Program-made: the position numbers and the translations under genes | Source: Acidobacteriota bacterium | GTDB taxonomy: Bacteria; Acidobacteriota; Terriglobia; Versatilivoradales; Versatilivoraceae | Reading direction: 5' to 3' | DNA length: 42,217 nucleotides | Assembly (NCBI GenBank): GCA_009841055.1 | Contig: VXMN01000227.1 | Coordinates: 1-42,217 of the forward strand | Shown: positions 1 to 42,217 of the stretch, in pieces | How the letters are laid out: every line of letters starts with the position of its first letter | How positions within the stretch are numbered: the first letter of the stretch is position 1 | Notes under the pieces: generated by a model | What the model was told of the DNA's origin: nothing | The model's input: the letters and a program-made list of their open reading frames with translations, nothing else | Database searches by the model: none

Positions 1-235
1 ACTCCTCGACCCGGCTCGACCGGCAACGGCGACAGGACTCTGCTTCGGCCGGGCCCATGCCGTTTTCACGGACAGGGTGGCCGGGTGCCCCATCCCAGGG
101 GAACTGAGCGGCACGTAACGGGAGTGCATGCGGGCGGGACGCCCGCGCTCCCGGGGGGCGCCCATTCCAATCGCTCTTGCTCCTCAAGGGGACACGCTCC
201 GGCTTGCCGGGCTGCAGCTCTGCCGGGCAGATCAT
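1..235 (+). repeat. Partial copy (A) of REPIN/MITE-like interspersed repeat, left end outside the window
   Basis: Aligns by eye with 37430-37655 (shared GGACTCTGCTTCGGCCGGGCCCATGCCGT and GGGAGTGCATGCGGGCGGGACGCCCGCGCTCCCGGG); right inverted-repeat arm at 129-155. Confidence 0.8.
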
Positions 236-389
236 CCGAGAATGAGACAGAAAAGGCTTCAGAATAAACACCCTTTTTTTCAACAAGTTCCACAATCTGT
301 TTCAGGTAATCACTGATTCAGCAACGTTTCTCAGGCCCCTCCTTGAGTCGCAGCCTAGCCGAAAGGCGAAGGCTGATGTGGTGTGGCGG

Positions 390-1451
390 TCACGCAGCGG
401 CGCCGTCCTCCACCTTTGCGATCAGCGACTTCAGATTGGCGTAGTTGATGTGCATGGCCTCGATCAGCGATCCGCTGGGCGGCCTGAAGTGGGTGGCCAG
501 GGCCAGGACCGCATCCGAGTGGTGGTCGCGCAGGTTGCGCAGGATGGCGAGGTAGTCCACCTGGCCGTCTCCCAGGGCCCGCCAGCCGAAGTCGGCCCCG
601 GGACCGTCCAGGATCCGGACATCCTTCATGTGGAGGCTGTGGAGGTAGGGCTTCAGATTGAGGAAGCCGGCGGTGGCCTGGTCCCACTCGGCGGAAAGCA
701 GGGCGTCGGCGGGGGACCACTGGACCTTGAGTCTCCTGGAACCCAGGCGCTCGGCCAGCCGGCGGAAGTTGCCGGTCGAGCTGACGTAGTTGAAGGGCCT
801 CATGCCCAGCACCAGGTCGACGTCGTACTTCTCGGCCTGTTCCAGCAACAGGGAAAAGGCCTTGACCAGCTTCTCCATGTCCATTTCCGCGATGATGCCG
901 CCCCGGGTCGCCCAGCGCATGGGCCAGGTGGGTCCGCCGTAGCCGCGCTCCCCCGGCCAGACGAAGCTGTAGGAGAGCACCGAGGGCGCGCCCAGCCGGG
1001 CCGCAATCTGCATGGACCGGACCACGGCCTTGAATTCCTTGCGAAAGGCGGGATGCCGGGTCATGGTCTCGAGGTCCAGGTCCAGCAGCGGCAGGTTGTG
1101 GAAGGGAATCCAGGCGCTGAGCATGAACAGCTTGCGCCCATAGCGGGCCAGGCGCTCGCCCACGCGGTCCACCTCGGCATCGCTCATCTCGGGAATCGGC
1201 GCCAATCCCGGGACGGATTGGAACCAGACCTGCTCGATCCCGATGTCCCTTGCGACCTCCAGTTCCTGCTCCAGAGTCAGCTCGTCCGCGTCGCTCAACT
1301 CATCGATCCACATGGCCAGCTTGAACCGGTAGGGGACTCGTTCTCTGCCGGGCCGATCGGTGGGCTCCGCCGAACCCGTCTTCGCCAGGAGCGTCGATGC
1401 CAGGCCGGCTTGCAGGGCCCGGCCCATAAATCTTCTGCGATCATGAATCAT
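390..1451 (-). CDS. Secreted sugar phosphate isomerase/epimerase-like TIM barrel protein
   Basis: Tat-like leader MIHDRRRFMGRALQAGLAS; AP-endonuclease-2-like TIM barrel pattern (SLHMKDVRILDGPGADFGWRALGDGQVDY). Confidence 0.75.
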   Translation of the reverse strand: MIHDRRRFMGRALQAGLASTLLAKTGSAEPTDRPGRERVPYRFKLAMWIDELSDADELTLEQELEVARDIGIEQVWFQSVPGLAPIPEMSDAEVDRVGERLARYGRKLFMLSAWIPFHNLPLLDLDLETMTRHPAFRKEFKAVVRSMQIAARLGAPSVLSYSFVWPGERGYGGPTWPMRWATRGGIIAEMDMEKLVKAFSLLLEQAEKYDVDLVLGMRPFNYVSSTGNFRRLAERLGSRRLKVQWSPADALLSAEWDQATAGFLNLKPYLHSLHMKDVRILDGPGADFGWRALGDGQVDYLAILRNLRDHHSDAVLALATHFRPPSGSLIEAMHINYANLKSLIAKVEDGAAA

Positions 1452-1690
1452 GCCGACCCCCGCCTGCCCCCGGCGGGTGCATCACCCGCAACATTGTTTG
1501 AAAGATTTCCGTGTGACCCCTTGCGGTATCCATGCTATTACTTCTCCGTAGATTCCGTTTGGAGATCATTTAACTCAAAGTTAAGTGATGTGTCCAGAGT
1601 GGCTCCAGGCCGCGGCTCCCAGGCTCGTGTTGCCGATCGATGGGAGAAACAGGAAATGCGCCTGGGGCGGAACCTGAGGAGGGAATGCCG

Positions 1691-2509
1691 ATGGGTAATC
1701 GTATCGCCGCCCCGATCGCCATTGGGGCAATCATGACCATCTCTATCTGGTCGTTCGGATGCAGCAACGGGACTGGAGGCAAAAGCGACGGTTCCGGCCA
1801 CGCCCAAAAGGAAGAGGGTCACAAGGGCTCTGCCGCGTGGAGCTATGCCGGGCCCACGGGTCCTGAAAACTGGGGCTCGCTCTCAGCCGAATCTGCCGCC
1901 TGCAGCGACGGGCGCATGCAATCGCCGATCGATATCGTGGATGCCCTTCCCGCCAAGGGACCCGATTTGGTCTTCGACTACAAGCCCTCGCCGCTGAAGA
2001 TCGTCAACAACGGCCACACCGTTCAGGTGAACTATGGATCCGGCAGTGAGCTGACGGTCGCGGGCAGGCTCTTCAAGCTCCTGCAATTCCATTTCCATGC
2101 ACCCAGCGAGCACGCCATCGCCGGCTCGCGCACGCCGATGGAGGTGCATTTCGTGCACGCGGACGCGGACGGATCTCTGGCCGTGGTCGGCGTGATGATG
2201 CAGGCGGGCAGCCAAAACGATCCGCTGGCTTCGGTATTCGCCAACATGCCGGAAGAGGCCGGACCGGAAGTCGAGGTCGCCGACACGACCATCGATGCCT
2301 CGGCCATATTGCCTTCCGAGGCGGGCGCCTACTCTCACTACAAGGGCTCGCTGACCACTCCGCCCTGCAGCGAAGGGGTGAACTGGTTCGTGATGGCGAA
2401 GGCCATCGAAGTGAGCGCAGAACAGATCGGCAAGTTCGAGGGGATCGCTTCGCCCAGCGCGAGACCGCTGCAGGGACTGCACGACCGTTTGCTGATCGGG
2501 ACTCCTTGA
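1691..2509 (+). CDS. Alpha-type carbonic anhydrase, exported lipoprotein
   Basis: Zn-ligand motifs FHFHAPSEH and EVHFVH, QSPIDI, LTTPPCSEGVNWFV; lipoprotein-like leader; ORF opens at 1640 but MGNRIAAP at 1691 is the more likely start. Confidence 0.92.
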   Translation: MGNRIAAPIAIGAIMTISIWSFGCSNGTGGKSDGSGHAQKEEGHKGSAAWSYAGPTGPENWGSLSAESAACSDGRMQSPIDIVDALPAKGPDLVFDYKPSPLKIVNNGHTVQVNYGSGSELTVAGRLFKLLQFHFHAPSEHAIAGSRTPMEVHFVHADADGSLAVVGVMMQAGSQNDPLASVFANMPEEAGPEVEVADTTIDASAILPSEAGAYSHYKGSLTTPPCSEGVNWFVMAKAIEVSAEQIGKFEGIASPSARPLQGLHDRLLIGTP

Positions 2510-2521
2510 CCGCTCGCTGTC

Positions 2522-3658
2522 TCAAAGGCTGTCGGCGCCGTCGGTCAGCCAGTCCAGGGTGAAGCGGGCCAGGATCATCCTGGCATGCCATTCGGACTCG
2601 TACAGGCACAGCACCGTCATGTCGGGTGCGATGGCCATGTCCGAGTAGCCGGAGTATTCCCGATGGAGAAGTTTGGCCACCGGCCAGGTCCGGCACTCGT
2701 CATAGCTCATCCGAACCGTCAGAAGGGCCCGTTCGGTCCGGCTCGACGGGTGGGCAAGCAGGACGCGGTTTCTGCCGTGCGTGTCGGCGGTGGTGAAGCG
2801 GACCAGGCTGCCCTGCACCGACGGTTCGGGCATCCCCGGGTCGAAGGCGACCTCCGACCAGGTTTCTCCGCCGTCGTCGCTCCACGCGTAGGCACGCTGG
2901 AGCCTCTCCTGGCGGCTGCGCATGTTCATGTAGATACGCCCGTCCACCGTTTCCACCGACATCGACTCGTCCGAAAGGTCGATGTCCAGCGGTGGGCTGC
3001 GCCGCCAGGTCTCGCCGTTGTCATCGCTGTACATGGCATAGGAGAACTGCACCTTCCCCCAGCCGGCCGGCCTCCAGGTTCTGGGTCCCGGGGAAAGGTC
3101 GCCCCAGCTCGAGACCAGCAGCCGGCCGCTTGAAAGCTGGATGCCGTGTCCCGGACCCACGCCCAGATAGCTCCAGGAGGGATCGGCGGCCTGTTCGGTG
3201 ATCTCTCGCGGTTCGCTCCAGGTCGCCCCTTCGTCGCCGCTCTTGGACACGAATACCCGGTGGTTGTTCTTGCAGAAGACGAAGACCACCTCTCCGGTTT
3301 GCCGGTTCACCACCGGCACGGGCTGATTCACCGACAGATCGCCGTCGTCGAAAAGAACCTGAAGCGGGCCCCAGGTGAGCCCCTGGTCGGTGCTGCGCTT
3401 CAGAACCAGGTCGATGTCGGCATCGTCGCGGCAACTGTCCCTGCGTCCCTCCGCAAATGCCAGAGTCGTCCCCCCGGGCGTCATCACCAGCGCCGGAATG
3501 CGGAAGCAGTGGTATCCCGCTTCCCCCTTGGTGAAGACGGTGATTTTCTGCAAAGGCTCGGGCCGGCCGTCCCCCGGAGATTCGGAGGTCGTGCAGCCCG
3601 CGCTCCCATTTGTCAGAACGACGAGAAGTAACCAAAATATCGAACCAGTGATTCTCAT
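2522..3658 (-). CDS. Exo-alpha-sialidase / BNR-repeat protein
   Basis: Four Asp-box motifs (STDQGLTWG, SGDEGATWS, SDDNGETWR, SDDGGETWS), FRIPAL motif, lipoprotein leader. Confidence 0.88.
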   Translation of the reverse strand: MRITGSIFWLLLVVLTNGSAGCTTSESPGDGRPEPLQKITVFTKGEAGYHCFRIPALVMTPGGTTLAFAEGRRDSCRDDADIDLVLKRSTDQGLTWGPLQVLFDDGDLSVNQPVPVVNRQTGEVVFVFCKNNHRVFVSKSGDEGATWSEPREITEQAADPSWSYLGVGPGHGIQLSSGRLLVSSWGDLSPGPRTWRPAGWGKVQFSYAMYSDDNGETWRRSPPLDIDLSDESMSVETVDGRIYMNMRSRQERLQRAYAWSDDGGETWSEVAFDPGMPEPSVQGSLVRFTTADTHGRNRVLLAHPSSRTERALLTVRMSYDECRTWPVAKLLHREYSGYSDMAIAPDMTVLCLYESEWHARMILARFTLDWLTDGADSL

Positions 3659-3685
3659 CCGAAACTCCCTGTTTCTCCCTCCCGC

Positions 3686-5560
3686 TCAACCCGCCAGGAT
3701 GGATTCGGCGTAAAGCAGCTCGCCCGTGAGCCCGTCGTAGTACTGAAAGATCACCTGGGGCCGGCTGTAGGCCACCCAGCGGTCGGTCCCTGCCTCCACC
3801 GGGTTGTTGAAGGCGTTGTTGACCTGAACCACGCAGTAGACCGGCCGGTTGCGCATCAGCAGAGGAGTGTCCGGCTGCATGAAGCTGGACCAGCGTATCT
3901 CCACCCGGCGTCCCCGGGAATCGTAGGGACCGTTGGTGGGGCGCCCTCCCTCGCTGCTCAGCGGGTGGTTGCTCGAGTTGTGGGGTCCGGAAGCGAACTC
4001 CCAGACGCGGTCGGTGATCTTGATGGCGAAACTGTTGTGCAGGTCGCCAGTCAGGACAAAGACCGGCTTGTCCAGCGAGTCCCAGAACCGGATCAGGTCC
4101 TCCCGCTCCTCCAGAAACACCGTCCAGGCGTCGTCCTTGTTGGGGACGGGTTCCGGCCCATAGGCCCCCACGTGAGGGATGGTGAAATTGACCGAGGAGA
4201 CCACGAAAAACAGATCGGCTTGGCTGGCTTTCATCTCTCGCTTCAGCCAATCCCTCTGAGGAACGCCGATCATGGACACCCCCTTCTTGCGGGGTTGGTT
4301 CATGTCGTGCATCATGCGGTGGCTGCGGGTGTCCAGGAAGAAGAAGTCGGCATTGCTGACCGACTTCCGGAAGTGCGAAACTCGCCCGATGGAGTAGGCG
4401 GCCTTGCCGTCGGCCCTGGCGGCCGGCCGGATCTTCAGCCGGTTGGCATCCAGCACCTCCACGATCCGGTAGACCCCGGCATTGGGGTCTCCGCCTTCGG
4501 TGTCGCTGGGACCGTCCATGACGCCGGCGTCGGGTGTGCCCCAGTGCACGTGCAGGGTGGCGGCCTCCCGGGGATCCAGTTGGCTGAAGTCGGCTTCGGG
4601 ATCGGTCAGGATGGAGTCTCCGGCGGTGAAGGAGGCCCGTCCGAACCGAATGTGCCCGGAGGGATCCACCGGATTGCTCCAGCCCAGGTAGTCATACCAT
4701 GCCTTCAGGGCGATGTCGCGGAAGACGGGGCGCCGGTTGCGCAACCCCACCTCTCCGGCCCCGTAGACGTCATTGACGATCTCGTGGTCGTCGAAGGTGA
4801 AGTAGGAGGGGACCCCCCGGTGCCAGTCGCCCAGGTTCTCTCCCCGGTCCAGGTAGAGCTTGTAGTTCTCCCACACGCCCACGATGTTGGGCATCAGGTC
4901 CACCACATTCGGCGTCCGGTCGGCGGGGAGGCCCACTTGCCGCAGCCAGTCCTCGGGCGGGTAGGCACGCTCCTCCTCGTACAGCCAGTCCCCGTTGAGA
5001 ATGGCGAAGTCGATCCGAGCCCGGCTGTCAGGCCCCTGAAGCTGCTCGAGCATGGTGGCGAATGCGGGCAGGCTCCATCCGAAGGCCCCCGGACTACCGG
5101 TGTTCTGGTTGTTGCCGCAGGCAAACTCGAACCGGAAGTTGAAGAGTCCATCCGGATTGTGTTGAGGATGGCGCATGTCGTCGGCGCTGGGCAGGGTATG
5201 AAAGGTTCCCCCGGGCCCCGGGATCTCCTCCGTCCCCTCCAGCCAGACCAGCCGGTAGTGGTACCGGGTCCCGGAATCCAGCCCCGCAAGGTGAACCCAA
5301 CCGGTGTTGTCGCGCTCGACCCGGGTTTCCACCGCCGGGGACAGGGAGTCCAGCCGGTCGGCCCCGGTTCCGTACCTGACGGCGAATGTCCCGGACCGGG
5401 CCGTGCGGGCCCAGACGCCCATCTTGTGGGCCTCCACCCGGCCCAGCATGGGACCGTGGGTGAAGTGGGCACTCTCGTCGGCCCCGGGACGCGGCTGGGT
5501 CTGACACCCCGTTCCGGTCAGAGCAATCGTCAGGGGGATCAACCAGGCTAGGAATCTCAT
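3686..5560 (-). CDS. PhoD-like alkaline phosphatase / metallophosphatase
   Basis: FDDHEIVNDVYGAG, LDTRSHR, LTGDLHNSFA; lipoprotein leader; Fn3-like N-terminal domain. Confidence 0.88.
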   Translation of the reverse strand: MRFLAWLIPLTIALTGTGCQTQPRPGADESAHFTHGPMLGRVEAHKMGVWARTARSGTFAVRYGTGADRLDSLSPAVETRVERDNTGWVHLAGLDSGTRYHYRLVWLEGTEEIPGPGGTFHTLPSADDMRHPQHNPDGLFNFRFEFACGNNQNTGSPGAFGWSLPAFATMLEQLQGPDSRARIDFAILNGDWLYEEERAYPPEDWLRQVGLPADRTPNVVDLMPNIVGVWENYKLYLDRGENLGDWHRGVPSYFTFDDHEIVNDVYGAGEVGLRNRRPVFRDIALKAWYDYLGWSNPVDPSGHIRFGRASFTAGDSILTDPEADFSQLDPREAATLHVHWGTPDAGVMDGPSDTEGGDPNAGVYRIVEVLDANRLKIRPAARADGKAAYSIGRVSHFRKSVSNADFFFLDTRSHRMMHDMNQPRKKGVSMIGVPQRDWLKREMKASQADLFFVVSSVNFTIPHVGAYGPEPVPNKDDAWTVFLEEREDLIRFWDSLDKPVFVLTGDLHNSFAIKITDRVWEFASGPHNSSNHPLSSEGGRPTNGPYDSRGRRVEIRWSSFMQPDTPLLMRNRPVYCVVQVNNAFNNPVEAGTDRWVAYSRPQVIFQYYDGLTGELLYAESILAG

Positions 5561-7047
5561 GGGACCTCCTCCGGAAGATTATCGAAGACTCGGCTATTGT
5601 AGGTTCGAATTCCCTCCATCTCCCAGGCGGTGAGGGCGTGAACCCTGGCCCCGTCCCTGGCGGCGACCAGCGACACCCCCAGGCTGTCGCCGCGGGTGGG
5701 GTAGATCCTCTGGGTCAGGCACTGCCGCCCGTTGGCGAACACTTCCAGCATGGTGCGGTCCAGGAAGACTCGCAACTTCAGCCGCTCCCCGGAACGAAGC
5801 TGGAAGGGGGCCGTCTGTACCGGCACGTCCTGCGACTCCGCATCCCTCCTCATGAGGGGGAACGGCCTCCAGACCCCGGGATCCAGGCTGGACCGGGTGG
5901 TGTCAATGAGCAAGGCGCCTTCCCGGCGGTCGCAGAGAATCACCGTCTGCTCCTCCCCGCCCGGGCTGCAGCAGACCTTGAGCGCCAACGCCCCCGCCTC
6001 CGCAAGGCCGGCCTCCAGTCCCAGTTCCAGGCTGTCTCCCCGGAACTCGTCGAAGGAGAGCTCCCGGCCGGGAGCCAGCTCCAGGTCCCGCCATTGACCT
6101 CGGCGCCTCCGCAGGCTCTCCAGTTCCGCGGCCGGCTCGATCCGCAGGGAACCCTCTCCGTCCAGCGACAGCACACGGGGCAGGGTCATCACGCCGAGTC
6201 CGCGGAGCGGCTTCTCCCGGTTCTGCTGGTCCAGGGCCCAGGTCCAGAAAATCCTCCGGCCCCGGTCGTCCACCAGGCTCTCCGGAGCAAAGCAGGCGCC
6301 TCCCGGCCAGTTCATGCGGTGGTGTTCCTCCGGGAAGAAGGTCCCGTTTCGGTAACTGCCCAGATAGCAGCGAGCGCCCCGGGGGTGGCTGATGCAGAGC
6401 AAGGCGTGCCGATCGCCCAGGGGAAAAAAGTCCGGACAGGCGCAGTCCTCTTCCTCCCCGGTCCAGCGGCGTTCGGGACGGTAGAAGGGCCGCAGGTACT
6501 CCCAATGAACCAGGTCGGACGAGGTGAACAGATAGGCGGTGTCCCACCGGTCATCCGGCTTCACCTTTCCGCCCAGAATGGCGTAGTAGCGGTCTTCTTC
6601 CAGCCAGGCATGGGGGTCGAACACGTTGTAGACGCCCCAGCCGGGCGTTCCCTCCCTTGGCTCCGGAATTACCGGATTGTGCGGACTCTTGCGCCAGTGG
6701 ATCAGGTCGTCGTCGCCTGGGAACGCCAGGCAGGTCCCGGTGCCGACCCCGTGGTAGATGAGCGTGGGCCGGCCCTCTCTGTCGAGGAAGGCGCCGCCGC
6801 TGAAGATGCCCACCTCCGGATCCCCCTCGGCCGGTTTCAGGGCCGGGGGATGGAGGGTCCAGTCCACCAGGTCGGGGCTGCTGGCGTGGCCCCAGCAGTG
6901 CCCGCCGTGCGACAGGCCGGGATCCTGGAAGATGTAGAAGAGGTGGTAGCGCCCCCGCCAGAAAATGGCCCCATTGGGGTCGAAGGGCCGGCAAACCCCC
7001 TCGGGTGCGGTGAAGTGATAGCAGGGATCTCGAGGGTCGGAAGCCAT
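5557..7047 (-). CDS. Glycoside hydrolase family 32-like (beta-fructosidase-type)
   Basis: FDPNGAIFWRGRYHLFYIFQD, WGHASSPDLVDW, FDPHAW, EEDCACPDFF; C-terminal beta-sandwich with LRVFLDRTMLEVFANG; 4-bp overlap with the PhoD gene. Confidence 0.88.
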   Translation of the reverse strand: MASDPRDPCYHFTAPEGVCRPFDPNGAIFWRGRYHLFYIFQDPGLSHGGHCWGHASSPDLVDWTLHPPALKPAEGDPEVGIFSGGAFLDREGRPTLIYHGVGTGTCLAFPGDDDLIHWRKSPHNPVIPEPREGTPGWGVYNVFDPHAWLEEDRYYAILGGKVKPDDRWDTAYLFTSSDLVHWEYLRPFYRPERRWTGEEEDCACPDFFPLGDRHALLCISHPRGARCYLGSYRNGTFFPEEHHRMNWPGGACFAPESLVDDRGRRIFWTWALDQQNREKPLRGLGVMTLPRVLSLDGEGSLRIEPAAELESLRRRRGQWRDLELAPGRELSFDEFRGDSLELGLEAGLAEAGALALKVCCSPGGEEQTVILCDRREGALLIDTTRSSLDPGVWRPFPLMRRDAESQDVPVQTAPFQLRSGERLKLRVFLDRTMLEVFANGRQCLTQRIYPTRGDSLGVSLVAARDGARVHALTAWEMEGIRTYNSRVFDNLPEEVP

Positions 7048-7155
7048 TCTTCAATATGCTATCTTTGTCCCCAGGTTGAACGCAACGGCCCCCGATGCGG
7101 CGAACGGGCCGAACCGGAAATGGGATTCCGGAAATGCTGAACGAGGAATGACATC

Positions 7156-8253
7156 GTGAAGATCGATCGCATCGATACGGCCTGCTACCGCTTTCCTCCC
7201 CACCGGCGGATCGTGGACGCCATCCAGGAAGTCGAGTGCCTGGAAGTCATCGCTGCCACCCTTCATACCGACACCGGAGACGAGGGGTTCGGCTTTACCT
7301 ATACCATCGGACGCGGGGGAAAGGCCACCAAGGTGATGCTGGACACGGAAGTCGTTCCCCTGGTGCTGGGGGAAGACCCCAGAGACACCCAGCGGCTCTG
7401 GGAGAAAATGTGGTGGGGTCTGCACTGGGTGGGCCGGCATGGGGTGACCCTGCTCGCCGCCTCGGCCATCGACATTGCCCTGTGGGACCTCAAGGCCCGC
7501 CAGGCCGGCCAGCCGCTCTTCCGTTTCCTGGGGGCGGCTCGCGACCGCACTCCCGTCTACAACACCGACTGCGGCTGGCTGAACCACGGCGTGGAAGAAA
7601 TGGTCCACGAGGCTGCCGGTTGCGTGGAGCGGGGAATTCCCGGAGTCAAGATCAAGGTCGGGAAGGAAAGCCGCCTGGAGGACGTGGCCCGCGTCCGGGC
7701 GGTGAGGAAGGCGGTGGGAGACGACGTCAAGCTCATGGTCGACGCCAACCTGCGCTGGACCGCGTCCGAAGCCATGGCCCGCTGCAGGCTCCTGGAAGAC
7801 CTCGACCTCTTCTGGATGGAGGAGCCCCTGGATGCCGACGACGTGCTGGGGCACGAGCGATTGAGCCGGCACACTTCAATCCCCATCGCGCTGGGCGAGA
7901 ACCTCTTCAACCGGCACGTCTTCAGGGAGTACCTGGCTCGTGGAGCCGCCGGCATCGTGCAACCCGACGTCGGGCGGGTGGGCGTCACCGAATGGCAGAG
8001 AATCGCTGCCCTGGCCCACAGCTTCAATGCCTCGGTGTCGCCCCACCTGATGATGGAGGTCCACGTCCACCTGGTGTGCGCCACCCCCAACGCCCTCTTC
8101 GTGGAGCAGGTCCCCATGCTGGAACGCTTCCTGCGGCACCCGCTGCGGATCGAAGACGGTTACGCTGTTCCTCCCGAGCGTCCCGGCCACGGCGTAGCCT
8201 TCGACCAGGACAAGGTCAGCCCCTACTGCCTGGAGAAAAGCTCCTGGCCGTAG
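7156..8253 (+). CDS. Enolase superfamily (mandelate racemase/muconate lactonizing enzyme) protein
   Basis: KIKVG, LMVDANLRW, FWMEEPL, ALGEN, SPHLM motifs. Confidence 0.92.
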   Translation: MKIDRIDTACYRFPPHRRIVDAIQEVECLEVIAATLHTDTGDEGFGFTYTIGRGGKATKVMLDTEVVPLVLGEDPRDTQRLWEKMWWGLHWVGRHGVTLLAASAIDIALWDLKARQAGQPLFRFLGAARDRTPVYNTDCGWLNHGVEEMVHEAAGCVERGIPGVKIKVGKESRLEDVARVRAVRKAVGDDVKLMVDANLRWTASEAMARCRLLEDLDLFWMEEPLDADDVLGHERLSRHTSIPIALGENLFNRHVFREYLARGAAGIVQPDVGRVGVTEWQRIAALAHSFNASVSPHLMMEVHVHLVCATPNALFVEQVPMLERFLRHPLRIEDGYAVPPERPGHGVAFDQDKVSPYCLEKSSWP

Positions 8254-8396
8254 ACAGGAGGACAACCGGAAGATTGCCGCCTTCTACGCGACTCGAGTGA
8301 TGGAACTGCCATATCCCAGTGCCACGGACGCCGCGCCAGCGCCCGGGAAAAAGTTGTTGAAAAATCCTATCCGCCGGCAGTGACGTGGTTTAAGGG

Positions 8397-8522
8397 AGAG
8401 CTGCGAAGCTGCGGTTGGCGTGGGTAGGCAAGGAAACGCTTACTACAGGCCATCCTTATAGAGCTGCGAAGCAGCGGCTCAGGGTCGCCTGCAGGGAAAC
8501 GTAGGAGAAACCGGGAATAGTC
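8397..8522. repeat. Two tandem degenerate 63-bp units with GCTGCGAAGCWGC hairpin core
   Basis: AGAGCTGCGAAGC[T/A]GCGG at 8397 and 8460; GGAAACG at the same offset in each unit. Confidence 0.75.
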
Positions 8523-8653
8523 GAGTTTGGCAGCGAAGGCGGTTTCCTCCTGCCAGCGGAGGTGTCAACCCGGGGTCGTATGGGTTCAGCACGAACCCAG
8601 CCGCTAATGCGGCGAATACGAGGCATCCTCCCGAAACGCACCAACTCTCCAAA

Positions 8654-11600
8654 ATGCAGTCAATCGCTCCCCTCACTCCTCTCAAAAGCAAAACCCCCCG
8701 CAACAAACGCGGCCCCTTGCTCATCTGGCTGTTTGCAGCCCTTCTTCTGCCGGCGTCTACACCGGCCCAGGACAGGGCGACCACGGGCAAATTCACCGGT
8801 ATGGTTTCAGACACCACCGGGGGTGTGTTGCCGGGCGCCTCGGTGAGGGCCGTGAACCTCGACACCGGTCTGGTCCGTAACGGTATGTCCGATGACTCGG
8901 GGACATACGCCTTGGCGCTGCTGCCTCCCGGCTCCTACGACATCGGCGTCGAGTTGGCCGGCTTCGGCGCGACCGAACTCAAGGACGTGACGCTTGCCGT
9001 CGGCGCCGTCCGCACGATCAACTTCACCCTGGCTCCGGCCGGCGTCGCCCAGACGGTCACCGTGACCGCCGAAACCTCCCTGGTTGAAACCACCACCGAT
9101 ACGTCCGACGCGGCGCTCGACAGCCAGGCCATCTCCAACCTGCCGATCAACGGCCGGAGGTTCCACGATTTCGTCACCCTGACACCCACGGCTCAGGTCG
9201 AGCCTCAGCGCGGACAGATCTCGCTGGCCGGGCAGCGCGGCATCAACGGGAATGTCAGCATCGACGGCGCCGACTACAATCAGCCCTTCTTCGGTGGCAT
9301 CCGGGGCGGCGAGCGCTCCCAGTTCACCTTCACCATTCCGCAGGAGGCGATCCAGGAGTTCCGGGTTGTCAAGGCAGGGTACTCCCCCGAGTTCGGGCGT
9401 TCCAGCGGCGGGCTGGTCAACGCCATCACCAAGTCGGGGACCAACACTCCGAGGGGGTCGGCGTTCTACCTGATGCGCCCGGAGCGACTGGCGACCCGTA
9501 ACGCGTTCGGGCAAGACGCGGCCCCCACGCAGCACCAGTTCGGCGGTTCCCTGGGTGGAGCGCTGGCACGCGACCGAACCTTCTTCTTCGTCGCCTACGA
9601 GCAGCAGGAGTTCAAGGCGTCGCGGGAGGTGCGGTTCGCGCGGCTCGACCACTTCACACCCACGGCCGCCAGCCGGGAAGGGTTCGACCACTACCGCGGC
9701 CTGGAGACGCCCTTCGAGGTTACCAACGACGCCAAGGCCTGGCTCGGCCGTATCGACTTCAACCTGCTTGGCGGCAACCGCTTCAATGTCCGCTACAACG
9801 GCAGCACCAACCGGGCGCTCAACTCGGACGGCGTGGGCAACGTCATCACACCCACGACCCACCGGTCGCTGGAAACCAACGGAACCGAGGAGGACGCCAC
9901 CCAGACGGTGGTGGGGCAGTTCACCAGCGTGGCGTCGTCGGGCCTGCTCTTCGAGCTGCGCGGACAGTACTCGAGGGAGGATCGCCCCCGTTCCGCCAAC
10001 GCACTCAAGCCGCTGGTGGACCTCTCGCTGGGTGAGTTCGGGACCCGCAGCTTCCGCCCGACGACCCAGTTCGACTGGCGGGCCCAGGCGGCCGGCAACC
10101 TGACCTGGCTCGTCAACGGCCACAGCCTGAAAGCGGGATTCGACTACAACCACGTCTTCATCGACCAGAAGTTCGGCTTCTTCCAGAACGGCGGCTACCT
10201 GGTGTTCGGATCGGATGTCGAGAGGACTCTGGACATCATCGGGATCGGAGGAGCCGTTCCCAACCGGTTCGACTCGCCGTCGTTGGTCTATCTGCAGCAG
10301 ATCGGCAACCTGAAGGCATCCTTCGCAACCGACGAGGTCGGCCTGTTCGTGCAGGACCAGTGGCGAGTGGCTCCCACTCTGACGGTCAACCTCGGCCTGC
10401 GCTGGGACGGCCAGTTCAACCCGACCCCGGATGCCGGAAACCAGTTCCTGATCGATCAGTTGCGTGGCGTGACTTTTCCCAGTGGACGACAGGTAGACCC
10501 CACCACCATCCCCAACAGCGGCAGCCAGTTCGGACCGCGGGTCGGCCTGGCCTGGGATCCGGCCGGAAACGCCGGGACCGTCGTGCGCGGATTCGCCGGC
10601 GTCTATTACGCGCGAACTCCTCTGTTGTTGCTGGCCGCTCCCGTGAACAACTTCGGGCTGCCGCCGGGAGACCTGAGCGTTGCCCTGCCCTTCCCGGCGC
10701 CGGCCGGAAGCCCGCATGTCACGCTGTACCACCAGATGAAGCTCATCGGGATCGATCTGAACCGGCGGTCGCTCGACAATCTGCCGACACTGGCTACGGA
10801 TCAGATCACGGCCATCGCCGAGGCCCTTGGAATCGAGAGCAACCCGTTCGCAGGAGCCCGTGTCACCATGGTGGACTCAGGGTTCAGGAATCCGATGGCG
10901 CGCCAGTTCGGCGGCGGCCTGCAGCGCGAGATCCGTCCCGGCTGGTCGCTGGGGGCCGACCTGCTCGTGGTCGATACCACCCGCCTGGAACGGAACCGGG
11001 ACCTCAATGTCCCCTTGCCGGAGGTACGGCCGGACGACCCGGCCGAACGTCCCTTCTTCGGTCTGCGCAGCGGAACCCGGCGGCCGGTCCCGGGGCTCGA
11101 CAGCGTCACCGTGCGTGAGTCGACCGCGAAGTCGTTGTACCGGGCGCTGACCATCAGCTCCGAGTTCCGTCATTCCCGGGGACAGCTCAGCGCCCACTAC
11201 GTGCTGTCGAAGAACGAATCGAGCGACGACAACGAGAGGGACGCGGGGGGGATATCCTACGAGAACGGGTACGACCTGGCTTCCGAGTACGGTCCCAGCC
11301 TGCTCGACCGGCGCCACCAGTTCCACGCCCAGAGCGTCGTCATGCTGCCCGGAGCGGTCGACCTCTCGACCGGCATGCACTTGCTGTCAGGCGCCCCCTT
11401 CGACGCGCGCATGGGAACCGATTCGAATGAGGACCGGGGCGGCGCCGACCGTCCCTTTCGCGCCCCCGGCGTGCCGTTCTCCAGAAACGCCTTCCGGAAC
11501 AAGCCGACCGCCGACATCAACCTCCGGGTGCAGAAGCGGATTCCACTGGGCGAGACCCGCCATGCCCTCCTTTCCCTGGAGTTCTTCAACCTCCTGAACC

Positions 11601-11800
11601 TCGACAACGTGACGCTGAACCAGTGGTTCCCGACCGTGGCCAACTACTGCGCGGACTCGGGCGACCCGGCCTGCGGACTGAGTGGACAGCCGACCAATCC
11701 GAACTTCGCTCAGACCCGGGGCCAAGACGGCCGGTTCCTGACAGGGAACATCCCCGGGCCGCCATTCCAGGTGCAGATCGGCTTCCGGCTGCTGTTTTAG
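8654..11800 (+). CDS. TonB-dependent receptor with N-terminal carboxypeptidase regulatory-like domain
   Basis: GKFTGMVSDTTGGVLPGASVRAVNLDTG; plug QAISNLPINGRRFHDFVTLTPT; C-terminal beta-barrel ending in FRLLF. Confidence 0.95.
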   Translation: MQSIAPLTPLKSKTPRNKRGPLLIWLFAALLLPASTPAQDRATTGKFTGMVSDTTGGVLPGASVRAVNLDTGLVRNGMSDDSGTYALALLPPGSYDIGVELAGFGATELKDVTLAVGAVRTINFTLAPAGVAQTVTVTAETSLVETTTDTSDAALDSQAISNLPINGRRFHDFVTLTPTAQVEPQRGQISLAGQRGINGNVSIDGADYNQPFFGGIRGGERSQFTFTIPQEAIQEFRVVKAGYSPEFGRSSGGLVNAITKSGTNTPRGSAFYLMRPERLATRNAFGQDAAPTQHQFGGSLGGALARDRTFFFVAYEQQEFKASREVRFARLDHFTPTAASREGFDHYRGLETPFEVTNDAKAWLGRIDFNLLGGNRFNVRYNGSTNRALNSDGVGNVITPTTHRSLETNGTEEDATQTVVGQFTSVASSGLLFELRGQYSREDRPRSANALKPLVDLSLGEFGTRSFRPTTQFDWRAQAAGNLTWLVNGHSLKAGFDYNHVFIDQKFGFFQNGGYLVFGSDVERTLDIIGIGGAVPNRFDSPSLVYLQQIGNLKASFATDEVGLFVQDQWRVAPTLTVNLGLRWDGQFNPTPDAGNQFLIDQLRGVTFPSGRQVDPTTIPNSGSQFGPRVGLAWDPAGNAGTVVRGFAGVYYARTPLLLLAAPVNNFGLPPGDLSVALPFPAPAGSPHVTLYHQMKLIGIDLNRRSLDNLPTLATDQITAIAEALGIESNPFAGARVTMVDSGFRNPMARQFGGGLQREIRPGWSLGADLLVVDTTRLERNRDLNVPLPEVRPDDPAERPFFGLRSGTRRPVPGLDSVTVRESTAKSLYRALTISSEFRHSRGQLSAHYVLSKNESSDDNERDAGGISYENGYDLASEYGPSLLDRRHQFHAQSVVMLPGAVDLSTGMHLLSGAPFDARMGTDSNEDRGGADRPFRAPGVPFSRNAFRNKPTADINLRVQKRIPLGETRHALLSLEFFNLLNLDNVTLNQWFPTVANYCADSGDPACGLSGQPTNPNFAQTRGQDGRFLTGNIPGPPFQVQIGFRLLF

Positions 11801-11841
11801 CGGGGCGAGTCCTCAGATCGACAAGCCAAGAAAAGAGTTAT

Positions 11842-11879
11842 CCACGAAGCAACACGAAGGACGACGAAGGGGCACGAAG
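11842..11879. repeat. 10-bp-period iterons, consensus NNNCACGAAG, about 4 units
   Basis: CCACGAAG/CAACACGAAG/GACGACGAAG/GGGCACGAAG. Confidence 0.85.
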
Positions 11880-11906
11880 AAAAACCAAAAGAAGAGGACA
11901 GAGGTC

Positions 11907-12803
11907 TCAGGGGACGGTGGGGCCGTCTCCGGCCAGGGTGGTGCGGTGCATGATGCGCTTGTAGACGCCGTTGTCCCAGGGGCGGCCGCGGTGGAGGCAG
12001 GTGCGGTTGTCCCACATCACCAGGTCATTGGTCTTCCACCGGTGCCGATAGACGAATTGCGGCTGGGTGGCCCATTCCAGGAGTTCCTCCAGCAGGGCGC
12101 GGCCCTTGGGGATGTCCCATCCGATGATATGGGAGGCGTAAGACCCCACGTAGAGGGCTTTCTCTCCCGTCTCGGGGACGGTTCGGACCAGCACGTGGCG
12201 GACCGGGGGCGTCTCCTTGCGGAAGGCCTCGGTCAGCAGCCCGGGGCCGATCTGGGCCCGGGAGTGGGCCATGCTGTGCTCGGCGACCAATCCGTCCAGT
12301 TGAGCCTTCCTGGGCTCGGGCAGAGCCGCGTAGGCGGCTCGGAGGCTGGCGTATTCGGTCTCGCCCCCGCGGGGCGGCACCACCCTGGCCGACAGCATGG
12401 AGGCCCGCAGGGGGACGGCCTTGAAGGAGCCGTCGGAGTGCCAGAGCATGTTGCCTGCCTGGTAGAGGGAACGCTTGTCCCGGGGTGGAATGAGGCGGCC
12501 TTCGTCATCCACGTTGGCGATGCGGTTGATGAAACCGCCTCCTCCGTAGGGGTCGCTGGCCAGGGTCTTCTGCAAGCGGCCGAAGCCCCGGGTGAAGGCC
12601 ACCTGTTGTTCGTCGGAGATGTCCTGGTCGTGGAAGACCAGCACCGAATGCCTGAAAAGGGCGCGGCGCAGTTCGGCAAAGGTCTCCTCGCTGTGGGGAG
12701 AGTCCACGTCAACCCCCCGTACCTCGGCCGCGATGTGTTCTTCCAGCGGGACGATGGTCATTTCCGTGGAGCCTTCTTTCAGGAAATCCGTGGCCTGACT
12801 CAA
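11907..12803 (-). CDS. TauD/TfdA family Fe(II)/2-oxoglutarate-dependent dioxygenase
   Basis: WHSDGSF (HxD), RGGETEYASLRAAYAALP, CLHRGRPWD motifs. Confidence 0.92.
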   Translation of the reverse strand: MSQATDFLKEGSTEMTIVPLEEHIAAEVRGVDVDSPHSEETFAELRRALFRHSVLVFHDQDISDEQQVAFTRGFGRLQKTLASDPYGGGGFINRIANVDDEGRLIPPRDKRSLYQAGNMLWHSDGSFKAVPLRASMLSARVVPPRGGETEYASLRAAYAALPEPRKAQLDGLVAEHSMAHSRAQIGPGLLTEAFRKETPPVRHVLVRTVPETGEKALYVGSYASHIIGWDIPKGRALLEELLEWATQPQFVYRHRWKTNDLVMWDNRTCLHRGRPWDNGVYKRIMHRTTLAGDGPTVP

Positions 12804-13021
12804 TGCCCCCGGCGGCCGCTGCGATACTCGTCCCGGACCTTGCGGGCAAAACGCTTGAGACCCCGCCCGGCTTTCTCGATTTCGGGGCGGGCCTCCCGCC
12901 AGGCCTCCTTGGCCCGGGGCTTGACCTCCTCTTCCAGAACCTCCCGGGCCTTGGCGCGGGCCTCCGGATTCTGGACCAGGACGCGTGCGGCGGTAATGAC
13001 CAGGCGGCGAAGGAAAGGCAT
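12800..13021 (-). CDS. Small highly charged, predicted helical protein of unknown function
   Basis: 73 aa; 4-bp overlap with downstream dioxygenase gene; K/R/E-rich helix. Confidence 0.6.
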   Translation of the reverse strand: MPFLRRLVITAARVLVQNPEARAKAREVLEEEVKPRAKEAWREARPEIEKAGRGLKRFARKVRDEYRSGRRGH

Positions 13022-13084
13022 GGCAGGTTGTCCTTTCTTTGAAATCCCGAAGAAGGCCCGGATGCCGAACCGGTCGGGGGACGG

Positions 13085-13666
13085 CTATTCGGGATTATAT
13101 CCTCTCCGGTGGTGCCTCGCGTCCAGCAACATGCGGACAAACTCTTTCATGTAGAGCGCGTTGTCGTGCCAGGTGCGGGCGCTCACCAGGTTGCCGTCCC
13201 GCACGCAGCCGTGGTCCACGAAGGTGGCGCCGCAGATCTCCACATCGAACTTACACTTGGGCACGGTGGCCATGCGCCTTCCCCGGACGCAACCCGACGC
13301 CGCCAGGATCTCGGCTCCGTGGCAAACCGAGGCCACCGGCTTGTCCGTCTCAAAGAAATGGCGAACGATGTCCATCAGGTGTCTGTCGTAGCGCAGATAC
13401 TCCGGCGCCCGTCCCCCTGAAACAAAGAGACCCGCATACCCCTCCGGCTCCACGTCCCGAAAGGCGATGTCGGAGTTCCAGTGGTAGCTGGGCGATTCCC
13501 GGGTCACCTCCCACCCCGGCGGTATCTCATGGATGACGAGATGGTAGCGGCGCTTTTCCGGAGCCGCCACCACCGCTTCGAACCCCTCCTCCTGCACCCG
13601 GTAGTAAGGGTAGAGAGTGTCCATGGCTTCGGAGGCGTCGCCAATGATGATCAGGATCTTTTCCAT
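13085..13666 (-). CDS. DJ-1/PfpI family protein
   Basis: FVSGGRAPEYLR and nucleophile elbow SVCHGAEIL. Confidence 0.93.
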   Translation of the reverse strand: MEKILIIIGDASEAMDTLYPYYRVQEEGFEAVVAAPEKRRYHLVIHEIPPGWEVTRESPSYHWNSDIAFRDVEPEGYAGLFVSGGRAPEYLRYDRHLMDIVRHFFETDKPVASVCHGAEILAASGCVRGRRMATVPKCKFDVEICGATFVDHGCVRDGNLVSARTWHDNALYMKEFVRMLLDARHHRRGYNPE

Positions 13667-13717
13667 TCGGCCCTCCCGATTGCAAATTTTTCTGGTTTCC
13701 CCGACCGATGCCGTCTG

Positions 13718-14947
13718 TCAACCCTTGCGCAACGGTAACAGGAAGAGACCGCAGGCGGCCAGAAAGAATAGTCCCGCAATGTAGTAGAACACGGCATGCA
13801 CGGCCTCGGGACGATACAGCCACCCCGCAATCACCGGAGAAGGAGCGCTCAAGGCCAGACGGGAGAAGGAGACGAACCCGATGGCGGTGGTGGTGGTGCG
13901 GCCCCCGGCCACGTCCAGGGCGGCGGCGGTCAGCACCGGCTGGTCGCTGTAGAGAAAGACCCCCATGAGCAGCAGCAGCAACGGGAAGGCTCCCAGGTGA
14001 CCGTACCAGGCCATCAGCAGGGTCAGCACCCCCAGAGCCAGCAGGTTGGGCACCAGGACCATCTTTCGGCCGAACCGGTCGGAGAGATGGCCCAGCAACG
14101 GCGAGGCGGTCATTCCGACCAGGCCCAACAGCGAGAAGTAGTAACCCCGCGCCTGGTCGCTCAAGTCCAGCACGTCCTTGGCGTAGAGGGCGACGACCGC
14201 GGTGAAGGCCACAAAGGCCATGCCCCGCAGTCCCGCGATGGCGATGATTCCCCACAAGACGCCGTTCCTGAACATCTGCCGGGTGTAACCGAGCTGGTCC
14301 GAAAGGTTGGCCCTGTCCGGAGCGGAAGGCGTGCCGGGCTGCCGGCTTCCGATGTCGCGAAAAGCCCAGTGAACGGGGAACATCAAGAGCAGGGGAAGCA
14401 GGGCATAGGAGCCGATGATGCTTTGCCAGGTGAGCATGCCCAACAGCAGGCCGGTGGTGGCCGGTCCCAGGATCTCACCCACGTTACCGCCGACGCCGTA
14501 TACCGACAGGGCGAAGCCGCGGCGCTCGGCGAAGCGGTTGGAAAGTGACGCCATGGCCGGCAGATGCCAGAGGGAGGAGGATGCGGCCACGATCGCCATC
14601 CCGGAAAGGACCGTCACGTACCCGGGAGCCGACCCGACCACCAGCCAGCCGATTCCGAAGCCACCCATGCAGAGGGTCATTACCAGGCCCCAATATCGCT
14701 TGAGCAGGTCCATCGCCACCCCTCCGGGCAGATCGATCAGGCCCGCCACCACTTCCTGCACCGCCGAAATGGAGGTGGTCTGCAGATTGGAAAGGGCGAA
14801 GGTCTCCCGTATGTTGGGAAACAACACCAGAAGACTGTGCTGGAAGGCGTGGAACAGCGTGTGGGAGCCGGAGATTCCAGTCAGGATGAAGCCGCGCTTC
14901 CCTCGCAGGTCCCCCGTCTGGCCGCCTTGAGTGTGGGGCTTGTTCAT
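13718..14947 (-). CDS. Major facilitator superfamily transporter
   Basis: About 12 hydrophobic segments; GHLSDRFGRKMVLVPNLLALG signature; start taken at MNKPHTQGG. Confidence 0.9.
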   Translation of the reverse strand: MNKPHTQGGQTGDLRGKRGFILTGISGSHTLFHAFQHSLLVLFPNIRETFALSNLQTTSISAVQEVVAGLIDLPGGVAMDLLKRYWGLVMTLCMGGFGIGWLVVGSAPGYVTVLSGMAIVAASSSLWHLPAMASLSNRFAERRGFALSVYGVGGNVGEILGPATTGLLLGMLTWQSIIGSYALLPLLLMFPVHWAFRDIGSRQPGTPSAPDRANLSDQLGYTRQMFRNGVLWGIIAIAGLRGMAFVAFTAVVALYAKDVLDLSDQARGYYFSLLGLVGMTASPLLGHLSDRFGRKMVLVPNLLALGVLTLLMAWYGHLGAFPLLLLLMGVFLYSDQPVLTAAALDVAGGRTTTTAIGFVSFSRLALSAPSPVIAGWLYRPEAVHAVFYYIAGLFFLAACGLFLLPLRKG

Positions 14948-15055
14948 TCCGGTTGTGGGAGGAGCAGAAAGCACTAAAATCGGTGCAGGTCCGAACCGAT
15001 ATCGGGGCGCAACCATAGCGCCTTGGGTGGGAATTGTAAAGGAGATCCGAGCCGA

Positions 15056-17302
15056 TCAAGGAGCGATGGCGGGCTGGGCTGCAGACTGGGCCAGCCGCAC
15101 CAGTTGAAGAAACTCGGAGCGATAGCCGAAGCGGTCTTCCCCGCGGGCTTTCCGGGCCAGTTCGATCACCTGGTCGTAGTCGAACTTTTCCGTGTAGGGA
15201 CTTCCCCGCAGCAATTGACCGAACCCCGCGACGGCCATGGCAAAACGCACGTCCGGGGGAGCGTGCTCGATCCGCTCGTGTTGGTTGGCAGAGGTTACCG
15301 CCCGGGAGATCAGGGTGCTGGTTTCCGATTTCGGCAACTTGTAGCGGATCTTCACAAAGGCGTATTCGCCGCTTGCCGCGCCTGGCTGCGGTTTCTTGTC
15401 CGGCCCGTAGCGTAGTGGCGGCACCCGCTCCCCTCCGGAGCCGACCGGGGTGATTTCATAGATCGCGGTCACCCGGTGGCCGGAGCCAACTTCCCCGGCG
15501 TCTACCCGATCATTTTGAAAGTCCTCGCGGGCCAGCATGCGGCTCTCGTAGCCGATCAACCGATACTCGCTCACCCGGGCCGGGTTGAACTCGACCTGGA
15601 TCTTGACATCCTTGGCGATGGGGAAGAGCGTCGAGGTGGCTTCGTCAACCAGGACCTTGCGGGCTTCGGAGAGGGTGTCGATGTAGGCGGCGACACCATT
15701 GCCGTTCTGTGCCAGGGCCTGCATGAGCCGGTCGTTCAGGTTGCCCATGCCGAAGCCCAGCACCGAAAGGAATACGCCGCTTTTTCGCTCGCGTTCGACA
15801 TAGCCCTGCAGTTGGTCCAGGTCGGTGATCCCCACGTTGAAATCGCCGTCGGTGGCCAGAATAACGCGGTTGACACCGTCGGCGATGAAGTGCTGCCGGG
15901 CCAGTCGATAGGCGTGTTGAATTCCCGAGGCGCCGGCCGTGGAGCCACCCGCTCTCAGTTGACCGAGGACGGCCAGGATCTTCTCCCGATCGCTCACCCG
16001 GGTGGGCTCCAGGGCCGTGGCCGAAGATCCCGCATAGGTCACGATGGCCACTCGGTCCTCCGGTTTCAGGGACCCAAGCAGCAGGCGGAGAGAATTGACC
16101 AGCAGCGGCAGTTTGTTGGGCTGGCCCATGGACCCCGAGGTGTCGATCAGGAACACCAGGTTTGCCTGCGGGCGAGGACCCGTCAGCTCAAATCCCCGGA
16201 TGCCGATATGCATCAGACGGGTCGAGGGGTTCCAGGGAGCAGGAACCACCGTCACCTGGGTGGCAAAGGGGGTGTCTCGACCCGTGGGAGCCGGATAGTC
16301 GTAGCGGAAGTAATTGATCAGCTCCTCGATGCGTACGGCCTCCTTGGGCGGCAGCATGCCTTGCTGGAGAGAGGCGCGCAGAAAGCTGTAGGCAGCAGTA
16401 TCGACGTCGATCGAGAAGGTCGATACCGGTTCCTCGTCAACCACCTTGAGCCTATTGGGATCGACGCGGGCAAAGCGGTCTCCTGGTGGGGCGCTTCTCT
16501 CCGTGAAAATTCCGGGGTCCTCGGCAATGATCGTCATCCTGCCGCGACCAGGACCGGAAAGGCGTTCCGCAGCCTGGCCGCGAACCATCGCGGACCTTGA
16601 GGCAGAGACGCTGCCGAAGGCCGCTGCCGACCCAGGCAGAGGCGGCGGCGGAGGAGGCGGAGGTGGAGGGGCAGGGAAAACAGGCGAGGCAGGCGCGGGT
16701 GGTTGGTTGGGATCCGCATGGGTAACCACAGGGGCTTCCATGCTCAGAACCGCTCCCTGGCTCGGCGCCTCGACGGTGATAGCCTCCGTTGCCACCACCG
16801 GCGCTGGATCCGCGGAAGCACCCGGGGCCTTGGCTACCACGTTGGCGGTTCGGCCAGTTGGTTTTTGCGCAGGGGCCGGTGCGGAGTCGGCTACAGGCGG
16901 AGAACCGGCGGCCTCGGCCGGGGCGCCCTCTTCGGCGGGTTCAAGCGCCTCGCTTTCAACAGGAGCCGCCGCAGGTTTGGGCTCCAGCTTGGCAACCTGG
17001 CTGGTTCCCGCCGGTTCGGTCGACCGGGTGATCAGCCAATAGGTGGCGGCAGCCCCGCCAACTGCGAGGCACAAGGCACAGGCAGCCGCCGCATAACGAA
17101 GTTGAAGGGGATGGATTCTCTGTTTCAGCCAGGACATGATATTCGCCTCCTGCCCTGTCTGACGCGGCTGAACCGGCAATCCTTGGTGGTGTCCGTCAAA
17201 GGCCTTCATGGCCTTCGAAAGCGTCTGCTTTTTGGCCTCGGGATTCGGCTTGGGCGGCCTGTGCTTCAGTTCCTTTTCAAGCCTTTCCAGTTCGTCTCTC
17301 AC
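15056..17302 (-). CDS. VWA-domain (YfbK/DUF3520-like) membrane protein, candidate anti-sigma partner
   Basis: MIDAS DTSGSMGQPNK; one TM helix (YAAAACALCLAVGGAAATYWLI); polyproline linker; ATGA overlap with sigma gene stop. Confidence 0.88.
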   Translation of the reverse strand: MRDELERLEKELKHRPPKPNPEAKKQTLSKAMKAFDGHHQGLPVQPRQTGQEANIMSWLKQRIHPLQLRYAAAACALCLAVGGAAATYWLITRSTEPAGTSQVAKLEPKPAAAPVESEALEPAEEGAPAEAAGSPPVADSAPAPAQKPTGRTANVVAKAPGASADPAPVVATEAITVEAPSQGAVLSMEAPVVTHADPNQPPAPASPVFPAPPPPPPPPPPLPGSAAAFGSVSASRSAMVRGQAAERLSGPGRGRMTIIAEDPGIFTERSAPPGDRFARVDPNRLKVVDEEPVSTFSIDVDTAAYSFLRASLQQGMLPPKEAVRIEELINYFRYDYPAPTGRDTPFATQVTVVPAPWNPSTRLMHIGIRGFELTGPRPQANLVFLIDTSGSMGQPNKLPLLVNSLRLLLGSLKPEDRVAIVTYAGSSATALEPTRVSDREKILAVLGQLRAGGSTAGASGIQHAYRLARQHFIADGVNRVILATDGDFNVGITDLDQLQGYVERERKSGVFLSVLGFGMGNLNDRLMQALAQNGNGVAAYIDTLSEARKVLVDEATSTLFPIAKDVKIQVEFNPARVSEYRLIGYESRMLAREDFQNDRVDAGEVGSGHRVTAIYEITPVGSGGERVPPLRYGPDKKPQPGAASGEYAFVKIRYKLPKSETSTLISRAVTSANQHERIEHAPPDVRFAMAVAGFGQLLRGSPYTEKFDYDQVIELARKARGEDRFGYRSEFLQLVRLAQSAAQPAIAP

Positions 17303-17847
17303 AGTACCATCCTCTCAGTCTGCGCCTTTTGGCCGCGCAACTGCTTGCGCACCTGGTGCAGCCGCCAGGAGACCGTTGCTTCGCTGACTCCCAGGATCTT
17401 GCCGGCTTCTCCGTGTCGAAGACCCTCCGCCAGCACCAGGATCACGGTGGCTCGCAGCTCTTCGCTCAACTGCCCTAGCACCTGTTGCAGCCAAATGGAA
17501 TCCTCACCCCCGCTGCTGCTCCGGCGATGGCCGCGAACGTCCTGCTCCACGAATTCCTGCTCGTTTCGGCGGCGGGTGGCGTTGCGGCGCATGGCGTCCC
17601 GAGCCGCGTTCACCACCACCCGGTAAAGCCAGGTGGTGAATCGACTCTGGCCGCCGTAGGACGCCAGCCTGGTCACCAGGCCCACGCAGACATCCTGCGC
17701 CAGATCCTCCGCCTCCGCTCCGCCTCCGAGCATGCGCGCGCCGACGCGGTAGATCAGGTCGTAGTGGCGTTCCAGCAACTCCGAAAAGGCGTTCCTGTCT
17801 CCCGCGGCGGCCCTGCGAGCCAGGATTTCGTCGGCCTGCTTGGTCAT
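17299..17847 (-). CDS. ECF-type RNA polymerase sigma factor
   Basis: Region 2 (YDLIYRVGARMLGGGAEAEDLAQDVCVGL...FTTWLYRVVVNAARD) and region 4 (LGVSEATVSWRLHQVRKQLR). Confidence 0.93.
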   Translation of the reverse strand: MTKQADEILARRAAAGDRNAFSELLERHYDLIYRVGARMLGGGAEAEDLAQDVCVGLVTRLASYGGQSRFTTWLYRVVVNAARDAMRRNATRRRNEQEFVEQDVRGHRRSSSGGEDSIWLQQVLGQLSEELRATVILVLAEGLRHGEAGKILGVSEATVSWRLHQVRKQLRGQKAQTERMVL

Positions 17848-18021
17848 TGACTTGGAGGGGTTCTCCGAGAAGAATCGGAAAGGGGTCGGAGCGACATGTT
17901 TGCTTGGATCAACGGCGCCACCGTGCATGGATTTCCAGCCTCATCCATTGAGACGCACGAGGCGGCCGTTTTCTTTGAAGAATTCTTTAGGTACCGGGAT
18001 GCACTCAATGCTGCGGGGATG

Positions 18022-18393
18022 TCAATGTTGCATCGACTCCTCAATGATTTCCGCCGCACCAATGAGCGGGAGGAGCCTCAACAGGGTCTCGCGGAATTTT
18101 TCTCGATCCGCGGCCACGATTTTCTTAACGCTGCGATCTTTCCAGGACAGGGTTTGAATCAAGCTCGCCACGATTACGGATGGTTTGCCGAGATTGGATA
18201 TGGGCACTTCAGTGGCGGCGCCGCGAATGCTGGTACTGATCGGGCAGCAAATCAGCAAGCCGGTCTTGCGGTTGTACTCTCGACTGCTAAGCACCAATGC
18301 GGGCCGGTATTTTCCGATTTCCGATCCCCGCGTCGGTTCGGAATCGAGCCACACCACATCCCTGCGTTCCGGGATGTACCGCTTGAACGCCAT
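18022..18393 (-). CDS. MazF/PemK-type toxin endoribonuclease
   Basis: RRDVVWLDSEPTRGSEIGKYRPALVLSSREYN pattern; follows an AbrB-type antitoxin. Confidence 0.88.
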   Translation of the reverse strand: MAFKRYIPERRDVVWLDSEPTRGSEIGKYRPALVLSSREYNRKTGLLICCPISTSIRGAATEVPISNLGKPSVIVASLIQTLSWKDRSVKKIVAADREKFRETLLRLLPLIGAAEIIEESMQH

Positions 18394-18660
18394 CTAGTCT
18401 CCAAACTCGGACGCTGTCGGTTCAGCCAGTGCATCGGCGTGGGCGTTCTCCGGGGTCATCCCGGCCAGCAGCGCCTCTTCGCTATAGGGGAAGCGGAATC
18501 CTCTCCCCTCAGGGGTCGCAGGCTTAACCGTAAACCCCTCGTCCGTGACATCGACAATGACTTTGGTTCCGACCTTGAACTTAGGCAGTTCGGCCATGAT
18601 CCCGGTTACACGCAGGGCCAGGCTGTTACCCCACTTTTTGATTTCCGACTCGATTCTCAT
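18394..18660 (-). CDS. MazE/AbrB-type antitoxin
   Basis: MRIESEIKKWGNSLALRVTG...LPKFKVGTKVIVDVTDEGFTV SpoVT/AbrB fold signature. Confidence 0.88.
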   Translation of the reverse strand: MRIESEIKKWGNSLALRVTGIMAELPKFKVGTKVIVDVTDEGFTVKPATPEGRGFRFPYSEEALLAGMTPENAHADALAEPTASEFGD

Positions 18661-18734
18661 CACCCGCTCTATATCTACAATGTATCTACATGCAATTCTA
18701 TCCGGTGCGCCTGCTCTGTCAAGAACCAAGGGCG

Positions 18735-18980
18735 AGCCCGCATTTCTCACCAAGGGGCGTGGTCATGGCGCAGTGATATTCCCCTCAGCGCGTGCTCGTG
18801 AGTGAAGAGCGTAGCGGTTTCTACGGTCGAGCGAGCATGTGCGCGCTAAGGGGAAAAGGACAAGCCAGGGCGCGCCCAGCGCCGTGTGTCGTTGCAAGAG
18901 GTCTCAACACGTCCTATAAAGTGCTGAATATAAAAGGTCTTCTTAAAGTACATTCAGCGACCTGGTGAGAAATGCGGGCT
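18735..18980. mobile_element. MITE-like element with 18-bp perfect terminal inverted repeats
   Basis: AGCCCGCATTTCTCACCA (18735-18752) / TGGTGAGAAATGCGGGCT (18963-18980); nested hairpin arms 18779-18798 / 18832-18855. Confidence 0.65.
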
Positions 18981-19145
18981 AACCCGGCAAGCCGGGTTGA
19001 ACAGTCCACCAGCATCCGATATAGATTAGGTGGCAACCCGGAAGCAAGTGGATGCCGGCGCCGTCGAAGGCTACGAGCCACTTCGACCGCCAGCTTGCGT
19101 TTCTCAACGGAATCCGAAAGTCCTCCGCCCAATCGAGCCTCCACC

Positions 19146-20651
19146 GTGGCGCCCATAGATACCGGAATCGTCGTGCTTTACCTGTGCGGGGTGGCTCTGC
19201 TGGGGGTCTACTTCTCCAGGCGGCAAAAGACCACCGAGGATTACTTTCTGGCGGCGCGCAGCGTTCCCGGGTGGGTGGTGGCGTTCTCCATCCTGGGCAC
19301 CATTTGCGGGAGCGCCACCTTCGTGGGACACCCGGGAAACGTCTTCCACGACAACATGTTTCTGATCCCCGCCCACCTGGTGCCGCTGATCGTGATGCTG
19401 CTGCTGGCCCGGCGCATCGTGGTGTTCTACCGCCACAACGTGCGCATGACGGCCTATGAATACCTGCAGCAGCGGTTCGGCTACCCCGCGCGCGCCTACG
19501 GCGCCGCCACCTTTCTGGTCAGCCGTGTGGCCGACGTCAGCGTCACCTACTACTTTCTGGCGCTGGCCACGGCGGTGCTGACCGGATGGGACGTCACCGG
19601 AGTGATCCTCATTCTGGGCGCCATAACCGTGCTCTACACCCTGATCGGCGGCATCCAGGCCGTGGTCTGGACCGACGTGGTTCAGGGCGTCTTCCTGGTG
19701 GGCGGGGGCCTGCTCTGCATCCTGCTCATCCTGTTCGGTTCCGATGCCGGTCCTTCGCAGATTCTTTCTGCCGCCTGGGAGGGGGGCAAGTTCGAGATCG
19801 GCCGCTGGCAATGGGACGCCACCCAAAACAACCAGTGGCTTCTGATTCTTGGCTCGATAGTCGCCTGGCTCCAGTCCTTCTGCTGCAACCAGCACAACGT
19901 GCAGCGCTACCTGCTGGCCCGCTCCGATCGGGAAGCCGTCCGCGGCGCCGTCATGGGAGCGGGGGCCTGCGTGCCGGTGTGGCTGCTGTTCATGCTGCTG
20001 GGAGCCCTCCTCTGGTCCTACTACCAGTTCAGCGCCGAGGTGGTGCCGCCGGAGGTCATGGCGGTCAAGGACCGCATCGTTCCCCACTTCGTCAGCACCC
20101 ACTTTCCGGCCGGTCTCAAGGGCATGGTTCTGGCCGCTCTCATCGCCGCGGCCATGTCCTCGCTGGATTCGGACCTCAATTCTCTCGCGACGGTGGTGGT
20201 CAACGACTTCTTCGGCAAGCTGCGCCCCCGCGCCTCCGAAAGCCTCAGGCTGCTGGCGGGCAGGATCTCCGTCGTCGGCCTGGGCGCCGCCTCCATTCTG
20301 CTGGCGCTGCAGTGGACCCGGATCGACAGCGCCTCCCTGGTCGAGTTCTCCCTCACCATGACCATGATCTTCACCGGAGGCATCCTGGGACTGTTCGCCC
20401 TGGGCATGCTGTTCCGCTGGACGCTGGCCGCGGGAGCCTACCTGGGCATCCTGGCCTGCCTCCTGTTTACCGCCTGGGCAACCCTGACCCAGGTGAGGAT
20501 GCCGGGGAGCGCCGAGCCCATCCTTGATCTGGGGAGCTTCAACTGCACTCTCAGCCTGTGGCTGACCGGGGTGCTGGGCCACCTGGTGCTGGTGTCGGTG
20601 GCCATGGCGGCCAGCCTGATCCTGCGCCGGTCCGAGGGAGGTCGGGGGTAG
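19146..20651 (+). CDS. Sodium:solute symporter (SSS) family transporter
   Basis: KTTEDYFLAARSVPGW, YTLIGGIQAVVWTDVVQG, AAMSSLDSDLNSLATV; likely GTG start at 19146. Confidence 0.93.
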   Translation: MAPIDTGIVVLYLCGVALLGVYFSRRQKTTEDYFLAARSVPGWVVAFSILGTICGSATFVGHPGNVFHDNMFLIPAHLVPLIVMLLLARRIVVFYRHNVRMTAYEYLQQRFGYPARAYGAATFLVSRVADVSVTYYFLALATAVLTGWDVTGVILILGAITVLYTLIGGIQAVVWTDVVQGVFLVGGGLLCILLILFGSDAGPSQILSAAWEGGKFEIGRWQWDATQNNQWLLILGSIVAWLQSFCCNQHNVQRYLLARSDREAVRGAVMGAGACVPVWLLFMLLGALLWSYYQFSAEVVPPEVMAVKDRIVPHFVSTHFPAGLKGMVLAALIAAAMSSLDSDLNSLATVVVNDFFGKLRPRASESLRLLAGRISVVGLGAASILLALQWTRIDSASLVEFSLTMTMIFTGGILGLFALGMLFRWTLAAGAYLGILACLLFTAWATLTQVRMPGSAEPILDLGSFNCTLSLWLTGVLGHLVLVSVAMAASLILRRSEGGRG

Positions 20652-20712
20652 AGAGGAATGAGCAACTTGTTTTAGAATCGTTCGAAATTACCGTGATCCG
20701 GGAGGGAAATCC

Positions 20713-21735
20713 ATGGCTCAAGCAAACATCGACTACCGCGACTGCGACCGGCAGGTCTGGGAGGAGGAACTGGCGGACTTCGTTCCTTCCCGAATCCTGG
20801 ACGCCCACATCCATTGCTTCTGGCGCTCCGCCGTCACCGGAGTGGACCCGGACTCGCTCAAGAAGGAGGACAACGACCTGGAGACCTTGAATCAATGGGC
20901 CGAGGTCCTCTACCCGGGCCGGCGCATGCAGTACCTCATCCTGGGGCACCCTTTCCCGGGAACCGACGTGGCCAAGCACGTGGAGTTGAACCGCAGGGAG
21001 ATCGACGGGGTGCCCGGTGTCCGCCACAACCGCCTGGTGACGCCCTCCTGCAAGATCGAGGATATCGAGCGTGACCTCAAGCACCCCCAGTTCGTCGGCC
21101 TCAAGCCCTACCGAACCCACTCGGTCACCGGGGACATCGCCCAGTGCCGCATCCATGAGTTTCTGCCCCACGAGCAGATGGAGTTCGCCAACCATCACGG
21201 CTTGTGGGTGACCATGCACCTGTCCCGATTTCACGGATGCGCCGACCATCTCAACCTGCAGGACCTGGAAGAGTACACCACCAGGCGCTATCCCAACCTC
21301 AAGTGGCTGCTGGCCCACTGCGCCCGCAGCTTCACCTACTGGCCCATGCAGGAGGCGGTGGAACGGCTCAGGGACATGCCCAACATCCACTACGACACCT
21401 CGGCGGTGACCGACCCCCGACCCTACATCTCCCTGCTTACCAAGGAGGACACCCGACGTATTTTCTGGGGTTCGGACGGCGTGGGGGCTGCCTTCTTCCA
21501 CGGCCACTACGCCGCCCTGGGGCGAGCCTGGGAGCACTACGATGCCGACCGGGGTGACCTGCAGTTTCCCCACTGCGACGGCCGGCCCATCCTGGCGGTC
21601 TACGAGCAGCTCCTCTCCATGAAGTTCGCGGCCGAGATCGCCGGCCTATCCAGGGATCAGATCGAGGGCCTCTTCTGGCGGAACGCGGCCACGGCGCTGG
21701 GAATCGGTGAAGAGGAAGGGGCGAGCAACGACTAG
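20713..21735 (+). CDS. Amidohydrolase family TIM-barrel protein (COG2159-like)
   Basis: ILDAHIHCFW metal motif, LKWLLAHCARSF, RIFWGSDGVG. Confidence 0.88.
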   Translation: MAQANIDYRDCDRQVWEEELADFVPSRILDAHIHCFWRSAVTGVDPDSLKKEDNDLETLNQWAEVLYPGRRMQYLILGHPFPGTDVAKHVELNRREIDGVPGVRHNRLVTPSCKIEDIERDLKHPQFVGLKPYRTHSVTGDIAQCRIHEFLPHEQMEFANHHGLWVTMHLSRFHGCADHLNLQDLEEYTTRRYPNLKWLLAHCARSFTYWPMQEAVERLRDMPNIHYDTSAVTDPRPYISLLTKEDTRRIFWGSDGVGAAFFHGHYAALGRAWEHYDADRGDLQFPHCDGRPILAVYEQLLSMKFAAEIAGLSRDQIEGLFWRNAATALGIGEEEGASND

Positions 21736-21751
21736 GAAGGCAGTCCCCACC

Positions 21752-21868
21752 TCATGGCTCCTCTTCCCGATCGATGACTCGGATGTTCCGGTTGACCTCG
21801 TTCAGTCGGATCACTCTCTCGGCGAAGATGTCGAGAATCGTCATTTTGTTGGGGTATGTGGGCTTCAT
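21752..21868 (-). CDS. Tiny 38-aa ORF at the end of the HAO-type operon
   Basis: MKPTYPNKMTILDIFAERVIRLNEVNRNIRVIDREEEP; ATGA overlap with upstream ORF. Confidence 0.45.
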   Translation of the reverse strand: MKPTYPNKMTILDIFAERVIRLNEVNRNIRVIDREEEP

Positions 21869-22086
21869 GGTCTTGCCTCTTCCGAGGCCGGCGGCGCGGT
21901 CCTCTCCTGCTGGAGCGTCTCCACGACCCCTGTGATGACTAACAGGATCAGGAAAAACGCGCAGGCAAGGGTCGCTCGCGTGCGGGTACGGAGACCCAGC
22001 TTGGGTTGGGGCTGGATGATGGAAGCAAAGGAGAGGCCCATGCCTGTCAGGCAGATCACGAAGGCCGCAAACAGGATTGTGCTCAT
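21865..22086 (-). CDS. Small membrane protein (2 TM) in the HAO-type operon
   Basis: MSTILFAAFVICLTGMGLSFASI...TLACAFFLILLVITGVVETL. Confidence 0.7.
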   Translation of the reverse strand: MSTILFAAFVICLTGMGLSFASIIQPQPKLGLRTRTRATLACAFFLILLVITGVVETLQQERTAPPASEEARP

Positions 22087-22245
22087 GGGTGCCTCCCACT
22101 CAAGGGTCGGATTGAGTGTCGCTTCGGCAACCCCATCTCTGGTCAATCCCGGTGCCCTTGAGAAACCGGGTGATTCCTGAACGAATGCCGGGGTGGGTCC
22201 GACTGCGGAGCAGCCGTGGCCGCGCGGATGGGTCGACATTCATCG

Positions 22246-22479
22246 TCACTCGCTCCTGGTCACGACCGACCACAGGTAGAGCACCATGCCGCTGCCGACA
22301 AGCAGTGTCCCTGGCCCCAGAAAGAGAAGGAACGAGACCGTATGGTTCCAGAACAGGGTGGGCAGCTCGACAACGATTCCCAGCGCAATGAATGTGGCCG
22401 CCCACCGAAGACCGCCTGTCTGTCGGCCCGAAAGCCTCGATCGGTGACGCGGAATCACGACTACACCTCCGGGTTCCAT
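22246..22479 (-). CDS. Small membrane protein (2 TM) in the HAO-type operon
   Basis: LRWAATFIALGIVVELPTLFWNHTVSFLLFLGPGTLLVGSGMVLYLWSVV; overlaps the end of the NapC-like gene; start codon uncertain. Confidence 0.65.
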   Translation of the reverse strand: MEPGGVVVIPRHRSRLSGRQTGGLRWAATFIALGIVVELPTLFWNHTVSFLLFLGPGTLLVGSGMVLYLWSVVTRSE

Positions 22480-23075
22480 GACCCGAAGCGGTCCAGCTTG
22501 TCTACTTCGTGCACCAGGTTGTGACACATCAGGCACGAGTTGGCGCCTGTCAGCAATTTTTCCTTGAAGGGCGCATGCTCGATCTGCTCCTCGTAGGATC
22601 TTGCCCCCTGGTGGCACTGGAAGCAGGCCCGGTTCGGATAGGGCTCATAGAGTTGGATGGGGGCCGAGGCTGTTCCCCAGAAGTTGTGCCACAGGTGCCT
22701 CACCCCGCGCAGCTTGTCGTCCACGTCTCCAAACATAGTGTAGTCGGTATGGCAGGCGTAGCAGGCCCGGTCGGCGGGAATTCTCTTGTTCTGAAAGTGG
22801 GAGGCGGGAAGAAAGCGGGCATCGTCGACGAAGAGACTGTCACCAAAAGGTTTGATGGCGTGACACGACAGGCAGAACTCGGTCGTCTGGGCCTGCTTGT
22901 AGTGCAGATTGGCTCCCCCCAGCAACAAGAGTCCCGGCAGAACGAAGAGAGCCACAAGCGCCAATACCCGGCCTCCCACCGTGGCCGCCGTTTCCGGCCG
23001 GCGCATCAGAACGGCATTGATGCCGAGGTTTACGGCTGCCAGAAGCACCAGGACTACAGTCAAGCCGGACAACAT
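22461..23075 (-). CDS. NapC/NirT/NrfH-type tetraheme membrane cytochrome c (quinol dehydrogenase)
   Basis: Four CxxCH (CLSCH, CYACH, CFQCH, CLMCH) after N-terminal TM helices; FCLSCHAIKPFGDSL, ACFQCHQGA. Confidence 0.88.
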   Translation of the reverse strand: MLSGLTVVLVLLAAVNLGINAVLMRRPETAATVGGRVLALVALFVLPGLLLLGGANLHYKQAQTTEFCLSCHAIKPFGDSLFVDDARFLPASHFQNKRIPADRACYACHTDYTMFGDVDDKLRGVRHLWHNFWGTASAPIQLYEPYPNRACFQCHQGARSYEEQIEHAPFKEKLLTGANSCLMCHNLVHEVDKLDRFGSWNPEV

Positions 23076-23092
23076 TCGCCTCCCTGAATCGT

Positions 23093-24436
23093 CTAACGGT
23101 TTCTTCCGCGCAGTTCCCGGGCCAACGTCCTGATCTCGGTCAAGTCCTGCACCATCTCGCTCCAACCGTACCAGAGCGCATAATCCGGGTTGTTGTGGAA
23201 CGTTCCCTGAAAGGCTCGCATCCGGTGTTCCAGATGCATTTTGAAGAGCTTCTGCTCGATGACGGTAGGAGCGTCGTGGAAGGCCAGCAGATCCGGATAA
23301 TCGTAGGTGTAGTGGTCGGGCTTGCGCAGCACTCCGTCGCGATAGAGAGCGGCGACAATCCGGATCGCTTCGGCCAGCAATCGGTCCGCCTCCCGGATCA
23401 TCTCATCCCCTTTTTTCAATTCGGCCCGAACGAGATTGGCGGAGTGGCACTGCTCGCAGACCTGGATCATTCGGTCCCGCTCGACTTGCCAATCCTCCTG
23501 AGTGAGCCGGGCGACGTCTGCTTCCTTGACTACCTCCAGGCGCGCCGTCGGATTTCCCTGGGGGTCCAGGACTCCCAGCGCCTTCAGAATCGTGACCTGA
23601 TCGGCCGCCCATTGCTTGTCTTCCGGCAGGGGTAGCCGCACCGCCAGAAAGCCCCAGGCTGTCCGCACTTCGTGATTCCCCTTGGGCATGTGGCAGACCT
23701 GGCAGGTGGGCGCCGCGGCATCTTCCGGAAGAATCCCGCTCTGTTTGAGGGAGTGACGTACGCCGTGCTTCGACGAGGAGTACATCTCCCACTGGGGATG
23801 GTCCATCCCCATGTGACAGGTTCGGCAGGCCTGTGGTTCCCTCGCTTCCTTGACCGAGAAGAGGTGCCGGGTATGACAGGCGTCACAGGAAGCCAGACCG
23901 AACAGAATTCCTTCCTCCTTCAACTGCCGAATCTCGTCCTCGCTCTTGACCCCGATCTGATGGCAACCCCCACATCCCTTCATGCCGCCGGTGAGCGCCA
24001 TGGGCAACCAATGGGTAGTGGGCATGGCCTTCATGCTGGCCCACCCCAAAGCGTGCTTGCCGGCATTGAACTGCTCGGTCTGGATCGGATGGCAGGTCCC
24101 GCAGACCTCCGGCGTCGCCGTCTTGACCAGAGCCACGTCGTCTGCCGATCGGTGCCGGTCGCCGTGGCACAGAGAGCAATCCACACCCTCGGAACTGTGT
24201 CGACTCAACTCCCAGTCGGTGACGATGTTTGGCGTTGCCTCCCTGTGACAATCCACGCACTCGGAGGTGGCTACCGGCGAGTTCTCCCCACCGCCACAGG
24301 CTGTGAGAGCCAGAAGGAGCGGCAACAGGCAGCTGAACCGCCCCGGCCGCCTTGCCCCGGGCCGGGTGCGATTTCGCCACCGTCGCTGCCGGCTGTCGCG
24401 CCCTCTGGGAGCACCTGTTCCGCACATCCGTGTCAT
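23093..24436 (-). CDS. Octaheme cytochrome c, hydroxylamine oxidoreductase (HAO) family, predicted lipoprotein
   Basis: Eight CxxCH (CVDCH, CSLCH, CGTCH, CGGCH, CDACH, CRTCH, CQVCH, CEQCH); CDACHTRHLFSVKEAREPQACRTCHMGMDHPQWEMYSSSKHG; lipobox LLALTAC. Confidence 0.92.
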   Translation of the reverse strand: MTRMCGTGAPRGRDSRQRRWRNRTRPGARRPGRFSCLLPLLLALTACGGGENSPVATSECVDCHREATPNIVTDWELSRHSSEGVDCSLCHGDRHRSADDVALVKTATPEVCGTCHPIQTEQFNAGKHALGWASMKAMPTTHWLPMALTGGMKGCGGCHQIGVKSEDEIRQLKEEGILFGLASCDACHTRHLFSVKEAREPQACRTCHMGMDHPQWEMYSSSKHGVRHSLKQSGILPEDAAAPTCQVCHMPKGNHEVRTAWGFLAVRLPLPEDKQWAADQVTILKALGVLDPQGNPTARLEVVKEADVARLTQEDWQVERDRMIQVCEQCHSANLVRAELKKGDEMIREADRLLAEAIRIVAALYRDGVLRKPDHYTYDYPDLLAFHDAPTVIEQKLFKMHLEHRMRAFQGTFHNNPDYALWYGWSEMVQDLTEIRTLARELRGRNR

Positions 24437-24792
24437 TGTGGACCTCGCGGGTAAGTCCCGTCCCAGCCCGGACTCTCTTAAGGAGTGCCCCCAGGAGGAG
24501 TCGAGTTCTGGCGGCACCGGGGGACGACAACTGGAGCGGGAAAATCCTCACCCCCAGTGAGAGATGCGGGCTCGGTCGGATCATTCCAACCGGAGCGATA
24601 CCTTCACGATTGAGGATAGCCCCGCTCCGGACCGGTCACAATGATGCAAACACTTCATTCATGTGATACGTTTTTATCAATTTACCCGGGTGTACATTGC
24701 TGGTCGATGGAGAAATGGGCCGGGCCGGTAGTCAGTCTGCGACACCCCGTTCGGCGCCATGTTGTTGTTGTGTCTTCGCTCGGAAAAGACCA

Positions 24793-25461
24793 ATGGTTCG
24801 TCGGGAACTGTTTGAGTTGTTGGAAACGGCTGGGGACGCGGCGTTCGCCGTTGATCCACAGGGGTCGATCTGCTACTGGTCGCGGGCCGCGGAGGAACTC
24901 CTCGGCTTTTCGCAGGGGCAGGTCTTGTCGAGAGGTTGCGCCGATATCCTGGCCGGGGTGGATGATGCTGCCTGCGCCGTTTGCACTCACGACTGTCACA
25001 TTCTGGAGATGGCGACAAAGGGAGGGCAGGTCCCCTCTTTCGACCTCCATGCGGCAACGGCCTCCGGCAAGCGCAAGTGGCTGAATGTAACTACCCTCGT
25101 CGCTCACTTGGACCGAGGGGCGTCACCGCTGGTCGTCCATCTGATGCGGGACGTTGATCGCCGGAAACGAGTTGAGGAGGTCACTCAAGAAGCCCTGGTC
25201 GAAATCCGGCGGCTGACTCGCGATCAGGGAGGTCCAGACCCACCGCAGGGCTTATCGCAGTACCCTCCGGTCGATCTCACGCCGCGCGAGCTTTCCGTCC
25301 TGCGACTCCTCTCACTGGGACGAGGCACGGCAGATATCGCGAACCATCTTTACATCAGTCCGGCCACGGTTCGAAACCACATCCAGAGCGTACTCTCGAA
25401 GCTGCGGTGCCATACACGACTTGAGGCCGTCCTTCGGGCGGTTCGGTATCATCTGATCTGA
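24793..25461 (+). CDS. PAS-domain LuxR-family transcriptional regulator
   Basis: PAS (AAFAVDPQGSICYWSRAAEELLGFS) plus C-terminal LuxR HTH (LTPRELSVLRLLSLGRGTADIANHLYISPATVRNHIQSVLSKLRCHTRLEAV). Confidence 0.93.
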   Translation: MVRRELFELLETAGDAAFAVDPQGSICYWSRAAEELLGFSQGQVLSRGCADILAGVDDAACAVCTHDCHILEMATKGGQVPSFDLHAATASGKRKWLNVTTLVAHLDRGASPLVVHLMRDVDRRKRVEEVTQEALVEIRRLTRDQGGPDPPQGLSQYPPVDLTPRELSVLRLLSLGRGTADIANHLYISPATVRNHIQSVLSKLRCHTRLEAVLRAVRYHLI

Positions 25462-25476
25462 AAAAAAGTGTCCGCG

Positions 25477-26997
25477 ATGCGAAAGCCTACTTGCCTGTGT
25501 TTCCTTGTCCTGGTGGGACTCGTCTGGAGTGGTTGCGCCCCACAGCCGGAATCGCCCATCGACATCGGGTCGCGGCGCCAGCTCCTGGTGGACGACTTCC
25601 TGACGGCGCGCGCCGCCGGGAAGGTCGAGTTGCGCCTGCACTCACCGGTGGAACGCGAGGTGGTCTTCGTCCATGACCGGCCCTGGGAGGGCGGTTATTC
25701 CGGATACAACACCCTGTTTCGCGACGGCGACCGCTACCGCATGTACTACCGGGCAGCCGCCTGGCCGGGGATCGGCAAGGAGCCGACCCTGTCGGTCTGC
25801 CTGGCGGAAAGCCGGGACGGCATCCGCTGGGTGAGGCCGGAGCTGGGACTGGTGGAGTTCCAGGGCTCCAGGAGGAACAACATCATCCTCTCGGGGGAAG
25901 TCTCCAACACCTTCGTTCCCTTCAAGGACACCAATCCCGCCGCCAAAGCCGAAGAACGCTACAAGGCCCTGGCGGCATTGAGCGATCCACGCGGACTCTA
26001 CGCCTTCGCCTCCCCCGACGGGATCACTTGGCGGAAGATGAGCGATGCTCCGGTGATCACCCGGGGCAAGTTCGATTCCCAGAACGTGGCCTTCTGGGAC
26101 AGCGCGCGGCAAGGCTACCGGGCCTACTACCGGGAAATACGCGGCCCCAACGACGAGATTCGCCCCGAGGGACCGCAGTTGGGGCTCGACCCGGCGGGGC
26201 CGGCCCGGGACGTCATGACCTGCACCTCTCCGGATTTTCTCGACTGGAGCGAACCCCGTTGGCTCCGATACCCCGGGGCTCCCCGCGAACAGCTCTACCT
26301 CAACCAGGTCCGGCCCTATTTCCGGGCTCCCCATCTGCTGGTGGGGTTTCCGGGGCGGTTCATGGCCGGGCGCGAGATTGAAGAGGGGCTGCCGATTACA
26401 GAACATCCCTCCTACCGCTACGGTTCCATCTCGGAGACCCTGTTCATGAGCAGCCGGGACGGCTTCTCCTTCAAGCGCTGGGGCGAGGCCTTCATCCGAC
26501 CCGGCCCCCGCAGGGAGCGCTGGATCTATCCCGGCTCCTTTCCCGCCTACGGGTTGCTGGCGACCCCGGCGGAAACGGCCGACCGGCCGGAGGAACTGTC
26601 GCTCTATGTCAATGACGGCGGGTATTGGACCGCCAGCGGGAAGGCTTCGCGGCTGCGGCGCTACACCCTGCGGCTGGACGGCTTCGTCTCGGCCCGGGCG
26701 GGGTTGAGCGGCGGGGAACTGGTGACCCGGCCGCTGGTCTTTCAAGGCAGGGAGCTGACCCTCAACTACGCCACCTCGGCCGCCGGCAGCCTGCAGGTGG
26801 AGATTCAGGACGCCGCCGGCCGGCCGGTTCCGGGCTTCAGCCTGGCCGAATCGCCGGAGATCTTCGGGGATCGCATTGACGGTGCCGTGGCCTGGAAAAG
26901 CGGCGCCGATCTGGCCGCCCTGGCCGGAAAGTCCGTCCGCCTGCGGGTGGTGTTGAAGGACGCCGACCTCTACGCCTTCAGGTTCGGTGGTTCCTGA
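25477..26997 (+). CDS. Exported beta-propeller glycosyl hydrolase-like protein (GH32/43/68 clan-like)
   Basis: Lipoprotein leader; propeller-type repeats (SRDGIRWVRPELG, SPDGITWRKMSDAPVI, DSQNVAFWD). Confidence 0.65.
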   Translation: MRKPTCLCFLVLVGLVWSGCAPQPESPIDIGSRRQLLVDDFLTARAAGKVELRLHSPVEREVVFVHDRPWEGGYSGYNTLFRDGDRYRMYYRAAAWPGIGKEPTLSVCLAESRDGIRWVRPELGLVEFQGSRRNNIILSGEVSNTFVPFKDTNPAAKAEERYKALAALSDPRGLYAFASPDGITWRKMSDAPVITRGKFDSQNVAFWDSARQGYRAYYREIRGPNDEIRPEGPQLGLDPAGPARDVMTCTSPDFLDWSEPRWLRYPGAPREQLYLNQVRPYFRAPHLLVGFPGRFMAGREIEEGLPITEHPSYRYGSISETLFMSSRDGFSFKRWGEAFIRPGPRRERWIYPGSFPAYGLLATPAETADRPEELSLYVNDGGYWTASGKASRLRRYTLRLDGFVSARAGLSGGELVTRPLVFQGRELTLNYATSAAGSLQVEIQDAAGRPVPGFSLAESPEIFGDRIDGAVAWKSGADLAALAGKSVRLRVVLKDADLYAFRFGGS

Positions 26998-27040
26998 GGT
27001 CGGTCAACTGCGCCAACGCCTTCGGACCAACTCCCTTGCT

Positions 27041-28807
27041 TCAAATTCGCGCCTGGTAGGTGTAGAGCCTGTGGTAGCGGCCCTGGCTGGCGATGAGCTG
27101 ATCGTGGGTCCCCCGCTCCACGATCCTGCCGTTCTCGACGACCAGGATCTGGTCGGCCTTGCGAATAGTGCTCAAGCGGTGGGCGATGACCAGGGTGGTG
27201 CGGCCCCGGATCAGCTCGTTCAGGCTTTCCTGAATGAAGATCTCGCTCTCGGTGTCCAGGTTGGAGGTGGCTTCGTCCAGGATCAGGATTCTGGGATCGG
27301 CCAGCAGCGCCCGGGCAATGGCCACCCGCTGGCGCTGTCCGCCTGAGAGCTTGACTCCCCGCTCTCCGATCAGGGTGTCCAGTCCGTCCTCCAGCCGGTC
27401 GGCAAACTCCTTGACGTGGGCCGCCTTCACCGCGCTCAGCAGGTCGGCCTCGCAGGCCTTGGGCTGGCCGAACAGGATGTTCTCCCGGATGGTCCCCTCG
27501 TATAGGAAGTCGTCCTGCAGCACCACACCCAGCCGGGACCGATAGCTGTCCAGGGTCACCCGGGACAGGTCGATTCCATCCATTTCCACCACGCCCTTGT
27601 CCGGCGTCAGGAAACTTGCGGCCAATCCGGCGATGGTGGTCTTGCCGGAACCCGAGCTGCCCACCAGGGCGGTGACCGACCCCGGAGGAGCCTCGAAGGA
27701 GATGTCGCTGAGTACCTCGGTGCCCTCCTGGTAGGAGAAGTGGACCCCTTTGAAGACCAGGTTTCCCCTCACATCCTCCAGCCGATGGGTACGAAGCGGG
27801 TTTTCGCTCTCCTTGGGGACGCTCATCAGCTCCCTGGTGCGGTCCAGACCGGCGAAGGCCTCGGTGAACTGACTTCCGATATTCCCCATTTCGATCAGGG
27901 GAGCCACCAGGAACGCCAGGTAGGCAATGAAGGCCATCAGGTCTCCCCGGGTCATCTCGTCCTCGACCACCATCGAGCCCCCCACCCACATGATGCTGAC
28001 CGCCGGCAACCCGATCAGCAGGGTGCCCGCACTGGTGACCAGGCTGGTGGCCGTGAGGGTCTTCCTGACGTTGTCGAAGATTCGCTCCACGCCTTTCTTG
28101 AAGACCGCGACCTCCGACCGCTCGGCATTGAATCCCTTGATCACCCGAATCCCTCCCAGCGATTCGGTCAGGCGACCGGTAACGTCGGCATTGACCTTGG
28201 CCCGTTCCCGGAAAATCGGGCGCACGTACCCGAAGGCCTTCAGGGAGATCAGGCCGAACAGGGCCAGCGGCACCACCACGTAGAGGGTAAGCTGGGGGCT
28301 GAGGTCCAGCAGCAGAAAGAAGACCACCACCGAGGTCAGGATGCCGCCGAACATCTGGACCAGACCGGTGCCGATCAGGTTGCGGACTCCCTCCACGTCC
28401 AGCATGATCCGCGAAACCAGCTCGCCCGACTTGGTGTTGTCGAAGTAGCGCACCGGCAACTGGATCACGTGCCGCTGAACGTCGACCCGCAAGATGGAGA
28501 TCATGTGCTGGGCTTCCACGCTCAACAGGCGCGTCAACACGAAGGAAGTGACGGCCTGAACGAACAGGGCGGCTCCTACGCTGAGCAGCAGGATCTCGAG
28601 GAGGTCCGTGTCGCCCTTTCCGATGACGTCGTCCATGAGGTACTTGGTGGACCCAGGCAGAATCAGGCGCGAGAAGCGGTTCACAATGATCAGGATCACC
28701 CCGAAGATCACCAGCTTCCGGCGCGGCCAGATGATGTGTCGAAACACGTACTGGAGCGAGGAGAGGGAAAATTTTCCGGGTTTTTTGCGTTGCTTGTCCT
28801 GGCTCAT
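27041..28807 (-). CDS. ABC exporter, fused permease/ATPase (MsbA-like)
   Basis: Walker A GSSGSGKTT, signature LSGGQRQR, Walker B ILILDEATSNLD; N-terminal TM domain. Confidence 0.95.
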   Translation of the reverse strand: MSQDKQRKKPGKFSLSSLQYVFRHIIWPRRKLVIFGVILIIVNRFSRLILPGSTKYLMDDVIGKGDTDLLEILLLSVGAALFVQAVTSFVLTRLLSVEAQHMISILRVDVQRHVIQLPVRYFDNTKSGELVSRIMLDVEGVRNLIGTGLVQMFGGILTSVVVFFLLLDLSPQLTLYVVVPLALFGLISLKAFGYVRPIFRERAKVNADVTGRLTESLGGIRVIKGFNAERSEVAVFKKGVERIFDNVRKTLTATSLVTSAGTLLIGLPAVSIMWVGGSMVVEDEMTRGDLMAFIAYLAFLVAPLIEMGNIGSQFTEAFAGLDRTRELMSVPKESENPLRTHRLEDVRGNLVFKGVHFSYQEGTEVLSDISFEAPPGSVTALVGSSGSGKTTIAGLAASFLTPDKGVVEMDGIDLSRVTLDSYRSRLGVVLQDDFLYEGTIRENILFGQPKACEADLLSAVKAAHVKEFADRLEDGLDTLIGERGVKLSGGQRQRVAIARALLADPRILILDEATSNLDTESEIFIQESLNELIRGRTTLVIAHRLSTIRKADQILVVENGRIVERGTHDQLIASQGRYHRLYTYQARI

Positions 28808-29158
28808 GCCGGCTGCCTGAAGGCCTTTCCCGTCAACGCGGAGGTCGTGCCTGCCCAATGAAAAAGGGATCCAGCGGGAACGGTTTCGCTGCCGTCCAGC
28901 GGACCCGGGGGCAACAGTCTGTAATTCCCGACAGATATCTGCATTTTAGCATGGGGCCAAGGCAGGGCGGGGAAGGGGAGACGGGCAACACCGGCGCCTG
29001 TGTGGTTGAAGCGCGGGGCGATGCAATGATTGCCGGACGCTCGCCCAGGGACAGTCCATTTAGATCCCGATTCTCCCGATTCTTCTCCCGATTCTTCTTG
29101 ACAGCGGGCGGGGCTGGATTTAACTTACCCTGTATCCGTAACTCTAGGGGAGATCACC

Positions 29159-30499
29159 ATGAAACGACGGATCGACACGTCAGGCGCCGGATCGCATCTG
29201 CCAGGGCGGCGGGCTTTCCTGAAAGTAGGCGCACTCAGCTACATGGGGCTCAGTCTGAGCGACTATTTCCAGTTGTCCAGCCTGATGGCCAATACCAACC
29301 CAAAGGCCAAAGCCCAGTCCTGCATCATGATCTGGATGTTCGGGGGCCAGAGCCACCTGGACACCTGGGACGTCAAGGGCAACAGCGGGTTCAATCCCAT
29401 CTCCACCAATGCGCCCGGCGTCCAGATCTCGGAGATCCTTCCCAAGGTGGCCAGGCACATGGACAAGCTCTCGATCATCCGCTCCATGAAGAGCGAGTCC
29501 AACGCCCACTCGGAAGGCAGCTACTACTCCATGACGGGCCATCTCCCCACCACCACCACCCGCTTCCCCAGTGTGGGTTCGATCGTGGCCAGGGAGTTGG
29601 GTCAGCGCAACGAAATGCCCGCCTACGTGACCACCAGCCGCGGCCGCTTGAACTGTCGCAGCGCCGGGTTCATCTCCCCGATGTACGAACCGCTGACCCT
29701 GACATCGTCTGACCGGATCAGCGACGGCAAGGATTTCAAGGTGGCCGACCTGACGCTACCCGGAGAGATCTCGGTTGAGGCCCTGCAGGCCCGGCACTCC
29801 TTTCTGAACCTGGTGGACGAGCGCTACCGCAAGATGGAGGCCGCCGCCAATTTCGGCATGGTGGATGCCTTTGACGAACGGGCGCTGAGCCTGATCACTT
29901 CCCCGGCCGTCAGGAAGGCCTTCGACGTTTCGCTCGAATCCACCAAGACCAAGGAAACCTACGGGACCGACCGCTTCGGCCAGGGAGTCCTGCTGGCCCG
30001 CCGGCTGGTCGAGGCAGGCTGCCGGTTCGTAACCGTCGACGGCTGGAACCCGGCCGACGGACACAACTGGGACACCCACTACAAAAACGACCACTACTTG
30101 AGGAACGTCCTGGTTCCTCCCCTGGACCGGTCACTCTCGGCGCTGATGGAAGACCTGGATCAGCGGGGCCTGCTGGAATCCACCGTCGTCCTGGTGATGG
30201 GCGAGTTCGGCCGCACCCCCAACATCAACCCGGGGCGGGGCCGGGACCACTGGGCCCACTGCTGGTCTGTGGCGCTGGGAGGCGGCGGCATCAAGGGAGG
30301 CCAGGTAGTGGGAGCCAGCGACGAGCGGGGCGCCTACGTGGCCGAGCGAATGGTCACCATCGGAGACCTGTTCGCGACTGTCTACAAGGCCCTGGGCATC
30401 GACTACACCAAGACCTACCTGGGTCCGGGGCGCCGGCCCATCTACATCGCCAACGCCATCGGCGACAAGCAGGGTCAGCCCGTCCACGAGCTGGTCTGA
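29159..30499 (+). CDS. DUF1501 domain-containing protein (Tat-exported)
   Basis: RRAFLKVGALSYMGLSLSDYF leader; IMIWMFGGQSHLDTWD; VVLVMGEFGRTPNIN.GRGRDHW. Confidence 0.93.
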   Translation: MKRRIDTSGAGSHLPGRRAFLKVGALSYMGLSLSDYFQLSSLMANTNPKAKAQSCIMIWMFGGQSHLDTWDVKGNSGFNPISTNAPGVQISEILPKVARHMDKLSIIRSMKSESNAHSEGSYYSMTGHLPTTTTRFPSVGSIVARELGQRNEMPAYVTTSRGRLNCRSAGFISPMYEPLTLTSSDRISDGKDFKVADLTLPGEISVEALQARHSFLNLVDERYRKMEAAANFGMVDAFDERALSLITSPAVRKAFDVSLESTKTKETYGTDRFGQGVLLARRLVEAGCRFVTVDGWNPADGHNWDTHYKNDHYLRNVLVPPLDRSLSALMEDLDQRGLLESTVVLVMGEFGRTPNINPGRGRDHWAHCWSVALGGGGIKGGQVVGASDERGAYVAERMVTIGDLFATVYKALGIDYTKTYLGPGRRPIYIANAIGDKQGQPVHELV

Positions 30500-30642
30500 T
30501 CCGGAAACCCCTGCCCAAGCCGGCAGCATCCGCCGATTGGAAGCTGCCGGGCCTGTCGAGCCGCCACCGCCCTCTTGGCTCGGCGGGCGGGCAGCACACG
30601 ACAACACCCGATCCCCGGATTTCCTGACTGACGGTATCCTTC

Positions 30643-32097
30643 TTGCCCATCTCCGTCCGCCCTCTCGGTTTGTCCTCATTCGTTCCGGCTCCCCGCTGCC
30701 TCCTGCTCAGCCTGGCCACGGCTTTCTTGCTGCTGGGGGCCGCCTGCTCCGGTCCCGCCGAGCAGGAACCGGCGCCCGATCCCTCCCGGCCCGCAGCCAC
30801 GGGGCCGGCCCAGCGCTCCAAGCCGCTCCCGAAAATCGCTGCCGTGGTTACCACTTTCTTTCCCAACAGTCACGCCGGCGTGATCGTGGACAAGTTTCTG
30901 CGTGGGTTTCCGACCGACGACGGCCTGGTTCCTCCCCGGACCGCCATCGCCTCGATCTACATCGACCAGATTCACCAGCGGGACGTCGGACGCCAGTTGG
31001 CCCACGAGTTCGACATACCCGTCTACGAAAGCATACGGGCGGCGCTGACCTTGGGTGGCGACAAGCTGGCGGTGGACGGGGTCCTGCTGATCGGAGAGCA
31101 CGGGGACTATCCCGTGTCCAGGCTGGGACAGGAGATGCTGCCGCGCCGCTATTTCTTCGAGCAGATCGCGGGGGTCATCGGAGAAGGGAACCGGCCGGTG
31201 CCCGTTTTCAATGACAAGCACCTCTCCTACCGCTGGGAGGACGCCCGCTGGATGGTCGAAACGGCCCGGGAGATGGAGATACCCCTCTGGGCCGCCTCGG
31301 CCCTGCCGGTGGTCTGGCGCAGGCCCAACTGGGAACACCCTCAGGGAGGGAAGATCGACCGGGCGCTGGTCATCGGTTTCCACATGGTGGAGCGCTACGG
31401 GTTCCACGCCCTGGAAGTGCTGCAGAGCCAGGTGGAGCGGCGCCGGGGAGGCGAGACCGGCGTGCGTTCGGTGCAGTGCCTCTCGGGCGAAGAGGTGTGG
31501 CGTGCAGGACGTGCCGGCAAGTGGTCCATGTCCCTGGCCAATGCGGCCTTGCGCAGCATCGAGGACGGACCCTCCAGGCTGGACCCCGGCAAGGTGGACT
31601 CCCCCCACGTTTTCCTGGTGGAGTACATGGACGGCCTGCAGGCGGCCGTGCTCATGCTGGGCGACAACGGCTACGTCCGCAAGTTCGCCTACGCCCAGCA
31701 GCGGGGCGCCGCAATCGACGCCCTGGAATACCACACTCAAAGCGGGCCCGCCCATGCCGCCTTCGGCTATCTGGGCCTCAATATCGAGGACTTCCTGCTC
31801 TCCGGCCGGCCGCCCAGTCCGGTCGAGCGAACCTACCTGACCACCGGTATCCTGGAGGCAGCCATGATCTCCAGGAGCCGGAGCGGGCGAAAGATCCGCA
31901 CCCCCCACCTGGCGACGATCACCTACCAGCCGGGGGGCAAGGTACGCAGGCCCGCCGGGACGCGGCCTTCGGGCGCCAGCGCCGCCGACTGGACCATCCT
32001 GGTCCCCGGCGCCACGCCCGCCGCCGCCTCGATCCCCATCGGCCGCGACGGCACGGTCCGCGGGCCGCGGCCGGCCGACCGAAACGCCGAACGGTGA
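30643..32097 (+). CDS. Conserved exported protein of unknown function (family U, copy 1)
   Basis: Lipoprotein leader LLGAACSG; shares VDGVLLIGEHG.YP, PVFNDKHLS, ERRRGGETGV with 37847-39109. Confidence 0.85.
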   Translation: MPISVRPLGLSSFVPAPRCLLLSLATAFLLLGAACSGPAEQEPAPDPSRPAATGPAQRSKPLPKIAAVVTTFFPNSHAGVIVDKFLRGFPTDDGLVPPRTAIASIYIDQIHQRDVGRQLAHEFDIPVYESIRAALTLGGDKLAVDGVLLIGEHGDYPVSRLGQEMLPRRYFFEQIAGVIGEGNRPVPVFNDKHLSYRWEDARWMVETAREMEIPLWAASALPVVWRRPNWEHPQGGKIDRALVIGFHMVERYGFHALEVLQSQVERRRGGETGVRSVQCLSGEEVWRAGRAGKWSMSLANAALRSIEDGPSRLDPGKVDSPHVFLVEYMDGLQAAVLMLGDNGYVRKFAYAQQRGAAIDALEYHTQSGPAHAAFGYLGLNIEDFLLSGRPPSPVERTYLTTGILEAAMISRSRSGRKIRTPHLATITYQPGGKVRRPAGTRPSGASAADWTILVPGATPAAASIPIGRDGTVRGPRPADRNAER

Positions 32098-32104
32098 ACT
32101 TCCT

Positions 32105-34063
32105 TTGTCCGAGAACGTCCTGACCACTCCCGACCTGATCGTTTTCTTCGGATCCCTGGCGGCCGTGCTGGCTATCGGTCTCTGGGCCAGCCGCAGAGAG
32201 GAGACCTCAGAAGACTTCTTCCTGGCCGGCCGCAATACCCCCTGGTGGGGAGTGGCCGGGTCCATATTCGGCAGCAACGTCAGCGCCAACCACATGGTGG
32301 GAATGATGGGGATCGGGTTCAGCGTGGGTTTCGCCCAGGCCCATTTCGAACTCGGCGCCATCGTGGGGCTGATGCTGCTCTGCTACGGCTTCCTGCCCGT
32401 CTACCGGCGCCTCAAGGTCTACACCCTCTCCCACTACCTGGGGGCCCGCTACGACGAGCGCAGCCGCCTCTCCTATTCGCTCATCATGGTGGTGCTGATG
32501 GCCGTCATCCAGATGGTGCCGGCGCTCTACATCGGCTCGCGCTCGGTCTGCGTCCTGCTGGGCGGCGACGCCGTCAGCCGGGTGGCGGTGACGACGCCGG
32601 CGGAAACCCGCGGGCCTGCCGGTTCAACGCTACCCGCCGAGACGAATGGGTCCCCCTCCGGCCAGGAGCTGTCCCGGCAGGGACGGGACAAGCTCAACGT
32701 GAACCCCTTCTACTACGCCTTCTTCGTGATCGCTTTGGCGGCGGTTTCGGCCAGCTACACCATCTGGGGAGGATTGAAGGCCGTCATCTGGACCGACGTG
32801 ATTCAGTCGGTCCTGCTGCTGGGGGCGGGGATTCTGCTGGCGTTTCTGACCTTCAGCCAGATCGGAGGCTGGGATTCCATGATGGCCCTGGACCGGCAAG
32901 GGGCCGGCAAGATGCATCTCTATCTGCCCGCCAGCCACCCCGAGCTGCCCTGGACGGGGGTGCTGACGGGTTTGATGGCCCTGCACTGCTTCTACTGGGG
33001 GACCAACCAGTTCATCGTGCAGCGGACCCTGAGCGCCCGCAGCGACCTGGAAGCGCGTTGGGGGATCGTGGTGGCCGGGTTCCTGAAGATGCTGATCCCC
33101 TTCTTCGCCATCGGAACCGGCGTGGCGGCCTTCTACCTGTTTCAGGCCCGGCTGCCGGACCGCACCATTGCCCCCGATACGGCCTTCACCGAGCTGGTCA
33201 AGCTGGTGATCCCGCTGGGCACCGGCGTGGTCGGCCTGATCATGGCCGGAGTCATCGGGGCCATTCTCTCCTCCATCGACTCCATGATGAATTCCGCCGC
33301 AACCCTGGTGGCGGTGGACGTCTACAAGCGGCACCTGAATCCCAAGGCCGACGAGCGGCGCATGATCCTGGTGGGCCGGCTCTGCATCCTCTTCTTCGTG
33401 GTGCTGGCGGCGCTGATGGCCATCTTCGTGCTCGACCCCAACTCGGAAGAAAACTTCTTCCTCCAGATCGTGCAGTACGGAAGCTACCTGATGCCCGGCC
33501 TGCTGGTGGCTTTCCTGATGGGGATGTTCTGGAGGCGCAGCACCCCGGCGGCCGGCTTCGCCACCATCCTGGGCGGGATTTTTTATTCCTGGCTGGTCGA
33601 GTTCGCCTACAACGCCTACCACCTGAGCCATCCGGGCGTCTCACACACTTTCGGACCGGAGCTCAACTTCTTTCACCGGGTGGTGCTGGTGATCCTCCTC
33701 TGCGCCGCCACCCAGGTCCTGGTCAGTTGGACCAGCAGGCGCGACCCCGACAAGGAAAAGCTGGTCTGGACCGACCTCACCGGCCATTCATCCCGGGACC
33801 TCTCCCGAATCGCCTGCGGCCTGTTGGTCTCCATCGCCTGGTTCGCGCTGCTCGGCTGGTGGGTCTACCGGGAGACGCTGAGCCCGGTTGCGGCGGCGTG
33901 GCTGGGAGCCGCCTGGACCCTGGTGCTCTTCTGGGTCGGCATGGGGAAAGGGAAAGGTGGTGCGACCGTTGTTCAGGGCGTGATGGGGAAGCTGCGGGAC
34001 GATCGCTTCTGGGCCGGCGTCCTCTGCGCCTCGGCGGTCTTCCTGATGTACGTCTTCTTCTGA
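32105..34063 (+). CDS. Sodium:solute symporter (SSS) family transporter
   Basis: EETSEDFFLAGRNTPWWGVAGSIFGSNVSANHMVG; YTIWGGLKAVIWTDVIQS; TTG start inferred by the ORF track. Confidence 0.94.
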   Translation: MSENVLTTPDLIVFFGSLAAVLAIGLWASRREETSEDFFLAGRNTPWWGVAGSIFGSNVSANHMVGMMGIGFSVGFAQAHFELGAIVGLMLLCYGFLPVYRRLKVYTLSHYLGARYDERSRLSYSLIMVVLMAVIQMVPALYIGSRSVCVLLGGDAVSRVAVTTPAETRGPAGSTLPAETNGSPSGQELSRQGRDKLNVNPFYYAFFVIALAAVSASYTIWGGLKAVIWTDVIQSVLLLGAGILLAFLTFSQIGGWDSMMALDRQGAGKMHLYLPASHPELPWTGVLTGLMALHCFYWGTNQFIVQRTLSARSDLEARWGIVVAGFLKMLIPFFAIGTGVAAFYLFQARLPDRTIAPDTAFTELVKLVIPLGTGVVGLIMAGVIGAILSSIDSMMNSAATLVAVDVYKRHLNPKADERRMILVGRLCILFFVVLAALMAIFVLDPNSEENFFLQIVQYGSYLMPGLLVAFLMGMFWRRSTPAAGFATILGGIFYSWLVEFAYNAYHLSHPGVSHTFGPELNFFHRVVLVILLCAATQVLVSWTSRRDPDKEKLVWTDLTGHSSRDLSRIACGLLVSIAWFALLGWWVYRETLSPVAAAWLGAAWTLVLFWVGMGKGKGGATVVQGVMGKLRDDRFWAGVLCASAVFLMYVFF

Positions 34064-34115
34064 GTCTCGTGAACCGAGAACAGCCTGCTTAACGCGCCCT
34101 GGACTTCCGGCCGGT

Positions 34116-35273
34116 TCAGAGCCCGACTTTCAGGTAAGTCTCCAGCCACTCAGCCATTCTCTGGAAGGCCTGGGGCGGCAGGGTGTGACCCTTGCCGTGG
34201 TTGTAGATACCCAGGCTGGCCGGTGAGCCATACAGCCGGTAGACCTTCAAGGCGGCCTCGATAAAGGGCCAACTGCGATCGCCGTCGGCCGCGTGGCGGC
34301 CCGATTCTCCGGCCAGCAGCAGGAAGGCCCGGGGCGCGGTCAAAGCCAGGAGCTGGTGGTGGTTGAGCTTGAAATCGGGGCTTCGGATGGCGGGACCCAG
34401 GAACCAGGGATCGTGCCAGTTGGTGAAACTGAAGTCCATGCCCGCTTCGCTGGCCACCGTCGCCTTCACTCTCTCGTCGAAGGCGGCCAGGTAGAGCGAT
34501 TCGATGGCCCCCAGGGAGTGGCCCGCCGCGCCGATGCGGTTGGCATCCACCTGGGGCAGGCTCGCCAGCAGATCCACCCCGCGCGAGGCGTCCCAAAGCA
34601 TCTTGTGCATGCAGAGGGCATCGGGATGGCGTTGCTTGAAGCGCGCCATGGCCTCCAGGAAGTTGCCGGCGTCCTGCCACAGGAAGCAGCGCGGGCAGAA
34701 GACCACCAGCCCCCGTCGAGCCAGCTTCAGGCCGATCTGCTGCTCCTCGGGGCCGTTGACCCCCGCCACCAGGTCGATGGTGAGGCTGCTGGTCTGGTGT
34801 AGCACCACCACCCCCGCCCGCCGGTTCCGCTCCGAGGCCGCCGCCGGCGCCAGCAGGTAGCCTTCCACCCGAACCCCGGCTTCGGCGTTGTAGCGGACCA
34901 GTTGCCGCACCAGGGCGCCGTCGAGCTCTTCCTCCTCCAGGATTTCCATTTCGAGAGGAGGCCTGTCGGCCGGCATGGGGCCCAGAAACCGCATCCAGTC
35001 CTGCCGGATCCTCTTGCGTTCGGATTCCCACCGGGCTCGTGAGCGGATGGGTGCTCCGCCTGGACCAACCAGCAGGGGAGGCAGATCGGGAGCCTCCGGA
35101 GGCAGCCTGGAAGGCGGCCGCTGCACCTCCTCCAGCCACTCCACCTCGCCGGCCCCGGCCCGGCCGGGCTTCGCTGCCCAAGCCAGTCCGGCCAGGACCG
35201 CTGGCGCGGCCGCCACGAACCTCCGGCGGGAAACCCCGTGATCCGCCCCGCTCGCCATTTCAGGGACCTTCAT
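34116..35273 (-). CDS. Tat-exported alpha/beta hydrolase (dienelactone hydrolase / acetyl-xylan esterase-like)
   Basis: SRRRFVAAAPAVLAG leader; AAGHSLGAIESLYLAAF nucleophile elbow. Confidence 0.85.
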   Translation of the reverse strand: MKVPEMASGADHGVSRRRFVAAAPAVLAGLAWAAKPGRAGAGEVEWLEEVQRPPSRLPPEAPDLPPLLVGPGGAPIRSRARWESERKRIRQDWMRFLGPMPADRPPLEMEILEEEELDGALVRQLVRYNAEAGVRVEGYLLAPAAASERNRRAGVVVLHQTSSLTIDLVAGVNGPEEQQIGLKLARRGLVVFCPRCFLWQDAGNFLEAMARFKQRHPDALCMHKMLWDASRGVDLLASLPQVDANRIGAAGHSLGAIESLYLAAFDERVKATVASEAGMDFSFTNWHDPWFLGPAIRSPDFKLNHHQLLALTAPRAFLLLAGESGRHAADGDRSWPFIEAALKVYRLYGSPASLGIYNHGKGHTLPPQAFQRMAEWLETYLKVGL

Positions 35274-35349
35274 GATTGCATCTTTCCTGTCTCAGAGAGG
35301 GTTGTTCAGGCCTCAAGATCACTCCCCATTTGAAGGGAACCGCAGATGA

Positions 35350-35445
35350 CCCCCCGCGGGAGCGCGGGCGTCCGGACCGCACAAGGCCTGGCACAGCTAC
35401 ACCTATCTCTCCCACTTCCATAGACCGCAGACGGCGCCGTTCCCG
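35350..35445 (+). repeat. Truncated/decayed copy (B) of the REPIN/MITE-like repeat
   Basis: GGGAGCGCGGGCGTCC..CCGCACAA..TGGCACAGC matches the left part of 37372-37470. Confidence 0.6.
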
Positions 35446-35503
35446 GGCTGTTGTGTAGTAGAAGTGGAGCCGTTCCTGTGACCCAAGAACATCTGCCGAG
35501 CTC

Positions 35504-35938
35504 CTAACCCTTTACTATCGGCACGATGCGAAACCCCTCGTTGTGCGCCGCCTGTTGCAGCCGCTTGTCAAAACAAGCAAAGAAGTGTCCGGTTGGTCGG
35601 TAGTTGCTCCAGACCATGGCGGCAGCCAATTGCAACGAGTCGGCCGCTTTCAATCCATGGACCGAGATGCAGCGGAGTGCGCCCTCGCGGACTTGGTGGC
35701 TGGGCACGATCTCGGACCAGTCCGCCCGCAAGGAGTCGAGAAAACGAACTGCCCGGGAAACGGCTTGTTGATCAAGATGGCCTTCCCGCTGTAGGCGAGC
35801 CAAGGCAGAGCAGCACTCGATCGGAGTCCCCCACCATACCACCATCGCCGGGTCGCCAAGCAACAAGTCCCGCACCAGTGACGATTGTTCCTCTTGCACG
35901 CACAGTGGGAGGACTGCGGAGGCATCCCAGAAGATCAT
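35504..35938 (-). CDS. VapC-like PIN-domain toxin
   Basis: MIFWDASAVLPLCVQEEQS; LKAADSLQLAAAM; FFACFDKRLQQAA. Confidence 0.9.
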   Translation of the reverse strand: MIFWDASAVLPLCVQEEQSSLVRDLLLGDPAMVVWWGTPIECCSALARLQREGHLDQQAVSRAVRFLDSLRADWSEIVPSHQVREGALRCISVHGLKAADSLQLAAAMVWSNYRPTGHFFACFDKRLQQAAHNEGFRIVPIVKG

Positions 35939-36228
35939 CGCGATTCTGACCGTTCGTCGAGGAGGGCTTTTAGGGCGCGTCCTTTGGGATCGGGCGACCT
36001 AGCATCGGTCCAAAAAGAAGCAGGGATCTCGCCGGATCCGAGTCGGATCAGACCGGCTTTTTCCAGTTCCCGCAGGTGAGGTGGCCATACCGGATCCTCC
36101 TGCGACACGGGAATGAGTTTGGCCACGGCTTTACGGCGGTCGGTAACCAGGACTTCTTCGCCGGTGCGGACGATGCGGAGGTAATGGCTGAGCGAGGCTT
36201 TGAGTTTAGAGATAGACGCAGTTACCAT
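35935..36228 (-). CDS. Phd/YefM-type antitoxin
   Basis: ISKLKASLSHYLRIVRTGEEVLVTDRRKAVAKLIPV; 4-bp overlap with toxin. Confidence 0.88.
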   Translation of the reverse strand: MVTASISKLKASLSHYLRIVRTGEEVLVTDRRKAVAKLIPVSQEDPVWPPHLRELEKAGLIRLGSGEIPASFWTDARSPDPKGRALKALLDERSESR

Positions 36229-36414
36229 ACCAATGCTCCCACATGGTTATATGACTATTATAGTCAGATAGAAATGGTCATCAAGTCAAGTTTGAGGCTG
36301 TTCACCCATGTGCTGGAAACCTCTGGCTTGACTCAACTCCGTCAGTTGAAAAGAAACAGAGTTTATCTATACTTGACCAAGCGTATTCGAGCACATTTCG
36401 GTCAAGAACAACAC

Positions 36415-37116
36415 GTGGCAGCTTACTCCTTATTCCGCCGTTGCCTCATTTGCATAGCACTCCTTCTCTCCGTGGCTTGCGGTCAACCTGAAACCGCCCG
36501 CAAGCCGGCAGAACTCGATCCCGGCGCTCCGACCGGGCTGGCCGATCGGCTGACGGCCAGGGGCGCGGAGGTGCAGTCGGACGGGGAGGGCCACATCACC
36601 CTGCTCAACCTCTACTGGACCGATCTGACAGACGACGACCTCACCCTCCTGGGTGGCCTGGACCGACTTCGGACGCTGATTATGCCGGTCCGGGCCACCA
36701 CCGAAGGGCTTCGCCACCTGAAGGGCCTCACCGCCCTGGCCGAGCTCTACCCGCCCAACGAAATCACCGACGAAGGCTTGGCCGGCCTGCGCTACCTCCC
36801 CAACCTCAAGGAACTGTTTCTCTACGGATCCAAGATCACCGATGGCGGCTTGGTGCATTTCAAGCTGCTCCAACAGCTCGAGTTCCTGGGCATTCAACAC
36901 ACCCGGGTGACCGGCTCCGGACTGGTCCACCTGCAGGGCCTGGCCAATCTGGCCTGGCTCGACCTCTCCTACACCCGGATCGGCGACCCCGAGCTGAAGC
37001 AGCTGGCGAAACTCTCCCAGCTCAAGGCCGTAGGCCTCTACGGCACCCGCGTCTCTCCCTCCGGCATCCGCAGGATCCAGGCGGCATTACCCAACTGCAC
37101 GGTGCTCTACCGCTGA
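36415..37116 (+). CDS. Leucine-rich-repeat lipoprotein
   Basis: Repeats of LxxLxxLxLxxTxITDxGL type; leader LLSVACGQ; likely GTG start at 36415. Confidence 0.75.
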   Translation: MAAYSLFRRCLICIALLLSVACGQPETARKPAELDPGAPTGLADRLTARGAEVQSDGEGHITLLNLYWTDLTDDDLTLLGGLDRLRTLIMPVRATTEGLRHLKGLTALAELYPPNEITDEGLAGLRYLPNLKELFLYGSKITDGGLVHFKLLQQLEFLGIQHTRVTGSGLVHLQGLANLAWLDLSYTRIGDPELKQLAKLSQLKAVGLYGTRVSPSGIRRIQAALPNCTVLYR

Positions 37117-37300
37117 CCCGGTCCCTGCCGGAAAATCAGGTTGTGGCGCAAGGAGCAACAACGGGATAGGCTCCACCTCTCCGATGGCAACGACGTTTCC
37201 AATGGAACTGGGCGAAAGGAGTTCGTTCAGCTAAGTGCCGCCCCTGGCCTGCCGAGCAGATCCTACGAGGAAGAAACTGCCGATGGTTGTTGAAGACGAA

Positions 37301-37330
37301 CCACGAATGAACACGAATGGACACGAATAC
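37301..37330. repeat. 10-bp-period iterons, consensus ACACGAATGR, 3 units
   Basis: CCACGAATGA/ACACGAATGG/ACACGAATAC. Confidence 0.85.
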
Positions 37331-37371
37331 CGATGGAGCTCCTTTGGTGGGACGGCGTCAGGGGATGAAGT

Positions 37372-37583
37372 CCACCCGGGAGCGCGGGCGTCCCGCCCGC
37401 ACAATTCTTGGCACAGCCTGGCTCATTTCCTCCACCCGGTTCGATCGGCAACGGCGCCAGGACTCTGCTTCGGCCGGGCCCATGCCGTACCCGCCGGCAG
37501 GGTGGCCGGGTGCCACATCGCAGGGAAACTGAGCAGCACCGAACGGGAGTGCATGCGGGCGGGACGCCCGCGCTCCCGGGTGG
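37372..37583. mobile_element. REPIN/MITE-like element (copy C) with 30-bp perfect terminal inverted repeats
   Basis: CCACCCGGGAGCGCGGGCGTCCCGCCCGCA (37372-37401) is the exact reverse complement of 37554-37583; each arm holds hairpin GCGGGCG-TCC-CGCCCGC preceded by GGAG. Confidence 0.8.
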
Positions 37584-37846
37584 CGCCTCCTCCCATCACT
37601 CTTGCTCCTCAAGGGCGCGCGCGCCGGCTTTCCGGACCGCAGGCGGTGCCTATGCGGCGGAGCCGTCACGCTTGGTGGCCCTTCGTGGATCACTCTTTTT
37701 TGGTTTGTTTCAAATGAATTGTTGTTGAATATCCTATTGTGGGCGTGTGATTAGCAACAATTCTTAGGTGTCCCAATCTGCCCACGGCTACTGGCTGCCG
37801 CAAGCAAAGGCAGTGCTGGTCGGTTGGCTTCCACTCCACACCCGCC

Positions 37847-39109
37847 TCAGCTCCGCAGGAAATGCGATTCCCTCGGCGCCTGGTAACGAATCCCCAGGTG
37901 GGGGGTCTCCAGTCTTTTGCCACCCTGGCCCAGGGAGTGAACTCCGGCTGTCACCAGGCCGGAGGTGAGCAGCGTGCGCTCCACCGGGTAGGGGGCTTTC
38001 CCCGTCAGGATCATCTCCTCCACCTTGTGCATCAGGGCCGCGATGAAGACCACGTTGGGGACGGGTGAGAGATAGAACAGAGTGGAGAGGGGCTCGGGAC
38101 GGCCCTTGAGCCGGACGGCAAAGGTGAAGTCGTCCACCAGGCCGTTCATCAGCATCATGGTGGCTTTCAGTCCATCGGTGTGTTGGTAACGGTAGACCAC
38201 CGGCTTCTCGACCCATTGCCGGATCTGCTCCGGGGTAGGGTAGCGATGATTCACGGTTTTAGCCTGGGTGAGGGTGAGGCTGCGGCACAGGCAGGCGGAG
38301 AAGAGTTGTGGGTCCCAGCCGCCGCCGTCGAAAGAGCCCTTTCCCATGGCTTCCCAGACCGGTTCCCCGCGCATGGCGTGAAGCCAGTCCACTCCGGTCT
38401 CACCGCCCCGCCGGCGTTCCACCATGCACTGGATGGTTTCCAGGGCGTGGAAGTCGTAGCTGTCCACCCCGCCGATGGACACGCACATGACTTCCTCGAT
38501 CTCGGCGCCATAGGGCATTTCGAAGGAGGGGATTCTCCAGGTGACCGGCAGCGAGGACCCGGCCAGAAACGGGAACCCCATGGCGTGGGCCGTATCCACC
38601 ATCTCCTTGGACCACTCCCATTTCCAGGAGAGGTGCTTGTCGTTGAAGACGGGGACGCTTCGGCCGTCCTGCTTGAAGACCTCCACGATCTCCTTGAAGA
38701 ATTCGTAGCGGGGATAGAGCGTCTGTCCCAGTTCGTTGCGCGGATATCTCCCGTGCTCCCCGATCAGGAGCACCCCATCCACGTCCAGCTTGTCCCCGCC
38801 GCGGCGCAGGCTCTCGGCGATGGTGGGGTAGATGGGGAAGCCGAACTCCCGCGAGCGGGCGCGGCTCAGGTCATTGTCCGGGAACTGGTCCACGTAGGTC
38901 GATACCAGCTCGAGGGGGGACCGATGCCAGCGCCCCTCCACGGGATATCCCACCAGGAAGCGCTCTCCCATGTGCCAGGCGTGGGACGGATACCGCCACT
39001 CGGTGGTCACCATGGCCAGCCGCCTGGGCTTGGCAGCCTCTCCCCGGAGCAACGGGGAGATCGCCAGACTGCTCCCCAGGGCGCCCAAAAAGGTGCGTCG
39101 ATCGATCAT
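37847..39109 (-). CDS. Tat-exported conserved protein of unknown function (family U, copy 2)
   Basis: DRRTFLGALGSSLAIS leader; paralogous to 30643-32097 over most of its length. Confidence 0.88.
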   Translation of the reverse strand: MIDRRTFLGALGSSLAISPLLRGEAAKPRRLAMVTTEWRYPSHAWHMGERFLVGYPVEGRWHRSPLELVSTYVDQFPDNDLSRARSREFGFPIYPTIAESLRRGGDKLDVDGVLLIGEHGRYPRNELGQTLYPRYEFFKEIVEVFKQDGRSVPVFNDKHLSWKWEWSKEMVDTAHAMGFPFLAGSSLPVTWRIPSFEMPYGAEIEEVMCVSIGGVDSYDFHALETIQCMVERRRGGETGVDWLHAMRGEPVWEAMGKGSFDGGGWDPQLFSACLCRSLTLTQAKTVNHRYPTPEQIRQWVEKPVVYRYQHTDGLKATMMLMNGLVDDFTFAVRLKGRPEPLSTLFYLSPVPNVVFIAALMHKVEEMILTGKAPYPVERTLLTSGLVTAGVHSLGQGGKRLETPHLGIRYQAPRESHFLRS

Positions 39110-39177
39110 GAGCTTTCTCCTTTGAATCGAAGTCCAGTCTGACAGGTCCGCTGGTTCTCAGTGTCCGGCCGCAGTTC

Positions 39178-40290
39178 CTAGGGGCTGGTGAAGCTGAGCA
39201 GGGTGGCGGCGTCCATGGCTTCCCAGTCCACCTCCACACCCAGGCCCGGACCGCCGGGCGCCGCCACCATCCCGTCCGGCCCGGTCCGGATCACGTCCTT
39301 CATCCCATACTCGTAGGGTTCGTAGGGGACGGCCTGCTCGAAATAGCTGCACAGGTTGAAACCCAGCATGAGATGCAGGTTGGCCGCCGAAACCAGCGTG
39401 TTTCCCCACGACATCACCTCGCACTTCATGCCGGCGGCCTCCACCAGCGCCATGGCCTTGCGGGCCGGCGTCAGGCCGCTGCAAACGGTGACGTCCGTCC
39501 GGGCCCGGCTCCAGGCCTCCCTGCGCAGAGCTTCCTGAAAGGCAGGCAGGTCCTGGATCCAGTTCCCGGACGGCACGATGGGGATTTCCACCCGGCGGGT
39601 CAGCTTGCGATAGCCTTCCAGGTCGTAGTCCATCAGCGGAGCCTCGAACCAGGTAAACTCCAGGGCCTCCAACTCCCAGGCCACCCGCAGCGCGCTATCC
39701 CAGTCGTAGTTGTTCTCCACGTCCAGCATCAGAGCCAGCCGGTCCGGAGCATGTCTCTCGCGGACGGCCCGAGCCAGCTCCAGGTCCCTGTCGGGCACGC
39801 ACCAGCAGTGGAACTTGACGGCCCGGAACCCCTGCTCCATCAGTTGGTCCACGAAGTCCAGGTAGGCGGCAACGTCCTCCAGCATGGGCGTGCTGGCGTA
39901 GGAGGGAATCCGCTGGCGGCTTCCACCCAAGAGCTGGTAGATGGGCAAATTGGAGGCTTTGCCCAACAGGTCCCAGAGCGCGATGTCCACCACCGCCAGG
40001 GCTCCGGGAGCCAGGGGAAAGACGCGAGACCAGAGTCTGCGCCACAGGGCTTCCCGTTCGAGCGGGTCCCGACCGATGAGCGCCGGAACCAGGTGCCGGA
40101 GCGTCTCGGCCGTGTAGCGGTCGTGAGCGTGGGAGGTGTAGTTGGACACTCCCCCAAAGCCTTCGACGCCGTCGTCGGTGAAGATGCGGACGACGGTGTT
40201 GGTCATGTATTGTTCCGGCAGGTCATGGGACCAGGTGAAGCGCTGCACCTGGGGACCCACCACCCGGACCTCGACCCGGTCAATGCGCAT
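39178..40290 (-). CDS. Enolase superfamily protein with divergent metal site
   Basis: ALWDLLGKASNLPIYQLLGG, KFHCW, LMLDVENNYD, WFEAP; VPSGN where GE is usual. Confidence 0.88.
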   Translation of the reverse strand: MRIDRVEVRVVGPQVQRFTWSHDLPEQYMTNTVVRIFTDDGVEGFGGVSNYTSHAHDRYTAETLRHLVPALIGRDPLEREALWRRLWSRVFPLAPGALAVVDIALWDLLGKASNLPIYQLLGGSRQRIPSYASTPMLEDVAAYLDFVDQLMEQGFRAVKFHCWCVPDRDLELARAVRERHAPDRLALMLDVENNYDWDSALRVAWELEALEFTWFEAPLMDYDLEGYRKLTRRVEIPIVPSGNWIQDLPAFQEALRREAWSRARTDVTVCSGLTPARKAMALVEAAGMKCEVMSWGNTLVSAANLHLMLGFNLCSYFEQAVPYEPYEYGMKDVIRTGPDGMVAAPGGPGLGVEVDWEAMDAATLLSFTSP

Positions 40291-40499
40291 GGGTCTGACT
40301 CCTTCTCATCTTTCAGCCTCGGTTCATAGGGCGTCGCAGGAACACGGCCCCAACATTCTACCGCTTCGATGGGTTTGCGCCCACGGCTATGTGGGGATGG
40401 GGCGTGCGCGCCTCGAATCCTTTCTCGGTGTTGATGCCGGGGCACCAGTCCGTCGGAAGCCCCCAACACCGCAATCCCCACTTCGCCTATAATGGATAG

Positions 40500-40799
40500 C
40501 CACGGAACAAGCTGCTGCAGTCCATCCTGAACCCCGGCCAGGTCATCGAAAGCGCCTACACCAGCTACCTGGTGGAAACCCGGGACGGGCGGCTGCTGGA
40601 CGGACTCATCGTCAACGAAACCTCCAACAGCCTGACCCTGCGCCGCCCCGCGGCCGAGGATCTCACCTTGCTGAAGGCCGCCATCGCCGACGTGCGGGCC
40701 TCCAGCGTATCCTTGATGCCCGACGGATTCGAGGATGGCATCAATCCCCGACAGATGGCCGACCTGATCGCCTACCTGCAGGGGGCCAACCTGCAATGA
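40500..40799 (+). pseudogene. 5'-truncated remnant of a PVC-type heme-binding-domain protein (C-terminus only)
   Basis: RNKLLQSILNPGQVIESAYTSYLVETRDGRLLDGLIVNETSNSLTLRR...SSVSLMPDGFEDGINPRQMADLIAYLQG; in-frame TAG at 40497, no CxxCH upstream. Confidence 0.65.
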
Positions 40800-40809
40800 C
40801 CGGCAGGGC

Positions 40810-41940
40810 TTGCCGGGAGGTCCGATGGGAGACTACAGAGATCAACCAGGCAGGGTGGCCGCGGGCCTCCTGGGCCTCTCGTCGATGTTCCTTTGGCTGG
40901 CCGCCTGCGCGGCCCCGGAAGCGCCCGTCTACCCGGACAAGCGGGATCTGCTTCACTACCTGGACCGCCAAGGCCGGCCGCATCCCATCGAGAGCCGCAC
41001 CCACTGGGATATTCGCCGAATCCACACGCTTCAGAACATGCAGAAGGTGATGGGGCCTCTTCCCCGGCTTCCCGACGATCCGCTGGAGGTCCAGGTCCTG
41101 GAAACCGAGAGTCTGCCGCAAGTCGTGCGACGGAAGATCACCTTCGTAAGCCAGGTGGTGGAGGGGAATCCGGACCGGGTTCCGGCCTATCTGCTGATTC
41201 CCAACACGCTGCCGGAAGGGGAATCGGCTCCCGCCGTCCTTTGCCTTCACCAGACCACCGCCATCGGCAAGGCCGAACCGGCGGGGCTGGGCGGCAAGAC
41301 CGGCCTGCACTACGCCCTGGAGCTGGCCCGGCGGGGCTACGTCACCCTGGCGCCCGACTACCCGGGGTTCGGAGACTACAAGATCGATCCCTACGCCATG
41401 GGCTACGCCAGCGCCACCATGAAGGGCATCCTCAACCACCGGCGCGCCGTTGACCTGCTGCAATCGCTGCCGGAAGTCGACCCGGACAGGATCGGCGTCA
41501 TCGGGCACTCCCTGGGCGGTCACAACGCCCTCTTCCTCTCGGCCTTCGAACCACGGGTGCGGGCGGTGGCCACCAGTTGCGGCTTCAATGCCTTCAGGCA
41601 CTACTACGGGGGCGACCTGAAGGGCTGGAGCCACCGGGGGTACATGCCGCGCATCGCCCGACTCTACGGGAGCGATGCCGGCCGCATGCCCTTCGACTTC
41701 ACCGAGGTGCTGGGCATCCTGGCTCCCCGGCCCGTTTTCATCTCGGCCCCGGTGGGAGACCACAATTTCGCCGTTGCCGGTGTCAGGGAAGCCGTACAAG
41801 CCGCCCTGCCGGTCTATGAGCGCCTCTTCCACAGCCCCGACCGGCTGGTGGCGCGGCATCCCGAGGCCGGCCACGAGTTTCCGGCCGCCATGCGCCAGGA
41901 GGCCTACGAATTCTTCGATCGGTGGTTGTCGGGGGAGTGA
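40810..41940 (+). CDS. Alpha/beta hydrolase (dienelactone hydrolase-like), exported lipoprotein
   Basis: VIGHSLGGHNALFLSAF; leader LWLAACAAP; related to 34116-35273. Confidence 0.88.
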   Translation: MPGGPMGDYRDQPGRVAAGLLGLSSMFLWLAACAAPEAPVYPDKRDLLHYLDRQGRPHPIESRTHWDIRRIHTLQNMQKVMGPLPRLPDDPLEVQVLETESLPQVVRRKITFVSQVVEGNPDRVPAYLLIPNTLPEGESAPAVLCLHQTTAIGKAEPAGLGGKTGLHYALELARRGYVTLAPDYPGFGDYKIDPYAMGYASATMKGILNHRRAVDLLQSLPEVDPDRIGVIGHSLGGHNALFLSAFEPRVRAVATSCGFNAFRHYYGGDLKGWSHRGYMPRIARLYGSDAGRMPFDFTEVLGILAPRPVFISAPVGDHNFAVAGVREAVQAALPVYERLFHSPDRLVARHPEAGHEFPAAMRQEAYEFFDRWLSGE

Positions 41941-42122
41941 GTGGGCGGGCTGTATGAATGATGAATGATGAAGTACTAGTTTGTTCCTGTGTTTCGGCGT
42001 TTTCGCACTTGTGACCAGTATGGCCGTCCACTCGTCCGGCTCCCTTGGCTGAAACAAACGCCTTGTGCCGGGAAGAAGGAAACCGGTTCCAAGCCACGCA
42101 CGGGGCAATGGTTTATTGACAT

Positions 42123-42196
42123 GGATGCACAGGATGCACAGGGTTTTTTCAGGAAACGGCCAGCTTCCAATGCCGCGAATCCGCAAATCCGCATCG
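42123..42196. repeat. Short tandem iterons: GGATGCACA x2 and CCGCRAAT-type x3
   Basis: GGATGCACAGGATGCACA at 42123-42140; CCGCGAAT/CCGCAAAT/CCGCATCG at 42173-42196. Confidence 0.7.
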
Positions 42197-42204
42197 GAGC
42201 AGGC

Positions 42205-42217
42205 CCACCCGGGAGCG
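42205..42217 (+). repeat. Start of another REPIN/MITE-like copy (D), cut by window end
   Basis: CCACCCGGGAGCG equals the first 13 nt of the 37372 terminal repeat. Confidence 0.6.

Follow-up and report, generated by a model that had tools for sequence, protein, structure and literature searches.

A predicted lipid-anchored octaheme cytochrome of the HAO superfamily with a tetraheme and a small membrane partner in Acidobacteriota

Introduction

Loss of the cross-link tyrosine in HAO proteins has been connected with reductive catalysis in three reports (PMC8940962, PMC12758564, PMC3701875), the first two of which also relay catalytic work on the HAOr of Kuenenia stuttgartiensis that ties the absence of this residue to reduction. 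For epsilon-HAO, PMC8940962 gives as a signature a Trp beside the key Tyr position and a Met eight residues before it. A reverse-HURM coupled to a NapC/NrfH-type protein is on record for Nautilia, and nitrite reduction has been proposed for the epsilon-HAO of Nautilia and Campylobacter (PMC3701875). HAO proteins without the tyrosine occur widely in environmental genomes, and the membrane link of most of them is not known. One survey of mtrCAB clusters of Acidobacteriia reported no adjoining inner-membrane quinone oxidoreductase in those it examined (PMC8805035). Here we analyze a locus from an Acidobacteriota genome in which a predicted octaheme lipoprotein of the HAO superfamily is encoded together with a tetraheme cytochrome and a small membrane protein.

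Results

The window is a stretch of 42,217 nucleotides, of which positions 21752-24436 carry, all on the minus strand, genes for an octaheme and a tetraheme followed by three small ORFs, s1-s3:

23093..24436, minus strand: HAO-family octaheme c-type cytochrome, predicted lipoprotein, 447 aa, PF13447, predicted catalytic subunit
22461..23075, minus strand: tetraheme NapC/NrfH/CymA-type membrane cytochrome, 204 aa, PF03264, predicted quinol dehydrogenase
22246..22458, minus strand: s1, 70 aa, two TM segments, kept partner of the tetraheme
21865..22086, minus strand: s2, 73 aa, two predicted TM segments, relatives not found in the loci and genomes surveyed
21752..21868, minus strand: s3, 38 aa, relatives not found in the same survey

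This is the gene content that an earlier note had read from the DNA, and the counts of eight and four CxxCH motifs, the two Pfam matches and the three ORFs agree with it. The octaheme and tetraheme genes are 17 nt apart, and the GTG start of s1, served by a good Shine-Dalgarno sequence (GGAGG), lies 2 nt past the tetraheme stop. The tight packing ascribed to the small ORFs holds for this junction and for s2 and s3, where the start of s3 overlaps the stop of s2 as ATGA, but not for s1 and s2, which are separated by 159 nt. All three small ORFs are coding-like in their GC3 (0.73-0.76; 0.76 for s2), and each is preceded by a ribosome-binding-site-like sequence, a good one in the case of s2 (GGGAGG) and the poorest at s3. 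Among window ORFs longer than 50 aa, CxxCH motifs are confined to the octaheme and the tetraheme, both of which also score above the curated Pfam cut-offs and therefore do not owe their motifs to chance. Scans of the operon for promoters, terminators, and Rfam families returned nothing above chance.

A divergent gene for a PAS-LuxR regulator occupies window positions 24697-25461 (plus strand); the Cys-rich segment of its PAS domain, C-A-V-C-T-H-D-C-H, may be a redox or gas sensor. Comparison of the flanks found no homologue of this gene near other copies of the operon, and it was rejected as a conserved regulator. On the other side, an SSS-family symporter is encoded at 18972-20651 (plus strand), for which two other genomes have 53% identical relatives in the vicinity of their octaheme operons (L129:297-1811 and L130:11632-13119).

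To survey conservation, named genomes were scanned and 396 genomes from the phylum of the window were searched. The window genome itself contains a second copy of octaheme-tetraheme-s1 in unchanged order (contig C122; local alignment gives 81, 69, and 58% identity for octaheme, tetraheme, and s1, respectively), and the order is also kept at nine loci elsewhere (L006-L010, L015, L018-L020), from Acidobacteriota and from MAGs labeled Latescibacterota or 'Gemmatimonadota'; at these 10 loci beyond the window, the gene for the tetraheme directly follows that for the octaheme. L009, L010, and L015 are the nearest named relatives of the window genome and place it in Acidobacteriota. Near-identical octahemes and upstream genes are common to L007 ('Gemmatimonadota') and L008 (Latescibacterota), so that one of the two labels is probably wrong, and the claim that the unit crosses phyla rests on Acidobacteriota and Latescibacterota. 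No homologue of s2 or s3 was detected in the related loci, and their best non-self match in the 396 genomes of the phylum reached 21.6 bits. Because s1 recurs and s2 and s3 do not, s1 is regarded as a real component and the other two as local ORFs. The accessory membrane peptides of the earlier note accordingly reduce to s1: s2 and s3, not conserved beside homologous gene pairs, were discarded in that role. The loop of s1 carries the motif E..TLFWNH.vSf, and searches of Pfam and NCBIfam assigned s1 to no family. The conserved unit is octaheme-tetraheme-s1.

The octaheme matches PF13447 with 84.9 bits (cut-off 21.9; 7e-24), and its best PDB matches by sequence are 6h5l, 6t5e, 4n4j, HDH, and HAO. 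Its structural model retrieved nine Foldseek hits at E<=0.001, all of the HAO family, with the reducing complex 6h5l on top. The AlphaFold models are of low confidence (pLDDT 57 for the octaheme, 44 for the tetraheme); for this reason, the octaheme model served for the Foldseek check only, and the active site was read from neither model. Four CxxCH motifs are present in the tetraheme, which has four-heme character, as well as two N-terminal hydrophobic segments that the low-confidence model renders as helices 4-24 and 27-53. It matches PF03264 (NapC/NirT) with 48.7 bits (cut-off 24.1; 9e-13), and a profile search of the PDB found no relative. When scored with the NCBIfam equivalog models of HDH, NrfH, and NapC, both cytochromes fall far under the cut-offs, the tetraheme scoring 34 bits for NrfH (cut-off 134) and 36 for NapC/NirT (cut-off 311), and are therefore distant members of their own families; by its sequence, the tetraheme belongs to a distant subfamily of NapC/NrfH/NirT with two hydrophobic segments rather than one. 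The PF03264 match and the gene order kept in the further loci uphold the previously suggested pairing of the octaheme with a NapC/NrfH-type quinol dehydrogenase. Identification of the octaheme as ONR, OTR, or NrfA was ruled out by sequence and Foldseek: ONR 8rv0 matched the octaheme profile at E=0.32, ONR and NrfA had Foldseek E>3, and profile similarity to MccA/OTR was at noise level only.

The octaheme subfamily is widespread, with strong hits in about 50 of the 396 genomes of the phylum, and most of its members have no tetraheme neighbor. Downstream of unlinked octahemes of the subfamily in L028, L030, and L039 lies a conserved membrane protein of ~440 aa that is similar to ResB, a cytochrome c biogenesis protein. 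In a maximum-likelihood tree, rooted at the midpoint and built with named epsilon-HAO and IhOCC left out, the octahemes that have a tetraheme-s1 partner form a single clade (100/100), and five PDB references (HAO, HOX, HDH, and Kustc0458 fragments), partial and on long branches, form a clade of their own (100/98). Membership of the HAO superfamily, as proposed in the earlier note, is thus borne out by the PF13447 score and the sequence and Foldseek matches, and the expected placement with HAO is not: the tree puts the octaheme outside the clade of characterized HAO/HOX/HDH enzymes, at a branch point that the partial references do not fix.

Directly ahead of its first haem, the octaheme has a lipobox, LTAC (LLLALTAC). 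Of the linked octahemes whose N-terminus is intact, 10 of 10 carry a lipobox, against none of 28 unlinked ones; these counts are not independent observations because the linked clade represents one event. Lipidation, as predicted from the lipobox and as supposed in the earlier note, is accordingly tied to the partner genes and appears to be a fixed trait of the linked clade. The residue after the lipobox Cys is Gly, Arg, or Ser and never Asp. In E. coli, a residue other than Asp at this +2 position directs a lipoprotein to the outer membrane; by that rule, which may not be that of this phylum, the octaheme would reside at the outer membrane and be separated from the tetraheme. New here is this single-origin clade of octahemes with predicted lipidation and a conserved small membrane partner, s1.

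In the profile alignment to the HAO of N. europaea (4fas), D212 and H213 of the octaheme align with D267/H268, His414 aligns with His459, and Leu421 occupies the column of the cross-link residue Tyr467. In an alignment of 63 sequences that includes 38 octahemes of the subfamily, the Asp-His pair is invariant (38/38), and the Tyr467 column holds Leu, Ile, Trp, or Asn and not once Tyr (0/38). Tyrosines do occur nearby, at positions 419 and 423, but moving the one gap of the alignment brings neither of them onto Tyr467. The identification as an oxidative HAO was ruled out by this column together with the tree. Trp422 is present in the octaheme, and eight residues earlier stands His414, not the Met of epsilon-HAO. 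The Met/Trp signature is mostly present in another HAO-like group of the phylum (L047-L060). The octaheme belongs to the HAO superfamily and, by the features tested, is neither an oxidative HAO nor an epsilon-HAO; the absent tyrosine supports the reductive direction suggested in the earlier note.

The phylum was also searched with the tetraheme and s1 alignments, each alone. In the phylum sample, the tetraheme has 15 close relatives (E<1e-60), and all 15 have s1 beside them; the six relatives that are more distant gave no s1 match. Ten further genomes have tetraheme-s1 pairs without an adjoining octaheme, and at most such loci with enough flank the pair adjoins a decaheme and a barrel-sized ORF of 600-760 aa, usually with a monohaem cytochrome as well. 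Clusters of decaheme, barrel-sized ORF, monohaem cytochrome, NapC-type tetraheme, and s1 are seen in L110-L119. In L110, the decaheme belongs to the DmsE family (TIGR03508, 259 bits) and the barrel to MtrB/PioB (PF11854, 328 bits). L116 again has a decaheme of the DmsE family (249 bits), but the large ORF that accompanies it matches no family. In the tree, tetrahemes linked to octahemes and those linked to conduits form sister clades (100/100), and when s1 proteins of both kinds are aligned, a loose core, G..(v)E..(S/T)L..(n/s)HP.aF, is kept. Because relatives of the tetraheme-s1 pair adjoin an MtrA/MtrB-like conduit, the pair is not specific to HAO, and its kinship with pairs beside outer-membrane conduits is likewise new. 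Tetraheme-s1 looks like a portable quinol-dehydrogenase cassette that a lipidated octaheme acquired on one occasion. In the simplest history, a conduit-type cassette would have been transferred a single time to the gene of an octaheme, which gained a lipobox as well, in a direction that we infer.

The window genome is 93.8% complete, and absences from it are therefore provisional. Its NapC/NirT-type proteins are the two module copies only. No nitrate reductase (Nap/Nar), no HCP (hydroxylamine reductase), and no convincing NrfA were found at this completeness: the sole PF00384 (molybdopterin) hit is a formate dehydrogenase-like protein, and PF02335 retrieved 8-haem proteins of a different kind. 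The formate dehydrogenase-like gene (L069, contig C143) adjoins a NuoE/F-like sequence and contains an in-frame TGA, possibly a selenocysteine codon. A single haem-copper oxidase, of the aa3 type, is encoded. On contig C188 of the same genome (L128), a DmsE-family decaheme is encoded for which the genome contains no separate NapC-type partner. The ORF after it is barrel-like, lacks a family match, and is cut off by the contig end. These data suggest an aerobic heterotroph with two module copies and without a visible nitrite supply of its own. Elsewhere in the phylum, an epsilon-HAO-type octaheme directly adjoins a molybdopterin enzyme (L131 and L132:3938-8000, minus strand), which in L132 is NapA (953 bits) and is followed by a 4-haem cytochrome; these two loci suggest that nitrate-to-nitrite-to-HAO clusters exist in the phylum.

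Discussion

Since known Tyr-less HAOs are reductive, the best reading of the locus is a quinol-linked reductase of nitrogen oxides: it is probably a membrane-bound reductase of the reductive HAO type and most likely works like a module of the reverse-HURM or NrfHA type. The tetraheme, with s1 as its small membrane partner, would draw electrons from the quinol pool and pass them, presumably within a physical complex, to the octaheme subunit; the latter would be kept at a membrane by its lipid anchor, and its active-site haem, with an Asp-His pair and no Tyr cross-link, may reduce a small nitrogen oxide or hydroxylamine. Against this reading, the lack of nitrate reductase, HCP, and NrfA in the genome leaves no nitrite-supplying or ammonifying pathway visible; the position outside the characterized clade, His414 in place of the epsilon-HAO Met, and the +2 residues of the lipobox also count against it. 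For the nitrogen substrate supposed in the earlier note, the genome offers none of these enzymes to frame a DNRA pathway. Because of their absence and of the position of the octaheme outside the characterized clade, the substrate is one that we infer, likely exogenous nitrite, NO, or hydroxylamine.

A module running forward, as a hydroxylamine dehydrogenase (HURM) that carries electrons from hydroxylamine to quinone, would share the HAO fold, the Asp-His pair, and a cM552/NapC-type partner with nitrifier HURM, and the alignment of His414 with His459 of HAO is in its favor; we consider it quite improbable, however, as Tyr467, the mark of oxidative HAOs, is missing in every member and the octaheme lies outside the HAO/HOX/HDH clade. 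It is also unlikely that the octaheme is not a nitrogen enzyme but a periplasmic relay that hands electrons from tetraheme-s1 to an outer-membrane conduit for extracellular electron transfer. The DmsE-family decahemes and MtrB/PioB barrels beside close tetraheme-s1 relatives point that way, as do the decaheme and barrel-like ORF of a genome with no other NapC-type protein and +2 residues compatible with an outer-membrane location, whereas the octaheme has retained its active-site Asp-His, the decaheme is on a different contig, and octahemes of other clades lack any tetraheme partner.

The absence of nitrogen-cycle neighbors and of a nitrate reductase would suit a reductase of another small substrate (sulfite, tetrathionate, or another oxyanion) or a sink that detoxifies NO or hydroxylamine without energy conservation, and the wider multihaem superfamily does take in sulfur enzymes. 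The similarity to MccA/OTR profiles is not beyond noise, however, and the strong structural and sequence matches are all nitrogen enzymes or HAO-fold relatives; we give this alternative little credence. A bolder interpretation is tentative and on balance doubtful: a cassette of a two-TM tetraheme and an obligate s1 may have been swapped between a DmsE/MtrAB-type conduit and an HAO-family enzyme, which would make the lipidated octaheme a terminal reductase of a new, membrane-tethered class, or an outer-membrane bridge, distinct from epsilon-HAO and NrfHA, and s1 an undescribed subunit of NapC/CymA-type enzymes.

For one clade of Tyr-less HAO proteins, the question of the membrane link is answered by a conserved, compact unit, whose predicted lipid anchor, quinol dehydrogenase, and small membrane protein appear to have been acquired jointly in a single event. 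Should s1 prove to be a genuine subunit of NapC/CymA-type enzymes, it would be a missing piece both of nitrogen-oxide reductases and of the extracellular electron transfer conduits of Acidobacteriota, where it matters because of the mtrCAB survey cited above (PMC8805035).

Among known systems, the reducing HAO-like complex Kustc0457/0458 of Kuenenia stuttgartiensis (6h5l) is the best PDB match by sequence profile and Foldseek; it shares the HAO fold and a cross-link position without Tyr, with Trp in place, and differs in falling into a separate clade on long branches. We know of no lipid anchor or NapC/NrfH-s1 partner in that complex. Epsilon-HAO/reverse-HURM (HaoA with the NapC/NrfH-type CycB; Nautilia, Campylobacter; PMC3701875) likewise combines a Tyr-less octaheme with a quinol-linked tetraheme, but its Met(-8)/Trp signature is absent from the window clade (His414), which is predicted to be lipidated and has a tetraheme with two TM segments and, in s1, an additional partner, and Nap and HCP were not found in the window genome. 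In NrfHA, too, an NrfH-like tetraheme membrane anchor passes quinol electrons to a multihaem reductase, whereas the catalytic subunit in the window is a PF13447 protein and not NrfA, to which it has no significant match by sequence or Foldseek. The literature examined held no description of s1 alongside CymA. The CymA/NapC-type quinol dehydrogenase of MtrAB/DmsEF conduits has its counterpart in the sister tetraheme-s1 clade beside DmsE-family decahemes and MtrB/PioB-type barrels, from which the window differs in that the downstream partner is an HAO-family octaheme.
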